DNA from: Adlercreutzia sp. ZJ176
Lineage (GTDB): Bacteria; Actinomycetota; Coriobacteriia; Coriobacteriales; Eggerthellaceae
Assembly (NCBI RefSeq): GCF_011038975.1
Contig: NZ_JAAKEC010000016.1
Location: 1 to 64,000, forward strand
Length of the DNA: 64,000 nucleotides
Direction: 5' to 3'
The translations under genes and the position numbers were made by a program. Of this stretch, positions 1 through 64,000 are shown one piece after another (position 1 is the stretch's first letter; every line of letters begins with the position of its first letter). Under the pieces are notes generated by a model. That model had not been told where the DNA came from. It did no database searches and was given only the letters and a program-made list of their open reading frames with translations.

Positions 1-344
1 TTTGACGTCACGTGCTACCCAACTTTATTGAGAGATTGGAAGATTTTTGCAAATCAACAAAGAAACGTGGGGGAGGCAGCATAAATGCCCCAAAACAGAG
101 AAATCCCCCAACTTTTTAGAGAGAGCCGATTCGTCGCCGATAGCCTTCCGCGGTTTTAGGTGGTTCTGATGAAAGAGCGGGATTGGCGGCCTTTCCGAAA
201 AGCCTCGTGTTGCCGCTAGGTTCAAAACAGGCCAATTTTGAGATGACGACGATCTCTCGTCTGTGATAACTTTTAGGCAACCGTAACGTCCGTGGGTGTT
301 ATCAATAGATCGAGCGTGCTGTTTTGGATCGTGGGTGAGATGCT
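1..344. other. AT-rich leader region without a convincing gene
   Basis: No supported gene is seen. The stretch is more AT-rich than the rest of the window. It holds two similar blocks containing CCCAACTTT followed by GAGAGA (about 17-37 and 106-126). Between them are nested pairing segments, GGGGGA with TCCCCC and GGCA with TGCC, which could fold into a hairpin. A 66-codon minus-strand reading frame spans this part but looks like non-coding or decayed mobile DNA. GATAAC (265-270) and GTTATC (298-303) form a spaced inverted repeat ahead of the FRG gene that could be an operator. Confidence 0.4.
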
Positions 345-1120
345 GTGGAACAGGCGGAAGTCTCTTCGGGTACCGTAATGCTGGAGGTCCCGAAAACTCT
401 TGCCGAGTTGCTTGAGCTGCTAAATGAAGGGGCCTTGCAGGAAAGCTATGTTTGGCGCGAGCAAAGTAATTATATGTGGCCGCTATTTCCGTCTTTGTAC
501 CGAAGGCTCAGGTGTTGTGGCTTTGCCGACTCGCAAATTGACGAGAGCTTGGTTCGCTGCGCCGAGGCTCTCCTCGTTGAGCATGCCAAGCTCGAGTCGT
601 TGCTGGATGAAAAAGACGATGACTGCTTGGGTCTAATGGCGCAAATCCAGCATTATGGAGGAGCGACCAGGCTGTTGGACGTCACACATGACCCTTTGGT
701 CGCATTGTTCTTTTCGTTAGGGGATTTGTCCACAAAGGGTGTTGTGCATCGCGCTGGTGCGTCGATCCGTCTTGTCGCGTCGATGTCGAGGACGGCTCTG
801 CTTCATGGGATGATGTGCTGAGAAAGGGGGAGGGCGGGCGTCCGGTCTTGGTTTGTCCGCCAGCATGGAATAGGCGCATGAAAGTTCAGTCGGCTGCTTT
901 TATTACGACGGTTCTTGCGAATCCGCTTAGCGAGCCGAGCATCTTTACCAACGAGACGTCGTCGTCGAGGGTTTTGACGATTTGGGTTGGGCAGCAAATG
1001 AAATCTGAGCTGCGTGATTATCTCGAATCTAAGGGAATTAGCAAGCAGACACTGCTGCCAAGCATTGAGTCTTTTGCGAGTAGGTGGGCGCGCGACAAGT
1101 CCTTTGAAGCGCTGGTGTAG
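345..1120 (+). pseudogene. FRG-domain protein, frameshifted
   Basis: The first reading frame (345-821, GTG start) carries the front of an FRG domain: WREQSNYMWPLFPSLYRR, then HYGGATRLLDVTHDPLVALFF, both family hallmarks. The frame then degenerates and stops. The domain resumes in another frame that ends at 1120 (PPAWNRRMKVQSAAFI, another FRG-type segment). The shift lies between about 740 and 800, because the second frame reads sensibly from about 755 (CVDPSCRVDVEDGSASWDD). FRG proteins are often found in phage-defence or mobile regions; their biochemical role is poorly known. Either the gene is inactive or the window has a one-base sequence error. Confidence 0.7.
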
Positions 1121-1204
1121 CATAAATGCAGTTCCTTCGGTCGAGCATACTGGCTTGCTCGTCCTTTTCGAAATCTGGGCTCTTGATAAGAGGTGAGATT
1201 GAGC

Positions 1205-2116
1205 ATGACCCGTTACATGGCTGAGATGCTTGAGAAGGCAACCTTGGTCCAAGTCGTGTCGGAGTACGAGCGGCAGTACTTCGACGGGGAGGTTCTCTCC
1301 CGTTCGGAGTCGGTTGAGGGTATCGATGGGTACAGGGGCATCCTCGAGTACCTCGGCTCGACGGGCTCGAGCCGAAGGAACTACAGGCACTATGCGACGC
1401 GCAGGCGAATAGCCAGCATCTTGGATGATTCGGCGTTTTACCTCACGGACGGCAGAAGCTGGAACGACAAGTATGACAGGGAGCGATTCAACCCTCGCGA
1501 CTCATCGTTCAAGAGGTTTGGAATCTGCTTCTCGGCGATGACGAGCGAGAGCATCGCGATGTGGATGCTGTACGGCGGCATAGACGGAAACGGCGCGATG
1601 ATCAACTTCGACAAGGGGACCTTGCGCGCGGCGATGTTGGCGCCCGAGTACGAGTGCGGGTACTTCGACCACGGCAGATTCTGCCCCGTCGGAGTCCTCG
1701 ACGCGTCGGACATGGAGCTCAGGCTCATGGACGTGCTGTACTTCGGCGGCGGCGATGGCGACGGGAAGATGAGCATCGGGCGCGTTGGCGAAAGCGGGAG
1801 GACAAGGATCGCTCGTGAGGCGCTTCGCGGCATAGAGCCAATAGCGAAGCACAAGTCATGGTCGTACGAGGTCGAGGTGAGGCTCGTCGCCGCCGTGAGC
1901 AAGTCGGTGCTCGGAGACGAGGGCTCGAAGATCGAGGCGATAAGGATCCCCCTGAAGCTCAGCGGCGACTTCAGGCGCAGGAGAGTCTTCGACTCGCCGG
2001 TGTCGGACGGCAGCGGCGGGAACCTCGACAGCGAGCTTCACGGCATGGTCGAGTGGGACCTCTGCTCGGGCTGCGGCTGGCGGGTGGGCGAGGGTCTGCA
2101 TGCGCCGAGCGCATGA
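1205..2116 (+). CDS. DUF2971 domain-containing protein
   Basis: A protein of about 303 residues. The segment from roughly residue 65 onward resembles DUF2971: a conserved FYLTDGRSWNDKYD region, then KRFGICFSAMTSESIAMWMLYGG, then GNGAMINFDKGTL. In the family these motifs appear as 'F..N...FND', 'CFS.....LMW..YA' and 'G..I.F'. Biochemical function is unknown; such genes are common in accessory islands and sit beside defence genes. ATG at 1205 is chosen over the upstream GTG at 1193 because AAGAGGTGAG forms a ribosome binding site for it. It follows the FRG pseudogene in the same direction after about 85 bases and may be co-transcribed with it. Confidence 0.7.
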   Translation: MTRYMAEMLEKATLVQVVSEYERQYFDGEVLSRSESVEGIDGYRGILEYLGSTGSSRRNYRHYATRRRIASILDDSAFYLTDGRSWNDKYDRERFNPRDSSFKRFGICFSAMTSESIAMWMLYGGIDGNGAMINFDKGTLRAAMLAPEYECGYFDHGRFCPVGVLDASDMELRLMDVLYFGGGDGDGKMSIGRVGESGRTRIAREALRGIEPIAKHKSWSYEVEVRLVAAVSKSVLGDEGSKIEAIRIPLKLSGDFRRRRVFDSPVSDGSGGNLDSELHGMVEWDLCSGCGWRVGEGLHAPSA

Positions 2117-2173
2117 GCGGCCGTAAGCCGAGATCCTTACACGCTTTTTGAAACTTAACCCTAGCTGCGGACC

Positions 2174-2202
2174 CTAGGGATGAAGAAAGCGCCGGATATA
2201 TG
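2174..2202. repeat. 29-bp dispersed repeat, copy 1
   Basis: This copy matches copy 2 (3382-3410) at 27 of 29 positions, sharing the core GAAGAAAGCGCCGGATATAT, and a more diverged copy 3 lies at 4022-4050. It sits in the gap between the convergent DUF2971 gene and the mazF-like gene. The AAAGCGCC inside it can pair with GGCGCTTT about 30 bases downstream. Confidence 0.75.
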
Positions 2203-2303
2203 TGAAATGCTCACCAATCGGGCGCTTTGCTGCCGCGATCATACCACCCCTACTTGACGAGCGCCGTGTTGCTATGGCATGCCAGGTCGGCTGTCCCGTA
2301 TCT

Positions 2304-2648
2304 TCACAGACCTGCGAGCGCTTTCGCTATTACCTCCATGTACGGCCAGGTCAGCTTCCCGATCGGCTCGTCCCTGAGGAGCCCCTCAAAGGCGATCTCG
2401 AGCTTCTGGTCGAGCCGGATGTACGAGGGCTTCCTCAGGCCGCACGAATCCCAGTCGATGATCGGGACGCATCGACCCGACCCATCGGCTCGCAGGTCCT
2501 TCGACGTCACCTTCGCGGCCACGGCGACGCACCGGTCTCGCCGGACGTCGACTACGACGACGGGGCGCACCTTGCCCGCGCCCGGGTGGTCGGCGAACTC
2601 AACGTAGGCCAGCCAGACGTCGCCGACCTCCACCTCACGCGAGGTCAT
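2304..2648 (-). CDS. PemK/MazF-like toxin
   Basis: A 114-residue protein with the PemK/MazF layout: GDVWLAYVEFADHPGAGKVRPVVVVD near the N-terminus, where family members have 'GDI......' and 'RPVLV', followed by a second conserved part around LRKPSYIRLDQKLEI, where the family has 'L...S.v.....'. MazF-type toxins are usually ribosome-independent RNA endonucleases. The gene overlaps its upstream partner by 14 bases, the normal arrangement for an antitoxin-toxin operon transcribed leftward. Sequence similarity is moderate, so target specificity cannot be given. Confidence 0.72.
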   Translation of the reverse strand: MTSREVEVGDVWLAYVEFADHPGAGKVRPVVVVDVRRDRCVAVAAKVTSKDLRADGSGRCVPIIDWDSCGLRKPSYIRLDQKLEIAFEGLLRDEPIGKLTWPYMEVIAKALAGL

Positions 2649-2910
2649 CGTAGAGCCCGTCGTCCTCGGGGTCGTCCCACTCCGCGGGGAGCGTCGTCTT
2701 GCGGGTCTCCTCGTCCATGCGCACCACGTCCTGCTTGGACCAGTCGATGTTCGGGATGCGGTCGCCGTACCCCCTGCCGACGGGTGCGACGAGCACCCAG
2801 GGCTTCGAGTTCCTGAACACGGTGACGGGCCTCCCCGTCGCGTTCACCGTCGCGGCGATCTTGGAGAAGTTGGCCCTCGTCTCGGCCACGGTCGCGGTCA
2901 GCTCGCTCAT
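2635..2910 (-). CDS. Phd/YefM-type antitoxin
   Basis: A 91-residue protein beginning MSELTATVAETRANFSKIAA, followed by GRPVTVFRNSKPWVLVAP. This matches the Phd/YefM fold, in which the N-terminal half dimerises and binds the operator. The acidic C-terminal tail (WDDPEDDGLYDDLA) would contact and neutralise the toxin encoded directly downstream. The start is backed by a good GAAGGAGAG ribosome binding site. A TATAAT -10 box lies about 45 bases upstream. Pairing a Phd-type antitoxin with a PemK-type toxin is a known mix-and-match arrangement. Confidence 0.75.
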   Translation of the reverse strand: MSELTATVAETRANFSKIAATVNATGRPVTVFRNSKPWVLVAPVGRGYGDRIPNIDWSKQDVVRMDEETRKTTLPAEWDDPEDDGLYDDLA

Positions 2911-2954
2911 TGTGCTCTCCTTCGATGGCGGAGTGTGCTTTTCATCTAGCGCTT

Positions 2955-2960
2955 ATTATA
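2955..2960 (-). promoter_or_regulatory. -10 box for the leftward TA operon
   Basis: The minus strand reads TATAAT here, 45 bases before the antitoxin start. No good -35 hexamer is seen at 16-18 bases, as expected for an autorepressed promoter that may depend on other contacts. Confidence 0.45.
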
Positions 2961-3066
2961 GCCATAAAAACGTACATGGGCGTGCATTCATGAGAGTATC
3001 AGGGTATCCAGGATTTAGCGTGAGTGCTTTAATCGTGCATGGTTCGGGAAGGGGCAGTAATGAGAG

Positions 3067-3321
3067 ATGGGTCGCATGAGCTCAGAACGCCCGGACTTGT
3101 CGCTATGCGGTTATCTGCTGTTCTGCCTGCCCTACTATTTCAGGTGCCAGCTCTTGCACGGAGTCAAACCGATTCCCCTGTTCGTCTACAAAACCGACGA
3201 GCGGGTGTGGTTCCTGTCGTTCCTCAGCGGCTTCATCGAGTAGTTTCTCGATGAAAACCCGTGGAAACTCTTCGACGCAGACGAACTTGATGCTATCGAC
3301 CAGAAGTTGCAGAGCCTGTAG
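3067..3321 (+). pseudogene. Small hypothetical gene interrupted by in-frame TAG
   Basis: From ATG 3067 (or 3076) the frame reads MSSERPDLSLCGYLLFCLPY, continues with a hydrophobic stretch and VWFLSFLSGFIE, then meets TAG at 3241-3243. Past the TAG the same frame continues sensibly as FLDENPWKLFDADELDAIDQ and ends at TAG 3319-3321, for a total of 84 codons. The downstream half has a protein-like composition (DADELDAID). The simplest reading is a GAG-to-TAG nonsense mutation in a short gene. I do not recognise the family. It lies in the spacer between two leftward toxin-antitoxin pairs but is oriented rightward. Confidence 0.5.
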
Positions 3322-3381
3322 CCGTCGGGATTCTGAGTCCTGGGGCGAACTCGCCCTTTGCCCGGCGAGGTGCGGTGGGTG

Positions 3382-3410
3382 CTAGGCACGAAGAAAGCGC
3401 CGGATATATG
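3382..3410. repeat. 29-bp dispersed repeat, copy 2
   Basis: Near-identical to copy 1 at 2174-2202 and in the same orientation. It lies 32 bases beyond the stop codon of the leftward relE-like gene. Confidence 0.75.
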
Positions 3411-3442
3411 GGCTCTGAGGCCGGAGCGTGATGGGCTGCACC

Positions 3443-3715
3443 TCATCTGCGGTGTTTATATACCTCGCTGCGGTGGGCGACGTCCACGACGAGGACCAGC
3501 AAGACCTCATCCTCGATGTCACAGATGATCCGATAATCCCCGACGCGGTAGCGCCATAACCCCGCCAGGTTCCCGACGAGCGCTTTCCCCGCGCTTCTCG
3601 GGTCGTCGAGCTGGGCGATCTCGCGCAGCTTCGACGTGATGCGCCTGGCGGTTTGCTTGTCGAGTTTTGCAAGGGAGCGCTCGACGTCCTTGTCGAGCTC
3701 AATCCGCCAAGCCAA
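3443..3715 (-). CDS. RelE/ParE-family toxin
   Basis: A 90-residue protein with typical RelE features: MAWRIELDKDVERSLAKLDK at the start, a KALVGNLAGLWRYRVGDYRI core and a C-terminal VLVVDVAHRSEVY. The 'G.wRyRvGdyRii' motif carries the arginines used by RelE to cut mRNA on the ribosome, while ParE relatives poison gyrase. The histidine-arginine tail favours the RelE branch. The start overlaps the antitoxin gene by 17 bases, indicating translational coupling. Confidence 0.85.
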   Translation of the reverse strand: MAWRIELDKDVERSLAKLDKQTARRITSKLREIAQLDDPRSAGKALVGNLAGLWRYRVGDYRIICDIEDEVLLVLVVDVAHRSEVYKHRR

Positions 3716-3935
3716 GGTGATCCTCCAGCTCGTCGAGCGTCACGGTCTCGAGGCGGCCAGCGCGGAAGTCCTCGACCTTCCTGAGGATGTCGTACTCGTA
3801 CTCGAGCCTGTCTATCGAGCTCGAGAGCGCTTCTGTCATGTAGAACGTCTTAGTCCGGCCCGTCGCCTTCGCCAGCCGATCGTACCGGGCTGACAGATCC
3901 TCCGGTATCCTCAATGCTGCCGTCGCGGTTGCCAT
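3699..3935 (-). CDS. Ribbon-helix-helix antitoxin (RelB/CopG-like)
   Basis: A 78-residue protein. Its first part, ATAALRIPEDLSARYDRLAK, looks like the beta-strand plus helix of a ribbon-helix-helix DNA-binding fold, followed by GRTKTFYMTEAL. The acidic C-terminus (LETVTLDELEDHLGLAD) would bind the toxin. The start codon is preceded by AAGGAGG. A TATAAC-like -10 box (plus-strand GTTATA, 3971-3976) lies upstream on the minus strand. It forms an operon with the relE-like gene. Confidence 0.82.
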   Translation of the reverse strand: MATATAALRIPEDLSARYDRLAKATGRTKTFYMTEALSSSIDRLEYEYDILRKVEDFRAGRLETVTLDELEDHLGLAD

Positions 3936-4021
3936 CCCGCACCTCCTTGCGTCATCTGAGCTGTAAACACGTTATACACTCTAACACAAATCAGGCCTCG
4001 CCCAACGTGATGTTGCCGGTT

Positions 4022-4050
4022 GTAGGCATGAAAAGAGCACCGGATACGTG
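4022..4050. repeat. 29-bp dispersed repeat, copy 3 (diverged)
   Basis: About 22 of 29 positions match copies 1 and 2 in the same orientation. It lies 64 bases beyond the stop of a truncated leftward coding fragment, keeping the pattern of one repeat after each minus-strand cassette. Confidence 0.55.
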
Positions 4051-4114
4051 CGGGATGCGGCATGGTCAAGCGACATCATCTCCTGCCTGTTGAGGTCCTT
4101 TCCTGGGGGGCCGG

Positions 4115-4237
4115 CTACCCGAGCCCCGCCTGTCTCTTGACCCTCTCGAGCGTCTCGTCCTCGATCTCGCGGTGCCTCTTCGCCAGGACGGTCACCTCGC
4201 CGTTGGTGAACTTCTCGTGCTTCGGGCTATGGGGGCA
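4115..4237 (-). pseudogene. 3' fragment of an unidentified leftward gene
   Basis: The minus strand reads PKHEKFTNGEVTVLAKRHRE, then IEDETLERVKRQAGLG and stop at 4115. The composition (charged helix, high-GC codon use) is that of a real protein C-terminus. No start codon with a ribosome binding site exists, and the frame closes at a TGA just upstream, so the 5' part has been lost. The family is not recognised; given its neighbours it could be the end of an antitoxin or another small accessory protein. Confidence 0.4.
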
Positions 4238-4645
4238 TCATACGCCGCCAGAAGACGCTTGTTCAACGGTGGGTTCGCGAATCAAATCTCACTTTAGTCA
4301 GATAACATGTCATGTTCTAATGCATGTAATTGAATCTGCAAGCGTTTTATTCAAGATGCGAAGTGTAAGTCGATACCTGTAAGTTTTTGGGAGAAGAAAC
4401 TTACAGGTATGCGAATGTCAGGGCAAGAAGCACCAGGAATTCAACTCTTTGATTTGGAAACATGTCAAATGACAAGCAATAGATCCCAGCGGTCGAGATC
4501 ATGCGCTACTAATTGACAGCAAGGGCATACTTGATTCTCAATGACAAACTTGTAAGTTACTATAGCAAGTGTTGTTGACTGCTTGATGTCGTTCCTGCTA
4601 GAGTGGATCTATCGCAAAGCATCCTATGCGTCGGGAGGTGCGTGC
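4238..4645. other. AT-rich region ahead of the AAA/TOPRIM cassette
   Basis: This stretch of about 400 bases is noticeably AT-rich compared with both sides. It contains the strong hairpin at 4373-4410 and a 35-codon reading frame (4409-4516, beginning MRMSGQEAPGIQLFDLETCQ) whose ATG lies inside the right arm of the hairpin. That frame has no clear homologue and may be chance or a remnant. Candidate promoter elements (TTGACA at 4513-4518, ACTATA near 4560) have poor spacing. The region probably holds the promoter and any regulator of the downstream pair. Confidence 0.4.
4373..4410 (+). promoter_or_regulatory. Perfect 14-bp inverted repeat (hairpin)
   Basis: ATACCTGTAAGTTT (4373-4386) and AAACTTACAGGTAT (4397-4410) are exact reverse complements separated by ten bases. 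There is no run of T after it, so a classical terminator is unlikely. It could be an operator, or a structured leader of the downstream operon that starts at 4646. Confidence 0.6.
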
Positions 4646-5947
4646 ATGAGAGTCACTGCCGTCACGGTGGGCGGTTTCAGGAACGTGGCCAAGACCAGGT
4701 TCGAGCTGGGCGGAATACTCGGGCTCGTATCGCCCAATAACTACGGGAAGTCGAACGTGCTGGCGGCTCTGGACTTCGGAGTCTCCTTCCTCAATGCGAG
4801 CCCGAAGGAGCGGCAGCGGCTCATGGGCTATCTCGGTGGCATGCCACTCAACCCCGAGCTCGAGAGTGACGACTTCACGTTCGAGGTCGAGTTCGACGAT
4901 GAGTCCCTCGGCGAGTACCGCTACGTGCGCTACGGCTACTCGTTCACCTGGGTGCGTGACGATGGAAGCGGCCGTCGGGTGTCCGATGAGTGGTTGCTGG
5001 CCAACTCGAAGCCGGGCGGGCTGTGGTCGAGCTACATCATGCGCCGCAAGGGCAAATACCGCGCGAGCCATGCCACCCGCTCGCAGAGGACAATGCGTCT
5101 CGACGCGGACCAGCTAGCCATCGACGTGCTCACGGCGGTGGACGACATCGACATCAATCCCGTCATTCGCAGGGTGCGCGGCTTGCGTCTCGACGTGGCC
5201 GGGCTCATTGAGGCTGAGAGCCGCTACGCCGCGAGCCCCCTCGAGTTCGACGCCGACGACGATGGTGTCACGTTCGATTCCTCCGACGTCGCCAAGCAGC
5301 TTTTCTGCCTTCGCGAGCGTCATCCGGAGGGCTACGAGGCCTTCGAGGAGGCCGTCTACACGCTGTTTCCCGAGTTCGAGGCCTTCTCTGTTGATCCCTA
5401 TGAGGTGAAAGACGAGTGGAAGAAGCGCTACGCGGGCCTCGTCGAGGCAGGGGAAAGCGGCGAGCTTCCCTTTCATATTCGCGACGAGCTGTACCGAATC
5501 ACCGTTAAGAGCGCCTACCTCAACCAGCCGGTCGACATCTCGCGCATGTCGGCCGGGACGAAGAGGACCATATGGCTCCTGGCCAACACCATGACCGTCT
5601 CGGCACTCGGTGACCAGCTGCTCGGCGTTGAGGAGGTTGAGACGAGCATCCACCCCCGTATGGCGGGTGATCTCCTGAACCTGCTCAACGAGGCGCTCGG
5701 CGACACCTGCATGATCGTGACTAGCCACTCGCCCTATCTCGTGCAGTACCTCAAGCCTGAAAGGGTGTACGTGGGCGCGCCGTCCGAGGACGGTGTGGCG
5801 CGCTTCAGGAGGATCAGGGCTGACCGGATAGGGGGTTTCCTGTCGGCTGCGACGGACCGCGGCATGGGGTTTGGCGAGTACCTCTACGGGCTGATGTCGG
5901 CCGACGACGACGACGCGCGCGTGCTGATGTCCTATCTGGAGGACTGA
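4646..5947 (+). CDS. AAA family ATPase (OLD/AAA_15-21 type)
   Basis: A 433-residue ABC/SMC-like ATPase. The N-terminus MRVTAVTVGGFRNVAKTRFE is the typical 'i..f..ik' strand of this family. The P-loop is SPNNYGKSN (residues 29-37). The C-terminal half has the signature-like SRMSAGTKRTIWLLA, a Walker B/D-loop region EEVETSIHPRM and a switch histidine in VTSHSPYLVQYL. There is no Zn-hook or long coiled coil. ATG 4646 is chosen over an upstream in-frame ATG because GGAGGTG precedes it. The next gene starts one base after the stop, so the two form a unit. Such ATPase plus TOPRIM pairs occur in anti-phage systems (OLD, PARIS, Gabija). Confidence 0.8.
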   Translation: MRVTAVTVGGFRNVAKTRFELGGILGLVSPNNYGKSNVLAALDFGVSFLNASPKERQRLMGYLGGMPLNPELESDDFTFEVEFDDESLGEYRYVRYGYSFTWVRDDGSGRRVSDEWLLANSKPGGLWSSYIMRRKGKYRASHATRSQRTMRLDADQLAIDVLTAVDDIDINPVIRRVRGLRLDVAGLIEAESRYAASPLEFDADDDGVTFDSSDVAKQLFCLRERHPEGYEAFEEAVYTLFPEFEAFSVDPYEVKDEWKKRYAGLVEAGESGELPFHIRDELYRITVKSAYLNQPVDISRMSAGTKRTIWLLANTMTVSALGDQLLGVEEVETSIHPRMAGDLLNLLNEALGDTCMIVTSHSPYLVQYLKPERVYVGAPSEDGVARFRRIRADRIGGFLSAATDRGMGFGEYLYGLMSADDDDARVLMSYLED

Positions 5948-5948
5948 C

Positions 5949-6701
5949 ATGGCAGAGCTTGCGGGCAAGCCCGTGGTCGGGATAGCGTTCATCATGGAGG
6001 GCGTGACAGAGAAGGTCTTCTACAAGGCCTACGCGAGGCATGCCGCGGCTCAGCTCGGCCTGTCCTGCGAGGAACTGATCGTGAGCGACACTTCCGCTTT
6101 CGTTGTTGGCGGCCCGCGCGGGTCGGCGCTGCTGCTCTTCCACAGCGTCGGTTCGGTCACCCAGATTCCCAACGCCGGAAGCTGGTTCGCACGTGTCTGC
6201 GTGGGCGGGTGGCCCTCTGCGCCCTGGCATGCTTTGCTCTGCTACGACACCGACGCATACAACGCCGATGTCACCAAGTTCCACGAGGGCGACTGGCTCC
6301 AGCTCCGCAGGGAGATTGGCCGTGACGCCTCGTCGGTCGTCGACCTCGCCGCAGAAGCCGACATCGAGGATGTGATGCTGTGCGACTCCGAGGGCGTGCT
6401 CTCGTTCCTCGGTCTACCCGCCGAGACTCCAATCCCCGGGGGCAGGAAGGGGAAGCGCAAGATGGCCAAGCTCTATCGCATGGTGGCGCCGAACGTCGCT
6501 TACCATGCCGGGGATAAGGCGCGCTCTCTGGTGGAGGCGCTCGATATGCAGCTCATAGCACGCAACGCGCCTGAAGGCGTTGATCTGCTGAGGATCGACA
6601 AGCTGCTCGCGACGCTGTTGGGCGCCGGGGCTGATGATGGCCTTGACGTGCAATCCGGGGGTGACCAGGCAAACCGTAGCCTCCAGGAATCGGAGGACTG
6701 A
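5949..6701 (+). CDS. TOPRIM-like protein paired with AAA ATPase
   Basis: A 250-residue protein. Residues 10-25 (VGIAFIMEGVTEKVFY) match the 'EG.TE..FY' glutamate motif found in TOPRIM-type OLD, RloB and DUF4435 proteins. LLCYDTDAYN at about 97-105 supplies the acidic D-x-D pair of a TOPRIM fold. A conserved-looking EADIEDVMLCDSEGVLSFLG (about 137-156) resembles segments of phage-defence effectors. The C-terminal 30 residues are polar and probably disordered. It is translationally coupled to the ATPase. The probable role is the nuclease or effector of a two-gene defence cassette. The exact family (AriB, RloB or other) cannot be settled by eye. Confidence 0.6.
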   Translation: MAELAGKPVVGIAFIMEGVTEKVFYKAYARHAAAQLGLSCEELIVSDTSAFVVGGPRGSALLLFHSVGSVTQIPNAGSWFARVCVGGWPSAPWHALLCYDTDAYNADVTKFHEGDWLQLRREIGRDASSVVDLAAEADIEDVMLCDSEGVLSFLGLPAETPIPGGRKGKRKMAKLYRMVAPNVAYHAGDKARSLVEALDMQLIARNAPEGVDLLRIDKLLATLLGAGADDGLDVQSGGDQANRSLQESED

Positions 6702-6857
6702 TGCGACAATGCTGCGTTCGACGAACTTGATTGGGGGCTCGGCCTTGAGGCAAAGGTCGGGTTCCTCTCTTTTCGGGCGTCGGCGCGGCGGTCTTGCAAA
6801 CGGCGGCTGAGCAAGGGCCGTGCTTGTATCAACTTTTCCTCGGTGACGCCTTTGCGG
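6702..6857. other. Decayed coding remnant
   Basis: The plus strand carries the short protein-like stretch AAFDELDWGLGLEAKVGFLS in one frame without a start or matching neighbour. It is followed by shifted, non-coding-looking sequence. It may be the tail of a gene destroyed when the adjacent cassettes were inserted. Confidence 0.3.
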
Positions 6858-7106
6858 TTACGGTAGCGGAAGTGGGCTATGTGGATACCGCGAAGGGCGC
6901 TCGTGTTTCGCTGCGGTCGTTCTGGGGCGTCCGGCCTTGCGCGCGTCGGCCAGACGCGCGCCCACGCTCGCCTCGGTGACCCAGGTGTTGCGGCCCTCCC
7001 GCCATCCGTCGAGGAGGCCGCTCGCCAGCATCGCGGTGACGCGCGGGCGCGTGACGCCGAGGGCGCGCGCCGCCTCGGCCGCGCTCATTCGCGGGACCTC
7101 GGACAT
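6858..7106 (-). CDS. Helix-turn-helix protein linked to yefM-yoeB
   Basis: An 82-residue protein. Residues 7-50 (MSAAEAARALGVTRPRVTAM, then LASGLLDGWREGRNTWV) form an excisionase/MerR-like helix-turn-helix with wing. The rest is a basic, probably flexible tail. It starts 24 bases after the yoeB stop in the same direction, so it is probably the third gene of that operon and may act as an extra repressor. The same domain, with closely similar residues, is fused to the C-terminus of HicB at 15035-15499. Confidence 0.6.
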   Translation of the reverse strand: MSEVPRMSAAEAARALGVTRPRVTAMLASGLLDGWREGRNTWVTEASVGARLADARKAGRPRTTAAKHERPSRYPHSPLPLP

Positions 7107-7130
7107 GGCGGCGTCGCCTTGATTTGCGAG

Positions 7131-7433
7131 CTAGATGTTCTCGTAATGAGTCCACATGCGAACGACCTTCACGACCCCCTCGTAGGATGCCCCGTTCTCG
7201 ATGACCGGCTCTGCGTGCACCTGGTAGACGAGGCGATGCTGTAAGCTGATTCGGCGGGAGTAGAGTCCGGACAAGTTGCCGACCAGCTGCTCGTATGCGG
7301 GCGGGCTTCGGAAGGGGTCTTCTCGCACCACGTCGATGAGGGCTTTCGCCTTCTTGTCCAGACCGGCGGACTTCAGCTTCTTCGCGTCCTTGGCGGCTTG
7401 CCTCGTGAACTTCACCAGGTACATGGCTACCAT
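7131..7433 (-). CDS. yoeB: YoeB/Txe-family mRNA endonuclease toxin
   Basis: The sequence follows YoeB closely: KDAKKLKSAGLDKKAKALID, DPFRSPPAYEQLVGNLSGLY, SRRISLQHRLVYQV and the C-terminal VVRMWTHYE. The glutamate of the QHRLVYQV area, the arginines and the terminal histidine-tyrosine match the catalytic set of ribosome-dependent mRNA cleavage. Two starts are possible: 7433 (overlapping the yefM stop by 7 bases) or 7424 (MYLVKFTRQ, two bases after it). The second gives the usual length. It is partnered with yefM upstream. Confidence 0.92.
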   Translation of the reverse strand: MVAMYLVKFTRQAAKDAKKLKSAGLDKKAKALIDVVREDPFRSPPAYEQLVGNLSGLYSRRISLQHRLVYQVHAEPVIENGASYEGVVKVVRMWTHYENI

Positions 7434-7678
7434 TCCAGCTGGTCTTCGGAGACGCAGCTGTCAAGGGGCTCTGCCGCGCCAGCTTGCAGGGACTCGGCCA
7501 TTCCCGGGATGCTGTTCAGGTGGAGCGTCTCCTCGATGGCTGCCCACTCGTCCTCTCCGACGAGGACGGCGCCCTTTCCCTTGCTGTTCGTGATGGCGAT
7601 GGGAGCGCAGTTGGCGTTCACCTGGGCGATGGTCTGATAGATGTTCTGGCGTAGCGCCGTTGCGGTTATCGAGGTCAT
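7427..7678 (-). CDS. yefM: YefM-family antitoxin
   Basis: An 83-residue protein with the standard YefM core: TSITATALRQNIYQTIAQVN, PIAITNSKGKGAVLVGEDEWAAIEETLHL. The N-terminal half dimerises and binds the operator, and the acidic tail blocks YoeB. An exact 10-bp inverted repeat, 36 bases upstream of the start, is the likely autoregulatory operator. yoeB follows directly. Confidence 0.92.
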   Translation of the reverse strand: MTSITATALRQNIYQTIAQVNANCAPIAITNSKGKGAVLVGEDEWAAIEETLHLNSIPGMAESLQAGAAEPLDSCVSEDQLEW

Positions 7679-7713
7679 GGCCGCTCCTTTTCGTTTCCGC
7701 TATCTGGCAGTAT

Positions 7714-7735
7714 GACGTACGTATCTACGTACGTC
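7714..7735. promoter_or_regulatory. Perfect inverted repeat, likely YefM operator
   Basis: GACGTACGTA and TACGTACGTC are exact reverse complements separated by two bases (TC). The site lies 36 bases before the yefM start, where YefM/YoeB complexes normally bind to repress their own promoter. Confidence 0.75.
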
Positions 7736-7892
7736 AAGATGCATCGCATAGTTTGCAAGCCTCCAAAGCCTGCGCGGGCGGTGCTTCGGGGGCGCTGCCT
7801 TGGCATATAACCCCTATGCTGCTGCGTCGAGCGCCATAACATCGGGCTTTATTACCCGAACGCATTGCAAGGTACGAGAGAGACATTCTATT

Positions 7893-7942
7893 ACCTATAG
7901 GTTCTAGTCTATGTTACACTGCGCAATAAAGTACCTATAGGT
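7893..7942. promoter_or_regulatory. Two identical palindromic operators upstream of hipB
   Basis: The 10-bp palindrome ACCTATAGGT occurs at 7893-7902 and again at 7933-7942, exactly 40 bp apart, about four helical turns, so both face the same side of DNA. The second overlaps the leader just before the hipB ribosome binding site (AAGGAG). HipB proteins bind such spaced palindromes cooperatively. Confidence 0.8.
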
Positions 7943-7955
7943 AATAAGGAGTGCC

Positions 7956-8219
7956 ATGAGAACGAAGCTTGACGCGCGGTTCGACCAGGCGGCGCGCACG
8001 CAGTGCTACAGCATGGTGGAAGTAGGCCAGGTGCTGCGCTTGCGGCGCCGAGAGCTCGGCTACACCCAGACGGACATCGCCGCCTTTGTCGGTTGCAGCC
8101 AGCGACTCATCAGCGAGATAGAGCGTGGCAAGCCGACGGTTGCTTTTGAGACGGTGCTGCGTATCGCAAATGGCCTCGGCATCGACCTGTGGCTGCAGAT
8201 TAGAGGGAAAGATGAGTAG
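7956..8219 (+). CDS. hipB: HipB-like XRE-family antitoxin/repressor
   Basis: An 87-residue protein with an XRE helix-turn-helix: VGQVLRLRRRELGYTQTDIA, then AFVGCSQRLISEIERGKPTV and ETVLRIANGLGIDLWLQIRG. The 'tQ.dlA...G.s...is.iErGk.....et.lri...LGi.l' pattern is the HipB subgroup. AAGGAG lies ahead of the start. The stop overlaps the start of hipA by 8 bases. Because hipA is broken, this antitoxin appears to be left without a functional partner but may still repress its own promoter. Confidence 0.88.
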   Translation: MRTKLDARFDQAARTQCYSMVEVGQVLRLRRRELGYTQTDIAAFVGCSQRLISEIERGKPTVAFETVLRIANGLGIDLWLQIRGKDE

Positions 8220-8492
8220 CCTGTCTGTTTGGCGCGAGTACCACGGGAATCTCGAGCTCGTCGGGAGCATCGCCTCTCCTTCCGGGAGCATTGAGTTTGC
8301 CTACGACCCTTCTTACGAGGGCCAGCCCATCTCGGTGCTCTTCCTGTGCGCCGCGCGCCCTACTCGGAAGCCGAAACCGCCCGGTTCTTCGAGGCCCTCA
8401 TTCCCGAAGGAACGGCACGACTGGAGTTTGCCCGGATGCTCCATGCGGAAAAGGGGGAGAAAACGCATGGCCATGTGGGAAGTAACAAATAA
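8212..8492 (+). pseudogene. hipA: hipA kinase toxin, frameshifted and truncated
   Basis: ATG 8212 opens a HipA N-terminal domain: SVWREYHGNLELVGSIASPS, GSIEFAYDPSYEGQPISV. After about position 8338 the frame is lost. A one-base deletion explains it, because the alternative frame continues LPVRRAPYSEAETARFFEAL, IPEGTARLEFARMLHAEKGE before stopping at 8492. HipA is normally about 400 residues; only about the first 85 remain, and the kinase core (P-loop, catalytic aspartates) is missing. The toxin is therefore certainly inactive. Confidence 0.85.
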
Positions 8493-8677
8493 TATGCTAA
8501 ATCCCACACGTTTTAAAAGACATCCGCTCGCCCTCCAAATCGGAGGGGCTAGCGCTCGCAACCCCGAAAACTTTACGCCGTGCAAGAATGCGAGAAGGCA
8601 ATCGTTTTGTGTCTGAGTTCGCTCTTGGAGGAGCTGGGGGCGGGTGGGTGCGTTCCTACTGTTCCCTAGATGATGAA

Positions 8678-8697
8678 GGAGCCCCTTGCGGGGCTCC
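8678..8697 (-). terminator. Hairpin after the NYN-LOTUS gene
   Basis: GGAGCCCC, a TTGC loop and GGGGCTCC form a perfect 8-bp GC-rich stem ten bases beyond the minus-strand stop codon. A modest T-rich tail (TTCATCAT) follows in that direction. Confidence 0.65.
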
Positions 8698-8706
8698 GGT
8701 GCTTTG

Positions 8707-10251
8707 CTATTCGGCGAGCTTGACGATGATGCTCTTGCCGATCTTCTCGATGGAGAAGTCGTCGATGCTGCTCACGTACTGGCGCAGCTGCGAGAAGCCG
8801 AGGTCGCGCACCTTGAAGTCCTTGAACTTCGCGCGCACGGACTCGCTGATCTGGGCGAGCTCGATGCCCGTCGCGCCGGACTCGCGCACGAGCTGGCGAA
8901 TGTAGTCCTGCGGCGTCTCGGACGCAGGCGCCGCCTTCTTGCTCGAGCGGCGACGCGACTTGCGCGCGGGCTTCTTGGCGGGAGCGGGGGCTTCGGCCTT
9001 GGCTGCGGCCTCGGGTTCGGCCGCGGGGGCAGGGGCGGGGACAGCTTCGAGCGGCGTGGGCTCAGCTGGCGCAGGCTTGGCTGCAGGTGCTGTCGCCTGC
9101 TCTGTCGTGGACGCCGCTTGTTCCGTCGCATCGGGCGTGGCCTCGGGATTTGTCGCCTTGGCGGCTGCCTTGGCCGAGACGCGGTGGCTGCGGCGGCTGC
9201 GCTTCGGGGCCGCCGGCTTCTCGGCAGGCTTCTCTGCGCCCTTCTCCACGGGTGCGCCAGCAGTCTTCTCGGCGGCCTTGTCCGCAGGCTTCTCAGCGGT
9301 CTTTTCGGCAACCTTATCGGCGTGCGCCTCGGCAGCCTCGACGCCCTCTTTACCAGCGCCTTCGCCCTCCTCGGGCTTCGCCGCCGCAGCAGCAACTTCC
9401 TCAGCTGCCTGGAGCGCGGCCTTGGGGGCTTTCGAAGACCGACGCGGGCGCTTCTCCTCGCGCCGCTCGTCCGCCTTCGCGCCCTTCTCCTCGCGACGCT
9501 CATCGGCCTTCGCGGCCTTCTCCTCGCGCTTGTCCTCGCTGCCCTCGGTGAGCTCGACGGTCACCGAGCTGTGATCCTTCGTGATGCGCACGCGCGTGAA
9601 CTCGCTCAGGAGCTTCGAGAGTAGGTTCGTGCCGTAGCTGCGCACGTCGAAGTCGGGGTAGCGCTTGAGCAGGCGGCTTCCCACCTCACCGAGGCCGGTC
9701 GACTTGCCGTTGTTCTGGTTGTCGGTGATGATGTCGACCACGGCCTGCTCCACCTCGTCCTTCGACATGGCGGGGCCGTTGGCGTTGCCGCTCTTGCCGC
9801 GCCTGTCGATGAGCAGCTCGAGCGTGGTGAACACGTCGCACGCGCGGCGGAAGGGCGTGGGGGTCTTCTTCTCGCCCATGCCGATGACGGTGCGGCCGCT
9901 CTCGCGCAGGCGGCTCGCCAGGCGCGTGAAGTCCGAGTCGCTCGACACGATGCAGAACCCGTCGACCGACTCCGTGTAGAGGATGTCCATGGCGTCGATG
10001 ATCATGGCCGAGTCGGTGGCGTTCTTGCCCTGCGTGTAGCCGAACTGCTGGATGGGCGTGATCGAGTTCTCGAGCAGCGCGTCCTTCCACTTGGCGTGCA
10101 GCGTGAGCGTCCAGTCGCCGTAGATGCGCTTGATGGTGACGGTGCCGTACTTCGACAGCTCGTTGAGGATGGGCTTGATGTAGCGCGCCGACACGTTGTC
10201 GGCGTCGATGAGCAGCGCGAAGCGCTTGTCGGAAGATGTCTTGATTTCCAT
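8707..10251 (-). CDS. NYN domain protein with two LOTUS/OST-HTH domains
   Basis: A 514-residue protein. Residues 8-150 form a NYN (PIN-like) ribonuclease domain: FALLIDADNVSARYIKPILN carries the first aspartates, NATDSAMIIDAMDILY and VSSDSDFTRLASRLRE the others. A first LOTUS/OST-HTH domain covers about 165-240 (EVGSRLLKRYPDFDVRSYGT). It is followed by a low-complexity Ala/Lys/Glu/Pro linker of about 200 residues with repeats such as KADERREEK and EKPAEKPA. A second LOTUS domain ends the protein (ISESVRAKFKDFKVRDLGFS). LOTUS domains bind RNA, often G-rich or structured. The likely role is RNA processing or turnover. It is a single-gene unit with its own terminator. Confidence 0.85.
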   Translation of the reverse strand: MEIKTSSDKRFALLIDADNVSARYIKPILNELSKYGTVTIKRIYGDWTLTLHAKWKDALLENSITPIQQFGYTQGKNATDSAMIIDAMDILYTESVDGFCIVSSDSDFTRLASRLRESGRTVIGMGEKKTPTPFRRACDVFTTLELLIDRRGKSGNANGPAMSKDEVEQAVVDIITDNQNNGKSTGLGEVGSRLLKRYPDFDVRSYGTNLLSKLLSEFTRVRITKDHSSVTVELTEGSEDKREEKAAKADERREEKGAKADERREEKRPRRSSKAPKAALQAAEEVAAAAAKPEEGEGAGKEGVEAAEAHADKVAEKTAEKPADKAAEKTAGAPVEKGAEKPAEKPAAPKRSRRSHRVSAKAAAKATNPEATPDATEQAASTTEQATAPAAKPAPAEPTPLEAVPAPAPAAEPEAAAKAEAPAPAKKPARKSRRRSSKKAAPASETPQDYIRQLVRESGATGIELAQISESVRAKFKDFKVRDLGFSQLRQYVSSIDDFSIEKIGKSIIVKLAE

Positions 10252-10395
10252 AGGGTGCTTTCTCGAGCCGGTCCCCCGGAGGGGATGCGTGCAGATATGT
10301 TTTGCGATGCCCTAGATGATAGCGCGTGACGGGCGCGTTTGGGGCCGCGTTGCGTCGGTTCGGGCAGAAACTTCGGAAATACGCGAAATTTCCCC

Positions 10396-10424
10396 TTGCA
10401 AGGCGAAGGGCGCATCCCTATAAT
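10396..10424 (+). promoter_or_regulatory. Sigma-70-type promoter of tRNA-His
   Basis: TTGCAA (10396-10401), a 17-base spacer and TATAAT (10419-10424) lie 16 bases ahead of the tRNA. Confidence 0.8.
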
Positions 10425-10440
10425 ATTGCCTTGCGCCATG

Positions 10441-10517
10441 GTGGGTGTGGCCTAGTTGGCTAAGGCGCCAGATTGTGGCTCTGGAGATCGTGGGTTCGAG
10501 TCCCATCATCCACCCCA
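10441..10517 (+). tRNA. tRNA-His (GTG)
   Basis: The cloverleaf has acceptor GTGGGTG pairing with CATCCAC, anticodon stem CCAGA/TCTGG around loop TTGTGGC (anticodon GTG), a T-arm with GGTTCGAGTCC and an encoded CCA end. The base before it (10440) is G, opposite C73, supplying the histidine-specific G-1. Part of an adjacent tRNA pair with tRNA-Lys, but each has its own promoter. Confidence 0.96.
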
Positions 10518-10543
10518 GCGCGCGAATTGCTTGAAAAAGGGTC

Positions 10544-10572
10544 TTGCGCAAACGCAGCGCTTGGCCTAAAAT
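10544..10572 (+). promoter_or_regulatory. Promoter of tRNA-Lys
   Basis: TTGCGC (10544-10549), a 17-base spacer and TAAAAT (10567-10572) precede tRNA-Lys by 30 bases. Confidence 0.65.
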
Positions 10573-10602
10573 AGCAAAGCGCTTTGAGCGCAAGCGACTT
10601 TT

Positions 10603-10678
10603 GCACCATTAGCTTAGTTGGTAGAGCAGGGGACTCTTAATCCCAAGGTCGAAGGTTCGAGTCCTTCATGGTGCACCA
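10603..10678 (+). tRNA. tRNA-Lys (CTT)
   Basis: Acceptor GCACCAT pairs with ATGGTGC, the anticodon loop is CTCTTAA (anticodon CTT), the T-loop is GTTCGAGTC and CCA is encoded. A rho-independent terminator follows. Confidence 0.96.
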
Positions 10679-10687
10679 CGAATTTCG

Positions 10688-10713
10688 AAAGCCCCTCGTC
10701 GAGGGGCTTTTTT
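10688..10713 (+). terminator. Rho-independent terminator after tRNA-Lys
   Basis: AAAGCCCCTCG and CGAGGGGCTTT form a strong stem and are followed by TTTTTT. Confidence 0.9.
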
Positions 10714-11153
10714 GCTGCACGGGAACGGCGAGGCGCTGCGGCATGGGGCGGCGGGGCGCTTGCTGCGGCCGGATCCTTCGACTGCGCGCCCTCCGGGCGC
10801 TCCGCTCAGGATGACATGGGGGGATGACGCCGCGGGCGCTCCGCCCGGGATGGCATGCAGGATGACGCAGGGCGATAAGGGCGGGTGCGTTTCTCCGCTT
10901 CTGCGCCCGCCGCACCTGCCGCCCACCTGCCCACGATGCCCTGCGCGTAACGCTTCGGTCACGTACCGCGCAGCATCCCACTGCAACGCCGCCCACCTGC
11001 CCACGATGTCTCGCGCGTAACGCTTCGATCGCGCTTTTCTGAAGAACCCGTGCCTTATGACGCGCAGGGCGGGCGCGGCCGTGCTTTTTCCCTACAATGG
11101 GGGCGAAACACGAATCATAACCAAAGAATCACTTGCCCGAAGGAGGTCCCTGC
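10714..11153. other. Intergenic region made of dispersed and direct repeats
   Basis: No gene is seen in these 440 bases. Positions 10767-10816 hold one arm of the dispersed palindromic repeat also found near 25.3 and 48.6 kb (ggatccttcgact ... gctcaggatgaca). It trails into degenerate GGATGACG/CCCGGGATGGC units. A separate 40-bp direct repeat occurs at 10918-10957 and 10988-11027 with three mismatches (GCCGCCCACCTGCCCACGAT ... GCGTAACGCTTCG), 70 bp apart. Confidence 0.7.
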
Positions 11154-13184
11154 GTGGAAACGCTCACGCTCGGACTGCTGCTGCTTGCCGCCGTCCTCGT
11201 ATCGTCTGTCATCGACCAGATCGTCCCCAAGGTGTCGCTTCCGCTCATCCAGATCGCGCTCGGCGTGGTGGTCGCGCTGTTCGCCTCGGGGAGCATCCAG
11301 ATCGCGCTCGACCCTGAGCTGTTCTTGGTGTTCTTCATCGCGCCTCTGCTCTACGACGAGGCGAAGCATGCCGACAAGGCGCTGCTGTGGCGCGACCGGA
11401 AGCCCATCCTGTCGCTGGCCATCGGGCTCGTGGTCGCCACCACGCTCATCATCGGCTTCGCGGTGAACGCCGTCATCCCCTCGATCGGCCTGGCCGCCGC
11501 CTTCGCGCTCGGCGCTGCGCTCGGCCCGACCGACGCCGTGGCCGTGTCGTCGCTCTCCAAGCAGATCGACATCCCCGAGCGCCAGAAGAGCGTCCTCAAA
11601 GGCGAGCTGCTCCTGAACGACGCCTCGGGCATCGTGTCGTTTCAGTTCGCGCTCGCCGCGGCCATCACAGGCGCGTTCTCGCTCTTCGACGCCACCGCCG
11701 ACTTCCTCGTCGAGTTCTTCGGCGGCCTGGTGGTGGGCATCGTGCTCGGCGCGGTGGGCAACTTCATCGTGCGCAAGGTGCGCGACATCGGCGTGGAGAA
11801 CACCACCTTCCACGTGCTGTTCGAGGTGTTCACGCCGTTCCTCGTGTACCTCATCTCGGGCGCGCTCCACGTGAGCGGCATCATCGCCGTGGTGGTGGCG
11901 GGGCTGGTGAACGTCATCTCGCCGCGCATGATCGGGCCGTCGGTGGCGCGCATGAACATCGTGTCGTCGAGCGTGTGGCGCGTGCTCACCTTCGCGCTCA
12001 ACGGCGTCGTGTTCGTGCTCTTGGGCACGCAGCTGCCCAACGCCATGCGCCACACCTGGGACGACGTGTCCATCGGCAACGGCATGCTCGTCGGCTACAT
12101 CATCGGGCTCACGTTCGTCCTTCTGGCCGTGCGCTTCGCGTGGTGCCTGGCCATGGAGTTCGCCTTCGTGCGGAGGGTGGGGAAGCGCCCCTTCGGGCGT
12201 GCCGACGCGAAGAGCGCGCTCATCACCACGCTGTGCGGCGCGAAGGGGACCATCACGCTGTCGATCCTGTTCACCATCCCGGTGTTCATCGCGCCCGGCG
12301 TCCGCTTCCCGCAGCGCGACCTCATCATCTTTCTGGCCTGCGGCGTCATCGTGTGCACGCTTCTGCTCGCCACGTTCGTGGTGCCGCTTCTGGCGCCGAA
12401 GCGCGACGCGAAGAAGGCCGAGCTCGACGCGAAGATGCGCGAGGTGGAGTGCAACCTGGAGATCATGCGCAGCGTGATCGAAGAGCTCACCACGCGGCAG
12501 ACGCCGCAGAACCGCTTGGAGACGCAGGCGGTCATCCGCTCGTACAACGACCGGCTCGAGCGCATCAAGGAGATCAACGACATCGAGGGCGAGCCGAACG
12601 TGAAGCTGCGCATCGAGGCGCTGCATTGGGAGCGCGAGCGCACGCTTGAGCTGATCGAGCAGAAGGGCGTGTCGGGCATGGTGGGATACGGCTACCTCGC
12701 GCGCCTCGAGCAGGTCGAGCAGCTGCTCGAGCACCATGCGGGCCGCCTGTCGCCCAAGCACCTGTGGATCCGCGTACGCGCCATCATGCGCCGCGGCCTG
12801 CACAGCCTGCTGATCGAGCTGCCCACGAACTCCGACATGAGCCTGCGCGCCGAGGAGCAGCGCAAGCTGCAGGTTGAGACGGCGACGTACGCGATCGCGC
12901 GCTTGGAGGAGAAGGTGGCGTCGACCGAGGTGCCCACCGAGGATGCCGCCGCGCTGCTGCTCGAGTACCAGGGCAACAAGCGCAAGCTCCTGAACGCCAC
13001 GCCGAGCGTGTCGACGGTCATCAAGACGGTCGACCGCACCGACGACATCCGCCGCTACGCCCTGCAGCTCGAGCTCGAGCAGATCCAGACGATGTACGAG
13101 GAGGAGCGCCTGAGCCGCGCCGCCGCCAAGCGCATGCGCGAGAACGTCCACCTCATGCAGCTGGACCTGGACAACCACGTGTAG
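11154..13184 (+). CDS. CPA1-family Na+/H+ antiporter (NhaP-like)
   Basis: A protein of about 676 residues. The N-terminal 420 residues form roughly 12 membrane helices and carry CPA1 motifs: FIAPLLYDEAKHAD, then FALGAALGPTDAVAVSSL and KGELLLNDASGIVSFQFALA, where the Asp residues serve cation exchange. KSALITTLCGAKGTITLSIL marks a late helix. The C-terminal 250 residues are soluble, highly charged and helical (cytoplasmic regulatory domain). GTG 11154 is chosen because AAGGAGG lies eight bases upstream. It would exchange cytoplasmic Na+ or K+ for protons. It stands alone, without neighbours in the same operon. Confidence 0.88.
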   Translation: METLTLGLLLLAAVLVSSVIDQIVPKVSLPLIQIALGVVVALFASGSIQIALDPELFLVFFIAPLLYDEAKHADKALLWRDRKPILSLAIGLVVATTLIIGFAVNAVIPSIGLAAAFALGAALGPTDAVAVSSLSKQIDIPERQKSVLKGELLLNDASGIVSFQFALAAAITGAFSLFDATADFLVEFFGGLVVGIVLGAVGNFIVRKVRDIGVENTTFHVLFEVFTPFLVYLISGALHVSGIIAVVVAGLVNVISPRMIGPSVARMNIVSSSVWRVLTFALNGVVFVLLGTQLPNAMRHTWDDVSIGNGMLVGYIIGLTFVLLAVRFAWCLAMEFAFVRRVGKRPFGRADAKSALITTLCGAKGTITLSILFTIPVFIAPGVRFPQRDLIIFLACGVIVCTLLLATFVVPLLAPKRDAKKAELDAKMREVECNLEIMRSVIEELTTRQTPQNRLETQAVIRSYNDRLERIKEINDIEGEPNVKLRIEALHWERERTLELIEQKGVSGMVGYGYLARLEQVEQLLEHHAGRLSPKHLWIRVRAIMRRGLHSLLIELPTNSDMSLRAEEQRKLQVETATYAIARLEEKVASTEVPTEDAAALLLEYQGNKRKLLNATPSVSTVIKTVDRTDDIRRYALQLELEQIQTMYEEERLSRAAAKRMRENVHLMQLDLDNHV

Positions 13185-13318
13185 GGGGAGCGGGAGCCGC
13201 AGGCGGCGTGCGGGCGCGGGCGCGGCGCGGGATTGCGGGCGCGCGCGAGCCACGTGCGGCTCCCGCGCGCGAGCAGTCGTCGCCCGCACGCGGCTTGGCC
13301 GGCCCGCAGGCGGGCGCC

Positions 13319-13807
13319 TTATACGCGGGCGCGCACGAGCTCGATGGCCTCCTTGCCGCTCAGGTGCTCGATGGCGAGGCGGATCATGCAGGTGCGGTCG
13401 AAGAGCTTGTCGGCCTCGGCCTGGCGGCCCTCCTCGTCATCGGGCGTGTAGCGCGCCGCCAGCAGGTCGAGCGCGCGCCGCTTCTCCGCGGGGTTCTCGA
13501 TGATGCGCGCCCGCCCGAAGGCGATCACGCTGCGGAAGTACGTGGTGTACTCCTCTTCCACCACCTCGTCTTGGTCGATCACGCAGAACGACGCCTTGTC
13601 GCTGCGTGCGAGGGCGTCGATCTTGTGCCCGGCGAGCGCGCTGTGGAAGTAGAGGCTCTCGCCGTCGAACACGTAGCTGAGCGGCACCGTGTAGGGGTAG
13701 CCTTCGTCGCCGGTGAGCGCCAGGACCCCGGAGGTTCCCCGTGCGAGGACCTCAGCGCACTCCTCGTGCGACAGCATCTGTTTCTTGCGTCTCATCTCGC
13801 GGAACAT
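13319..13807 (-). CDS. Pyridoxamine 5'-phosphate oxidase-like FMN split-barrel protein (NimA-type)
   Basis: A 162-residue protein starting MFREMRRKKQMLSHEECAEV, the conserved opening of the NimA/PPOX-like family. GVLALTGDEGYPYTVPLSYV and YFHSALAGHKIDALARSDKA follow, corresponding to the flavin- or haem-binding split barrel. Relatives reduce nitroimidazoles or use FMN/F420 as cofactor; the physiological substrate here is unknown. The ATG is preceded by a GGAG-like site (GAAAGGAG). It converges with the antiporter gene, with GC-rich inverted repeats in between. Confidence 0.82.
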   Translation of the reverse strand: MFREMRRKKQMLSHEECAEVLARGTSGVLALTGDEGYPYTVPLSYVFDGESLYFHSALAGHKIDALARSDKASFCVIDQDEVVEEEYTTYFRSVIAFGRARIIENPAEKRRALDLLAARYTPDDEEGRQAEADKLFDRTCMIRLAIEHLSGKEAIELVRARV

Positions 13808-13943
13808 GGCTTGCGTCTCCTTTCGGAAGGGCTTTGCGCGATTCCTTCGTCATGCGCTGTTTTGTCATGCGCCATTGTAGGGCATGGGCCCCGCCCTTGT
13901 CATTCGGCGCCCTCCTTCGCGCGTGATCGGGCGGCGCGGGGCG

Positions 13944-14705
13944 CTACAGGCAGAGCTCGCCGGCCAAATCGGCGATCACCTTGCAGAAGAAGAGCGCCAT
14001 CACCACGAGCATGACGGGCCGCGCGATGGCCGAGCCCTTGCCCGAGAACGCGCCCGCCCCCAGGTAGTTGCCCGCGATGTTGAACGCGCCCGCCGCCAGG
14101 CCCAGGGGCAGGACCACCACGCCGTTCACCAGGAACACCGCGAGCGCGGCGAGGTTGGTGGACAGGTTGATGGCCTTGGTGGTCCCCGCGGCGGTGCGCA
14201 CGTCCTGGCGCGCGAGCGCCGTGAGCGCGAGCATGAGCAGCGTGCCCGTGCCCGGGCCGTAGAAGCCGTCGTAGAATCCCACGCCAAGCGCGATCGCCGC
14301 GGTGACGCAGAGCGCGCGGCGGCGTGGGATGGCGGTGCGCGCGAAGGAGTCGAGGTCCTTGGTGCGCAGGACGAACGCCGCCATGGCGGGCAGAGCCACG
14401 AGCATGACCACCTTGAGCGCCGTGTCGCTCGCGAGCAGCGCGGCGTTGCTGCCCGCGCATGAGCCGACGAGCGCGCAGGGCACGGCGGCCAGCACGAAGG
14501 CACGCACCATGTAGCCGGCGCGCGCGTAGCGGATGGTCGCGATGAGCGTGCCGAGCGAGCTCGAGAGCTTGTTCGTGCCGAGGGACGCGTGCATGGGCAG
14601 CCCCGCGAGCACGAACGCGGGAAGCGATATGAGCCCGCCGCCTCCGGCGATGGCGTCAACGAAGCCCGCAACGAATGCGAGCGGGCAGATGATCAGGTAT
14701 TCCAC
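13944..14705 (-). CDS. TauE/SafE (TSUP) family exporter
   Basis: A 253-residue polytopic membrane protein of the sulfite/organosulfonate exporter family. VAGFVDAIAGGGGLISLPAF is the first half of the TSUP signature. SLGTNKLSSSLGTLIATIRY and the internally repeated GVGFYDGFYGPGTGTLLMLA match the family duplication. About eight membrane segments are evident. GTG 14705 is chosen because codons further upstream translate the neighbouring tRNA and are not protein-like. Transported substrate is unknown; family members move sulfite, sulfoacetate or other C1/C2 acids. Confidence 0.85.
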   Translation of the reverse strand: MEYLIICPLAFVAGFVDAIAGGGGLISLPAFVLAGLPMHASLGTNKLSSSLGTLIATIRYARAGYMVRAFVLAAVPCALVGSCAGSNAALLASDTALKVVMLVALPAMAAFVLRTKDLDSFARTAIPRRRALCVTAAIALGVGFYDGFYGPGTGTLLMLALTALARQDVRTAAGTTKAINLSTNLAALAVFLVNGVVVLPLGLAAGAFNIAGNYLGAGAFSGKGSAIARPVMLVVMALFFCKVIADLAGELCL

Positions 14706-14809
14706 AGCCTCGTCTTTCACGCGCGGATGAGGGGCGCACAGGCTCCGCAGGGGGTGTGCGGCGCCAGAGACAGGCGTACCCTCGCATGAGGGTACGGTCA
14801 GCGTCGAAG

Positions 14810-14884
14810 TGGTGGGCCCGGCCGGATTCGAACCGACAACCAAAGGATTATGAGTCCCCTGCTCCACCGTTGAGCTACAGGCCC
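14810..14884 (-). tRNA. tRNA with CAT anticodon (elongator Met or Ile2)
   Basis: The minus strand folds with acceptor GGGCCTG against CGGGCCC, anticodon stem GGGGA/TCC region around loop CTCATAA (anticodon CAT), T-arm GTCGGTTCGAATCCGGC and encoded CCA. It is not the initiator, as the D-arm and acceptor lack initiator features. Met versus lysidine-modified Ile2 cannot be decided by eye. Confidence 0.93.
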
Positions 14885-15034
14885 GCTTGCGCGTTGGCTA
14901 TTTTAACCCATTTCGGCGAAAGCGCCAGGTGATTCTCGGCACGCTCACATATCGCGTTGGCCAGAGGCGCAGCCCGAAGTGGTCGCAGGGCGTGGGCAAG
15001 GGCAGGGGCGAGCGCGGCAGGCTGCGATGCGGGT

Positions 15035-15499
15035 TCACCCCTGCAGGACTTCTTTTCGCGGCCTTCCTGCGCTGCACGGGTCGGCTTTCCGCTGCTTGAT
15101 GGACTCGACGCTCACGTAGGTTCTCCTGCCGTTGCGGTAGCCGTCAAGCAGCCCCGCGTCAATCATGTGGGTTACGCGTCCTGCTGAAATGCCCAGATCA
15201 CGCGCGGCTTGGGCGGCTGACACAACCTTGCCGCGTACGACATAGCTCTCGTCTGTCTCAAAGAAGACGGCTATGACGATCTCCCCGTCGCCGGCTTCGT
15301 GGCCGATGTGCGAGATGGGAACCTCATCTCCGTGCAGCAGCAGGGATGCCACATAGGTCCTCATCGCATCAGCCATCATGCTCGCAGCTTCGTTTATCGT
15401 GCTGCCTTCGCTCACGCATCCGGGAAGGTCAGGTGCGTCAACCCAGTAGCCGCCCTCTTCCGCAGCGTGAAACACGGCATCGTAGATGTACTTTCCCAT
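15035..15499 (-). CDS. hicB: HicB antitoxin with C-terminal helix-turn-helix
   Basis: A 154-residue protein. The N-terminal part (YIYDAVFHAAEEGGYWVDAP, DLPGCVSEGSTINEAASMMA) is a HicB partial RNase H fold. The C-terminal part (VVSAAQAARDLGISAGRVTH, MIDAGLLDGYRNGRRTYVSV) is an excisionase/MerR-like helix-turn-helix. Usual HicB proteins carry a ribbon-helix-helix or XRE domain instead. The ATG at 15499 has an AAGGAAG site. It follows hicA by 24 bases. The DNA-binding part closely resembles the independent protein at 6858-7106. Confidence 0.88.
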   Translation of the reverse strand: MGKYIYDAVFHAAEEGGYWVDAPDLPGCVSEGSTINEAASMMADAMRTYVASLLLHGDEVPISHIGHEAGDGEIVIAVFFETDESYVVRGKVVSAAQAARDLGISAGRVTHMIDAGLLDGYRNGRRTYVSVESIKQRKADPCSAGRPRKEVLQG

Positions 15500-15522
15500 G
15501 ATGCTTCCTTTCGGGGGGGCGC

Positions 15523-15711
15523 CTACAGCCAGCCTGCGCATTTTGCTATCGCCCGGTAGGTGCCCAGCTTGACTTCCTTGCTCGACGTGGGAACGGAAAC
15601 GGTCCGCCCGTCCTTCCTGAATACGAGGTGGCTTCCTTTGCCAGTCTGCTCTTCCCAGCCTTCTTTTCGCAGCCTCTTTACGATCTCCTTGACCTCCTGC
15701 TCCTTCGGCAT
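15523..15711 (-). CDS. hicA: HicA mRNA interferase toxin
   Basis: A 62-residue double-stranded-RNA-binding-fold toxin: KEIVKRLRKEGWEEQTGKGS, HLVFRKDGRTVSVPTSSKEV. The 'GSH' histidine and following VP..s.kev are the HicA active site signature; it cleaves mRNA and tmRNA. The ATG at 15711 is preceded by AGAAGG. The operon has a clear promoter just upstream and the order hicA-hicB. Confidence 0.92.
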   Translation of the reverse strand: MPKEQEVKEIVKRLRKEGWEEQTGKGSHLVFRKDGRTVSVPTSSKEVKLGTYRAIAKCAGWL

Positions 15712-15742
15712 GCCAGTTCGCCTTCTCTCGGATGGCAAATAT

Positions 15743-15770
15743 ATTATAAAGTGTTGCTATTTTTAATCAA
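15743..15770 (-). promoter_or_regulatory. Promoter of hicAB
   Basis: On the minus strand TTGATT (15765-15770), 16 bases, TATAAT (15743-15748), about 30 bases before the hicA ATG. Confidence 0.7.
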
Positions 15771-15808
15771 GGTCTCAAGATTGCGTATAGTCAAGGGTAA
15801 AACGCATG

Positions 15809-15837
15809 TTGCGAGAAAAGCTCGACTCAATAATAAT
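15809..15837 (+). promoter_or_regulatory. Possible promoter of the ECF sigma operon
   Basis: TTGCGA (15809-15814), a 17-base spacer and AATAAT (15832-15837) in an otherwise AT-rich stretch 75 bases ahead of the sigma factor start. Confidence 0.5.
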
Positions 15838-15911
15838 ACAAATGTTCTAGTAGATATAGAGGAGCGCGAAGATTTCTTGCAACGATAGGGGCGCGGGCTG
15901 CGAATATAGGA

Positions 15912-16520
15912 GTGAAGGGCGGTGAGGTGGTGGGAGGGAAGGCGACAGACGCGAAGGGCACCCGTGACATGCGCGGGCTGAGCAGCGCGCGGGAGCGGAA
16001 GCTCATCCGTGATGTGCAGCGGCGGGGATCGCGCGAGGCGGCCGAGGAGCTCGTGCGCGCGTACTACGACGAGGTGTATGTGTTCGCGTTTCGCCAGTGC
16101 GGGCGCAAAGAAGATGCGCTTGACCTGACGCAGGGCATTTTCGTGGCGGCGCTGCATTCCCTTCCGCGATTCGACCACCGCCGCGCTTCGTTTCGCACAT
16201 GGCTCTACCGCATCGCCGCGCACAAGGTCATTGACGCGCGGCGGCGCGTGCGCGCCGACGTCGCCCCGCTCGGCGACGCTGACGTGCCTGACGGGCAGGA
16301 CTTCGCGGCTCAGGCGTGCGACCGCGTGCTGCTTGAGCAGATCGAGTCCTATGTCTGCGCGCTCGACGCTGAATCGCAGGCGGTGTATCGGCTGAGGCTG
16401 TATGCCGAGCGTACGTTTCCCGAGATCGCCGAAGCGCTTGGGATGTCAGAGCCTGCCGTCAAGGCGCGGTACTACCGATTGACGGCCCGCTTGAGGAAGG
16501 AGTTCGGATCCCATGAATGA
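15912..16520 (+). CDS. ECF-type RNA polymerase sigma factor
   Basis: A 202-residue sigma-70-family protein. Region 2 runs from about residue 42 (EELVRAYYDEVYVFAFRQCG, DALDLTQGIFVAALHSLPRF with the 'f.a.f.tWLyrIA.n' segment RASFRTWLYRIAAHKVIDAR). Region 4 is VYRLRLYAERTFPEIAEALG, MSEPAVKARYYRLTARLRKE, a helix-turn-helix that reads -35 elements. There is no region 1 or 3. The downstream gene overlaps by 8 bases and encodes a membrane protein, which suggests a sigma/anti-sigma pair controlling the following ABC exporter. Confidence 0.9.
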   Translation: MKGGEVVGGKATDAKGTRDMRGLSSARERKLIRDVQRRGSREAAEELVRAYYDEVYVFAFRQCGRKEDALDLTQGIFVAALHSLPRFDHRRASFRTWLYRIAAHKVIDARRRVRADVAPLGDADVPDGQDFAAQACDRVLLEQIESYVCALDAESQAVYRLRLYAERTFPEIAEALGMSEPAVKARYYRLTARLRKEFGSHE

Positions 16521-17313
16521 TCCCGTAGCCAAAAGCGTGTGGGGTGCGATGGGCGCGCCTGGCGCTGCGGACCTGCCCAGCGCTGCGGAGCGCGAGCGCA
16601 GCATCGCCGTCATCGTGGATGCGGCGCTGCCCGCGCGCATGGGCCTGTGCGCACAGCTTGCGAACCTCTTGCACGAGGTGCCTGTTCGCGAGTTTGTCTT
16701 CGGCGTGGAGGACTGCCTCTTTCTGGCTCTTGTTGCATCGGCGCTCGTGTTTGCGCCCGCCGTTCTCGCCGTCGCACAGCAGGGTGACCTGCTCGCGCCT
16801 TTGCTCTTCGTCTGCTCGCCCCTTCTGTACGCCTTGGCAAGCGTGCTCGTTCGCTGGAAGGAGTCGATGCGCAAGGTGCTCGAGTGGCGGCTGACCTGCC
16901 GCGTCTCCCCTCAGGCGTTCGACGCGCTGCGCATGCTGCTGTTCGGCGGCGCATCGACGGCATCATCTGTGGCGCTTGCGCTCGCTTTGTGGGGTGTGAC
17001 AGGACAGCGGATGTCGCTCGTCTGGCTTCTGGCGCTGGCGTGCTCGAGCCTGTTCGCGTACGCCGCCGCAGCGCTTGCGTGCGAGCGGTTTGCGCGGGGA
17101 GGGTGGGCTTGCCTTGTGCCGCCAGTCGCATGGGCGCTCGTGGGCATGGTGCTCGTGGCGTTTCAGCCGGCTTCGTCGGCGCTTGGGCAGGTGCCCCTCG
17201 CGGTGCTCGTGGTCGTGGCCGCGGGTGCGGCCTTCGTCTACGTCGGTGAGCTGCGGCGCTGCGTCCTGCGGCCAGTGGAAGGAGGCATGGCATGCTGCAA
17301 GTCGATCATGTGA
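16513..17313 (+). CDS. Membrane protein, possible anti-sigma factor
   Basis: A 266-residue protein of unknown family. The N-terminal 75 residues are soluble, and six or so hydrophobic segments follow (for example LFLALVASALVFAPAVLAVA, SSVALALALWGVTGQ, LAVLVVVAAGAAFVYVGELR). Overlap with the sigma gene and its position before an ABC ATPase suggest a membrane sensor or anti-sigma role. No zinc-anti-sigma HxxxCxxC motif is visible. The ATPase gene begins inside its last codons. Confidence 0.6.
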   Translation: MNDPVAKSVWGAMGAPGAADLPSAAERERSIAVIVDAALPARMGLCAQLANLLHEVPVREFVFGVEDCLFLALVASALVFAPAVLAVAQQGDLLAPLLFVCSPLLYALASVLVRWKESMRKVLEWRLTCRVSPQAFDALRMLLFGGASTASSVALALALWGVTGQRMSLVWLLALACSSLFAYAAAALACERFARGGWACLVPPVAWALVGMVLVAFQPASSALGQVPLAVLVVVAAGAAFVYVGELRRCVLRPVEGGMACCKSIM

Positions 17314-18260
17314 CGAAGCGTTTCGGAGGGGTGACGGTGCTCGAAGACGTCTCGCTCGTCTTTGGGCCAGGGGTGTACGGGCTTCTGGCGCCGAATGGCG
17401 CGGGCAAGACGACGCTCGTGAAGATGCTGGTCACCTTGATGGCCCCCACGGAAGGTCGCATCCTGTGGAACGGGGAGGACGCGCTTTGCCTGGGGGAGGA
17501 GTATCGCGCGTGCTTCGGCTATCTTCCGCAGGAGCTCGGCTTCTATCCCCGTTACACGCCTCGACGGTTTCTGCGCTATGTCGCGACGCTGCAGCGCATG
17601 CCGCGCGCGCAGGCTGATGCGCGCATCGACCGCCTGCTTGACGCGGTTGGCCTGTGGGACGTGGCTGATCGGAAGATGCGCGAGTTCTCGGGTGGGATGC
17701 TGCGCCGTGTGGGCATTGCCCAGGCGCTTCTCCGCGACCCCCAGCTTCTCGTGCTTGACGAGCCCACGGCGGGCCTCGACCCGCGCGAGCGCGTGCGGTT
17801 CCGCAACCTTGTGCGCGCGGTAGCGGACGATCGCATCGTCATCATGTCCACGCATGTCGTGTCCGACGTGGAGGCCATCGCCGATGAGATCGTCTTGCTG
17901 AAGGACGGTCGAGTGCTTGCCTGCGAGCCTCCGGCGAGCGTATGCGCGCGGGCGGCGGGCAGGGTGTTCGAGGTGCCCCTGCCTGCGCCGCTCCCGTCTG
18001 CGTTGAGGCCGGTTCTGGGGCAGGCTTCGCCTGCGCCGCTCCCGTCGGGATGGCGGGTCTTGAGCGAGCGCCAACGCGGCGGGCATGTCGTCACGCGCAT
18101 CGCATGTGACGAAGGCGGCGCAGGCACGGCATGTCCGCCTGTCGGTGCCGTTCCCGTTGAGCCATGTTTGGAGGATGCGTTTCTGTATCTGTATGACGAC
18201 GGGTTGGAGAAGGGCTCTTCCTTCGCTTGGACGGGCCGAGAAGGGGGCGTGACGGTATGA
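17292..18260 (+). CDS. ABC transporter ATP-binding protein
   Basis: A 322-residue ABC ATPase: Walker [14 protein letters not shown]-loop YLPQELGFYP, signature EFSGGMLRRVGIAQALL, Walker B LLVLDEPTAG, and switch IMSTHVV. An additional 110-residue C-terminal region (from about 210) is typical of drug or lantibiotic export subunits. It overlaps the upstream membrane gene by 22 bases and ends in an ATGA overlap with the permease. It likely powers export of a peptide or drug together with the permease. Confidence 0.92.
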   Translation: MLQVDHVTKRFGGVTVLEDVSLVFGPGVYGLLAPNGAGKTTLVKMLVTLMAPTEGRILWNGEDALCLGEEYRACFGYLPQELGFYPRYTPRRFLRYVATLQRMPRAQADARIDRLLDAVGLWDVADRKMREFSGGMLRRVGIAQALLRDPQLLVLDEPTAGLDPRERVRFRNLVRAVADDRIVIMSTHVVSDVEAIADEIVLLKDGRVLACEPPASVCARAAGRVFEVPLPAPLPSALRPVLGQASPAPLPSGWRVLSERQRGGHVVTRIACDEGGAGTACPPVGAVPVEPCLEDAFLYLYDDGLEKGSSFAWTGREGGVTV

Positions 18261-19489
18261 GGCTGCTTCTCTGTGAGATGCGCAAGATATGGCGTCCGGG
18301 TCTGATCGTGGTCATCGTGGCGCTTGGCTTGGCGTACTGGGTGACGGTCGCGAGCTTTGACCTGCGCTACCTGAACAACGGCCCTTATTTCCAGGCTGAT
18401 GCTGCGTTGGCCGAAGGCTGGCTCGAGGAGTTTGGTCTCACCATGGAGCCCGAGGAGCGCGCGCAGCTCGACGCGCGGCTGGAAAGGGAGATCGCTGCGT
18501 TCGACGAGCAGGTGGCCGACTTGCCGGAGGCGGTTGAAGCGGGCATTGACGGCTACGCGGCGTATCGGGCTGCTCTGTCGGAGCGGCCGCCCGAGGGGGA
18601 TCTCCCGCGTGACGCGGACCTTGCCCGGGTGCTTGCTTCGAAGACGAACTATCCGACGATCCAGCAGCTCGAGTTGTTCATGGAGTCCTATGACATGACG
18701 GAGGAGGCTGCCGCTGCGCGTGCTGCCGAGGCGTCGGACGTCGCTGATGCGCCATGGAGCGGCGGCCTCGTTGGGCCGCGGGCGGCTGCCGTCGACCAAC
18801 GCATGCTCGCGGCGCACGAAGGAGGCGAGCGCGGGTTCCTGCCGCACGGCATGCTCGAGCGCGTTATGAGCTACGCGGGGCATCTGGCGTCGTGGACGGT
18901 GCTGAGCGTGATCCTGCTGCTCATACCCGTGATGACGCGCGATCGGCTGCACGGCACGTGCGTCATCCAGCGAACGTCGCGCGCGGGGCGCGAAAGCGTG
19001 CGCGCGCAGATCGCGGCAGGCATGTCGTCGGCGGCGCTGCTCGCACTGGCGAACGTGGTGGCGTGGGGCGTCCCGCTTGCGCTCAGCGGCACGCTGGCGC
19101 TTGCGAGCTGCCCGCTCCTCAACTACGCGAACAGCTTCTACGTGCCGTGGCTGAGTGTGACGTACGGGCAGTATCTGCTGATTCTCGCGGTGCTGACGGT
19201 GGCTTGGGGGCTCGTTGCCGCTGCGGGCGCGCTCTTCCTCTCGCAGCTCAGCGACAACTACGTGTCCGCGCTGCTGAAGGCATTGCCGCTGTTCGCCGTG
19301 CTCGGGATGGTGCTTGCGCCGTGGGCGACGGAGGGGGCGCTCATGATCCGGGATGTGGTTCCTGGCTCGTCGGTGCTCATGCCCTGCGGCATGGAGGTGG
19401 CCGTCCTGGTCGTGCTTCTCGCCGTCGGGGCGGTTCTGCTTGCGCGCCTCGCGCGAAGTTGGGAAGCGCCAGCGCGCGAGGAATGGTGA
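18257..19489 (+). CDS. ABC-2-type transporter permease
   Basis: A 410-residue membrane protein. Helix one (LIVVIVALGLAYWVTVASF) is followed by a long extracytoplasmic region of about 150 residues rich in acidic helices, then five further hydrophobic segments (LASWTVLSVILLLIPVMT through VAVLVVLLAVGAVLLARLAR). This is the topology of bacitracin-, lantibiotic- or multidrug-type ABC-2 permeases. ATG 18257 overlaps the ATPase stop by 4 bases. Substrate unknown. Confidence 0.8.
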   Translation: MRLLLCEMRKIWRPGLIVVIVALGLAYWVTVASFDLRYLNNGPYFQADAALAEGWLEEFGLTMEPEERAQLDARLEREIAAFDEQVADLPEAVEAGIDGYAAYRAALSERPPEGDLPRDADLARVLASKTNYPTIQQLELFMESYDMTEEAAAARAAEASDVADAPWSGGLVGPRAAAVDQRMLAAHEGGERGFLPHGMLERVMSYAGHLASWTVLSVILLLIPVMTRDRLHGTCVIQRTSRAGRESVRAQIAAGMSSAALLALANVVAWGVPLALSGTLALASCPLLNYANSFYVPWLSVTYGQYLLILAVLTVAWGLVAAAGALFLSQLSDNYVSALLKALPLFAVLGMVLAPWATEGALMIRDVVPGSSVLMPCGMEVAVLVVLLAVGAVLLARLARSWEAPAREEW

Positions 19490-19526
19490 GCGCCATTTTA
19501 ACTCTCGGCTTTGCAATCAACGAAAA

Positions 19527-19553
19527 AGGCCAGAGCAAATAACGCTCTGGCCT
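19527..19553 (-). terminator. Bidirectional hairpin terminator
   Basis: AGGCCAGAGC, a seven-base loop and GCTCTGGCCT pair perfectly. On the minus strand it is followed by TTTTTC and ends the tRNA-Val transcript; on the plus strand it follows the ABC operon. Confidence 0.88.
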
Positions 19554-19561
19554 GTTGTTCA

Positions 19562-19636
19562 TGGTGGTCGCTACAGGATTTGAACCTGTGACCCCCGCCG
19601 TGTGAAGGCGATGCTCTCCCGCTGAGCCAAGCGACC
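19562..19636 (-). tRNA. tRNA-Val (CAC)
   Basis: Acceptor GGTCGCT pairs with AGCGACC, the anticodon loop is TTCACAC (anticodon CAC), the T-arm is CAGGTTCAAATCCTG and CCA is encoded. Confidence 0.96.
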
Positions 19637-19753
19637 GAATATGCTGCCGTCTCTCAACGGCGTTTGACTATGATAACGGCACTTCGCCTCGAGCGCAAGC
19701 CCCTTTCTCCGCTTTCTCGCGATTTTTTGCGCAAGGCGCGCCGGCGTGGCGAT

Positions 19754-19761
19754 GCTATACT
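19754..19761 (+). promoter_or_regulatory. Extended -10 promoter element for trpS
   Basis: The TGCTATACT arrangement (TG, one base, TATACT) lies about 75 bases before trpS. No matching -35 hexamer is obvious at the usual spacing, which fits an extended -10 promoter. Confidence 0.5.
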
Positions 19762-19834
19762 ATTTTGTCGGGTTTGAACTCATGTGCGCGCGGTCGCCAA
19801 GCGCCGCGCGTGCTGGCGAAAGAGAGAGACAGAC

Positions 19835-20893
19835 ATGGCATCCGACATGACATCCGACACCTTCCTGGCCTCCAAGAAGATCAGCGACGAGATCAAGGCC
19901 GACCTGGCCGTGCATCCCGAGAAGTACACCATGCTCACGGGCGACCGCCCCACGGGGCGCCTGCACATGGGCCATTACTTCGGCACCATCCGCGAGCGCG
20001 TGCGCCTGCAAGACGCCGGCATCACCACGCGCATCATCATCGCCGACTACCAGGTGATCACCGACCGCGACACCACCGAGCACATCGCCGACAACGTGCA
20101 CAACATGGTGATCGACTATCTGGCCTGCGGCATCGACCCGGAGAAGACCATCATCTTCACGCACTCGGCCATACCGGCCTTGAACCAGCTCATGCTGCCG
20201 TTTCTGTCGCTCGTCACCGAGGCTGAGCTGCAGCGCAACCCCACCGTGAAGGCCGAGCAGGAGGCGAGCGGGCACGCGCTCACGGGGCTTCTGCTCACCT
20301 ACCCCGTGCACCAGGCGTGCGACATCCTGTTCTGCAAGGGCAACATCGTGCCGGTCGGCAAGGACCAGCTGCCGCACATCGAGCAGACGCGCCAGATCGC
20401 GCGCCGCTTCAACGAGCGCTACGGCCGCGTGTTCCCCGAGCCGCACGGCCTTCTGACCGACGCCGTGGAGATCCCCGGGCTTGACGGCCGCAAGATGTCG
20501 AAGAGCTACGGCAACTCCATCGCGCTGTCGGCCACGGCTGAGGAGACCGCCAAGCTCATCAAGAAGTCCAAGACCGACTCCGAGCGCTTCATCACGTTCG
20601 ACAAGGAGAACCGCCCTGGCGTGTCGGCCCTGCTCACCACGGCGGCGCTGTGCACCGGCCGCACCGAGGTGGAGATCGCCGAGGAGATCGGCAACGACGG
20701 CTCGGGTGCGCTCAAGAAGTACGTGACCGAAGCCGTGAACGCCTACCTGGCCCCCATCCGCGCGCGCCGCGAGGAGCTCGCCGCGCGCCCCGCGTTCATC
20801 CGCGAGGTGCTTGCCGAGGGCAACCGCCGCGCCAACGAGCTGGCGAACGCCACCCTCGACCAGGTGCGCGAAGCCATGGGCATGGTGTACTAG
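19835..20893 (+). CDS. trpS: Tryptophanyl-tRNA synthetase
   Basis: A 352-residue class I synthetase. The HIGH-like motif is GRLHMGHYFG (within TGDRPTGRLHMGHYFGTIRE) and the KMSKS motif is GRKMSKSYGN. The tryptophan-pocket region around ADYQVITDR and the YPVHQACDIL segment match TrpRS. It charges tRNA-Trp. ATG 19835 is chosen (GAGAGA-rich leader) rather than the GTG at 19784. No T-box or trp attenuator is visible in the short leader. It is a single-gene unit. Confidence 0.96.
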   Translation: MASDMTSDTFLASKKISDEIKADLAVHPEKYTMLTGDRPTGRLHMGHYFGTIRERVRLQDAGITTRIIIADYQVITDRDTTEHIADNVHNMVIDYLACGIDPEKTIIFTHSAIPALNQLMLPFLSLVTEAELQRNPTVKAEQEASGHALTGLLLTYPVHQACDILFCKGNIVPVGKDQLPHIEQTRQIARRFNERYGRVFPEPHGLLTDAVEIPGLDGRKMSKSYGNSIALSATAEETAKLIKKSKTDSERFITFDKENRPGVSALLTTAALCTGRTEVEIAEEIGNDGSGALKKYVTEAVNAYLAPIRARREELAARPAFIREVLAEGNRRANELANATLDQVREAMGMVY

Positions 20894-21017
20894 TCGCAAG
20901 CCCTCCTGCGGGATGCGAGATCGGCAGCGCGTCGCAAGAGAGGAAGAAAATCATCATACGATGCGGGTCTATTTCATGCCAATGATTGCGGGCGAGTTCT
21001 CCTTAGTCAGGCGCTGC

Positions 21018-22145
21018 TTATGAGCGTGCGATGGCTTCTTTGAACCAGCGGCCGGCCTCGGAGAGGTCGGCTTCTGCCCAGCCTGACGTCGCCTGCGTGC
21101 CAGGCGCGATGAGGGCGGACGTCTCGTTCTTGTTCGAGAGGCTCCATGCGACGAAGCTCACGTTGCGGCTGTTCAGCAGGTTGAGCCACGTTGCGGCCGA
21201 GTCTCCGTCGATGTGCCCGTTGCCCGAGGCGTCGGTGATGCTGCACTCGCTCACGAACGCGGGCACGCCGGCGTCGAGCGCGCGCATGAGCTTCTCGCGG
21301 ATGCCGTCCTTGTGCGTGGCGGCGTAGAAGTGCAGCGTGTACATGACGTTAGGATCGTCGATGCGGTTGCCGATCACTTCGTCGATGTCCTGCGACCAGG
21401 TGTTGGTGCCTACGAGCACCACGGCATCGGGGTCGTGGGCGCGGATGGCGTCGAGCGCCGCCTCCGCATAGGGCTTGATGACGGTGGAAAACGGCGAGCT
21501 TTGCGGCTCGTTGCATACCTCGTAGATCACGTTGTCGCTCTCGGCGTAGCGTGAGGCCACGGTGTCGAAGAACTCGAGCGCCTCCGCCTGATGCGCGGTC
21601 GGGTTGCCGTCGCTCAAGATGTGCCAGTCGATGATGACGTACAGATCTGCTGCCGTGGCCGCGCGCACGCCCTCGTCGATGAGCGCGAGGAGCGCCGATC
21701 GGTCGCCGTCCGTGCAGTACCCGCCGCTCTCGGCCGTGTACATCGCCAGGCGCACGACGTTGGCGCCCCAGTCTTCGCGCAGTGTGGCGAACGCGTCGGC
21801 GTTCACGTATTGCGGGAACCATGCCAGCCCGTGTGTGCTCACGCCGCGCAGCTGCACGGGGTTGCCCTGCTCGTCGGCGAGCCCGGTGCCCTCCACGTGC
21901 AGCTTGCCGGCCTTGGAGAACGCTGCGACGTTGTTGGAGGCTGCGTCTGCAGCTGCCCCCTCGCCTGCGGTTGCGTTTGTCGGCGGGCGCACCGGCTCGG
22001 GGTCTGCGGGCTGGCAGCTGGTGAGGCTGAAGGCGAGGGCGGCGGCGATCAGGAGCGCGAAGGCGGCTGCGAGGACGGCGGTTCTGCCGGCAGACGCCGG
22101 AAGGGCGGTGCTGGCGGGTCGGGCGCAAAGCGGCGGGCGGATCAT
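21018..22145 (-). CDS. Glycoside hydrolase family 5 lipoprotein (endoglucanase-like)
   Basis: A 375-residue exported protein. The N-terminus has a signal peptide with lipobox LTSC (about residues 41-44), then a linker of Ala/Pro/Thr. The catalytic domain has RGVSTHGLAWFPQYV, VIIDWHILSDGNP, the acid/base VIYEVCNEPQ and the nucleophile motif AFVSECSITD; these two glutamates are the GH5 pair. GH5 enzymes cut beta-1,4-glucans or mannans. Start codon precedes the signal peptide with an AGAGGAACC leader. Such a secreted glycanase is unexpected in an asaccharolytic coriobacterium. There is no carbohydrate-binding module or polysaccharide transporter nearby. Confidence 0.88.
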   Translation of the reverse strand: MIRPPLCARPASTALPASAGRTAVLAAAFALLIAAALAFSLTSCQPADPEPVRPPTNATAGEGAAADAASNNVAAFSKAGKLHVEGTGLADEQGNPVQLRGVSTHGLAWFPQYVNADAFATLREDWGANVVRLAMYTAESGGYCTDGDRSALLALIDEGVRAATAADLYVIIDWHILSDGNPTAHQAEALEFFDTVASRYAESDNVIYEVCNEPQSSPFSTVIKPYAEAALDAIRAHDPDAVVLVGTNTWSQDIDEVIGNRIDDPNVMYTLHFYAATHKDGIREKLMRALDAGVPAFVSECSITDASGNGHIDGDSAATWLNLLNSRNVSFVAWSLSNKNETSALIAPGTQATSGWAEADLSEAGRWFKEAIARS

Positions 22146-22464
22146 GGGGTGGTTCCTCTCTCGTGCGCCCGGTATGCCCTGGTGACGCGCTTGCGCGCGT
22201 GGGCACGAGGCGGGCGCTCTTCTTTTCGCCTCCTATGGTAAACCATCGCGGCGTGCTTGCGCGTGCTGCAAGGGTGAGGGGTGGCGTGAACCTCGCGCCT
22301 GCGCTTCGCCCCGCGTTCGCCGAAAAACCCTTATAATCAATCTTTACGACGAAAACCGGCCTTGCGGCGAGCTGGGCTGGCTGGCCAAGAACCGGCCCGG
22401 CGCGCCGCCAGGCCGCTCGGTCGGCTGAGACGAACTGACAAACCAACCAAGCAGAGGCACCTCC
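22146..22464. promoter_or_regulatory. Divergent promoter region between GH5 gene and ABC-F gene
   Basis: A TATAAT box (22332-22337, plus) precedes a leader of about 125 bases before the ABC-F start. The leader contains GGCTGGCC/CCGGCC pairing segments. Long structured leaders are common for ABC-F genes, but no clear leader peptide or attenuator is seen. Nothing else is recognised in this gap. Confidence 0.5.
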
Positions 22465-24630
22465 ATGATCCTGCAGACCGAACATATCTCGAAGTCCTAC
22501 GGCGGACGCCAGCTGTTCCGCGACGTCACCTTCCGCCTGGAGGAGTACGACCGCCTGGCGCTCGTGGGCCCCAACGGCGCGGGCAAGACCACGATGCTCA
22601 ACATCATCTCGGGCGAGGACGAGCCCGACGAGGGCCGCATTCTCTTCGCGAAGGGCGCGCGCGTGGGCTACCTCGAGCAGGAGGCCATCGAGATGGGCGT
22701 ACGGCCCATCTTCGACGAGGTCATGTCCTCGCAGGTGGAGGTGCTCGAGGCCGAGCGCCGTCTGCACAAGCTGGAGTCCGAGCTCGGCGAGAGCCCCACG
22801 CCCCAGCAGCTCGCGGCGGCGGGCCGCGCCCGCGACGCGTTCGAGATGCTCGGTGGCTACACCATTGAGGCGAAGGTGCGTGGCGTGCTGTTCGGCCTGG
22901 GCTTCAAGGAAGAGGACATGACGCGCCTGACCAGCGAGTTCTCCGGTGGTTGGCAGATGCGCATCGCGCTGGCGAAGCTGCTCATCCGCAATCCCGAGGT
23001 GCTGTTGCTCGACGAGCCCACCAACCACCTCGACCTGGAGTCGGTGAAGTGGCTCGAGGGATTTTTGCGCTCGTACGCGGGCACGGTTATCGTGGTCAGC
23101 CACGACCGCGCGTTCATGGACAACATGGTGGACCGCGTGGCTGAGATCGACAACGGTGAGGTCATCCTCTACAAGGGCAACTACTCGGCCTACCTGCGCG
23201 CCCGCGCCGAGCGCATCGAGCGGCTGCGCGCCGAGAAGGCCAAGCAGGACGAGGAGATCGCGCACCTCGAGGCGTTCGTCGAGAAGTTCCGCTACAAGGC
23301 CACCAAGGCCAAGCAGGCGCAGGACCGCGAGAAGAAGCTCCTCAAGATCAAGGAGAACCGCATCGTCATCCCCGAGGAGAAGAAGACGGTGCACTTCAAC
23401 TTCCAGCAGCCGCCGCGCACCGGCGACATGGTGGTGCGCGCGCAGGGCCTGCGCAAGCACTACGGCGAGAAGAAGGTCTACGACGGCGCCGACTTCACGA
23501 TGTACCGCGGCGACAAGGTGGCGCTCGTGGGGCCCAACGGCGCGGGCAAGTCTACGCTGCTCAAGATGATTGCGGGCGTGCTCGCGCCCGACGCGGGCAG
23601 CATCGAGTACGGCGTGCACGTGTCGCACACCTACTACGCGCAGCACCAGCTCGAGGAGCTGCACGCGGGCAACACCGTGTTCGAGGAGCTCGACCGCGTG
23701 GCGCCGGGCTGGTCGATCAGCCAGGTGCGCACGCTTTTGGGCGCGTTTCTGTTCGCGGGCGACGACGTGGAGAAGAAGGTGGGCGTGCTCTCGGGCGGCG
23801 AGAAAAGCCGCCTGGCGCTGGCGAAGATGCTCGTGGCACCCAAGCCGCTGCTCTGCCTCGACGAGCCCACCAACCACCTCGACATCTCGAGCGCCGACAT
23901 CCTCGAGCAGGCGCTGCTGCACTTCGAGGGCACGATCCTGTTCATCACGCACGACCGCCACCTCATCCGCAGCGTGGCGAACCGCATCGTGGAGGTGACG
24001 CCGGGCAAGATCACCAACTACGACGGCGACTACGACTACTACTTGTTCAAGTCGGGGCAGCTTGACAACCCCGACCCGGCGGACCGCTCGCTGGTGGACG
24101 AGGTGTTCGAGGGCGAGGGTGCCGCGAAGGGGAGCGCCGCGCGCGGCGGCGTGGCCGGCAGGGTCGCGGGCGCGAAGGGGGGCGCGAGGGCCGCGACGGG
24201 CGCGGGCGGCGCGCAGGCGGGCTCGGCCAGCAAGGCGGGCTCGGGCACGACGGGTGCGCAGGCGAGCGCGAAGATAGCCGCTGCCAAGGCCGCCGACGCC
24301 GCGCTCACGGCTCCGAAGGCGAGCGCGCCGAAGTCCAAGGAGCAGAAGCGCCGCGAGGCCGAGGCGCGCAACCGCGCCTACGCCGCGCTCAAGCACCACC
24401 GCCGCCGCATCGCCGAGCTCGACGCGCAGCTCGAGCGCGACAACGCGCGCATGGCCGAGTTGCTCGAGCTCATGGCCGACCCCGACTTCTACATCAACGA
24501 GAGCGCCTCGTCTGACGCCGTCGCCGAGCACGGCAAGCTCAAGGTGCGCATCGCCGAGGCCGAGGAGGAGTGGTTCATGCTCAACGAGGAGCTCGAAGAG
24601 GAGATGGCCCGTCAGGCGGAGCGCGCCTGA
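22465..24630 (+). CDS. ABC-F family ATPase
   Basis: A 721-residue protein with two ABC domains on one chain and no membrane segments: Walker [14 protein letters not shown] (about 33-45) and [13 protein letters not shown] (about 355). Signatures are [15 protein letters not shown] and [15 protein letters not shown], each followed by [14 protein letters not shown] or [14 protein letters not shown]. An interdomain linker of charged helix separates them. The C-terminus is an Ala/Gly-rich spacer of about 70 residues, then a coiled coil ([20 protein letters not shown]). ABC-F proteins act on ribosomes, as translation factors (Uup, EttA) or as antibiotic-protection proteins. The next gene overlaps by one base (TGATG). 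Confidence 0.93.
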
Positions 24631-25091
24631 TGCTGAACGTCGTCTTGGTCGAGCCCGAGATCCCGCAGAACGCGGGCAACGTCGCGCGCACCTGCGCGTG
24701 CGCGGGCGCGCGGCTGCACCTCGTAGAGCCCATGGGTTTCCACGCCACCGAGCGCAACCTCAAGCGCGCGGGCTGCAACTACTGGAACGACGTGGACATC
24801 GAGCGCTGGCCTTGCGCCGAGGCGTTCTTCGAGGCGCATGAGCATGACGAGCTGCACTTGTTCACGGGCGCGGCGACGCGCAGCTACGCCCAGGCGGGCT
24901 TCGGGCCGGATGCCTACCTGGTGTTCGGGCGCGAGAGCCGCGGGCTCGACCCCGCGCTCATCGAGCGCTTCGCCGAGCGCTGCGTGCGCATTCCCTTGCG
25001 CGCGGGCCTCGACTCGCTCAACGTGTCGAACGCCGCCGCCATCGCGGTCTTCGAGGCCCTGCGCCAGCAGGGCTTCCCCGGGCTTGTGTAA
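24630..25091 (+). CDS. trmL: tRNA (cytidine(34)-2'-O)-methyltransferase
   Basis: A 153-residue SPOUT-class methyltransferase: [48 protein letters not shown] and the knot motif RIPLRAGLDSLNVSNAAAIA. It transfers methyl from S-adenosylmethionine to the wobble ribose of tRNA-Leu. Its start overlaps the stop of the ABC-F gene (TGATG), so the two are coupled. Confidence 0.93.
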   Translation: MLNVVLVEPEIPQNAGNVARTCACAGARLHLVEPMGFHATERNLKRAGCNYWNDVDIERWPCAEAFFEAHEHDELHLFTGAATRSYAQAGFGPDAYLVFGRESRGLDPALIERFAERCVRIPLRAGLDSLNVSNAAAIAVFEALRQQGFPGLV

Positions 25092-25250
25092 GGTGTGGCG
25101 TAGGGGGATGGTGCAGCGCATGGGGATGGGGCTTCCCCCCTCGCGTCACCCCGGGTGAGCTTTCCCTCTCTGTATCGCCTTGGATAGGCGTTCCCCTCCC
25201 CGTGTCATCCTGAGCGTCCTATATCATCCTGGGTGGGCGTCCCCCTTCCT

Positions 25251-25378
25251 GTGTCATCCTGAGCGAGCGAAGCGAGTCGAAGGATCTGGCCCCGGGCACG
25301 ATGTGCTTGCATGCGCAGCCCACGTGCGGCCAGATCCTTCGACTCCGCGCCCTGCGGGCGCTCCGCTCAGGATGACAC
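25251..25378. repeat. Dispersed palindromic repeat, complete copy
   Basis: The left arm begins gtgtcatcctgagcgagcga and ends gtcgaaggatctggcc. The right arm begins ggccagatccttcgactc and ends gctcaggatgacac. The inner 36 bases are a loop. Two internal sub-arms also pair with themselves (CGCGCCCTGCGGGCGCTCC). The arms swap content in the copy at 48602-48728. Confidence 0.85.
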
Positions 25379-25390
25379 GTAATAGCAACC

Positions 25391-25510
25391 AGCTGCCCGG
25401 GATGACGCACGGGAGCAACTTGCTGCCCGGGACGACGCGCAGGAGCAGCCTGCTGCTCGGAATGGCGTGGGAAGGCGGCCAGCTGCCCGGGATGGCGCGA
25501 GGGGTGAACG
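25391..25510. repeat. Four degenerate 30-bp tandem units
   Basis: Each 30-bp unit begins AGCTGCCCGGGATG or a close variant (TGCTGCCCGGGACG, TGCTGCTCGGAATG, AGCTGCCCGGGATG). It seems related to the GATGACAC end of the adjacent dispersed repeat. Confidence 0.7.
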
Positions 25511-25717
25511 CAAGCGCGTGTGTCCGCGTCATGATGCGTGGGAGCGCCCAAGCCTCGTGGCATTGAAAGCAAGCGCGTTAGCGCTGAGCACTTTCACGGC
25601 AGGTGCTCTGAATGGCATGAGGGAGCGCGCATTGCTCAAGCGGGTTTATGTGCGTTTCACGCCCCGTATGCGGGCTGGTGGGCGCGCGGGCGTGCGCATG
25701 AGCTAAACTTACACGCC

Positions 25718-26398
25718 ATGGACACCAACTACCTCATCTACATCATCTGCTCCATCTTGAGCTTCGTGCCGGCGCTCGTGCTGCACGAGGTGGCGCACGG
25801 CTTCGCGGCCTACAAGCTCGGCGACCCTACGGCCAAGCGCGCCGGGCGCCTCTCGCTCAACCCCGCGAAGCACATCGACCCGTTCGGCACGGTGCTTCTG
25901 CCGCTCATGCTCATGGTGCTCAACTGGCCCATCTTCGGCTACGCGAAGCCGGTGCCGTACAATCCCACGTACTTCAAGGACCCGCGCAAGGGCGACTTCA
26001 TCGTGGGCCTCGCGGGCCCGTGCGCGAACCTCGTGATGGCGGGCGCGGCGGCGCTTCTGGCCCACGCGCTCTTCGGCGTGGCGCCGGACCTTCTGGGAAA
26101 CGAGGCGTTCCAGTACTTCTACCTGATGTTCTTGCCCATGTTCGCGCTGATCAACCTGTACCTCATGTTCTTCAACCTGCTGCCCATCCCGCCGCTTGAC
26201 GGCTCGTCCATCTTCGCGCTCCTCATCCCGCGCGCGTACCTGCCGAAGTACTACGAGATCCAGCGCTACGCATTCCCCATCTTCATGATCGCTGTCGTGG
26301 TGGTCCCGTACGTGTTCAACTTCAACCCGTTCTCCTGGTATCTGGATCTCACGGCGTGCAACCTGGCCAACCTGATGTTCCCGTTCCGCGTGGCGTAA
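25718..26398 (+). CDS. Site-2 protease (M50) family zinc metalloprotease
   Basis: A 226-residue multispan membrane protein. The HEXXH motif is LHEVAHGF (around residue 24) in a predicted helix, and a later NLLPIPPLDGS provides the third zinc ligand aspartate. LSLNPAKHIDPFGTVLLPLM is a conserved family segment. Such proteases cut membrane-anchored regulators; this short, PDZ-less type is found in many bacteria beside scpA, as here. ATG 25718 begins the conserved start; the upstream frame is not conserved. Confidence 0.9.
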   Translation: MDTNYLIYIICSILSFVPALVLHEVAHGFAAYKLGDPTAKRAGRLSLNPAKHIDPFGTVLLPLMLMVLNWPIFGYAKPVPYNPTYFKDPRKGDFIVGLAGPCANLVMAGAAALLAHALFGVAPDLLGNEAFQYFYLMFLPMFALINLYLMFFNLLPIPPLDGSSIFALLIPRAYLPKYYEIQRYAFPIFMIAVVVVPYVFNFNPFSWYLDLTACNLANLMFPFRVA

Positions 26399-26417
26399 AG
26401 GGGGCGTCGGGGACCGC

Positions 26418-27209
26418 ATGTCGTACAAGGTGCGCATTGACAGCTTCGAGGGTCCGTTTGACCTGCTGCTCTACCTCGTGAGCCGCCAGAAGGTGGACAT
26501 CGGGGCCATCTCGATCACCGAGATCGCCGACCAGTACCTCGAGGAGGTGTCCCACATGGACCGCCTCGACCTGGACGTGGCGAGCGACTTTCTGCTGGTG
26601 GCCTCCACGCTGCTCGAGATCAAGGCGCAGAGCCTCATCCCGCGCGATCGCACCGAACTCGACGACGAGCTGGCGGAGCTCGCGCCCTCCGAGGCGCGCG
26701 ACCTGCTCGTCGAGCGGCTGGTGGAGTACAAGAAGTACAAGAACGCGGCGGGCGCGCTGCATGCGCGGCTCATCGCCGAGGGGCGCATGCACGTGCGTCC
26801 CTTCGGGCCTGACGCGAGCTTTCTGGGGCTCATGCCGGACTTCCTGGCCGGCGTGAGCGTCGACGCGCTCGGGCTTTTGGCCGCGCGCGCCATGGCGCGC
26901 CGCGAGGTGTTCCTGCTGGAGAGCGAGCACATCGCCGCGAAGCCCATCCCGGTCGAGGTGCACGTGCGCGCCATCCACCAGCGCATCGTGAACCGCAAGC
27001 ACCTGCGCTTCTCGGACTTGGTGAGCGCCGAGACGCCGCCCGAGGTGGTGGTCGTCACGTTTCTGGCGATCCTCGAGCTGTACAAGCGCTCCATGGTGCG
27101 GCTCGAGCAGCCCGAGACGTTCGGCGACATCGCGATCGACTACATCGAGGGCTCGGGCGAGCTGAACCTGGTGGGCGAAGACGCGCTCACGTCGGTGGGA
27201 GAGGAGTAG
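26418..27209 (+). CDS. scpA: Segregation and condensation protein A (kleisin)
   Basis: A 263-residue ScpA with the classical opening SYKVRIDSFEGPFDLLLYLV, SRQKVDIGAISITEIADQYL. The N-terminal helical domain grips the SMC neck, and the C-terminal winged helix (about 190-250) binds the SMC head. It acts with ScpB and SMC in chromosome organisation. It is followed by scpB after two bases. Confidence 0.95.
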   Translation: MSYKVRIDSFEGPFDLLLYLVSRQKVDIGAISITEIADQYLEEVSHMDRLDLDVASDFLLVASTLLEIKAQSLIPRDRTELDDELAELAPSEARDLLVERLVEYKKYKNAAGALHARLIAEGRMHVRPFGPDASFLGLMPDFLAGVSVDALGLLAARAMARREVFLLESEHIAAKPIPVEVHVRAIHQRIVNRKHLRFSDLVSAETPPEVVVVTFLAILELYKRSMVRLEQPETFGDIAIDYIEGSGELNLVGEDALTSVGEE

Positions 27210-27211
27210 CC

Positions 27212-28102
27212 ATGTTCCAAGGACTTCAAGCTGACCAGGTCAGAGGCGCGGTCGAGGCCCTGCTCTTCGTCACCGATGAGCCGGTGGGCACCATCACGTT
27301 GGCCGAGATGCTCGAGTGCGACGTCGCGCTCGTGGAGGACGCGCTCGTAAGCCTGCGCAACGCGCTCGAGTTCGAGAACCGCGGCATCCAGCTGCGCGAG
27401 GTGGCGGGCGGATGGCGGCTGTTCACGCACCCGGCCTACCACGAGCTGATCGAGAAGTACGTGCTGTCGTGGGACACGCGCAAGCTGTCGGCGGCGGCTA
27501 TGGAGACGCTCGCCATCGTGGCTTATACGCAGCCGGTCACGCGCGCGGGTGTGGCGAGCGTGCGCGGCGTGAACTCCGACAGCTCCATCAACTCGCTGGT
27601 GGAGAAGGGGCTTCTGCGCGAGGTGGGCACGGCCGACACGCCGGGCAACCCCGTGCTCTACGGCACCACGCGCGGCTTTCTGGAGAGGTTCGGCCTGCGC
27701 TCCGTGGCCGACCTGCCGGATCTGGCCGACTTCGCGCCCGACGAGGAGACGCGGCGGCTGATCATGCAGCGTCTGAGCGCCACGCGCGACGACGCGGCGG
27801 TGTCCGACGCGCAGGCGCGCGCCATGGCCGAGGCGCTCGTGTACGGCGACGAGGAGGACGGCCCGGACGCGGGCGTGCCTGCGGGCGGCGAAGAGGCTGA
27901 GGGCGGTGCGGAAGCTGCGAGCGCGGTGGACGTCCCAGGCGCTGCGGGCGGTGTGAACGTGCCGGGTGTCGCGGGTGCGCCGGGAGCTGCGTCCACGGGC
28001 CGGTCGACCGAGGCCATGTTCGCCGAAGCCATCGCGAGCACGCTCGGCGTGGTCGACAAGATCGACTTCGACGCCCTCGTTTTCGAAACCGATGACGAAT
28101 AA
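27212..28102 (+). CDS. scpB: Segregation and condensation protein B
   Basis: A 296-residue protein. Residues 7-185 contain two winged-helix domains (AVEALLFVTDEPVGTITLAE, LSAAAMETLAIVAYTQPVTR, GLLREVGTADTPGNPVLYGT) matching ScpB. The C-terminal 100 residues are a Gly/Ala/acidic extension, probably disordered, ending DKIDFDALVFETDDE. ScpB dimers bind the middle of ScpA. The stop is 13 bases before a 26-bp inverted repeat. Confidence 0.94.
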   Translation: MFQGLQADQVRGAVEALLFVTDEPVGTITLAEMLECDVALVEDALVSLRNALEFENRGIQLREVAGGWRLFTHPAYHELIEKYVLSWDTRKLSAAAMETLAIVAYTQPVTRAGVASVRGVNSDSSINSLVEKGLLREVGTADTPGNPVLYGTTRGFLERFGLRSVADLPDLADFAPDEETRRLIMQRLSATRDDAAVSDAQARAMAEALVYGDEEDGPDAGVPAGGEEAEGGAEAASAVDVPGAAGGVNVPGVAGAPGAASTGRSTEAMFAEAIASTLGVVDKIDFDALVFETDDE

Positions 28103-28114
28103 CTGCGAGCAGAG

Positions 28115-28288
28115 GTGCGAGAAACACGCGATCTGATACCGCGTGAGAGCGTCTTGGCATGCCTTCGTCGTATTATCTTGTAGAGAGAATGGTTCTGGCC
28201 AGGTGTTTGTTTTCGACATAATTGCATGGGTGGAGGTCGACGGCGTCATTTTGGCTCGCGACGGTATCAGATCGCGTGTTTCTCGCAC
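28115..28288. mobile_element. 174-bp element with perfect 26-bp terminal inverted repeats
   Basis: Bases 28115-28140 (from gtgcgagaaacacgcgat to gatacc) are the exact reverse complement of 28263-28288. The 122 bases between are AT-richer than their neighbours. They include TTGGCA and TATTAT promoter-like hexamers and no protein-coding frame of note. No clear target-site duplication flanks the arms. Options are a MITE-type miniature element, an invertible promoter segment (inverton) or a terminator-like structure. It separates scpB from rluB in an otherwise uninterrupted operon. Confidence 0.6.
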
Positions 28289-28327
28289 GTCAGGCGCCTC
28301 CAACTTGCATTCTAAGGGTGGTGCCCG

Positions 28328-29164
28328 GTGAATGAGATGCGCTTGCAGAAGTTCCTGGCGCGCGCGGGGGTGGCCTCGCGGCGCGGGTCCGAGGAGCTCA
28401 TCAGCGCCGGGCGCGTGCGCGTGAACGGCGCGTGCGTGACTGAGCTGGGCAGCAAGGTGGACGCCGACGTTGACGCGGTGGAGGTCGACGGCGTGCGCGT
28501 GGAGCTGCCGCGCGAGAGCGTGACCCTCATGCTGCACAAGCCCGCGGGCTACGTGACCACCATGTCCGACCCGCAGGGGCGCCCGACCGTCGCCGAGCTC
28601 GTGCCGGCGGGGGAGGGCCGCTTCGCGGGGCTCTACCCGGTAGGGCGCCTCGACGCCGACACCACGGGGCTTCTGCTCTTCTCCACCGACGGCGAGCTGG
28701 GCAACGCGCTCCTGCACCCGCGCCGGCACGTGACCAAGCGCTACGTGGCGCTCGTGGAGGGCGCGCCCGGCGCGCGCGACGTCGAGCGGCTGCGCCGCGG
28801 CGTGCAGCTTTCCGACGGCATGACGCTTCCGGCCGAGGTGTCTGTGCTTGAGGGGAAGGCGGCGAAGCGCGCCGCGGCGCTCATCGGCGAGGGGCGCGCT
28901 TCGAGCGGGAACGCCCGCCGGCACACGGGCAAGCGCTCGCGCGCGGCCCTCGAGCGCGCCGGCGCGTGCAGCTACGTGGAGGTGGGCCTGCGCGAGGGGC
29001 GCAAGCGCCAGGTGCGCCGCATGCTCGAGGCAGTGGGCTGCCCCGTGGTGGCCTTGCACCGCGCGACGTTCGGCCCGCTTGAGCTGGGGAATCTTCCCCG
29101 CGGGCAGTGGCGTGAGCTTACGGGCGACGAGGTGGCGGCGCTGCGGGAGGCCGTGCGGGGGTAG
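28328..29164 (+). CDS. rluB: 23S rRNA pseudouridine synthase, RsuA/RluB family
   Basis: A 278-residue protein. The N-terminal S4 domain (MRLQKFLARAGVASRRGSEE, LISAGRVRVNG) recognises RNA. The catalytic domain has YPVGRLDADTTGLLLFSTDG, whose Asp attacks the uracil, and LREGRKRQVRRMLEAVGCPV. A 20-residue basic insert around 195 is unusual. GTG 28328 begins the conserved start; ATG 28337 is an alternative. Confidence 0.93.
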   Translation: MNEMRLQKFLARAGVASRRGSEELISAGRVRVNGACVTELGSKVDADVDAVEVDGVRVELPRESVTLMLHKPAGYVTTMSDPQGRPTVAELVPAGEGRFAGLYPVGRLDADTTGLLLFSTDGELGNALLHPRRHVTKRYVALVEGAPGARDVERLRRGVQLSDGMTLPAEVSVLEGKAAKRAAALIGEGRASSGNARRHTGKRSRAALERAGACSYVEVGLREGRKRQVRRMLEAVGCPVVALHRATFGPLELGNLPRGQWRELTGDEVAALREAVRG

Positions 29165-29384
29165 GGCTTCGACGTGGGGCTTCGCTGCCGCGCCCTGGCG
29201 CGCCTGGGGGCGGCGGGGCACAGCCCGCTGGCTGACGCTCTCAGCGCCTCGGCGCGCTCGCCGACCGCCGCGGCATGGGCCGCGTGGGAATTCGCGTCGC
29301 TTTCGTCCGTTCACCTTCCAAACGTATACAATACTGTCACGCTCAAAGCGAGTTCAAGACTAAGCAAGAGGAAGCACCACCTTT

Positions 29385-30701
29385 ATGCCTGACCAGACTC
29401 AACCCACGTCCGCGCCGGCAGGCGCGAGCGCCCCGGACGCCCCGGGCGCCGCATCAGCGGCGATGCCCGCGCTCACGGGCGCCGCAGCATCCGCGCCGGC
29501 GGCTACCGCGGCATCCGCGCCTGCCGGCGCGGCGCATGGCGACCCGCAGCGCGAGACGCCGTTTCGCTTCGTCGCCGTCATCGGCCTCGGCCTCATCGGC
29601 GCGTCGTTCGCCGCGGCCGTGCGCGCCGCCTACCCTGACGTCACCGTGTTCGGCGTCGACGTCGACGGGCGCACCTGCGTGGTGGCCGAGGAGCGCGCAT
29701 GGGTGACGCGCGCCACGCGCCCCGACGACCCCGCGTTCGAGCAGTTCATCCGCACATCCTGCGACCTCGCGGTCATCGCCACGCCGGTTGCCGCCGTCGA
29801 CGACTACCTGCGCCGCCTCGCCGCGTGGGGCTTCCGCGGCGTGCTCACCGACACCGTCTCCACCAAGGCGCACATCCTCGAGGCCGCCGCGAGCATCCTG
29901 CCCGCGCCGCAGAACTACGTGCCGGGCCACCCCATGGCCGGCTCAGAGCATAACGGCATCGACGGCGCGCGCAGCGACCTGTTCAAGGGCGCGAACTGGA
30001 TCCTCTGCCCCGACGAGCAGACCGTCCCCGAGCACTTCCAAAAGCTCCACGAGCTCATCACAGGCGGCATCGAGGCGCGCGTGGTGTCGCTGCGCCGCGA
30101 GGAGCACGATCGCGCCGTGGCCATCGTGAGCCACGTGCCGCACATGGTGGCGTCCTCGCTCGTGAACCTGGCGTGCCGCCACGCCGATGACTCCCAGGCC
30201 CTCATGCGCCTGGCTGCGGGCGGCTTCAAGGACACCACGCGCATCGCCGCGGGCTCGCCGAAGCTGTGGTGCGGCATCGCGTTCGACAACGCCGAGGCGC
30301 TCTCAGACGGGCTCGCCGAGATGCAGGGCATCATCGGCTCGTTCGCCACGGCGCTCGCCGAGGGCGACCGCGAGGGATTCACGCGCCTGCTCGCGGAGGC
30401 GTCAGACGCGCGCCGCGCGCTGCCGGCGGCCTGGGTGCCCTCCACCGAGAAGCTGCTCGAGGTGCGCATCCCCATGGTCAACCGCACCGGCGTGGTGGCC
30501 GAGGTGACCACCATCGCCAGCTCGGTCGGGTGCAACATCCAGTCCATCGACATCGACCACATCTCCGAGGGCAACGCCGTGCTCTCCCTCATCCTCACCG
30601 ACGAAGGCGATATCGGCCAGCTCTCGTTCCAGCTGATCACCGCTGGTTTCTCGGTATCGTTCAGTCCCTTGAGCCCGAAGGAGCACGCGCATGTCGACTA
30701 A
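29385..30701 (+). CDS. tyrA: Prephenate dehydrogenase
   Basis: A 438-residue protein. Residues 1-57 are an Ala/Pro/Gly-rich low-complexity extension. The Rossmann domain (VAVIGLGLIGASFAAAVRAA) and the helical domain (YVPGHPMAGSEHNGIDGARS, AAGGFKDTTRIAAGSPKLWC) are those of TyrA. A C-terminal ACT domain (VRIPMVNRTGVVAEVTTIAS, VGCNIQSIDIDHISEGNAVL) is probably the tyrosine feedback site. It converts prephenate to 4-hydroxyphenylpyruvate for tyrosine. The stop region overlaps aroA by 11 bases. Confidence 0.95.
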   Translation: MPDQTQPTSAPAGASAPDAPGAASAAMPALTGAAASAPAATAASAPAGAAHGDPQRETPFRFVAVIGLGLIGASFAAAVRAAYPDVTVFGVDVDGRTCVVAEERAWVTRATRPDDPAFEQFIRTSCDLAVIATPVAAVDDYLRRLAAWGFRGVLTDTVSTKAHILEAAASILPAPQNYVPGHPMAGSEHNGIDGARSDLFKGANWILCPDEQTVPEHFQKLHELITGGIEARVVSLRREEHDRAVAIVSHVPHMVASSLVNLACRHADDSQALMRLAAGGFKDTTRIAAGSPKLWCGIAFDNAEALSDGLAEMQGIIGSFATALAEGDREGFTRLLAEASDARRALPAAWVPSTEKLLEVRIPMVNRTGVVAEVTTIASSVGCNIQSIDIDHISEGNAVLSLILTDEGDIGQLSFQLITAGFSVSFSPLSPKEHAHVD

Positions 30702-32079
30702 GCTCTCAACCACGTCCGCGCCCGGGGCGCCCGCCGCGCCCGCCTCGTCCGCAACGCCCGCCGCGACCCTCATCAGCCCGCTTCCCGGCCCGCTGCGCGG
30801 CAGCGTCACCGTGCCCGGCGACAAGTCCATCTCGCACCGCGCGGTGCTGTTCAGCGCCATGGCCGAGGGCACGTCCACCGTGAGCGGCGTGCTCGACTCC
30901 GAGGACGTGCGCTCGTCGCTCGCCGCCGTGCGCGCGCTCGGCGCGCAGGCTGACCTCGAGAAGCAGCCCGACGGCTCGCTGGCGGGCACCATCACCGGCT
31001 GGGGCGCGAAGGGCCCCTCCCAGCCCGACGGGCCCATCGACTGCGGGAACTCCGGCACCACGGCGCGCCTGCTCATGGGCGTCTTGGCCCCGTGGGACAT
31101 CCGCGTGGAGCTCACGGGCGACGAGTCGCTGTGCCGCCGCCCCATGCGCCGCATCACCGCGCCGCTCATGAAGATGGGCGCGCACTTCGACCCCGCGGGC
31201 AAGGAGACGCTGCCCATCACGGAGGTGGGCACGCGCTCGCTGCGCGCGCTCACCTATGACGCACCCATGGCATCAGCCCAGCTCAAGACCTCTGTTCTGC
31301 TCGCAGGCGTGTTCGCCGAGGGCACCACCACCCTAAACGAGCCCGCGCCCTCACGCAACCACACCGAGCTCATGCTGCCCGAGTACGGCGTGCCCACCAC
31401 GGCCGGCACGCGCGTGGCGAGCGTGCAGGGCCCGGCCGCTATGCGCGCGAGCGCGGTGGCGGTGCCGGGCGACCCCTCCTCGGCGGCCTTCATCGCGGTG
31501 GCGGCGCTGCTTTCGCGCGGCAGCAGCGTGACCATCGAGAACGTGAGCCTCAACCCGGCGCGCATCGGGTTCGTGCGCACGCTCGAGCGCATGGGCGCCG
31601 AGATCGCCACGCACCGCGAGGGCTGCGCGGGCAAGGAGCCCTCCGGCAGCATCCACGTGGAGCACACGCCCGCGCTGCGCGGCTGCGAGGTGCCCTCGCA
31701 GCACATCGCCTCCATCATCGACGAGATCCCCGTGCTCTCGCTCGTGGCGGCGCACGCGCGCGGCGTCACGGTGTTCAAGGGCGTCTCCGAGCTGCGCGTG
31801 AAGGAGTCGAACCGCCTGGCCGCCATCATCGAGGGGCTCGGGCTTCTCGGCGTCGACGCGTGGGAGGAGGGCGACGACCTCTGCATCGAGGGCGACCCGC
31901 AGCTCGAGGTGCCGCGCGGCCTCACGTTCGCCACGCGCGGCGACCACCGCCTCGCCATGACGTGGGCGCTCGCGGGCCTCGTGGGCGACGTCCCAGTATC
32001 CGTCGAGGACTTCGCGTGCGTGGCCGTGAGCTTCCCCGAGTTCCTCGCCACCATGCAGAAGCTGGCAGACAAGGAGTAG
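30691..32079 (+). CDS. aroA: 3-phosphoshikimate 1-carboxyvinyltransferase (EPSP synthase)
   Basis: A 462-residue enzyme of the shikimate pathway that joins shikimate-3-phosphate and phosphoenolpyruvate. Motifs: VPGDKSISHRAVLFSAMAEG, CGNSGTTARLLMGVL, VPGDPSSAAFIAVAALLSRG, ELRVKESNRLAAI and ATRGDHRLAMTWALAG. The N-terminus has a 30-residue Ala/Pro-rich extension. It overlaps tyrA and is followed three bases later by cmk, an order seen in several actinobacteria. Confidence 0.97.
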   Translation: MSTKLSTTSAPGAPAAPASSATPAATLISPLPGPLRGSVTVPGDKSISHRAVLFSAMAEGTSTVSGVLDSEDVRSSLAAVRALGAQADLEKQPDGSLAGTITGWGAKGPSQPDGPIDCGNSGTTARLLMGVLAPWDIRVELTGDESLCRRPMRRITAPLMKMGAHFDPAGKETLPITEVGTRSLRALTYDAPMASAQLKTSVLLAGVFAEGTTTLNEPAPSRNHTELMLPEYGVPTTAGTRVASVQGPAAMRASAVAVPGDPSSAAFIAVAALLSRGSSVTIENVSLNPARIGFVRTLERMGAEIATHREGCAGKEPSGSIHVEHTPALRGCEVPSQHIASIIDEIPVLSLVAAHARGVTVFKGVSELRVKESNRLAAIIEGLGLLGVDAWEEGDDLCIEGDPQLEVPRGLTFATRGDHRLAMTWALAGLVGDVPVSVEDFACVAVSFPEFLATMQKLADKE

Positions 32080-32082
32080 AAG

Positions 32083-32769
32083 ATGATCATCGCAATTGAC
32101 GGCCCGTCGGGCGCGGGCAAGTCCACGGTCGCGAAGGCCGTGGCCCAGAAGCTCGGCTTCTCGTGCCTGGACACGGGCGCCATGTACCGTGCGGTTGCGT
32201 GGCAGGCGCTGCGAGACGGCGTGGCGCTCGACGACGCCGAGGCGCTCGGGAACGTTGCGCGCACCCATGAGATCGCCTTCGGGCACGTCGAGGGCGACCC
32301 GGTTCCGAAGCGCGTGTTCATCGGCGGCGCGGAGGTGACCGACGCCATCCGCACGGCCGAGATCGACCGCGCGGTGAGCCCGGTGAGCGCGGTGCCCTCG
32401 GTGCGCGCGGCGCTCGTCGACCAGCAGCGCCGGATCGGCGATGCGGGCGACTACGTGGTCGAGGGGCGCGACATCGGCACGTGCGTGTTCCCGGGCGCCG
32501 AGGTGAAGGTGTTCCTCACGGCGTCTGACGAGGAGCGCGCGCACCGCCGTGTGCGCCAGAACGTCGATCGGGGCGTGGGCTCCATCGACTACGACGAGGT
32601 GCTCGCCGACCTGCGCCGCCGCGACGAGCTCGACTCGAGCCGCTCCGCGTCGCCTCTGCGCGCGGCCGACGACGCCGTGCTCATCGACTCCACGAGGCAC
32701 TACATCGAGGAGGTCATCGACCAGATCTGCGCGCTGGCCGCCGACGCGCGCTCGCGTGCCCGAGGATGA
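32083..32769 (+). CDS. cmk: Cytidylate kinase
   Basis: A 228-residue nucleotide kinase. IAIDGPSGAGKSTVAKAVA is the P-loop, LDTGAMYRAVAWQALRDGVA the CMP-binding region, VVEGRDIGTCVFPGAEVKVF the conserved central strand. It phosphorylates CMP and dCMP with ATP. A slight C-terminal truncation relative to longer versions is normal. It overlaps the next gene by 4 bases (ATGA). Confidence 0.95.
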   Translation: MIIAIDGPSGAGKSTVAKAVAQKLGFSCLDTGAMYRAVAWQALRDGVALDDAEALGNVARTHEIAFGHVEGDPVPKRVFIGGAEVTDAIRTAEIDRAVSPVSAVPSVRAALVDQQRRIGDAGDYVVEGRDIGTCVFPGAEVKVFLTASDEERAHRRVRQNVDRGVGSIDYDEVLADLRRRDELDSSRSASPLRAADDAVLIDSTRHYIEEVIDQICALAADARSRARG

Positions 32770-33614
32770 GGGGAGCTTCCTTGTTTCTAAAATACTCTGA
32801 GATGTGGGACATGCCGCTCGGCGGCACCTCGGCCGACCGGCAGATTCCGCACTGGTTCGGCAACGCGGCGTGGGCGTTCATCGGGGCGATCTTCAAGGTG
32901 TGCTTCCGCTACCGCGTGGACGGGCGCGAGAGGCTGCGCGCGTTCGACGGCAAGTCGGGCGCGGTGGTGGTGTGCAACCACACCTCGTTTCTCGACGTGG
33001 TGATGATCTACCTCGCGGCGCGGCCGAGGCAGTGGGTGCGCTTCATGGGGCGCGACACGCTGTTCGACAACGCGGGCGGCCTTCTGGGCCAGGCGCTCTC
33101 ACGCGTGGGGGCGTTCCCGGTCAAGCGCGACTCAGCCGACCGCACCTCCATCAAGCGCGCGACGCGCATGCTCAAGAACAACGAGCTCGTGGTCATCATG
33201 CCCGAGGGCACGCGTCGCGGCAAGGGCTCGGCGACGCCGACCATCCACGCGGGCGCGGCGTTCGTGGCGCGCATGGGGCACGCGCCCATCCTGCCCATGA
33301 CGGTGCGCAACGCCGAGCTGGTGAAGCAGAAGGGGAAGCGCCTGCGCTTTCCGAAGATCACGGTGGAGTACGGCGACCCGATCCTGGTGGGCGACTTCGA
33401 CTTCGTGCCGAAGGACGAGCGGCTCGACGCGTGCACGTGGTACGCCATGCGCGAGTGCTTCGCGCTCTCGCAGCGCGTGCCGCGCGAGGAGGTCGACATG
33501 CGGGCGCTCTTCCCCGAGGGAAAGGACTACGCCGCCCTGTTCGCCGCGCACCCGCTGCCGCGCCACAGCGCCGTGGAGCTCGCGGAAGCGGCGGCGAACG
33601 CGAAGGAGGCGTGA
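32766..33614 (+). CDS. plsC: 1-acyl-sn-glycerol-3-phosphate acyltransferase
   Basis: A 282-residue membrane-associated acyltransferase. The NHTSFLD motif (VVVCNHTSFLDVVMIY) is the catalytic HX4D box, and MPEGTRRGKGSATPTIHAGA is the glycerophosphate-binding box. One hydrophobic segment anchors it. It converts lysophosphatidate to phosphatidate. ATG overlaps the cmk stop (ATGA). Confidence 0.9.
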   Translation: MRGASLFLKYSEMWDMPLGGTSADRQIPHWFGNAAWAFIGAIFKVCFRYRVDGRERLRAFDGKSGAVVVCNHTSFLDVVMIYLAARPRQWVRFMGRDTLFDNAGGLLGQALSRVGAFPVKRDSADRTSIKRATRMLKNNELVVIMPEGTRRGKGSATPTIHAGAAFVARMGHAPILPMTVRNAELVKQKGKRLRFPKITVEYGDPILVGDFDFVPKDERLDACTWYAMRECFALSQRVPREEVDMRALFPEGKDYAALFAAHPLPRHSAVELAEAAANAKEA

Positions 33615-33617
33615 GGC

Positions 33618-34454
33618 ATGCAGGTGATCCAGGCGAAGCACGCGGGCGCATGCTACGGCGTGCAGCGCGCGCTCGACATGGCGATGGCGGTGGTGGAGCG
33701 CGGCGGCGAGGTGGCCACGCTCGGGCCGCTCATCCACAACCCGAAGGTGGTGGCCGACCTCGAGGCGCGCGGTGCGCGCGTGGCCGCCTCGCCCGCCGAC
33801 ATCCACGGCGGCACGGTGATCATCCGCAGCCACGGCGTGACGCCCGAGGTGCGCGCCGAGCTCGAGGAGCGCGGGCTCGACATCGTGGACGCCACCTGCC
33901 CGCACGTGGCGCGCGCCCAGGCGGCCGCAGCCGAGATCGCCGGCGCAGGCTGCCGCGTGATGGTGGTCGGCGAGGCGGGGCACCCCGAGGTGGAGGGCCT
34001 CACCGCGTGCGCGCAGGCCGCGGGCGGCAAGGTCGACGTGGTGGCCGCGCCGGCCGACGTGCCCGAGGGGCTCTACGACCCCATCGGCGTGGTGGTGCAG
34101 ACCACCCAGGTGCGCGAGAACCTCGACGCGGTGGTGGCGGCCCTCGAGGAGCAGGGCCTGAGCCCCATCGTGAAGAACACCATCTGCTCGGCCACGAGCC
34201 AGCGCCAGAGGACGGCCGCCGACGTGGCGGACCGCGTCGGCGCCATGGTGGTCATCGGCGGGCGCAACTCCTCGAACACCACGCGCCTCGCCGAGATCTG
34301 CGCCGAGCGCTGCGCGCGCACCTTCCACGTGGAGAGCGCAGGCGAGCTTACGCCCGGGCAGTTCGCGGGCTGCGCGGCCGTCGGCGTGACAGCCGGCGCC
34401 TCCACGCCCGAGGACCAGATCCAGGCCGTGGTCGCCTTCCTCGAGGAGCTGTAG
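33618..34454 (+). CDS. ispH: 4-hydroxy-3-methylbut-2-enyl diphosphate reductase
   Basis: A 278-residue iron-sulfur enzyme of the MEP isoprenoid pathway. The three cluster cysteines are in HAGACYGVQRALDMA, VDATCPHVARAQ and KNTICSATSQRQR. RSHGVTPEV and GRNSSNTTRLAEICAERCAR carry substrate-binding residues. It reduces HMBPP to isopentenyl and dimethylallyl diphosphate. It ends the plsC-ispH run. Confidence 0.96.
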   Translation: MQVIQAKHAGACYGVQRALDMAMAVVERGGEVATLGPLIHNPKVVADLEARGARVAASPADIHGGTVIIRSHGVTPEVRAELEERGLDIVDATCPHVARAQAAAAEIAGAGCRVMVVGEAGHPEVEGLTACAQAAGGKVDVVAAPADVPEGLYDPIGVVVQTTQVRENLDAVVAALEEQGLSPIVKNTICSATSQRQRTAADVADRVGAMVVIGGRNSSNTTRLAEICAERCARTFHVESAGELTPGQFAGCAAVGVTAGASTPEDQIQAVVAFLEEL

Positions 34455-34617
34455 GGAGGCGAAGAGGCGAACGGCCCGCAAGGCGCGGGGCGCGCAAGGC
34501 GTGAAGCGCGGCAGGGCTGCCGCCAAGCCGCCGCGCCGCCAAGCCGCCGGATGACGCTGTGTGTTCTACCTGTTCGGAGCTTTACCTACCCGAAGGAGAG
34601 AGAGGAAGAGAGGGACC

Positions 34618-36447
34618 ATGTCGCGTCTTACCATCGAGACGAGGGCGGTGGACGCCGCGGGGCACGAGCGCCTGTCAGCGCTCGCCGGCGCCCGCCTGGC
34701 GGCGCTGCCGCCCGAGCAGTGCCCCGTTGACCTGACCGTTTCCCTGACGAGGCTGTACCTGTCCGAGTCGTGCGGAAAGTGCACGCCGTGCCGCGTGGGC
34801 CTGGCCCAGTGCGCGGCCATCATGGACCGCATCCTGGCGGGCGAGGGGAAGCCTGCCGACGTCGACGTCCTGCGCAAGACGGCGCAGGTGGTCTACGACA
34901 GCGCCGACTGCGCTATCGGGTTCGAGGCGGGGCGCACGCTTCTGGCCGCGCTCGACTCGTTTGCCGGTGACTTCGCCAGCCATGTGGAGGACGACTTCTG
35001 CACGCGCACGGTGAGCGCCTTCGCGCCGTGTCGCGCCACCTGCCCCGCCCACATCGACATCCCGGGCTACCTCGCCTGCGTGCGCGCGGGTCGCGACGTC
35101 GACGCGCTGCGCGTCATCCGCAACGACAACCCGCTGCCCACGGTGTGCGGGTACGTGTGCGAGCACCCGTGCGAGATCAACTGCCGCCGCGCGCTGGTCG
35201 ACAGCTCGGTGAACATCTGCGGCATCAAGCGCTACGCGGCCGACAACGCGCCGGCGTACGATCCGCCTGCGTGTGCGCCTGCCACGGGCAAGCGCGTGAG
35301 CATCGTGGGAGGCGGCCCGGCGGGCCTTTCCGCCGCGTACTACCTGGCGCTCATGGGGCATGATGTCACCGTGTACGACCAGCGCGAGAAGCTCGGCGGC
35401 ATGGTGCGCTACGGCATCCCCGACTACCGCCTCCCGCAGGACAAGCTGGACGCCGACGTGGACTTCGTCCTGCGCACGGGCGTGAAGGTGGTCTCGGGCT
35501 GCGCCGTGGGCACTGACGTGCCCTTCTCCGAGGTGTCGAGCGGCTCTGACGCGGTGTATCTCTCCATCGGCGCGCACCTGGATAAGAAGCTGGGATGCGA
35601 GGGCGAGGACGCCGCGGGCGTCATGTCGGCGGTGACCTTCCTGCGCGCGGCGGGCGCGGGCGCGCCGGTCGACCTGGCGGGCAAGCGCGTGTGCGTCGTG
35701 GGCGGCGGCAACGTGGCCATGGACTGCACGCGCACGGCGCGCCGCCTCGGCGCGGCGAGCGTGGAGTGCGTCTACCGCCGGCGCATCGCCGACATGACGG
35801 CGCTTCCCGAGGAGATCGAGGAGGCGCAGGCCGAGGGCTGCCAGATCACGCAGCTCGAGGCGCCGGTGCGCATCGAGGCCGACGCTGCGGGGCGCGTGGT
35901 GGCGCTCATCACGCAGCCGCAGATCATCGGCGCTGTCGGGCGCGGCGGCCGCCCGGCCCCGCGCGCAGCCAGCGTGTCTGAGCACCGCATCGCGTGCGAC
36001 GTGGTCATCGTGGCCATCGGGCAGGCCATCGACGTGGCGGCGTTCGAGGGGGCCGTCAAGACCGAATGGGGCTGCATCGTGGCGAACGAGGACGGCTCCA
36101 TCTCCCAGACGCCGGGGCTCTTCGCTGGCGGCGACGCGGTGTCGGGCCCGTCCACGGTCATCAAGGCCATCGCGGCGGGCAAGGTGGCTGCGGCCAACAT
36201 CGACGTGGCGCTTGGGTTCTCCCATGACGTGCACGATGAGGTGGACGTGCCGCCCGCGCACTTCCCGCTGGGCCCCACGGGCCGCGTCGAGCTTCGGTGC
36301 GTGCCCTTTGCCCAGGCGGCGACCACGTTCGACCTTGCCAAGCTGGGCATGAGCGCCGAGGAGGCCTTCCAGGAGACCTCGCGCTGCCTGCGCTGCGACC
36401 ACCACGGGTTCGGCGCCACCTGCAGGAAGGAGGAGCTCGCATGGTAG
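34618..36447 (+). CDS. NuoF-type iron-sulfur segment fused to GltD-like flavoprotein oxidoreductase
   Basis: A 609-residue protein. The N-terminal part (residues about 40-115) contains LSESCGKCTPCRVGLAQC, the 4Fe-4S signature at the end of NuoF/HydB proteins, but lacks the FMN/NADH Rossmann domain. Next comes a GltD/DPYD-type Fe-S domain (CPAHIDIPGYLACVRAG, CGYVCEHPCEINCRR), an FAD-binding VSIVGGGPAGLSAAYYLALM, and an NAD(P)-binding VCVVGGGNVAMDCTRTARRL. The last residues, SRCLRCDHHGFGATC, add another Cys cluster. ATG 34618 has a strong GAGGAAGAG leader. It overlaps the hydrogenase gene by 7 bases, so the two products probably form an NAD(P)H-linked, possibly bifurcating, complex. Confidence 0.88.
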   Translation: MSRLTIETRAVDAAGHERLSALAGARLAALPPEQCPVDLTVSLTRLYLSESCGKCTPCRVGLAQCAAIMDRILAGEGKPADVDVLRKTAQVVYDSADCAIGFEAGRTLLAALDSFAGDFASHVEDDFCTRTVSAFAPCRATCPAHIDIPGYLACVRAGRDVDALRVIRNDNPLPTVCGYVCEHPCEINCRRALVDSSVNICGIKRYAADNAPAYDPPACAPATGKRVSIVGGGPAGLSAAYYLALMGHDVTVYDQREKLGGMVRYGIPDYRLPQDKLDADVDFVLRTGVKVVSGCAVGTDVPFSEVSSGSDAVYLSIGAHLDKKLGCEGEDAAGVMSAVTFLRAAGAGAPVDLAGKRVCVVGGGNVAMDCTRTARRLGAASVECVYRRRIADMTALPEEIEEAQAEGCQITQLEAPVRIEADAAGRVVALITQPQIIGAVGRGGRPAPRAASVSEHRIACDVVIVAIGQAIDVAAFEGAVKTEWGCIVANEDGSISQTPGLFAGGDAVSGPSTVIKAIAAGKVAAANIDVALGFSHDVHDEVDVPPAHFPLGPTGRVELRCVPFAQAATTFDLAKLGMSAEEAFQETSRCLRCDHHGFGATCRKEELAW

Positions 36448-38228
36448 AGCTCATCATCGACGACGTGACGGTCTCCGTCGAGGAGGGCGCGACGCTTCTG
36501 CAGGCCGCGCGCGCCGCGGGCGCGGAGATCCCCACGCTGTGCTACTTTGAGGGCCTCAACGAGATCGGCGCCTGCCGCGTGTGCGTGGTGGAGGTCGAGG
36601 GGGAGGATCGCCTGTCCGCCGCCTGCAACACCGCGGCGCGCCCCGGCATGCGCGTGCGCACCGACACCGAGCGCGTGCGCGAGGCACGGATGGCTGCGCT
36701 CCAGCTCATCCTGTCGCAGCATGACCTGAACTGCGCGTACTGCACGCGCGACGGCACCTGTCGCCTGCAGAAGCTGCTCTTGGCGTACGACCTCATCGAG
36801 CGTGACGAGCTGTTCGACATGGTGACCGAGGCTCCGAGCCCCTACGCGAAGCAGCTCGTCCGGGGCAAGCGCTCCCAGTGGAAGGCGCAGGCGCCCATCC
36901 AGCGCCGCACCAACCTGTGCGTCAAGTGCGGCCGCTGCGTGGCGGCGTGCAAGCGCCTCGAGGGCATCGGCGTGTGGGACTTCGTCGGCTCAGGCGCCGC
37001 GTCGAACGTCGGCGTGCGGAACGGCTCGTACATGAAGGCCGAGGGCTGCGTGGCATGCGGCCAGTGCATCACGCACTGCCCCACGGGCGCCCTCTCGGAG
37101 CGCGACGACATCCAGCTTCTGCGCGACGCCATCGCCGACCCCGACGTGACCACGGTGGCGCAGATCGCGCCCGCCACGCGCACGTCATGGGGCGTGGGCC
37201 TCGGCGCCGAGGAGGGCGCGCTTCCCGTCGAGCGCATGGCGGCTGCGCTCAAAAAGCTCGGCGTGGACTACGTGTTCGACACCTCGTTCTCCGCCGACCT
37301 CACCATCATGGAGGAGGCCACCGAGCTTCTGCACGTGCTCGCCGAGCGGGCACCCGACGAGAACGGCGTCGTGTGGCCGATGTTCACGAGCTGCTGCCCG
37401 GCGTGGGTGACGCACGTGAAGAACGCACACCCCGACGTGCTGGACCGCCTGTCCACGGCGAAGAGCCCCATGATGATGTTCGGCGCCGTGGCCAAGACGT
37501 GGTTCGCGCAGAAGCGCGGGCTTGACCCCGCGCGCGTGTTCTCGGTGGCGCTCATGCCGTGCACGGCGAAGAAGACCGAGGTCAAGCTGCCGATGGCGGC
37601 GAACGAGGGCGTTTTTGACATGGACGCGTCCCTGACTACGCGCGAGCTCCAGCGCCTGATCCGCGACGCGGGCGTCGACGTGGCGGCGCTCGAGGACGTC
37701 CCGCTCGACGACCCGCTCGGCTCCTACACGGGCGCGGGCGTCATCTTCGGCACCACCGGCGGCGTGATGGAGGCCGCGCTGCGCAGCGCGCACTGCTTCG
37801 TCACGGGCTCGGTCCCGGCCGACCCCGAGGGCTTCGCGTTCAGCCCGGCGGGTGCGGGGCGCCCCTGGAAGGAGGCGTCGTTCGACCTGGCGGGCACGCG
37901 CGTGCGCTGCGCCGTGGCGAGCGGCCTGGCCAACGCGGGCAAGCTTTTGGACGCCATCCGCGCGGGCGAGGCGGCCTACGAGTTCGTGGAGGTCATGGCG
38001 TGCCCGAGCGGGTGCGCGGGCGGCGGCGGCCAGCCCATCGACGGCACCGACCGCGAGCTGGGGCTTGAGCGCGGGCAGGTGCTGCGCGGCATCGACCGCA
38101 CGGTGACGTCTCTGCGCTACAGCCACGAGAACCCGGTCATCAAGGTGCTCTACGAGGAGTTCTTGGGCGATCCGTGCGGCGAGCGCGCGCACCAGCTGCT
38201 GCACGTCGACCACCGGGCGAAGGGGTAG
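36441..38228 (+). CDS. [FeFe]-hydrogenase, HydA/HndD-like
   Basis: A 595-residue iron hydrogenase. In order: N-terminal 2Fe-2S domain (CYFEGLNEIGACRVC), a His-Cys cluster (HDLNCAYCTRDGTC), two 4Fe-4S ferredoxin motifs (CVKCGRCVAACK, CVACGQCITHCPTG), and the H-cluster motifs TSCCPAW (about residue 315), MPCTAKKTE (about 372), FGTTGGVMEAALR (about 436) and EVMACPSGCAGGGGQP (about 520). All H-cluster cysteines are present. It makes or uses H2, drawing electrons from ferredoxin/NAD(P)H through the GltD-like partner. No HydE, HydF or HydG maturases are in this window. ATG 36441 has AAGGAGG upstream. Confidence 0.96.
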   Translation: MVELIIDDVTVSVEEGATLLQAARAAGAEIPTLCYFEGLNEIGACRVCVVEVEGEDRLSAACNTAARPGMRVRTDTERVREARMAALQLILSQHDLNCAYCTRDGTCRLQKLLLAYDLIERDELFDMVTEAPSPYAKQLVRGKRSQWKAQAPIQRRTNLCVKCGRCVAACKRLEGIGVWDFVGSGAASNVGVRNGSYMKAEGCVACGQCITHCPTGALSERDDIQLLRDAIADPDVTTVAQIAPATRTSWGVGLGAEEGALPVERMAAALKKLGVDYVFDTSFSADLTIMEEATELLHVLAERAPDENGVVWPMFTSCCPAWVTHVKNAHPDVLDRLSTAKSPMMMFGAVAKTWFAQKRGLDPARVFSVALMPCTAKKTEVKLPMAANEGVFDMDASLTTRELQRLIRDAGVDVAALEDVPLDDPLGSYTGAGVIFGTTGGVMEAALRSAHCFVTGSVPADPEGFAFSPAGAGRPWKEASFDLAGTRVRCAVASGLANAGKLLDAIRAGEAAYEFVEVMACPSGCAGGGGQPIDGTDRELGLERGQVLRGIDRTVTSLRYSHENPVIKVLYEEFLGDPCGERAHQLLHVDHRAKG

Positions 38229-38231
38229 GGC

Positions 38232-39344
38232 ATGGTGAAGCTGACGAAGGCGACGAGGGTGGTGAAGACCGCGAAGGCTGCGAAGGCTGCGAAGGCTGCG
38301 AAAGCTGCGAGGCTCGCCGTGCTCGCCGCTTGCGCCTGTATGCTCATGGTGCTGGCGTGCGCGCTCGCGGGCTGCGCGGGGCAGGGCGCGGGCAGCGCGG
38401 GCGGCGCGGACGCGGGTGCGAGCTCGGCCGCGGCGCAGGCCGAGGACGCCGCATCCGTTGCGCAGGCGGCCGACGAGCTGCGCATCGTGTCGATGAAGGG
38501 CCCCACCTCGGTGGGCCTCGCGTCCATGATGGCGCAGGAGCAGGGCTCGTTCACGGTGGTGGGCGCGGCCGACGAGGTGGCGCCGCTGCTTCTGAAGGGC
38601 GAGGCCGACATCGCGTGCGTGCCCGCGAACCTGGCGGCGACGCTCTACCGAAAGACCGACGGCGCGATCCGCGTGATCGACGTGAACACGCTCGGCGTGC
38701 TCAACGTGGTGACGGCCGACGCGTCGGTGGACTCGGTGGAGGCGCTCGTCGGGCGCACCGTGTACATGACGGGCAAGGGCACCGTGCCCGAGTACACGCT
38801 TTCGGCGCTGCTCACGGCCGCAGGGCTTTCCGAGGGCGACGTGGACGTGCAGTTCAAGTCCGAGCCGGCCGAGGTGGCGGCGCTCGTCTCCGCCGACGCG
38901 AGCGCGGTGGGCATCCTGCCGCAGCCCTATGCCACGGCCGTCACGCTCAAGAGCCCCGACGTGAAGGTGACGGTCGACCTCACGAAGGCGTGGGAGGAGG
39001 TCGCCGGCGCGGACGGCAGCGTGCCCGTCACGGGCGTCACCGTCGCTAAGGCGTCGACAATCGAGGAGAACCCTGAGGTCATTGGCGAGTTTCTGGCGCG
39101 GCACGCCGCCTCGGCCGTCGTCGCGCAGACCGACCCGTCTGCCATCGCGCAGGTCGTGGTGGACCTCGGCATCATCGAGAGCGCGCCTTTGGCGCAGGCG
39201 AGCATCCCGCGCTGCAACGTGGTGTGCTTCACGGGCGCGGAGATGAAGGCGGCGCTCGCAGGATACCTGGGCAAGCTCTACGAGCAGGATCCCGCCTCCG
39301 TGGGCGGGCAGCTGCCTGGCGATGACTTCTACTACACGGGATAG
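38232..39344 (+). CDS. ABC substrate-binding lipoprotein (NMT1/SsuA-like)
   Basis: A 370-residue secreted protein. The N-terminus has 28 residues with the repeated KAAKAA pattern encoded by 9-bp tandem units, a hydrophobic core, and lipobox LAGC (about residues 44-47). A linker of Gly/Ala/Ser then leads to the binding fold (LRIVSMKGPTSVGLASMMAQ, DIACVPANLAATLYRKTDG, KSEPAEVAALVSADASAVGI). This resembles NitT/TauT-family periplasmic proteins that bind small oxo-acids or thiamine precursors. It begins three bases after the hydrogenase gene and is followed three bases later by the transporter, so all four genes look like one transcript. Confidence 0.85.
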   Translation: MVKLTKATRVVKTAKAAKAAKAAKAARLAVLAACACMLMVLACALAGCAGQGAGSAGGADAGASSAAAQAEDAASVAQAADELRIVSMKGPTSVGLASMMAQEQGSFTVVGAADEVAPLLLKGEADIACVPANLAATLYRKTDGAIRVIDVNTLGVLNVVTADASVDSVEALVGRTVYMTGKGTVPEYTLSALLTAAGLSEGDVDVQFKSEPAEVAALVSADASAVGILPQPYATAVTLKSPDVKVTVDLTKAWEEVAGADGSVPVTGVTVAKASTIEENPEVIGEFLARHAASAVVAQTDPSAIAQVVVDLGIIESAPLAQASIPRCNVVCFTGAEMKAALAGYLGKLYEQDPASVGGQLPGDDFYYTG

Positions 39345-39347
39345 CGC

Positions 39348-40871
39348 TTGGCGCGCCGCATGAGAGAGCGCGCCTCGGCGCTTGTCGGGAAGGGGGCGGC
39401 CGTCCTGTTCTGGGTGGCCGTCTGGCTCGTCGCGGCTGCGTGCGTTGACAACGCCATCCTTCTGGCCGGTCCCGGCGAGACGCTCGCAGCGCTGGCGTCC
39501 CGCCTCGTCGACGCGAGCTTCTGGGGCGCGGTCGCCCGCACGGGCTCGCTCGTGGTGGGCGTGGTGCTGGCCTCGGCCGTCGCGGGAGCGGTGCTCGGGA
39601 TGGCGGCCGCGCGCTTCGCCGCGGTCGAGACGCTGCTCGCCCCGGCGATGCAGGTGGTGAAGAGCGCGCCGGTGGCGTGCGTGGTGGTGATCCTGCTGGT
39701 GGCGCTCGGCTCGCGTGGCGCGGTGGCGGCCATCGTGGTGTTCGTGGCGCTGCCGCCGTTCTACGTGGCGGCGCTCGAGGCGGCCGCGGCGCGCCCGCGC
39801 GACTTCGAGGCGGTGCTGCGGCTGCTGGGGCTTGCGCGGCCGCGCGTGTTCGCGGCGGCCACGTGGCCCGCGTGCCTGCCGCTGTTCACGGCGGCTGCCA
39901 AGACGTCGGTGGCGCTCGCATGGCGCGCGGGCGTGACCGCCGAGCTTCTCGGCATCCCGCTCGGCTCCATCGGCGCGGGCGTGTACGCGTCCAAGCTCAC
40001 GCTTGACACGGCGGGCCTGCTGGCCTGGACCATCGCGGTGATGGCGCTCGCCTGGCTCAGCGAGAAGGCGGCGGTGGCGCTGCTCGGCCTCACCGGCAGA
40101 AGCCCTCGCCTGGCGCTGCCGCGTTCCCTCAGGAGGAGGGAAGCGGCTCAGAGCGGCGTTTCCCGCGGCAATGCTTCCGCAGCGGGCTTCCGCTCCTGCA
40201 AGGCGGCTGAATGCCGTGCGGACGGCTCAGGCTGCTCCGCCGCATCCGAAGGATCTGCGGGCCCCGTCAGCGCCTCTTCGGCTCCAGGGCCTTCGCTCGC
40301 CCCCGTTCTCGCTGTTTCCTCGCTGCGCAAGGCGTACGGCGGGCAGGTCGTCCTCGACGGCGTCAGCCTGTCGCTTGCGGCGGGGGAGCGCGTCTGCCTC
40401 ATGGCCCCGACGGGCGCGGGCAAGACCACGCTGCTGCGCATCCTGCTGGGGATCGATCAGCCCGACGCCGGCACGGTGGCGCGCCCGGCGCGCTGCGGCT
40501 GCATGCTGCAGGAGACGTGCCTGGTCGAGAGCATGACGGCGCTCGAGAACGTCCTTCTTGCAGTCTCGCCGCAGATCAGCGCGCCTGTCGTGCGCGCGCA
40601 GCTTGACGCGCTCCTGCCCTCGGGCTGCGTGGACAAGCCGGCGCGCGAGCTCTCGGGCGGCACGCGCCGCCTGACGGAGATCGCGCGCGCCGTCTTCTCG
40701 GACGCTCCGCTGCTCGTGCTCGACGAGCCCTTCGCCGGCCTCGACGAGCGCACGCACGAGCGCGCCTGCGCCTTCATCGCGGACAACCTGGGCGGGCGTG
40801 CTCTGGTGGTGGCCACCCACGACGCGCGCGACGCCGAGCTCCTCCAAGCCGCCGTCATCGCGCTCGACTAG
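39348..40871 (+). CDS. Single-chain ABC permease-ATPase (NitT/TauT type)
   Basis: A 507-residue protein joining what are usually two genes. Residues 1-240 are a six-helix permease with the EAA-type loop (LRLLGLARPRVFAAATWPAC). Residues 250-310 are a low-complexity linker. Residues about 315-507 are an ATPase: Walker A APTGAGKTTLLR, signature ELSGGTRRLTEIARAV, Walker B LLVLDEPFAG and the H-loop VATHDARDA. A TTG start at 39348 is tentative; ATG 39360 is also possible. It would form the transporter for the lipoprotein encoded just upstream. Confidence 0.85.
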   Translation: MARRMRERASALVGKGAAVLFWVAVWLVAAACVDNAILLAGPGETLAALASRLVDASFWGAVARTGSLVVGVVLASAVAGAVLGMAAARFAAVETLLAPAMQVVKSAPVACVVVILLVALGSRGAVAAIVVFVALPPFYVAALEAAAARPRDFEAVLRLLGLARPRVFAAATWPACLPLFTAAAKTSVALAWRAGVTAELLGIPLGSIGAGVYASKLTLDTAGLLAWTIAVMALAWLSEKAAVALLGLTGRSPRLALPRSLRRREAAQSGVSRGNASAAGFRSCKAAECRADGSGCSAASEGSAGPVSASSAPGPSLAPVLAVSSLRKAYGGQVVLDGVSLSLAAGERVCLMAPTGAGKTTLLRILLGIDQPDAGTVARPARCGCMLQETCLVESMTALENVLLAVSPQISAPVVRAQLDALLPSGCVDKPARELSGGTRRLTEIARAVFSDAPLLVLDEPFAGLDERTHERACAFIADNLGGRALVVATHDARDAELLQAAVIALD

Positions 40872-41347
40872 CCCCTCGCAATCCAGAAGCCGCCGCCGTT
40901 CCGCTTGATCGGTTTCGCATGTTTTCCGTCTCTTACCTTGGCGAGATCAATCTCTTGCCGAGGCGCATCATTGGCTTGCGACGCTTGAGGACAGGTCGGC
41001 TCCTCCTCGTAGGGGTATATGCCGTAGAAGCGGTTCAGGGGGTTGCGTCGCTGGTCTTCGATGAAGAGGACGCGTACGAGCTTCGGATGCTCCTCAACCA
41101 CGTAGTAGATGCCGCAGCGGTCCGCGTAGGTGACGCGCATCCTCACGTCAGGGCGCGCGGCCGGGTAGTCGGGGTCGTAGACGCGCCCTATCTCGGGGAC
41201 GGTATCGAGAAGCTCGAGCATCTTCTTGACCTTCGGAAACGCGCTGCTTGCGGCAAGGTCACGGTAGATGATCTCGGCGGCTTCGGAGAGCTTCACCTCG
41301 TAGGGAGGTCTCTCGCTTTCGCTGCGGGATCCCTGCTCCGCGCTCAT
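40868..41347 (-). CDS. RelE/ParE-family toxin with C-terminal extension
   Basis: A 159-residue protein. Residues 13-105 (YEVKLSEAAEIIYRDLAASS, RVTYADRCGIYYVVEEHPKL, VRVLFIEDQRRNPL) look like a RelE/ParE fold. The following 50 residues, ending GGGFWIARG, are an unusual extension. It overlaps its antitoxin by 4 bases and converges with the ABC gene, whose last codons it shares in antisense. Confidence 0.7.
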   Translation of the reverse strand: MSAEQGSRSESERPPYEVKLSEAAEIIYRDLAASSAFPKVKKMLELLDTVPEIGRVYDPDYPAARPDVRMRVTYADRCGIYYVVEEHPKLVRVLFIEDQRRNPLNRFYGIYPYEEEPTCPQASQANDAPRQEIDLAKVRDGKHAKPIKRNGGGFWIARG

Positions 41348-41622
41348 GTCAGCCCCATCTCGCGGTTAATCTGCTCGAGCGACTTCTCTTTTCCGGCCCT
41401 CATCTCCTCGTAGGTGCGATTGGCGCGGTCGCGCAGCTCCATCTCGTACGCGCGCACCTGCTGGCTGAGGAGGGCCTGCTGCTCGTAGGCGCGGGCGCTC
41501 ATGACGACGAGGTCGGCATGGCCGTTGCGCGTGATGTAGACAGGCTGGTCATGCTGTTCGCACAGCTCGTACACTTCGCTGATGTTTCGCTGCAGGTCAG
41601 ATGAGGTTCGCGTTATGGGCAT
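41344..41622 (-). CDS. Phd/YefM-type antitoxin
   Basis: A 92-residue protein: PITRTSSDLQRNISEVYELC, EQHDQPVYITRNGHADLVVM, SARAYEQQ. This is the Phd/YefM N-terminal DNA-binding fold, with a helical C-terminus that would wrap the toxin. The ATG is preceded by GAGGAAGG. Two direct repeats of ATTCAGAA lie about 50-65 bases upstream. Confidence 0.82.
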   Translation of the reverse strand: MPITRTSSDLQRNISEVYELCEQHDQPVYITRNGHADLVVMSARAYEQQALLSQQVRAYEMELRDRANRTYEEMRAGKEKSLEQINREMGLT

Positions 41623-41669
41623 GGTGCACCTTCCTCGGATCCGGCGGGCATGCAGCTAATATAGCATAC

Positions 41670-41688
41670 ATTCAGAATATATTCAGAA
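41670..41688. promoter_or_regulatory. Direct repeats upstream of the antitoxin, likely operator
   Basis: ATTCAGAA occurs at 41670-41677 and 41681-41688, 11 bp apart (one helical turn), in an AT-rich stretch with TATATT/TATGCTATATT promoter-like sequence on the minus strand. Confidence 0.5.
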
Positions 41689-41766
41689 ACATGACGGACC
41701 TGACCTGTCATGTGATGAGCTGTGGGAGCACGGCGAGGATGGCAGCTACGTATTCGAGGAAATGAC

Positions 41767-42189
41767 CTAATTGTCAAGATCCAGTTGTGCCACGAATTCG
41801 GCGGGGGTAATGACTTTGGTGATTGCCGACCGATAATCGCTGATGTTGCGCGTGATGATGGCCTCTGCTTTTTCTTCCTGGGCCGTTTCGTCCATCACGG
41901 CGTCTTCGAAGTCGCTGATTGCGGAAAAGCTTGCTCTTAAACAAGCGCGAGCTGTCGTGTCTGCTACGCTGAAAATCTCATACAGGCTCCTGATCACCTG
42001 ATTACATTTCTCATTGTCGTGGAAATGCCGATGCATGAGATAGAACACGTCCGTTATGGCTTTGGCCGTTGTCATTCCCTCAATGGCGTTGTTTGCGCTT
42101 GCGAGGAAGACGCGCTTGGAGTTTTCCAGAAAGGGCTCGCGTGCCTGGAGAACGTCGATTAGCACGCACGTGTCGACGAGGACTTTCAA
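41767..42189 (-). CDS. PIN-domain toxin (VapC-like)
   Basis: A 140-residue protein: MKVLVDTCVLIDVLQAREPF carries the first catalytic aspartate, and FEDAVMDETAQEEKAEAIIT, RNISDYRSAITKVITPAEFV the conserved C-terminal acidic positions and 'tRn..Df'. PIN toxins cut tRNA or rRNA. It overlaps the upstream small gene by 4 bases, the usual toxin-antitoxin layout. Confidence 0.8.
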   Translation of the reverse strand: MKVLVDTCVLIDVLQAREPFLENSKRVFLASANNAIEGMTTAKAITDVFYLMHRHFHDNEKCNQVIRSLYEIFSVADTTARACLRASFSAISDFEDAVMDETAQEEKAEAIITRNISDYRSAITKVITPAEFVAQLDLDN

Positions 42190-42401
42190 ATCGCAGCTCT
42201 CCTGTCATCGAGGGCGGCTTGAGCGTCGAAGTCGGGTGGCAAAATGCCGACGAGTGATTCCACCAGGGCTTCTTTGTCGGAGTGGGTAGAGGCTGGGCTG
42301 GTCGCAGCATCCCAGTCTTTCCTCGCAAGATCGGTTTTTTGCCGAGAAGCATCGAGAAAACGCTTCGGTTTTTTCTTAGACTCTGCCACCGCAATCTCCA
42401 T
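42186..42401 (-). CDS. Putative antitoxin of the PIN toxin
   Basis: A 71-residue protein beginning MEIAVAESKKKPKRFLDASR. It has no recognised DNA-binding motif but sits where an antitoxin belongs. Its C-terminus (VESLVGILPPDFDAQAALDD) resembles the acidic tail of toxin-binding antitoxins. The start at 42401 has a GGAGG site; a longer in-frame version from 42443 is possible but has no ribosome binding site. Confidence 0.55.
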   Translation of the reverse strand: MEIAVAESKKKPKRFLDASRQKTDLARKDWDAATSPASTHSDKEALVESLVGILPPDFDAQAALDDRRAAI

Positions 42402-42923
42402 GGTGTCCTCCATTGCGTGATGCTGATGACTGATTGGGCTCATTGTATTCCCATCCTGCGTGCTTTCGCTTGTGATTCATTTGATTTTACAGCTCGTTTG
42501 CTTGTGCTCCATGCTTGGTCTAGGTGTCCTGTCATCCAAGCTCCACTGGTCTGCTTGCCCTTCCGGCTGTCATGGCGACCTCTCCTCATCAGCCTCGTTT
42601 ACAATCTTATTGATCCCATTTACAATCCCCTCAATCCTCTCTTGTCGAAGGATCGAAACGAGAAGCGCTTGCCAATACGGTTGTCGCAATAATCATGACG
42701 CTCGTGAGCTGATTGAGGTGCGCATGCTTTCCGGTAGGATAAATCTTCTCGGCTTCTCCGACGCCGAATGCTCGATCAGCATTGAAGAAATGAATTAGCT
42801 TTGAGCGGTCGTGCTTTCTGGCAACAACCTATGCTCGGACAAGGTGGAGGGTAGAGGTAAACGGGGGAATGTCCCGAAAGCGCTGGGGTTGGCGGTTTCG
42901 GCAGGGGAGAGAAAGCGGCAGAC
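42402..42923. other. Intergenic region with decayed coding fragments
   Basis: No supported gene in about 520 bases. The minus strand reads RIEGIVNGINKIVNEADEER then SP and stop (about 42573-42655) without a convincing start. The plus strand reads ARELIEVRMLSGRINLLGFS then DAECSISIEEMN and stop (ending at 42798). Both look like remnants of accessory genes. The downstream part before the DUF512 gene has no recognised promoter. Confidence 0.35.
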
Positions 42924-44477
42924 TTGAAGAAGGCGGGTTGCGTGGAGACATACCCTTCACCAGACATAGTGCGGCAGGCGGGCGACCGCCCGCGCGCTTG
43001 CGCCTGCAGCGACGCGGAAGTCCCCGCGCCTGCAGCAGCGCCTGCCGGCGCGCCCTCGTCGGCGCCGGAGCCTGCCCTCGCGCCCCGCCCGCGCGCAACG
43101 CGCTCTGCGGTGCCGCCGCGCGCGCTCATCACCGCCGTCGCGCCTGACTCGCCCGCCTATGACGCGGGCTTCGAGCCGGGGTGCTACCTCACCAGCGTCG
43201 ACGGGCAGCCCCTGCGGGACATCATCGACTGGCGCTGGCTCTCTGCTGAGGACGTCATCGAGGTGGGGTACGTCGACCTCGACGGCGACTCAGGTGTGGT
43301 GGAGCTCGAGCGCGAGGAGGGGGAGGACTGGGGCTTCACCTTCGAGGGCGTGGTGTTCGACGCCGTCAAGCTGTGCCGCAACGCGTGCACGTTCTGCTTC
43401 ATGCGCCAGCTGCCCGCGCACATGCGCCCCTCGCTCTCGCTGCGCGACGACGACTTCCGCCTGAGCTTTTTGTCCGGCACGTTCGTGACGCTCACCAACT
43501 TGAGCGTCGAGGACGAGGCGCGCATCATCGAGCAGCGCATCTCGCCCCTGCGCGTGTCGCTGCACGCGAGTGACCCTGTGGCGCGTCGCGCGCTCATCGG
43601 CCGCCACGCGCAGCACGGGCTCGACGCGCTCGACCGTCTGCTCGCGGCGGGCATCGAGGTGCACGCGCAGATCGTGCTCGTGCCCGAGGCGAACGACGGC
43701 GACGTGCTGCGCGGGACGCTGAACTGGGCATATGCGCGCCCGAACATCCTGAACATCGGCATCGTGCCCCTCGGCTTCACCAAGCACCAGACCTTCTTCG
43801 ACCACAGCTTCAACGATCCGGCCGCCGCGCGCGCGGTCATTGACATCGTAGAGCCCTTCCAGCGCCGTGCGCTTGCCGAGCGCGGCGAGCCGTGGGTGCA
43901 CGCAGCCGACGAGTTCTACCGCAACGCCTACTTGGCCGACACGGCGGAGAAGATCCCTCCCGCCAGCCACTACGGCGACTTCTCGCTCTTCGAGGACGGC
44001 ATCGGCATCATCCGCTCCTACGTGGACGAGTTCGATTCTGCCTGCGCGGACGGGCTCGCGCGCCGCGCCGCCGACGCGCTCGACGCCGCCGGCCTGCGCG
44101 TGCGCTTCGTGGTGGGCGAGGCCATGCAGCCCTTCCTGGACCGCATGGTGGAGCGAAGCCCGCTGGCCGGTCGCCTCGTCCCCCTCACGGTGCGAAACAC
44201 CTACTTCGGCGGCAACGTGGACGTCACCGGCCTCCTCTGCGCCTGCGACATCGTGCCCGCGATACAAGCTGCTCGCCCCGCGCCCCCCGCCTCCGTGCCC
44301 CGCGACCTCTTCGTCATCCCGCGCGTCATCTTGAACGACGCCGGCGTGACGCTCGATGACGCTACCGTAGAGGATATGGAGAAGGCCGCGGGCACGCCCA
44401 TCAGCGTGGTATCCTGTAACCCGTTAGATTACCTAACTGAAATTATCAACCTGGCCGCTGCGGGGCGGGCCGTCTGA
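42924..44477 (+). CDS. DUF512 family radical SAM-like protein with PDZ domain
   Basis: A 517-residue protein in this frame. After a low-complexity N-terminal 65 residues (probably not all translated), a PDZ-like region (LITAVAPDSPAYDAGFEPGC) is followed by the Fe-S motif KLCRNACTFCFMRQLP. The DUF512 region is next (RDDDFRLSFLSGTFVTLTNL, PLRVSLHASDPVARRALIGR). CxxxCxFC fits an iron-sulfur binding site. It lies immediately before der, an arrangement known from clostridia and actinobacteria, suggesting a ribosome-linked role. The TTG start at 42924 is weak; the true start could be a GTG closer to 43109. Confidence 0.85.
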   Translation: MKKAGCVETYPSPDIVRQAGDRPRACACSDAEVPAPAAAPAGAPSSAPEPALAPRPRATRSAVPPRALITAVAPDSPAYDAGFEPGCYLTSVDGQPLRDIIDWRWLSAEDVIEVGYVDLDGDSGVVELEREEGEDWGFTFEGVVFDAVKLCRNACTFCFMRQLPAHMRPSLSLRDDDFRLSFLSGTFVTLTNLSVEDEARIIEQRISPLRVSLHASDPVARRALIGRHAQHGLDALDRLLAAGIEVHAQIVLVPEANDGDVLRGTLNWAYARPNILNIGIVPLGFTKHQTFFDHSFNDPAAARAVIDIVEPFQRRALAERGEPWVHAADEFYRNAYLADTAEKIPPASHYGDFSLFEDGIGIIRSYVDEFDSACADGLARRAADALDAAGLRVRFVVGEAMQPFLDRMVERSPLAGRLVPLTVRNTYFGGNVDVTGLLCACDIVPAIQAARPAPPASVPRDLFVIPRVILNDAGVTLDDATVEDMEKAAGTPISVVSCNPLDYLTEIINLAAAGRAV

Positions 44478-44540
44478 GCGTGCGCCTGGGGCGCCGCGCA
44501 GGGCAGGTCGCGAAGCCCTCGACCATAGAAGGAACGAATC

Positions 44541-45854
44541 ATGGCATTACCTCTCGTCGCCGTCGTCGGGCGTCCCAACGTGGGCAAGTCCACGCTGGTG
44601 AATCGCATCGCGCAGACTGGCGAGGCCATCGTGCACGAGATGCGCGGCGTCACGCGCGACCGCTCGTACCACAAGGCCGACTGGAACGGCATCGACTTCA
44701 CGCTCGTCGACACGGGCGGCATCGAGATGGGCAACGAGGACGCCTTCCAGAGCTCCATTCGCGCGCAGGCCTTCGAGGCCACGCGCCAAGCTGACGTCAT
44801 CGTGTTCCTCGTCGACGGCAAGACCGGCATCAACGCCGACGACGAGGAGGTGGCGCGCATCCTGCGCCGCGCGAACAAGCCGGTGTTCCTCGCGGTGAAC
44901 AAGATGGACAACCCCTCGAAGGAGGACGCCATCTGGGAGTTCTACAACCTGGGGCTCGGCGACCCGTGGCCGGTGTCGGCGACGCACGGGCACGGCACGG
45001 GCGATTTGCTCGACGAGATCACGGCCGAGCTGGCCAAGCTCGACTACGACGGGCAGGACGAGGTGCCAGCCGTCAACGTGGCCATCATCGGCCGCCCGAA
45101 CGCGGGCAAGTCCTCGCTCACCAACCGGCTCACCAACGACGAGCGCTCCATCGTGAGCGACGTGGCGGGCACCACGCGCGACGCCGTGGACACGCTCGTG
45201 GAGCACGAGGGCGAGCTCTACCGCATCGTCGACACGGCGGGCCTGCGCCGCAAGAGCCACATCGACGAGGACGTGGAGTACTACGGGTTCGTGCGCGCCA
45301 TGCGCGCGATCGACCGCGCCGACGTGGCGCTGCTCGTGATCGACGGCACGCTCGGCCTCACCAACGAGGACCAGCGCGTGGCGGGCTACGCGGCCGAGCG
45401 CGGCTGCGCGATGGCCATCATCCTGAACAAGTGGGACATCGTGGAGGGCCCTGAGGCCAAGCAGAAGATCCGCGAGCTCATCGAGGACCGCATGACGTTC
45501 GTGGGCTATGCGCCCGTGATCGCCGTCTCGGCGCTGACCGGCAAGAAGGTCGACCGCGTGTGGGACGTCATCGACCAGGCGTATGCGGGCTACTCCACCG
45601 AGATCTCCACGAGCCAGCTCAACGCGTGGCTCGCCGGCATCCGCGAGACGGGCCACACCGTGAGCAAGGGGAAGGCCCTCCTGCGCATGAAGTACGTCAC
45701 GCAGACCTCCACGTGCCCGCCGCAGTTCACGTTCTTCTGCAACCGTCCCGACATCGTGGACGACAACTACGAGCGCTACCTCGAGAACCGCCTGCGCGAG
45801 CAGTTCAACCTGGAGGGAACGCCCATCCGCCTCAAGTTCAAGAAGAAGGACTAG
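44541..45854 (+). CDS. der: Ribosome-associated GTPase Der (EngA)
   Basis: A 437-residue protein with two GTPase domains: VVGRPNVGKSTLVNRI and IIGRPNAGKSSLTNRL (P-loops), DTGGIEMG and DTAGLRRKSHIDEDVE (switch II), NKMD and NKWD. The C-terminal KH-like domain (RMKYVTQTSTCPPQFTFFCN) ends it. Der assists 50S assembly. ATG 44541 follows an AGAAGGAAC site. Confidence 0.97.
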   Translation: MALPLVAVVGRPNVGKSTLVNRIAQTGEAIVHEMRGVTRDRSYHKADWNGIDFTLVDTGGIEMGNEDAFQSSIRAQAFEATRQADVIVFLVDGKTGINADDEEVARILRRANKPVFLAVNKMDNPSKEDAIWEFYNLGLGDPWPVSATHGHGTGDLLDEITAELAKLDYDGQDEVPAVNVAIIGRPNAGKSSLTNRLTNDERSIVSDVAGTTRDAVDTLVEHEGELYRIVDTAGLRRKSHIDEDVEYYGFVRAMRAIDRADVALLVIDGTLGLTNEDQRVAGYAAERGCAMAIILNKWDIVEGPEAKQKIRELIEDRMTFVGYAPVIAVSALTGKKVDRVWDVIDQAYAGYSTEISTSQLNAWLAGIRETGHTVSKGKALLRMKYVTQTSTCPPQFTFFCNRPDIVDDNYERYLENRLREQFNLEGTPIRLKFKKKD

Positions 45855-45857
45855 CCC

Positions 45858-46565
45858 ATGCTCGGCGTGCTTCTGTGGGCCATCGGCCTGTTCGTCGCCT
45901 GCTTCCTCCTAGGCTCCATCCCGTGGGGCGTGATCATCTCGCGGGTGTTCTTCCACAAGGACATCCGCGACGAGGGCTCGGGCAACATCGGCACCACCAA
46001 CGCCATGCGCTCGATGGGCAAGGCGGGCGGCGGCGCGGTGTTCGTGCTCGACTTCGGGAAGGGCGTGATCTCGGGCCTGCTCGCGACGCTCGTGGCGCCC
46101 TGCATCCAAGGCTCGCTCGCCGTGAGCGCCGCCCAGGCGGGGAGCTTCGGCGGCGTGCTCGTGGCGACAACCGCGCCTGTTGCCGAGAGCGCGCTGGCGC
46201 TCTGCTTCGGCGTGGCCTTCTTCGGCTGCGTGTGGGGGCACATCTTCAGCCCGTGGCTGGGCTTCAAGGGCGGCAAGGGCATCGCGGTGGCCGTGGGCTG
46301 CCTGTTCGTGGTGTTCGGGCCCGTCGGCGCGCTGCTCGAGATCGCGATCTTCGCCGTGCTGGTGGTCACCACGCGCTACGTGTCGGTGGGCTCGATCGCC
46401 GCGGCGGCCGCCTGCCCGTTCTTCTCGCTGTACTACCTGTGGGGCCACGGGCTCGCCGTGGCGCTCATGACGGTGGGCGCGCTCACGGTGGTGTGGGCGC
46501 ACCGCGGCAACATAGCGCGCCTGCGCGCGGGCAACGAGCGCAGGATCGGGGACAAGAAGAAGTAG
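45858..46565 (+). CDS. plsY: Glycerol-3-phosphate acyltransferase PlsY
   Basis: A 235-residue membrane protein with about five helices. Family motifs: LGSIPWGVIISRVFFHKDIR (first loop), GSGNIGTTNAMRSMGKAGGG, and GHIFSPWLGFKGGKGIAVAV. It transfers acyl from acyl phosphate to glycerol-3-phosphate, the first step of phospholipid synthesis. It starts three bases after der and precedes gpsA, whose product supplies the substrate. Confidence 0.95.
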   Translation: MLGVLLWAIGLFVACFLLGSIPWGVIISRVFFHKDIRDEGSGNIGTTNAMRSMGKAGGGAVFVLDFGKGVISGLLATLVAPCIQGSLAVSAAQAGSFGGVLVATTAPVAESALALCFGVAFFGCVWGHIFSPWLGFKGGKGIAVAVGCLFVVFGPVGALLEIAIFAVLVVTTRYVSVGSIAAAAACPFFSLYYLWGHGLAVALMTVGALTVVWAHRGNIARLRAGNERRIGDKKK

Positions 46566-46682
46566 GGAGCTCCGCCGTGCTGACGCAGCGGCGGAACCTG
46601 CCGACGCTGCGAAGCGCTGCAGAGCCTCTCGCTGGCTTTGCCGGACAGGTGACTCTGAGGTTTTGAAGGAGTTGAACGCACT

Positions 46683-47687
46683 ATGAAGGTTGCGGTTATC
46701 GGCGCGGGGTCGTGGGGCACGGCGCTCTCCCAGGTGCTCGCGACGAACGGGCACGACGTGGCGCTGTGGGCGCGCAACCCCGAGGTGGTCGCGGGCGTGA
46801 ACGAACAGCACAAAAACCCGCGCTACCTGACGGGCTCCGCGCTCTCGCCGCGCGTGCGCGCGACGCTCTCCTACGCCGAAGCGCTCGCCGACGCGCGCGC
46901 CGTGGTGGTGGTCACGCCCTCGCACATCATGCGCAGCGTGGGCGCTGAGCTTTCCGGGCTCGTCGGACCTGAGACCCCCATCGTCATCTGCTCGAAGGGC
47001 GTCGAGGAGAAAACCGGCATGCTGCCCATCGACGTCCTCGCCGACGAGGTGGGGAACCCCGCGCGCATGGCCGTGCTCTCCGGCCCCAACCACGCCGAGG
47101 AGATCATCTGCGGGAAGCCCGCCGCCACGGTTGTCGCGAGCGCGTCGGAGGCGACGGCAGTGCTCTTCCGCGACCTGTTCGCCACGGACACCTTCCGCAC
47201 CTACACGTCGCTCGACGCGGCGGGCGTGGAGCTCTGCGCGGCGTTCAAGAACGTGATCGCCATCGCCGTGGGCATCTCCTACGGGCTGGGCAACGGCGAC
47301 AACACCGCGTCGCTCCTGATCACGCGCGGGCTCGCCGAGATGAGCCGCATGGTGGTGGCCTGCGGCGGCGAGGCCATCACGTGCATGGGGCTCGCGGGCG
47401 CAGGCGACATGGTGGCCACGTGCATGTCGAAGCACTCGCGCAACCGCCGCTTCGGCGAGGACTACGTGGCGCGCGGCCGCACGCTCGACGACTTCGCCGC
47501 CGACACGCACATGGTGGTGGAGGGCGCGCTCGCGTGCAAGACGCTCGAGGTGCTCTCAAAGCGCCATCACGTGGAGCTGCCCATCACCGACACGGTGCGC
47601 GAGATCGTCTGGAAGGGGGCCGACGCGGCCACCGCCGCGCGCCTGCTCGCCGACCGCCCGCTGACCACGGAGTTCTACGGGCTGTAG
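46683..47687 (+). CDS. gpsA: NAD(P)-dependent glycerol-3-phosphate dehydrogenase
   Basis: A 334-residue enzyme making glycerol-3-phosphate for phospholipids. The N-terminal Rossmann motif is VIGAGSWGTALSQVLATNGH. IVICSKGVEEKTGMLPIDVL, GPNHAEEIICGKPAATVVAS, and AAFKNVIAIAVGISYGLGNG match GpsA. The last seven codons and stop are duplicated downstream in a tandem repeat (see 47667-47883). AAGGAG precedes the ATG. Confidence 0.96.
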   Translation: MKVAVIGAGSWGTALSQVLATNGHDVALWARNPEVVAGVNEQHKNPRYLTGSALSPRVRATLSYAEALADARAVVVVTPSHIMRSVGAELSGLVGPETPIVICSKGVEEKTGMLPIDVLADEVGNPARMAVLSGPNHAEEIICGKPAATVVASASEATAVLFRDLFATDTFRTYTSLDAAGVELCAAFKNVIAIAVGISYGLGNGDNTASLLITRGLAEMSRMVVACGGEAITCMGLAGAGDMVATCMSKHSRNRRFGEDYVARGRTLDDFAADTHMVVEGALACKTLEVLSKRHHVELPITDTVREIVWKGADAATAARLLADRPLTTEFYGL

Positions 47688-47883
47688 GCTCCGCCGCTGC
47701 CGCGAAGCGGTGGAGCCGGCTGACGTCGCGAAGGGCCGAGGTGCCCCGAGTTGTCGCTCCAAGCGCTTGTCGCGCACGGAGTTCTACGGGCTGTAGGTTC
47801 CCCGCTGCTGTGCGACGGCTGAGCCGGCTGACGCCGCGAAGGGCCGGGGCACCCTGCCTTGCCGCTCCAAGCGCTCGCTGCGC
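47667..47883. repeat. Tandem duplication of the gpsA 3' end (109-bp unit)
   Basis: The block ACGGAGTTCTACGGGCTGTA (end of gpsA including stop) at 47667 recurs at 47776, followed by similar GGCTGACG/GAAGGGCCGGGG sequence, giving about two copies of a 109-bp unit. Each unit has GGCTCC/GGAGCC-like pairing sequences that may act as terminators. Confidence 0.75.
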
Positions 47884-48006
47884 ACGAAGTGCGCGTCCGC
47901 GCGCTTTTCGCGGCAACTCGGGGCACCCCGGCCCTTCTCGCTGACGTTGCCAATGATGGGGGTAAGGGGGCGCGCAGGGGTCTTGCGCCTTGGCCGAGTG
48001 GGCTCG
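47884..48006. other. Convergent gap between gpsA and the alkyltransferase-like gene
   Basis: This short stretch carries no gene. It continues the degenerate tail of the tandem unit and then GGGGTAAGGGGG and GC-rich sequence before the minus-strand gene end at 48007. Confidence 0.4.
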
Positions 48007-48498
48007 CTATGCGTGCCTTCGCTCCAACTCAAGGAACGCGGCGCGCAGCTGGGCGCTTCGGTCGGCGCCGGTGGGGCGCCCGTTGGCGCCCACCACGCGG
48101 TGCGCGGGGACGAGCACCGCGAGCGGGTTCTTCCGCACGGCGGCCCCGACCATGCGGTAGGTCTCGGGCTGGCCGATCGCCTCGGCGATCTCGCGGTTGG
48201 TGCGCGTCTGCCCGTAGGGGATGGCCTCGATGGCGCGCCACACCCTCACCTGGAAGTCACTCCCCTCGAGCACGGCGGGTACGTCGAAGGAGGTGCGCTT
48301 GCCGGCGAAGAACTCGAGCAGCTGGGTTGAGCAGGCGTTCGTCGCCTCGGCAGGTCGCCGCTCGCCGTCCAGGCGCACGTCGCCGAGCGCCACGGCGCAG
48401 ACGGCGCCCGCGCGCTCGGCGATGGTGACGGGCCCGTACGGCGTGGGGTAGACGTAGTAGGTGAGCTTGTCGTGGGGGCTTGCGGCGAAACGGGCCAT
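48007..48498 (-). CDS. Alkyltransferase-like protein (MGMT homologue with Ala at the acceptor Cys)
   Basis: A 163-residue protein with a full MGMT layout: N-terminal domain (YYVYPTPYGPVTIAERAGAV), then DFQVRVWRAIEAIPYGQTRT, NREIAEAIGQPETYRMVGAA, VRKNPLAVLVPAHRVVGANG, RPTGADRSAQLRAAFLELER. The methyl-acceptor motif PCHRV is PAHRV here (codons CCC GCG CAC). Loss of the cysteine is typical of alkyltransferase-like (ATL) proteins, which bind O6-alkylguanine and hand it to nucleotide excision repair. The ATG at 48498 has an AAAGGA site; upstream in-frame codons are not conserved. Confidence 0.88.
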   Translation of the reverse strand: MARFAASPHDKLTYYVYPTPYGPVTIAERAGAVCAVALGDVRLDGERRPAEATNACSTQLLEFFAGKRTSFDVPAVLEGSDFQVRVWRAIEAIPYGQTRTNREIAEAIGQPETYRMVGAAVRKNPLAVLVPAHRVVGANGRPTGADRSAQLRAAFLELERRHA

Positions 48499-48601
48499 GC
48501 GGCGTCCTTTCAGATGAAGCATGCGGCCATTATAACGCGGAGCGCGCGTCGTGCCCACCGTGCCGCCCCGAGCGGAGCACCCGTCAGGTGCTCCCCCCCC
48601 A

Positions 48602-48728
48602 TGTCATCCTGAGCGCAGCGCCCGCAGGGCGCGGAGTCGAAGGATCTGGTCGCGCGCGAGTTGCGCATGCGAGCGCGCCATGCCCGGGGCCAGATCCTTC
48701 GACTCGCTTCGCTCGCTCAGGATGACAC
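48602..48728. repeat. Dispersed palindromic repeat, complete copy with arms exchanged
   Basis: Left arm TGTCATCCTGAGCGCAGCGC ... GTCGAAGGATCTGGTC, right arm GGCCAGATCCTTCGACTCGC ... GCTCAGGATGACAC. Compared with 25251-25378 the internal variants (the CGCCCGCAGGGCGCGG form and the GCGAAGCGAG form) are on opposite arms, as if the element were inverted. Confidence 0.85.
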
Positions 48729-48761
48729 GGGGTGGGTAGCGCAGCGGGCGCGCCATGCCCG

Positions 48762-48835
48762 GGGCCGGATCCTTCGACTCCGTTCTGCTCGCTCAGGATG
48801 ACACGGGGGGAGAGCTGCTCCGCTCAGGATGACAC
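48762..48835. repeat. Partial dispersed-repeat copies
   Basis: A right-arm copy (ggccggatccttcgactccg ... gctcaggatgacac) at 48762-48803 and a shorter gctccgctcaggatgacac at 48817-48835. Confidence 0.75.
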
Positions 48836-48901
48836 GCGAGCATGACCCTCCGTTGCGTCAAGGCGCGCCACGCTGCCACGCGCTCTTGCCGTTGCTTTGC
48901 G

Positions 48902-50200
48902 TTACGCCGAGATGACCTGCTGATACAGCGCCTCGAGGCGTACGACGAACTTCGACTGGGCGTAGCGTTCGAACACGCTCTCTGCGATGCGCTCCCGGCG
49001 CAGCGGCGTCGCGGCCGTGCGGTCGAGCTCGCTCACGATGGCACGCGCGAGGGCCTCGGCGTCGTCGACGTCGACGAGCGTGCCGCATTCCTGCGTGACG
49101 AACTCGGGCAGGCCGCCTTGGTTCGTCGCCACGACGGGCAGTCCGCACGCCATGGCCTCGAGCGCCACCAGGCCGAACGGCTCGCGCCGCGACGGCATGG
49201 CGAACAGGTCGGCCGCGTTGTAGAGCCTGCGCAGGCTGTCCTGCAGCTGGTGCCCCAGGAAGTACGTGCGCGAAAGTTCCAGCTCAGCGTGAAGGCGCTC
49301 GAGCATCTCGCGCTCCTCGCCGCTGCCGGCGAGCAAGGTGACGACGTCGGGATGCTCGCGCTCGTAGCGCGCGGCGGCGCGCAGCAGCACGTCGACGCCC
49401 TTGAAGTTGGTGAGCTTTCCCGCGAACAGCACGACGCGCTCCCCCTGGTAGGGAACGTGGTGCTCCTCGAGCAGCGACGCGCGGTCAATGTCCTCGCGGT
49501 AGAAGACGTCCTCGTTGTAGCCGTTCAGCAGCAGCACCATCTTCTCGGCTGCGGCGGGAATGGTCGACACGGTGTCCTCGTAGTTGTCCTTCGAGATGGC
49601 GATGATGCTGTGGCTGAGAAGCACCGTCTCGTCGGCGAGCTCGTGAAAGCGCGGCCACTTGCGGTAGCCCATCATGTCGGTGCCGTGCGCCGTGACGATG
49701 GTGGGCACGCCGGTCTTCGCGGCCACGTTGGCGAGCAGCCACACGTGCTGGGCGTGGATGATGTCGGGCTCGAACTCGCGCACGGCGGCGCCGACGGCTG
49801 CGGTGAACGCTCCCAGGTAGCGCTCAAGCTGGCTGTCGCTGAGGTCGTCGAACGTCGTCAGGCTGCGCGGATGCGTGGTGAAGCAGGGGAAGTTGAACGG
49901 CAGCGGGCTCGTCGGGCTGCTGCCGTCGCCTACGTTGCCGCCTGCGCTGCCGCTCGCTGTCGGCTTGCCCGCGGGCGCGTCGCTGACGGCCGGGTCGCCG
50001 GCCGGTGCGTGTTGCCCGCCTGCGGCGTCGAAGTAGACCGGACGCAGCGAGACCCCGTCGAGCGGCGCTGGGACGCGGTTCTCGGGGAACACGATGCAGA
50101 CGTCGTGCCCGCGCTTGGCGAGGTGCTGCGCGGTGTTCATGGTGTAGGTGCCGCTTCCCGACCCTTCGAGCGGGAAATGGTTGACCAGGAGAATCTTCAT
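48902..50200 (-). CDS. GT4-family glycosyltransferase
   Basis: A 432-residue GT-B glycosyltransferase. MKILLVNHFPLEGSGSGTYT opens the N-terminal Rossmann domain. An insert of about 55 Gly/Ala/Ser/Pro residues follows near residue 65-105. The C-terminal half has GERVVLFAGKLTNFKGVDVL, LAGSGEEREMLERLHAELEL and the GT4 signature PSRREPFGLVALEAMACGLP, whose glutamate holds the nucleotide sugar. ATG 50200 is preceded by GGAGG; the longer upstream frame is not conserved. It could glycosylate lipid or cell-surface polymers. Confidence 0.92.
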   Translation of the reverse strand: MKILLVNHFPLEGSGSGTYTMNTAQHLAKRGHDVCIVFPENRVPAPLDGVSLRPVYFDAAGGQHAPAGDPAVSDAPAGKPTASGSAGGNVGDGSSPTSPLPFNFPCFTTHPRSLTTFDDLSDSQLERYLGAFTAAVGAAVREFEPDIIHAQHVWLLANVAAKTGVPTIVTAHGTDMMGYRKWPRFHELADETVLLSHSIIAISKDNYEDTVSTIPAAAEKMVLLLNGYNEDVFYREDIDRASLLEEHHVPYQGERVVLFAGKLTNFKGVDVLLRAAARYEREHPDVVTLLAGSGEEREMLERLHAELELSRTYFLGHQLQDSLRRLYNAADLFAMPSRREPFGLVALEAMACGLPVVATNQGGLPEFVTQECGTLVDVDDAEALARAIVSELDRTAATPLRRERIAESVFERYAQSKFVVRLEALYQQVISA

Positions 50201-50332
50201 GGGGGCCTCCAATGCGTGCGAGACGATGGCGGGCGGGCGCCTGCGCGCACGTCCAGTGCACCATTGTACCGCATGCGCCCTCGTCCGTGGCCCATCTGCC
50301 GCCCCGCGCTCTCGCCGGAAGGGTCTCTTGGG

Positions 50333-50587
50333 TTGATTCAAGCAAGCTTTCTGCCTGCTTTTGTCATCTATGCCGTTGCTGGCCTGGTGGACATGCTCGA
50401 TGGCTTTGCGACGAGAAGGGCGGGAACGGAAAGCGAGCTCGGCGCCAGGCTCGACAGCGCTGCGGACGCCGTCCTGCGCATCGAAGGCCGCTCGCGCGAC
50501 TCCGTGTGTCGTCCTGCTCCGCGAGAGCACGGCGAAGAAGGTATAATGCTTCCCATCAGAGATGAAAACACAGTCCCCGTCGGGTAG
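50333..50587 (+). pseudogene. CDP-alcohol phosphatidyltransferase remnant
   Basis: The plus strand reads IQASFLPAFVIYAVAGLVDM, LDGFATRRAGTESELGARLD, SAADAVL. This matches the CDP-alcohol phosphatidyltransferase signature D-x2-DG-x2-A-R-x8-G-x3-D-x3-D, one of the aspartates coming from each D in the quoted pieces. No start codon or N-terminal helix precedes it, and after about 50490 the sequence stops matching. It is a gene fragment, on the opposite strand from its glycosyltransferase neighbour. Confidence 0.6.
50542..50547 (+). promoter_or_regulatory. -10 box of the yjdF transcript
   Basis: TATAAT lies about 130 bases before the yjdF start and just ahead of the structured leader. No strong -35 hexamer is seen. 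Confidence 0.6.
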
Positions 50588-50669
50588 TCGTGGGCGTGCG
50601 GGAACGCCGCATCAGTAACCTGCCTCCTTGGTTGTCCCTTCTCTGCATGGTCGATCTACATAAAGGAGG
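50552..50669 (+). ncRNA. Candidate yjdF riboswitch (azaaromatic-sensing leader)
   Basis: Between the TATAAT box and yjdF lies a leader with CATCAGAGATGAAAACACAG, CCCCGTCGGGTAGTC, a GGCGT...ACGCC hairpin and ATCAGTAACCTGCCTCC. These elements look like the yjdF RNA motif that precedes yjdF genes. The segment CCTCCTT (50623-50629) is exactly complementary to AAGGAGG (50663-50669), the ribosome binding site of yjdF, suggesting translational control by sequestration. The family assignment is from memory of the motif and its position and was not computed. Confidence 0.65.
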
Positions 50670-50677
50670 AATACGCC

Positions 50678-51097
50678 ATGCAGATCAGCGTGTCATCCAC
50701 CCTGACCGTGTTCCACGACGGCCAGTTCTGGGTCGGCGTCGTGGAGCATGTGGAAGGCGGCGAGCTGTCCGTCGCGCGCATCGTCTTCGGCGCGGAGCCG
50801 TCGAACGAGGAGGTCCTGCAGTTCGTCGTTCGGAAATGGGAGTCCCTTAGCCTCCACGGAAGCGCGGAGGTCGAAGCCCCGAAGGAGGCGAAGAACCCGA
50901 AGCGCCGCATGCGCGAAGCGTCGAGAGAGCTGTCCAGACGTCCCGTCAGCACCAAGTCCCAGCAGGCCCTCTCGGAGGCGAGGGAGGCTCAGAAGGCGGA
51001 CGAGAAAGCCCGCCGCGCCCGAGCAAGGCGCGAAGCGCAGGAAGCGCAGTTCTCCCAGAAGCAGGAGAAGAAGAAGCAGAAGCGGAAAGGCCATTAG
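50678..51097 (+). CDS. yjdF: YjdF family protein (DUF2992)
   Basis: A 139-residue protein. The first 60 residues (ISVSSTLTVFHDGQFWVGVV, EHVEGGELSVARIVFGAEPS, NEEVLQFVV) are the conserved YjdF fold. The rest is a highly basic, Lys/Arg/Gln-rich tail (KRRMREASRELSRRPVSTKS) typical of the family. YjdF is linked to handling of azaaromatic compounds via its riboswitch; its biochemical activity is unknown. A strong AAAGGAGG precedes the ATG. Confidence 0.92.
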   Translation: MQISVSSTLTVFHDGQFWVGVVEHVEGGELSVARIVFGAEPSNEEVLQFVVRKWESLSLHGSAEVEAPKEAKNPKRRMREASRELSRRPVSTKSQQALSEAREAQKADEKARRARARREAQEAQFSQKQEKKKQKRKGH

Positions 51098-51099
51098 CC

Positions 51100-51273
51100 G
51101 TGCAAAACGCCCTCCATCATGACATAGCGAGCCGCATACCGCTTGACCTGTCAATGCCGGAGCCCAACGAGGAGTCGCTTCAGGCTGTACGGGAGGCGGA
51201 TGACTTCTTTTCCTCCGGGAAGCCGGCGCGGTTCAAGACAGCCGCTGACATGATCGCATCTCTCGAGGAATAA
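51100..51273 (+). pseudogene. RelB/DinJ antitoxin fragment
   Basis: The frame reads IPLDLSMPEPNEESLQAVRE, ADDFFSSGKPARFKTAADMI, ASLEE and stop. This is the C-terminal portion of a RelB/DinJ antitoxin, lacking the ribbon-helix-helix N-terminus; it starts only with a chance GTG. It is followed one base later by a toxin fragment in the usual layout. Confidence 0.7.
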
Positions 51274-51274
51274 C

Positions 51275-51358
51275 ATGCTCGAAGTCGAATACGGCTCTCA
51301 GTTCAAGCAGGATTGCAAGCGCCGCGAGAAGAGGCATCTGCTTGGGACGCGGATATGA
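51275..51358 (+). pseudogene. YafQ-type toxin fragment
   Basis: MLEVEYGSQFKQDCKRREKR is the N-terminus of a YafQ/RelE-superfamily toxin. The frame ends after 27 codons at TGA 51356-51358, far short of the usual 90, and the catalytic histidines are missing. With the antitoxin fragment it is a dead relB-yafQ locus. Confidence 0.7.
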
Positions 51359-51482
51359 GCTTGCGCCCATGAGCGGCCGCGCGGGTCGTGCGTAATGTGG
51401 ACGAGATAATAACTCGGAATCTCGCCGCGTTGCTGCGCTAGAATAGGCGCGGTGCGTACATCCGCGAGTGCAAGGACATTCC

Positions 51483-52205
51483 ATGTTTCAACCAGTGAAG
51501 ATCGCCCCCTCCATCCTGTCCGCCAACTTCATGAGCTTCCAGGCCGACATCGACCTGATCGAGCGAGTGGGCGCAGGGTACGTGCACTACGACGTGATCG
51601 ACGGGCACTTCGCCCCGAACCTCACGGTGGGCATCCCCGTGCTCAAGCAGCTGGTGAAGTCGACGAGCCTGCCTGTCGACGTGCACCTCATGATCGACAA
51701 CCCGGAGCGCGAGCTGCCGTGGTTCCTCGACGTGCTCCAAGGCGCTGCCGACCCGACGGCCTGCGTCGTCACCGTGCACGCCGAGGCGCTCTACGGCCCG
51801 CAGCTCGCACGTGCCGTCGAGGTCATCCACGCGGCGGGCTGCAAGGCGGCCGTGGCGCTGAAGCCGTGCACGCCGGTCGCGGTGCTGGCCCCGGTCATCG
51901 CCGAGCTCGAGATGGTGCTCGTGATGAGCGTCGAGCCCGGGTTCTCGGGGCAGAGCTACATCGAGGGGTCGGACGCGAAGGTGGCCGAGGTGGCGGCCCT
52001 CGCGCGCGCGGCGGGCGCGAGCCCGCTCATCGAGGTGGACGGCGGCGTCGGCGTGGCCACGGCCCCGCTCGTGGCAGCCGCAGGCGCCGACGTGCTCGTG
52101 TGCGGGAACGCCGTGTTCGCGGCCGAGGACCCGGCAGCGGCCCTCGCGCGCATCGAGCAGGCGGCGAACGAGGCGCGCGAGGCGGCCCTCGCCGCGCAGG
52201 CGTAG
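51483..52205 (+). CDS. rpe: Ribulose-phosphate 3-epimerase
   Basis: A 240-residue TIM-barrel enzyme of the pentose phosphate pathway interconverting ribulose-5-phosphate and xylulose-5-phosphate. KIAPSILSANFMSFQADIDL, YDVIDGHFAPNLTVGIPVLK, VDVHLMIDNPE, MSVEPGFSGQSYI and IEVDGGVGVATAPLVAAAGA are the metal- and phosphate-binding motifs. ATG 51483 starts at the conserved MFQPVKIAP; the longer frame from 51468 is not conserved. Confidence 0.96.
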   Translation: MFQPVKIAPSILSANFMSFQADIDLIERVGAGYVHYDVIDGHFAPNLTVGIPVLKQLVKSTSLPVDVHLMIDNPERELPWFLDVLQGAADPTACVVTVHAEALYGPQLARAVEVIHAAGCKAAVALKPCTPVAVLAPVIAELEMVLVMSVEPGFSGQSYIEGSDAKVAEVAALARAAGASPLIEVDGGVGVATAPLVAAAGADVLVCGNAVFAAEDPAAALARIEQAANEAREAALAAQA

Positions 52206-52238
52206 AGGCGGGCGGCGAAGAAGGAGGCTTGAAGCTGC

Positions 52239-53441
52239 ATGCCAGCTAAGGTAACGGACACCTACGTGTACCTCGACTACGCGGCCACCGCGCCTCTGTG
52301 CGAGGAGGCGGCGCGCGCGATGGAGCCCTACCTCGTGCCGGGGCGCGCGAACCTCGCCGCGGGCGGCAACGCGAACTCGCTGCACTCCGCGGGCCGCGCG
52401 GCGTTCGAGCGCATGGAGCGTGCGCGCCGCCAGGTAGCGCACGACCTCGGCGCCACGCGGCCCGACGAGATCGTGTTCACCTCGGGGGCCACCGAGGCCG
52501 ACGACGCGGCCGTGCTCGGGCTCGCTCACGCCGCCGCCGGCGCGCGCCGGCGCAAGGGGGCGGGCGGCTTCACGCCGCACGTCATCACCACGGCGCTCGA
52601 GCATGACGCGGTGCTCGCGCCCGCGCGCCGCTTGGAGGCGGACGGCATGCGCGTGACGTACCTGGCGCCGAACGCGCGCGGGTTCGTGGAGCCCGCCTCG
52701 CTCGAGGCGGCGATCGACGCGGACACGGTGCTCGTGTCGGCGCAGATGGCGAACTCGGAGGTGGGCTCCATCCAGCCCGTGGCCGAGCTCGCGCGCATCG
52801 CGCACGCCCACGGGGCGCTCTTCCACACCGACGCCACGCAGGCGCTCGGCAAGGTGCGCGTCGACGTGGGCGCGCTCGGCGTCGACGCAGCCTCGTTCTC
52901 GGGCCACAAGGTGGGTGGGCCGAAGGGCGTCGGCGCGCTGTACCTGCGCGCCCGCACGCCGTTCGCCCCGCAGCAGCTCGGCGGCGGGCAGGAGGGCGGC
53001 CGGCGCAGCGGCACGCAGAACGTGTGCGGCATCGCGGGCTTCGCGGCGGCGGTCGCCGCGGCGGCGGACGCCGAGGCTGAGGCCGAGCGCCTGCGCGCGC
53101 TGCGCGACCAGCTCTACGCGGGCCTTACGGCGTTCGAGCCCGTGAGCGCCACGGTGCCGGTGGAGCCCGGCTCGCGCGACTACCTGCCCAACATCGTGCA
53201 CGTGCTCGTCGACGGCCTCGAGAGCGAGACGCTCATCCTGCGCTTCGACATGATGGGCTTCGGCGTCTCGGGCGGCAGCGCGTGCTCGTCGCACTCGCTC
53301 GAGCCGAGCCACGTCCTGCGCGCCATCGGCGTGCAGGGGGACGCCGCCTACGGCGCGCTGCGCGTGTCGATGGGCCGCTACACCACGCAGGAGGACGTCG
53401 AGGCGTTCCTCGCCGCCGTCCCGAAGGCACTGGAATGGTAA
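52239..53441 (+). CDS. Cysteine desulfurase (NifS/IscS-like)
   Basis: A 400-residue PLP enzyme. VYLDYAATAPLCEEAARAME is the start, EIVFTSGATEADDAAVLGLA and ITTALEHDAVLAPARRLEAD the PLP cradle, ASFSGHKVGGPKGVGALYLR the lysine, and FGVSGGSACSSHSLEPSHVL the persulfide cysteine. It transfers sulfur from cysteine for Fe-S clusters or tRNA thiolation. It follows rpe after a short gap and precedes a PHP phosphatase. Confidence 0.94.
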   Translation: MPAKVTDTYVYLDYAATAPLCEEAARAMEPYLVPGRANLAAGGNANSLHSAGRAAFERMERARRQVAHDLGATRPDEIVFTSGATEADDAAVLGLAHAAAGARRRKGAGGFTPHVITTALEHDAVLAPARRLEADGMRVTYLAPNARGFVEPASLEAAIDADTVLVSAQMANSEVGSIQPVAELARIAHAHGALFHTDATQALGKVRVDVGALGVDAASFSGHKVGGPKGVGALYLRARTPFAPQQLGGGQEGGRRSGTQNVCGIAGFAAAVAAAADAEAEAERLRALRDQLYAGLTAFEPVSATVPVEPGSRDYLPNIVHVLVDGLESETLILRFDMMGFGVSGGSACSSHSLEPSHVLRAIGVQGDAAYGALRVSMGRYTTQEDVEAFLAAVPKALEW

Positions 53442-53505
53442 AGGCGCCTCTCTTGCCGCAGGCGAGCGGGCTTGAGAATATCTACGAAACGGAGCAAAAG
53501 AGACA

Positions 53506-54321
53506 ATGGAACTTGTAAACACGCATTGCCACTCCAAGTACTGCGGGCACGGGGTCGGCGAGATCGAGGAGTACGCGGCCGCTGCGGAGGCGGCGGGCAT
53601 CACCACGCTGGCGTTCACCGAGCACTACCCGCTCACGCCGGCGTTCGACCCCGACGAGTACCTCTCGGTGCTGCCCGAGAACATGCCGCGGTACCTGGAG
53701 GCCGTCGAGGCCGCGCGCCGCGCGCACCCGAAGCTCGAGATCATCACGGGCTCCGAGATGGACTACCTCGGCGACGACGAGGATCGCGTGATCACCGAGG
53801 CCGACCTGGCGCCCTTCACGCTGCTGCTCGGCTCGGTGCACTTCGTGGACACCTGGGCCTTCGACGACCCGGCCCTGCGCGACCGCTGGGAGGAGCCCGG
53901 CGCGCCCGACGCCATCTGGAAGCGCTACTTCGAGCTGTGGTGCGACGCGGCGTCCGACTCGGCGCAGCCCTACCACGTGATGTCGCACCCCGACCTCGCG
54001 AAGAAGTTCAACTACTACCCCAGCTACGACGTGGCGCCCCTCTACGAGGCGGCGGCCGAGGCGGCGGCGGCCGGCGGGCGCATGATCGAGCTGAACACCT
54101 CGGGCAGCTACTACGCGTGCGCCGAGATGTTCCCCGCGCCCGCGCTGCTGCGGGCGTTCTGCCGCGCGGGCGTCCCCTGCACGGTGGGCACCGACGCGCA
54201 CGAGCCGGCCAACGTGGCGCGCGACATCGAGCGCGGCTACGCGGCCCTGTACGAGGCGGGTTACCGGGTCGTTACCGTTCCGACGGCCACGGGCGACCGC
54301 CGAACCATTACCATCGAGTAA
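53506..54321 (+). CDS. PHP-domain phosphatase (histidinol-phosphatase HisK-like)
   Basis: A 271-residue protein with the PHP metal sites: VNTHCHSKYCGHGVGEIEEY, FTEHYPLTP, TGSEMDYLGDDEDRVI, LLGSVHFVDTWAFDDP, VMSHPDLAKKFNYYPS, GTDAHEPANVARDIERGYAA. This is the pattern of HisK/HisJ-type histidinol phosphatases, though some PHP proteins act on other phosphates. No other his genes are near. RBS GGAGCAAAAG precedes the ATG. Confidence 0.85.
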   Translation: MELVNTHCHSKYCGHGVGEIEEYAAAAEAAGITTLAFTEHYPLTPAFDPDEYLSVLPENMPRYLEAVEAARRAHPKLEIITGSEMDYLGDDEDRVITEADLAPFTLLLGSVHFVDTWAFDDPALRDRWEEPGAPDAIWKRYFELWCDAASDSAQPYHVMSHPDLAKKFNYYPSYDVAPLYEAAAEAAAAGGRMIELNTSGSYYACAEMFPAPALLRAFCRAGVPCTVGTDAHEPANVARDIERGYAALYEAGYRVVTVPTATGDRRTITIE

Positions 54322-54441
54322 GCGCCGCGCGCTCAGGCGCGCATGTTCGGCTCAGGCGCGCAGGCGCAGCTCGGACGCGCGCATGCACAGCTCGCGCAGG
54401 CAGGCTCGGCCGCGCGCGGCAGGTCAAGCAAAGGAGGCATC

Positions 54442-55377
54442 ATGGCGCTGTTCAACCGAAAAGACCCCCAGGGAACGTCTCCTGGCGAGGAGGCATCGAA
54501 GAGAGGGGCGCTCGTCAAGCGCCCGGCGCGCGCCATCGCCAAGGCGGCGCCGACGTTCACCGTCGGATCGCTCGAGGCGGCGCTGCTCAAGGAGTTCCCC
54601 GCGCAGGACGCGGAGGAGTGGGACCGCATGGGCCTTCTGGTGGGGGAGGCGGCGCTTCCCGTCGAGCGCGTGGCCGTGGCGCTCGACCCCACGGTGGCCG
54701 CCATCCGCGAGGCCGCCCGCGGCGGCGCCAACGTGCTCGTGACGCACCACCCCGCCTTTCTCGCGCCGCCGACGTCGTTTTCGCCCGAGAGCTCGGTGGC
54801 GGCAAGCCCCGGCGCGGGCGTGTGGGCCGCCATCCAGAACCGCGTGGCGCTCATGGACTTCCACACGGCGCTCGACGTGAGCCCGCAGGCGGCGCGCGTG
54901 CTGCCGAGCATGCTGGGACTCGCGTTCACGGGCCGCTTCGTCGAGCCGCTTCCGGGATCGAGGCGCAAGGGGTACGGGCAGATCTGCGACGTGCCCGCCG
55001 AGGATGGCGGGCCGCATACGCTCGCGCAGCTGGCTGCGCGCTGCACGGCGGTGTTCGGCAGGGCGCCGCGCGTGTGGGGCGAGTTCGACCGCCCGCTACG
55101 CACGGTGGTGACGGCCACGGGCTCGGCGGGGACCTGCGGTCGCGCGGCGCTTGCGGCGGGGGCGGACTGCCTCGTCTGCGGCGAGGTGAAGTACCACGAG
55201 GCGCTCGACCTCTCGGGCGCGGACCTGGCCATCATCGAGCTCGGGCACGACGTGAGCGAGCTTCCGCTCGTGGCGGTGCTGGCCGAGGCGCTCGCGCGCG
55301 TGGGCGTGGCGAAGGACGCCATCATGGTGATCGACCAATCGGGCAACTGGGCCACGCCCGAGGCGCTGCGCGTCTAA
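54442..55377 (+). CDS. Nif3-like dinuclear metal centre protein (DUF34)
   Basis: A 311-residue protein. FTVGSLEAALLKEFPAQDAE, EWDRMGLLVGEAALPVERVA, VALDPTVAAIREAARGGANV, LVTHHPAFLAPPT and the distal CLVCGEVKYHEALDLSGADL, AIIELGHDVSELPLVAVLAE are Nif3/DUF34 motifs, including the histidines for the two-metal site. Function uncertain; often called GTP cyclohydrolase I type 2-like. The ATG at 54442 has AAAGGAGG; a zinc-ribbon protein follows, a common pairing. Confidence 0.93.
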   Translation: MALFNRKDPQGTSPGEEASKRGALVKRPARAIAKAAPTFTVGSLEAALLKEFPAQDAEEWDRMGLLVGEAALPVERVAVALDPTVAAIREAARGGANVLVTHHPAFLAPPTSFSPESSVAASPGAGVWAAIQNRVALMDFHTALDVSPQAARVLPSMLGLAFTGRFVEPLPGSRRKGYGQICDVPAEDGGPHTLAQLAARCTAVFGRAPRVWGEFDRPLRTVVTATGSAGTCGRAALAAGADCLVCGEVKYHEALDLSGADLAIIELGHDVSELPLVAVLAEALARVGVAKDAIMVIDQSGNWATPEALRV

Positions 55378-55580
55378 CGCGGCCCGGGCGGCCGGCCTGC
55401 GCCCGGGACGTCGCACGCCGAGCGCCAGGCAAGCGTCGGGCAAGCGTCGGGCAGGCGCCCTGCCCGCGCCCGACCCGCTCAGCGTTTCGGTTTTCGCGCG
55501 CGTCGCTGAAAACGCGGGCGCCAGGGCGGGCGTCTTGGCGTATAGTTGGAGCATCACTTCGCAAGCAAGGGGGTCACACC

Positions 55581-56300
55581 ATGGAAGCTCAGCACGACGA
55601 CATCGCCGGACTGCTTCAGATCCAGCAGATCGACTTGGACATCCTGCGCCTGAACAAGCAGCTCGAGGAGCTCCCGCAGCGCGCCGTCATCATGGAGGCG
55701 CGCAAGAAGCGCGAGGCCGTGGGCGGCAAGCGCGCCCAGGTCGACGCCCTCAAGAAGGACGCCGCGCAGCGCCTCTCCCGCATCAGCGACGAGGACGCCT
55801 CGCTTGCGAAGAAGGAGGCGGGCACGCAGGCGGCCATCGAGGCGGCCAGCGGCAACTACCGCAACGTCGAGGCGCGCACCAAGGAGCTCGCGGGCATCGC
55901 CAAGCGCCGCGCCAAGCTCGCGGACGACCGCGCGAAGGCGAGCGACGAGCTCGACAAGATCACGCAGCTCGAGACCCAGGTGCTGCACGCGCTCTCTGAC
56001 ATCGACGCCGCCGAGGCCCGCGCGGTCGAGTCGTTCAAGCGGGAGGGCGGCGCGCTCAAGATGGGCGTCGCCAAGCTCGAGGCCGAGCGCGCCGAGCTCG
56101 CCGGCCGCATGACGCCGGCGGTGCTGAGGCTCTACGAGAAGACCGCCGCGCGCACCGGCGGCGTGGCGGTCGGCATGCTGAACGGCGACCGCTGCGGCGT
56201 GTGCCGCGCCGCCATCGAGGGCGGCCGCCTCATCGAGCTGAAGGCCCACGCGCCCCTCGGCACCTGCCCCTCCTGCAAGCGCCTCCTCATCGTGGAGTAG
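55581..56300 (+). CDS. Coiled-coil zinc-ribbon protein (C4-type, DUF164-like)
   Basis: A 239-residue protein. Residues 15-180 form a long coiled coil (IQQIDLDILRLNKQLEELPQ, KELAGIAKRRAKLADDRAKA). The C-terminus has a zinc ribbon CGVCRAAIEGGRLIEL ... GTCPSCKRLLIVE. Members such as CdsZ help ribosome function or Nif3-linked processes; it typically follows Nif3 as it does here. A hairpin terminator lies just after the stop. Confidence 0.9.
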   Translation: MEAQHDDIAGLLQIQQIDLDILRLNKQLEELPQRAVIMEARKKREAVGGKRAQVDALKKDAAQRLSRISDEDASLAKKEAGTQAAIEAASGNYRNVEARTKELAGIAKRRAKLADDRAKASDELDKITQLETQVLHALSDIDAAEARAVESFKREGGALKMGVAKLEAERAELAGRMTPAVLRLYEKTAARTGGVAVGMLNGDRCGVCRAAIEGGRLIELKAHAPLGTCPSCKRLLIVE

Positions 56301-56312
56301 GGAAGCGAAGCG

Positions 56313-56336
56313 AAAAGCCCGCGTGAGCGGGCTTTT
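56313..56336 (+). terminator. Rho-independent terminator
   Basis: AAAAGCCCGC, a four-base loop and GCGGGCTTTT lie directly after the zinc-ribbon gene. Confidence 0.88.
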
Positions 56337-56437
56337 CGAGGGTATGCGGCGAAGGGGTCGGCGCAGTTGGCGCGAAGTCGGCACGGCTGGCATGAAGGCC
56401 GGCACGGCTGGCGCGCATACGTGCCGCCCCAACGCAA

Positions 56438-56461
56438 AAAAGCCCGCGCGAGCGGGCTTTT
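56438..56461 (-). terminator. Rho-independent terminator for rpmB
   Basis: An almost identical AAAAGCCCGC/GCGGGCTTTT hairpin. On the minus strand it is followed by TTTTTT and ends the rpmB transcript. Confidence 0.85.
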
Positions 56462-56496
56462 CGATGCCTTAAGCGAATCGGGCTTGCGAGCGGGCG

Positions 56497-56688
56497 CTAG
56501 GCGCGCTCGACCTTACCGGCCTTCAGGCAGGAGGTGCACACGTTGGCCTTGCGCACGTGACCCTTGGCGTCCTTGATGGTCACCTTCTGCACGTTGGGCT
56601 TGAACCAGCGATTGGTCACACGATGGGAGTGGCTGATGCTGCGACCAGCAACAGGCTTCTTACCGCAAACTTCGCAAATCTTAGACAT
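56497..56688 (-). CDS. rpmB: 50S ribosomal protein L28
   Basis: A 63-residue ribosomal protein with SKICEVCGKKPVAGRSISHS and CTSCLKAGKVERA. The two C-x2-C pairs mark the zinc-binding (C+) version. The start is ATG 56688; the longer frame adds five residues without a ribosome binding site. It diverges from the Asp23-like gene across a 250-base promoter region that is AT-rich. Confidence 0.96.
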   Translation of the reverse strand: MSKICEVCGKKPVAGRSISHSHRVTNRWFKPNVQKVTIKDAKGHVRKANVCTSCLKAGKVERA

Positions 56689-56937
56689 TCGTATCAACTC
56701 CAATAATATTCTCGGCCTAAACCGGTTAGGACAAAAAAGCTCTAATACTATAGCACATAAAACAACACCCCTTCAAGAATAATTTATGGAATATGGGCGT
56801 CTGCCTGCGCAAGCCTGCCATCGCGCGTTTAGCCCATGCGCTATACTGCATAAGATGAGCTTACGGCGGCCTCGCGGGCTCTCGTGCGCGCGAGTCACGC
56901 GCGCGCCGCGGTGCCGCTGACACGTGAAAGGAGCATC

Positions 56938-57285
56938 ATGAGCATGAGCATTCCCGGTAATCTCCACGTTGCCAATGACGTGCTGGCCGACATCGTCGGA
57001 AACGCCGCCATGGAGTGCTACGGCGTGGTGGGCATGACCGCCCCGAACGCCGCTGACGGCATTGCAAAGATCCTTCCTGCGTCGCGCCTGCGCCGCGGCG
57101 TCGTTGTCAACACCACCGACGAGGGCATCCACGTGGAGCTCTACGTCGTCATCGAGTACGGCACCAACATCAGCACCGTCTCGCAGAACCTCATCGACCA
57201 GGTGAGCTTCGCGCTGAAGGAGTACGCGCGCGTTCCCCTGGAAGGCGTGGAGGTACACGTGCAGGACGTCAAGGTGCGCCGCTAG
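56938..57285 (+). CDS. Asp23/Gls24 family envelope stress protein
   Basis: A 115-residue protein: IPGNLHVANDVLADIVGNAA, MECYGVVGMTAPNAADGIAK, VELYVVIEYGTNISTVSQNL, IDQVSFALKEYARVPLEGVE. The pattern is the Asp23/DUF322 fold. It commonly precedes a FakA-like (DAK2) gene, as here. AAAGGAGC is the ribosome binding site. Confidence 0.92.
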   Translation: MSMSIPGNLHVANDVLADIVGNAAMECYGVVGMTAPNAADGIAKILPASRLRRGVVVNTTDEGIHVELYVVIEYGTNISTVSQNLIDQVSFALKEYARVPLEGVEVHVQDVKVRR

Positions 57286-57357
57286 CCCGCTTTCGAGAGG
57301 GCGCGCGAGGGGATGCGTCGCCGCGCGCTCGCATCATTAAGGAGAGAACGAACCGCC

Positions 57358-58989
57358 ATGTCAACCACCTACTCATCCAACGACGTGCTGAACGCCATCG
57401 CGGCGGCGAGCAAGGCTTTGAGCGCACGCAAGGAAGAAGTCAACCGCCTCAACGTGTTCCCCGTCCCCGACGGCGACACGGGCACGAACATGTCGCTCAC
57501 CATCGAGAGCGTGGTGAGCAACGTCGCGCGCCTGCCCATCGGGGCGAGCGGGGCCGAGATCCGCAAGGCCATCACCACGGGCGCCCTCATGGGCGCGCGC
57601 GGCAACTCGGGCGTCATCACCTCGCAGATCCTGCGCGGCCTGTGCGAGGGCAGCGCAGGTGCCGAGGCGCTCACCACCGAGACGGTGGCCGCGGCCTTCG
57701 AGAAGGCCGTCGAGGTCGCCTTCCAGGCGGTGCGCAAGCCCGTCGAGGGCACCATCCTCACGGTGCTGCGCGACTCCGGCGCCGCCGCGGTTGACGCGCG
57801 CAAGGCGAACCTCTCCACGGTCGACGCGATCGAGTGCATCGTGGCCGAGGCATACGCCTCGGTGCAGCGCACGCCCGAGCTGCTTCCCGTGCTGAAGGAG
57901 AACGGCGTGGTTGACGCCGGCGGCTTCGGCCTGGCTATCCTGCTCGACTCGTTCGCGGCGGCGTTGCTCGGCAAGGACGGCACGATGGTCGACGAGCTCG
58001 CGTTCGCGCGCACCGCGGCCCCGAAGGTGGAGATCGAGCAGATCAACGACTGGGAGGGCTCGGCGTACCGCTACTGCAACGAGTTCCTCGTCGACTCCGA
58101 GGTGCTCGACCCCGCCGAGGCGCTCGAGTTCTTGGCCACCATGGGCGACTGCGAGCTGTGCGTGGGCAGCGTGCCGAAGTTCAAGGTACACGTGCACTCC
58201 AACCATCCCGACCAGGTGCTCGCGTACTTCCTGGAGCGCGGGCAGATCTCCGAGGTGTTCATCCACAACATGCAGCTGCAGTCGGCCGAGCGCACCGAGA
58301 AGCTCGCCGCCGAGCAGGCCGCCGAGCACAAGCCGCTCGGGTTCGTGGCCGTGGCAGCCGGCGAGGGCAACGCCGATATCCTGCGGAGCCTCGGCGTCGA
58401 CGTGGTCGTCTCGGGCGGGCAGACCATGAACCCCTCCACGAAGGACCTGCTCGACGCCGTGGGCCGGGTGAACGCCGACGCCGTCGTCATCCTGCCGAAC
58501 AACTCCAACATCATCATGGCGGCTCAGAGCGCCTGCGAGCTGTCCGAGATCCCCTGCGGCGTGGTGCCCACCAAGAGCGTGCCGGCCGCGTTCGCGGCCA
58601 TGTTCGCGATCGACCCTGACGCGCCGCTCGAGGACAACGTCGCCGAGATGACCGAGGCGTTCGCCGAGGTGAGGACGGGCGAGGTCACCTTTGCCATCAA
58701 GGACTCCAAGGACGCGCACGACAACCCCATCCGCGAAGGCGACGTCATCGGCATCGCGGACGGTGCCATCGAGGCGGTGGGCTCGTCGGTGGAGGACGTG
58801 GTCATGGGGCTGCTCGAGGTCATGGAGGCCGAGGACGCCGACACGCTCACGCTGCTCGCCGGCGAGGACATGACCGACGAGGACTTCGCGGCCCTCGTCG
58901 AGCGCATCGAGGATGCCTACGACGACCTCGAGATCGACTCCCACCGCGGAGAGCAGCCGCTGTATCCGATCATTCTTTCAGTTGAATAA
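57358..58989 (+). CDS. DAK2-domain fatty acid kinase FakA-like
   Basis: A 543-residue protein. The N-terminal DAK2 kinase domain (VFPVPDGDTGTNMSLTIESV, GALMGARGNSGVITSQILRG, DAGGFGLAILLDSFAAALLG) binds ATP and Mg through the aspartates of PDGDTGTN. The middle and C-terminal parts (VVSGGQTMNPSTKDLLDAVG, VVILPNNSNIIMAAQSACEL) match the second half of FakA. With a FakB carrier it phosphorylates exogenous fatty acids. It is co-oriented with the Asp23-like gene, with a spacing of 72 bases. Confidence 0.9.
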   Translation: MSTTYSSNDVLNAIAAASKALSARKEEVNRLNVFPVPDGDTGTNMSLTIESVVSNVARLPIGASGAEIRKAITTGALMGARGNSGVITSQILRGLCEGSAGAEALTTETVAAAFEKAVEVAFQAVRKPVEGTILTVLRDSGAAAVDARKANLSTVDAIECIVAEAYASVQRTPELLPVLKENGVVDAGGFGLAILLDSFAAALLGKDGTMVDELAFARTAAPKVEIEQINDWEGSAYRYCNEFLVDSEVLDPAEALEFLATMGDCELCVGSVPKFKVHVHSNHPDQVLAYFLERGQISEVFIHNMQLQSAERTEKLAAEQAAEHKPLGFVAVAAGEGNADILRSLGVDVVVSGGQTMNPSTKDLLDAVGRVNADAVVILPNNSNIIMAAQSACELSEIPCGVVPTKSVPAAFAAMFAIDPDAPLEDNVAEMTEAFAEVRTGEVTFAIKDSKDAHDNPIREGDVIGIADGAIEAVGSSVEDVVMGLLEVMEAEDADTLTLLAGEDMTDEDFAALVERIEDAYDDLEIDSHRGEQPLYPIILSVE

Positions 58990-59028
58990 AGAATTCGAAC
59001 CCTCGCTGTCGTTGCGGGCGACCTGCGG

Positions 59029-61272
59029 GTGAGAAGGATTTATATTTTGGTTAAGCAGGACAAAGCAAGGGAGAAGGGCGGGGCTTCGGCCTCGCCTGAT
59101 CGTTTGGCGGCCACCTTGCTGCTCGACGCGCCGGCGTCGCGGGTGCGCGGCGTGAGCCCGGCGCGCGCGGGCGCGCTCGAGAAGCTCGGCATCCGCACGG
59201 TGCGCGACCTGCTTACCCACTACCCGCGCCGCTACGTGGACCTCTCGAGCGTGTGCACGGTGGCCGAGGCGCGCATCGGGTCCGCGTGCACCATCCAGGG
59301 CACGGTGCATGAGATCAGGCTCAAGCGCCCGCGGCCAAAGCTCACGCTCGTGGAGATCGCGCTCGTGGACCAGACGGGCCTCCTCGTGGTCACGGCCTTC
59401 CGCCAGCCGTGGCTCATGGACACGGTGCACGCGGGCGCGCAGGTCGCCGTGGCCGGCAAGGTGGAGTTCAACTACGGCTTCAAGCGCATGACGAACCCCT
59501 ACCTCGAGGTGCTCGGCGACGAGCCCGCCACGGGCATGATCATCCCCGTGCACCCGGCGTGCGAGAAGGTGTCGGCCGCGTGGATGCGCCGGCTCGTGGA
59601 GAACGCGCTCGAGGCGACGTGCGGGGTCCTCGACCCGCTGCCGCTCGACCTGCGGGCCAAGTACCGGCTGATGAGCCGCGGGTGCGCGCTGCGCGCCATC
59701 CACTTCCCGCAGGCCATGCCCGAATCACACGAGGCGCGGCGGCGGTTGGCCTATGAGGAGCTGCTCATGCTCGAGCTCTTCCTCATGCAGCAGTCTGCCG
59801 AGCGCAGCCGTGACGTAAAGCCCGTCGCCCACGTGACGGACGGCCCGCGCCTGCGCGCGCTCGCCGCGAGCCTGCCCTTCGCGCTCACGGACGAGCAGGC
59901 GTCCGCTCGCGACGAGATCCTCGGCGTGATGGCGGAGCCGCGCGTGGCGAACCACATGCTTTTAGGGGACGTGGGAACGGGCAAGACGGTGGTGGCGGCG
60001 CACGCGCTGGCCGCTGCGGCCGACACGGGCGGGCAGGCGTTCCTCATGGCGCCGACCGAGGTGCTCGCCCGCCAGCACGCGAAGAGCCTCGGCGCGCTCT
60101 TCGACGCGGCGGGCGTGACGCATGCGCTGCTCACGGGCTCGACGAGCGCCGCCGAGCGCGCAGACGTGGTCGCGCGCGCCGCAGCGGGGGAGATCGACGT
60201 ACTCATCGGCACGCACGCCCTGCTCGAGGACGACGTGGTCGCGCCCCGCCTCACGCTCGCGGTCATCGACGAGCAGCAGCGCTTCGGCGTCGACCAGCGC
60301 GCGAGGCTCCTGTCGAAGGGCGCGGCACCCGACGCACTGTTCCTCACGGCCACGCCCATCCCGCGCACGCTCGCGCTCGCGCTGTTCGGGAGCTTGACGC
60401 TGTCCTACATCAAGCACCGCCCGCACGACGCGGCGCGCCGCGCCACGCGCGTGGTGGCGAAGTCCGAGCGCGGGCGCGCCTACGACGCGGCGGCCGAGGC
60501 GCTCACGCGCGGCGAGCAGGTGTACGTGGTGTGCCCGCTCATCGGCAAGGGCGCCGACGAGCGCGATGAGCTGGCGGGCAAGGGCGCCGCGGCGCGCGAG
60601 GGAGACGCCGAGGAGGCGTTCCACCCGACGGTGGCCATCGAGGACGACGCCGACATGGCAGACGACGACGTGACGGCCGCCACGCAGGAGGCGGCGTTCC
60701 TGAGCGCGAAGGTGTTCCCCGACCACGAGGTGGCGCTTCTGCACGGCGGCATGCCCGCGGCTGAGAAGCAGGCGGTGATGGACCGCTTCCGCGCGGGCGA
60801 GATCGGCGTGCTCGTGGCGACCACCGTGATCGAGGTGGGCGTCGACGTGCCCCGCGCCACCGTGATGATCGTGGAGGACGCCGACCGCTTCGGCCTCTCG
60901 CAGCTCCATCAGCTGCGCGGGCGCGTGGGGCGCGGCAGCCTCCCGGCGCAGGTGTTTTTGGTGTCGGCCTCGAAGCAGGAGGCGGCGCTCGCGCGCCTGC
61001 GCGCCATGGAGACCACCGACGACGGCTACGAGCTCGCGGCGTTCGACCTGTCGCTGCGCCGCGAGGGCGACATCCTGGGCAACCGGCAGTCGGGCGCCTC
61101 GGCGCTCAAGCTGGTGAACGTGGTGCGCGACCAGGGCATCATCGAGGCGGCGAACGCCGACGCGCGCGCGATCATGGAGGTCGACCCGCTTTTGGAGGAG
61201 CCCGACCACGCGGCGCTCGCACGCGAGATGCGCGCCCTGTTCGCGCAGGAGCGCGCCGTCGTCGGCGGGTAG
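59029..61272 (+). CDS. recG: ATP-dependent DNA helicase RecG
   Basis: A 747-residue helicase. The N-terminal wedge/OB region has LLTHYPRRYVDLSSVCTVAE. Helicase motifs are LLGDVGTGKTVVAAHALAAA, FLMAPTEVLARQHAKSL, VIDEQQRFGVDQRARL, LFLTATPIPRTLALALFGSL, VATTVIEVGVDVPRATVMIV and QLRGRVGRGSLPAQVFLVSA. It remodels stalled replication forks. GTG 59029 is chosen; a TTG 21 bases later is possible. A slight insert near residue 515-545 (acidic) is unusual. Confidence 0.96.
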   Translation: MRRIYILVKQDKAREKGGASASPDRLAATLLLDAPASRVRGVSPARAGALEKLGIRTVRDLLTHYPRRYVDLSSVCTVAEARIGSACTIQGTVHEIRLKRPRPKLTLVEIALVDQTGLLVVTAFRQPWLMDTVHAGAQVAVAGKVEFNYGFKRMTNPYLEVLGDEPATGMIIPVHPACEKVSAAWMRRLVENALEATCGVLDPLPLDLRAKYRLMSRGCALRAIHFPQAMPESHEARRRLAYEELLMLELFLMQQSAERSRDVKPVAHVTDGPRLRALAASLPFALTDEQASARDEILGVMAEPRVANHMLLGDVGTGKTVVAAHALAAAADTGGQAFLMAPTEVLARQHAKSLGALFDAAGVTHALLTGSTSAAERADVVARAAAGEIDVLIGTHALLEDDVVAPRLTLAVIDEQQRFGVDQRARLLSKGAAPDALFLTATPIPRTLALALFGSLTLSYIKHRPHDAARRATRVVAKSERGRAYDAAAEALTRGEQVYVVCPLIGKGADERDELAGKGAAAREGDAEEAFHPTVAIEDDADMADDDVTAATQEAAFLSAKVFPDHEVALLHGGMPAAEKQAVMDRFRAGEIGVLVATTVIEVGVDVPRATVMIVEDADRFGLSQLHQLRGRVGRGSLPAQVFLVSASKQEAALARLRAMETTDDGYELAAFDLSLRREGDILGNRQSGASALKLVNVVRDQGIIEAANADARAIMEVDPLLEEPDHAALAREMRALFAQERAVVGG

Positions 61273-61395
61273 GGGCGCTCCTGCGCGGCACGCGGCCCGC
61301 GGCGGGCGGGGCCGCGCGCCCTGCGGCCTTCCTCTGGCAAGCCCGCCGCGCCGCGCGCCGCATCCCCATGTCACATCGAGCTGAAAGGACCACCC

Positions 61396-61977
61396 ATGCG
61401 CATCATCGCCGGCGAGCACAAAGGCAGGCGCCTCGTCGCGCCGAAGGGACGCGGCACGCGCCCGACCACCGACCGCGTGCGCGAGTCGCTCATGAGCGCG
61501 CTTGCGAGCGCATGCGGCGGGCTCGAGGGCGCGGTGGTGCTCGATGCGTTCGCGGGCTCGGGTGCGCTCGCGCTCGAGGTGATGTCGCGCGGCGGGGCGC
61601 TCGCGTGTTTGTGCGAGTGCGACCGCGGGGCGCTCAAGGCGATCGAGGAGAACGTGCGGGTGCTCGGGTACGGGCGCGACCAGGTGCGCGTCTGCCGCAT
61701 CGACGTGCTGAAGAGCGGTGCGCCGCGCCTGCGCGCGCCGTACAGCCTCGTGCTGCTCGACCCGCCCTACGCGCTCGAGGCGCGCGAGGTGCTCGGGGTC
61801 GTGGGGCGGCTTGCGGCGGCGGGCGCGCTTGCGCCAGACGCGGTGGTGTCCTACGAGCACGGCGCGGCGTCGAACGCGGCGGTCGAGGAGGCGGCCGCGG
61901 CGAACGGTTTGTCCCTTGCCTCGCGGCGCGCCTACGGCGATACTGTGATCGACCTGCTTGAGCGAGAAGGAGAGTAA
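61396..61977 (+). CDS. rsmD: 16S rRNA (guanine(966)-N2)-methyltransferase
   Basis: A 193-residue Rossmann methyltransferase: MRIIAGEHKGRRLVAPKGRG, TRPTTDRVRESLMSALASAC, VVLDAFAGSGALALEVMSRG, VLLDPPYALEAREVLGVVGR. The DPPY motif is catalytic. It methylates G966 in 16S rRNA. coaD starts five bases after its stop. Confidence 0.94.
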   Translation: MRIIAGEHKGRRLVAPKGRGTRPTTDRVRESLMSALASACGGLEGAVVLDAFAGSGALALEVMSRGGALACLCECDRGALKAIEENVRVLGYGRDQVRVCRIDVLKSGAPRLRAPYSLVLLDPPYALEAREVLGVVGRLAAAGALAPDAVVSYEHGAASNAAVEEAAAANGLSLASRRAYGDTVIDLLEREGE

Positions 61978-61982
61978 CGGCC

Positions 61983-62468
61983 ATGAAGCGCGCCCTCACC
62001 CCGGGAACGTTCGATCCCATCACCAGCGGACACCTCGACGTGATCACGCGCGCCGCGCAGCTGTTCGACGAGGTGGTCGTGGCGGTGGCCGCGTCGCAGA
62101 AGAAGGGCCCGCACGGGCCGCTGTTCTCCCTCGAGGAGCGCGTCGAGCTGGCGCGCGCGGCCACGTCGCACCTGCCCAACGTGCGCGTGGAGGCCTTCGA
62201 CGAGCTTCTGGTCGACTTCGCCCGCCGCATGGGCGCCGAGGTGGTCATCAAGGGCCTGCGCGCCGTGACCGACTTCGAGTACGAGTTCCAGATGACGGCG
62301 CTGAACTACCAGCTCGACCGCGAGCTCGAGACGATGTTCATCATGTCGCCCCCGCAGTACATGTACCTGTCGAGCTCCATCGTGCGGGAGATCGCGAGCC
62401 TTCACGGCGATCTGGACGAGTTCGTCCCGCCCTGCGTGAAGAAGGCCCTCGAGCGGAAGTTCGCCTAA
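61983..62468 (+). CDS. coaD: Phosphopantetheine adenylyltransferase
   Basis: A 161-residue nucleotidyltransferase of coenzyme A synthesis. RALTPGTFDPITSGHLDVIT carries the T/HxGH site. VVIKGLRAVTDFEYEFQMTA and LSSSIVREIASLHGDLDEFV match the conserved core and ISSS(X)VRE motif. It adenylates 4'-phosphopantetheine. It is paired with rsmD, as in many bacteria. Confidence 0.95.
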   Translation: MKRALTPGTFDPITSGHLDVITRAAQLFDEVVVAVAASQKKGPHGPLFSLEERVELARAATSHLPNVRVEAFDELLVDFARRMGAEVVIKGLRAVTDFEYEFQMTALNYQLDRELETMFIMSPPQYMYLSSSIVREIASLHGDLDEFVPPCVKKALERKFA

Positions 62469-62529
62469 GGGGAGTCTGCCTCGCTCCAGCCTGTCTCAGC
62501 TCAAGGGTCTGTCACGCTCAGCTCACGCG

Positions 62530-63921
62530 CTACTCGTCCTGCACCCAGAGGGTGGGGGCCACCACGAACGTGCCGGGGGCGGTGACGTTCTCCGTCGGCC
62601 CGAGGCGGTTGTAGACGCCTGCGAACTGGCCGGCGAACACGTACATGCCGGTGAGGCAGCCGAAGTCGCGCACGGGTCCCGTGAAGTCGGCCTCGTTGCC
62701 GTAGAGCGGAATCGCCGGGACGTGCGCCGGCGTGCAGAACTCTTGCACGAGGTAGGCCGACGGGCCCGCGTCGGCGCGGCAGCGCTCGACGACGGCCGCC
62801 CACTCGGCGCGGCTGAACTGCGCGCCCACGTAGACGCCCTTGTTGTCGTACCAGTCGGTGGGCTTGATCACCCAGCGCGCGGGCTCTTCCAGCACCTGGT
62901 CCAGGGGAAGGCGCGGGTCGTCCAGAAACGCCGTGAAGGGGAGGGATTCCTCGACGAGGGCGCGCTCGGCGGGCGTGAGCAGGGCCTGCGCGGCGGGGTT
63001 GCGCAGCACCGCGAACAGCTGCTTGTCGTGGGCGATCTGGGTTGCGAAGCTGCCGATCATGGGCACGGCGCCCGAGGTGACGGCGGTGACGAAGTCTTGG
63101 CAGTCGTCCCAGTGCTGCAGCAGGTCGACCACGATGCAGAAGCGCCAGATCACGTCAATCGGCTGGCGGGGCGCACCCTCGCGGGGGCGGGCGCAGGTGA
63201 GGCGCCCGCCGCTGAAGGCGAGGTCGCGCACGTCGCAGACGCTCGCGTCAGCGCCCGCCTCGCGGAAGAGCGCGGCGTAGCGGGCAAGCTCGCCTAAGGG
63301 CACGTCGTCGCCGTCCATGCACATGACGATGGCGACGTGGGGGTGCTCCTTGGCGCCTTCGCACGCGCCGTACAGGCGCATGAAGTCAGCCACCCAGCCT
63401 TCGAACAGGCGCTCTGCGTCGTCTTCCAGGCGATGGCGCGCGGCGAACGCCTGGTAGGGGACGCTGGGGCGCAGGGCGTCAAGCGCTGCGCGGGTCTTGT
63501 TCATGCCCGACGAGCAGTCGGCGTTGAACTCGACGAAGCGCGCGGCGCCGGTGGCTTCGTCGAAGAAGCAGTCGAAGCGCGCGTAGGGAAGCAGCTGCGC
63601 GCCCGCGCGCGGGGCCAAGATGAGGTCGCGCACGCGCTGGTCGAAGGCGAACAGCTCCCTGAACTGCGGGTCGGCCAGGTAGGCGGCGATCACCTTCTCG
63701 AGGATGCCGTGCACGGCGAGCGCCGTCGACGCAAGCCGGCCGCGTACGCGCTGGTCGAGGATGCGCGGCAGGTACGAGATGGGCGCCGGCGCTCCTCCCA
63801 CGTACGCGCTGCTCGCCTTCATGCGCTCCCACGCGTCGCGCCTTCCCTCGCCGCTCTCGTCGGTGGCGCGTACGAGCTTGAGGTACTCGTCGTCGAGGGC
63901 AGGGCGCTCGGTAACGTTCAT
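62530..63921 (-). CDS. ATP-grasp family protein, glutathionylspermidine synthase-like
   Basis: A 463-residue protein. RFDCFFDEATGAARFVEFNA and DCSSGMNKTRAALDALRPS resemble the substrate-side region of circularly permuted ATP-grasp enzymes. IDVIWRFCIVVDLL, PMIGSFATQIAHDKQLFAVL, PARWVIKPTDWYDNKGVYVG and YLVQEFCTPAHVPAIP supply ATP-binding lysines and a Mg-binding glutamate. It would ligate a carboxylate to an amine or peptide using ATP. Its exact substrate is unknown. It is the last gene, transcribed leftward, with a free-standing start ATG; no partner gene is visible. Confidence 0.7.
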   Translation of the reverse strand: MNVTERPALDDEYLKLVRATDESGEGRRDAWERMKASSAYVGGAPAPISYLPRILDQRVRGRLASTALAVHGILEKVIAAYLADPQFRELFAFDQRVRDLILAPRAGAQLLPYARFDCFFDEATGAARFVEFNADCSSGMNKTRAALDALRPSVPYQAFAARHRLEDDAERLFEGWVADFMRLYGACEGAKEHPHVAIVMCMDGDDVPLGELARYAALFREAGADASVCDVRDLAFSGGRLTCARPREGAPRQPIDVIWRFCIVVDLLQHWDDCQDFVTAVTSGAVPMIGSFATQIAHDKQLFAVLRNPAAQALLTPAERALVEESLPFTAFLDDPRLPLDQVLEEPARWVIKPTDWYDNKGVYVGAQFSRAEWAAVVERCRADAGPSAYLVQEFCTPAHVPAIPLYGNEADFTGPVRDFGCLTGMYVFAGQFAGVYNRLGPTENVTAPGTFVVAPTLWVQDE

Positions 63922-64000
63922 GGGATGCTCCTTGGTCGGGGGTAGAGGCGCGCTGCCGGCGGCGCGGCCGCGGCAGCCTGCTTAGTTTAGCGCAACGCGG

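Follow-up and report, generated by a model that had tools for sequence, protein, structure and literature searches.

What kind of element lies between scpB and rluB in Adlercreutzia sp. ZJ176? In the window, as we call the whole 64,000-nucleotide stretch of DNA that was analyzed, a left arm (28115–28141, plus strand) and a right arm (28262–28288, minus strand) form a perfect 27-bp reverse-complementary pair, separated by 120 bp for a total length of 174 bp; the arms reach 30 bp if one mismatch is allowed. An earlier note had divided the same 174 bp into perfect 26-bp repeats around a 122-bp, AT-rich middle with promoter-like hexamers, and had proposed either a MITE or an invertible promoter. 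The inverted repeats are clearly present, and the interior is indeed lower in G+C than the window (52% versus 67%).

The Inverted Repeat and Its Setting

The left arm contains a conserved core, GCGAGAAACACGCGATCTGATACC, at 28117–28140. It is followed by a 55-bp left spacer (28141–28195), a central motif, TGGCCAGGTGTTTG (28196–28209, plus strand), that matches TGACCAGGGGTTTT at 11 of 14 positions and is identical in the orthologue, and a 53-bp right spacer (28210–28262); both spacers are free in sequence and in phase in length. Exact 14-mer inverted pairs with loops of 20–300 bp number 39 in the window, compared with 0, 1, 0, 0, and 0 in five mononucleotide shuffles, and 14 of the 39 are the arithmetic yield of one perfect 27-bp pair, with the remainder lying elsewhere. 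Pfam agrees with the neighbors named in the earlier note: scpB upstream (27212–28102, plus strand; PF04079) and, downstream and with a GTG start, an rluB-type pseudouridine synthase gene (28328–29164, plus strand; PF00849, pseudouridine synthase, and PF01479, S4 domain), with ScpA also encoded in the neighborhood. Both neighbors look incidental, because other copies of the element adjoin unrelated genes and one lies inside an iorA-like gene.

A promoter scan of the window copy did recover one sigma-70-like match (9/12, on the minus strand and directed away from rluB; shuffles expect 0.1), but its second hexamer, ATTATC, reads ATTGTC in the orthologue (plus-strand letters), so that no conserved promoter was found by the scan and this single weak match is lost. 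The predicted RNA fold of the copy is strong (z −7.7), as follows from its perfect arms, and a search of Rfam over 27500–29000 returned no RNA family in the element, its sole match (SorX, E 0.95) falling outside.

A Family of Thirteen Elements in Two Species

The arms recur elsewhere in the genome, as the earlier note had proposed to check. When a 22-mer was searched with up to three mismatches in 138 genomes of the family, 26 arms were found in ZJ176 (G000) and 26 in Adlercreutzia sp. ZJ473 (G002), in both cases 13 on either strand, and none in the other 136 genomes, among them a third genome of the same genus that is 85% complete (G001). All 26 arms of each genome are paired within 13 elements, 12 facing inward and one outward, leaving no solo arms. 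The family elements possess terminal inverted repeats. A scan with GAGAAACNCGCGATCTGATACC of 84,980 species, each represented by a single genome and possibly omitting records near the window's own genome, matched only ZJ473. No element or relative with the same ends was found in viral contig, phage, or plasmid collections, nor was a parent element sharing the arms found in G000, G002, the other family genomes, or the viral contigs, phages, and plasmids searched. A narrow literature search found no paper on such elements.

Several weaker matches were rejected. An IMG/VR match to the paired pattern (L041) is an AT-rich stretch with only the inner 10-mers in common and was taken as chance. An outer-arm pattern matched eight of 395 genomes of the order, two of them being G000 and G002; the matches in the other six, G200, G202, G231, G316, G325, and G336, have no inner arm GATCTGATACC in the sequences listed and were likewise dropped, as was an outer-arm match at G000:C11:32757.

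Each genome has 12 of its 13 elements at loci common to G000 and G002. The exceptions are C1b, present in G000 only and with no matching flank in G002, and C108, present in G002 only and with one flank found in G000. Insertion-free alleles were also found in a relative: G001 lacks the element at the iorA, C11, and C1b loci, but these empty sites are too diverged to align and to give exact ends, and no direct repeat that might represent a target-site duplication was noticed at the element ends. In G001, the stretch between scpB and rluB falls on two contig ends (the ends of L055 and L053; G001:C43 and C95) that hold another hairpin repeat, GTGAACACGGGGACGTAGCCCTGTTCAC, which we take to be REP-like; this repeat fills the gap and breaks the assembly there.

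Individual members deserve mention. In both species, C10 is contained in an open reading frame that continues uninterrupted across the element. The host frame encodes Pfam domains TPP_enzyme_C, POR_N, and Fer4, which are those of indolepyruvate ferredoxin oxidoreductase alpha, and we take the gene to be iorA. The iorA-like gene of G001 has a much shorter linker at this position, and linker length varies widely among other relatives too. At C47, a DUF559-like gene sits together with a GrpB gene between two elements (L021:1276–3635, G000:C47; L045:1493–3846, G002:C43), and no enzyme was found among these genes (the DUF559-like match, E 0.0038, is below Pfam's cut-off). The G000 pair has mosaic halves, the left 88% and the right 33% alike, and its G002 counterparts are nearly identical by eye, a comparison that suggests conversion between the neighbors. 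Finally, the outward-arm element, one per genome (L024:1199–1311, G000:C44; L057:1008–1121, G002:C110), has a gap of the same size, 61 bp, in the two species. The gap encloses a motif-like TGACCTGG as well as a partial third arm, and the element does not fit the three-block scheme described below.

Three Blocks at Helical Spacing

Most elements consist of three conserved blocks: the two inverted arms and a central, asymmetric 14-bp motif near TGAYCWGSGGTTTT. Measured from the inner arm edge, GATACC, the motif begins at 44, 54, or 55 and stops 42–44 or 53 short of the other arm, and half-spacers of 44 or 54–55 (left) and 42–44 or 53 (right) characterize 11 of the 12 inward G000 elements, all 11 with an in-phase motif. 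These lengths are whole turns of B-DNA. The left and right combinations seen are 44+42, 44+53, 54+42, 55+43, and 55+53, so the two halves vary independently. The lengths cluster with a period near 10.5 (R 0.91–0.99), and random lengths drawn uniformly over the same range, admittedly a simple null, matched this clustering 0–10 times in 200,000 simulations, according to the set used; the clustering persists once loci with related left halves are dropped. The outward-arm element (C44a/C110) was included in orthologue counts and kept out of the phase, arm-logo, and coupling tests, and C1a was kept out of the half-spacer tests. C108 was included in total-length tests and entered by hand in the half-spacer counts at an in-phase offset, that of its second-best match (8/14); the period simulations on halves used only the nine G000 elements with at least 11 motif matches, leaving C108 out.

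The central motif was picked by eye from the same elements on which it is tested, and with that reservation a match of at least 11/14 to TGACCAGGGGTTTT is found in nine of 12 inward elements of G000 and eight of 12 in G002, compared with 27 of 3,600 trials with shuffled G000 interiors. C2 (9/14) and C11 (10/14) have a weak motif that is in phase, C1a alone of the 12 inward elements has none, and the best matches in G002:C48 and G002:C108 are off phase.

Half-spacers from different loci show near-random identity, with a median of 27.5% over 55 pairs, and it is for this reason that the spacer lengths appear to have outlived the spacer sequence. Part of the length pattern may nonetheless reflect common descent, since four of 55 pairs of left halves (and none of 55 right) are still more than 50% identical.

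Conservation at Fixed Loci

Comparison of G000 and G002 at 12 orthologous pairs revealed 20 substitutions in 576 arm positions (3.5%; 17/576 if the outward element is cut otherwise), compared with 190 in 1256 for interiors (~15%) and 470 in 3245 for flanks (~15%). The central motif, over ten pairs, had six substitutions in 140 positions (4.3%), versus 184 in 1116 for the remainder of the interior (p=3e-5). Arms and motif thus evolve about fourfold more slowly than interiors and flanks at fixed loci. Indels numbered six in interiors versus 80 in flanks (12 pairs, p=2.2e-6), where gap counts depend on the aligner and the flanks are a mixture of coding and non-coding DNA. Interior length is identical in 11 of the 12 pairs, with small indels canceling out in C2 and C10start. 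The remaining pair, C47a, differs by 1 bp, and conversion may account for this, because the G002 counterpart closely resembles its neighbor.

The arms are nearly invariant in sequence, not in pairing alone. Orthologous arms have two paired changes (C11 and C47b), and mismatched arm pairs are kept in both species at C46 and C10. Left and right arms also agree above chance at the variable positions 6, 7, and 9 of the core (p 0.003–0.02) and in the outer arm (p 0.004–0.04), not further out (p 0.39–0.52 by cells), in tests where the two species are non-independent. Such coupling could arise from recombination, template-switch repair, or pairing. In respect of the dyad-symmetric 26-bp sites with a 2-bp core of Hin-type systems, the best internal dyad seen by eye in the arm, GGTnnnAGA..TCTnnnACC, is weak.

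Inversion and Recombinases

Inversion appears possible in view of one sibling, not the window copy. In one of 12 orthologues, G000:C2, the G002 interior runs the opposite way when the flanks are aligned; the remaining 11, the window copy included, have the same orientation in both species. C2 indicates that elements can undergo inversion or template switching between their arms, misassembly being an alternative. A count of one in 12 has a probability of 0.003 under free flipping, and frequent inversion of the elements is not supported.

The search for site-specific recombinases gave seven, one, and nine matches to PF00589 and two, two, and five to PF00239 in G000, G001, and G002, respectively. 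Three are common to G000 and G002: tyrosine recombinases at C46/C30 (96% identical; the G001 relative is 65–66%) and C33/C29 (93%; best G001 match 41%), and a serine recombinase at C1/C67 (92%; G001 relatives 61–64%), in a comparison that left out G000:C12 (tyrosine), G002:C11a–c (serine), and G002:C52. The earlier note had proposed to look for arms beside a recombinase; of the recombinases compared here, none is tied to the family's arms.

At the C1/C67 locus, a small serine recombinase gene has inverted sites of its own, AAAAGGTAGACTTTT, after it (L164:1504–2311, G000:C1; L163:1504–2504, G002:C67). These sites are unlike the window family in sequence, and in G000 their 18-nt arms enclose 100 nt; the G002 site region is rearranged relative to G000, being duplicated and inverted in part (122-nt inverted copies, 98%). 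This locus is likely a self-acting inverton distinct from the window family. It was considered as a family member, having a G-rich center, and was not called one because its distances misfit the family phases. In G001, a related serine recombinase at C43 is followed by a site-like CTCGAAAACCTAGACTTTTCCGAG and a diverged copy 139 bp on (L165:2216–2388), the 13/15 motif match between the two being too weak alone, and a second small serine recombinase in G000 (C12) has a similar site-like AAAAGGTGTACTTTT nearby (L167:1235–1249).

Alternative Explanations

It is conceivable, if unlikely in our estimate, that the family consists of invertons that flip in the living population, the arms serving as crossover sites and the central motif as a recombinase enhancer in the manner of Hin. 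The inverted C2 interior would be expected, as would the agreement of left and right arms at positions 6, 7, and 9, which a crossover core would require. In these genomes there is also a small serine recombinase that has different inverted sites of its own, about 100 nt apart and rearranged between species. Against this, only one orthologue of 12 differs in orientation, the recombinases common to the two species show no tie to the arms, and the coupling extends into the outer arm and is equally expected from template-switch repair. The invertible promoter of the earlier note is not supported: a stable orientation at the window copy and a promoter-like match that is lost in the orthologue argue against a promoter switch.

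A more improbable source of the family is an old miniature mobile element, a MITE or another kind, that dispersed a single time in the common ancestor of the two species and is now decaying. Dispersal as 13 copies with inverted ends, absence from G001 at the loci examined, and the insertion of one copy in a coding gene are what such an element would leave behind. Decay is difficult to reconcile with conservation in place, where arms and center change slowly and spacers keep their length without their sequence, and this tells against the earlier note's MITE. Moreover, the interiors of the copies are mostly unrelated in sequence, no target duplication was seen (the empty sites being too diverged), no relative with these ends was found in viral contigs, phages, or plasmids, and the sharing of 12 of 13 loci gives no sign of recent movement. 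Least probable of all, in our view, is that the arms act as RNA, forming a hairpin that serves as an RNase III site, sRNA, or attenuator. The strong predicted fold, the two paired changes, and the left–right coupling would all be accommodated, but the fold score follows from perfect arms, no Rfam family was found, the arms are nearly invariant rather than merely paired, and the mismatches at C46 and C10 are kept in both species. The independent 10–11-bp steps of the two halves, needless for a hairpin, argue further against it.

Phased DNA-Loop Sites as the Favored Reading

We lean, with modest confidence, toward a family of lineage-restricted chromosomal protein-synapsis (DNA-loop) sites under selection, loop formation being suggested by sequence patterns. 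Conserved arms and motif, together with length-fixed and sequence-free spacers, fit the needs of a closed nucleoprotein loop, and the putative protein sites are helically spaced as in a phased DNA-loop site, given a motif chosen by eye and a simple null. The geometry would resemble, by analogy, that of a Hin-type invertasome or a repressor loop. In such a scheme, a sequence-specific protein would bind each arm and pair the two on the same helical face, the middle would be bent or docked by another factor sitting at the central motif, and the ~170-bp element would close into a small loop. Its role would be chiefly structural or regulatory, and strand exchange (inversion) would be rare. The recombinase and enzyme search of G000, G001, and G002 found no arm-binding protein.

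A bolder proposal, which we offer as possible but rather doubtful, is that of a previously undescribed bacterial system, in which a DNA-binding protein particular to the lineage would close 13 dispersed micro-loops, kept by selection, for chromosome organization or regulation, each built of two arms and a bend site, with spacers that change freely in sequence and, in length, only by whole helical turns. If the reading of the family as phased sites is true, loop-forming sites would be recognizable from sequence alone, with no need of the protein, and a new looping protein could be sought in a concrete way in gut Eggerthellaceae.

Comparison with Known Systems

In the GalR/HU repressor loop of E. 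coli, two palindromic operators lie about 110 bp apart at one promoter locus, with a bending protein between them. Unlike this loop, the present family is dispersed and, judging from the promoter scan of the window copy, not tied to promoters. CREE, confined to one genus, resemble it in having 26-bp inverted ends and discrete lengths (~105 or ~155 bp in total), some with an internal IHF site, as described in the available portion of the source (PMC2649163). As that text presents them, they differ in having a conserved core sequence, at least 100 copies, placement that differs between genomes, target duplications, and solo ends, whereas the family has interiors unrelated between loci, 13 copies of which 12 are fixed, and no solo arms. 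REPINs also possess two inverted sequences of ~20 bp around a diverse spacer and persist vertically, but according to the accessible text they are replicated by a RAYT transposase and accompanied by decaying singlets (PMC8049555); the family lacks solo arms and has quantized spacers.

The Hin-type system (hix – Fis enhancer – hix) is closer in design, with two inverted protein sites of ~26 bp, a bending-protein site, and DNA looping in which helical phasing matters, as the excerpted source has it (PMC3798978). Hin, whose proteins are known and whose enhancer acts at a distance, inverts a segment of ~1 kb at a single locus, whereas the family comprises dispersed ~170-bp elements, with no enzyme tied to them in the recombinase search, in which both spacers are length-fixed and orientation is mostly stable. 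The IESs of Paramecium are, in the part of the source consulted, short, located in and between genes, and of lengths that follow the helical repeat, which has been read as DNA-loop formation, and HU and ~50-bp loops are also mentioned there (PMC3464196). The family is like them in its shortness, its placement both in and between genes, and its helical steps of length; unlike it, IESs are eukaryotic, number in the tens of thousands, are excised, and decay rapidly in sequence, with no central motif mentioned in that part of the text. Hin invertasomes and IESs, so far as these partial sources go, are precedents for phase-dependent loops (PMC3798978, PMC3464196). Helical phasing itself is known, on the same partial account, from engineered helical-twist experiments and from IES lengths (PMC3464196), and evolution appears to have run such an experiment here, at 13 loci, in two bacterial species, and with two spacers per element.
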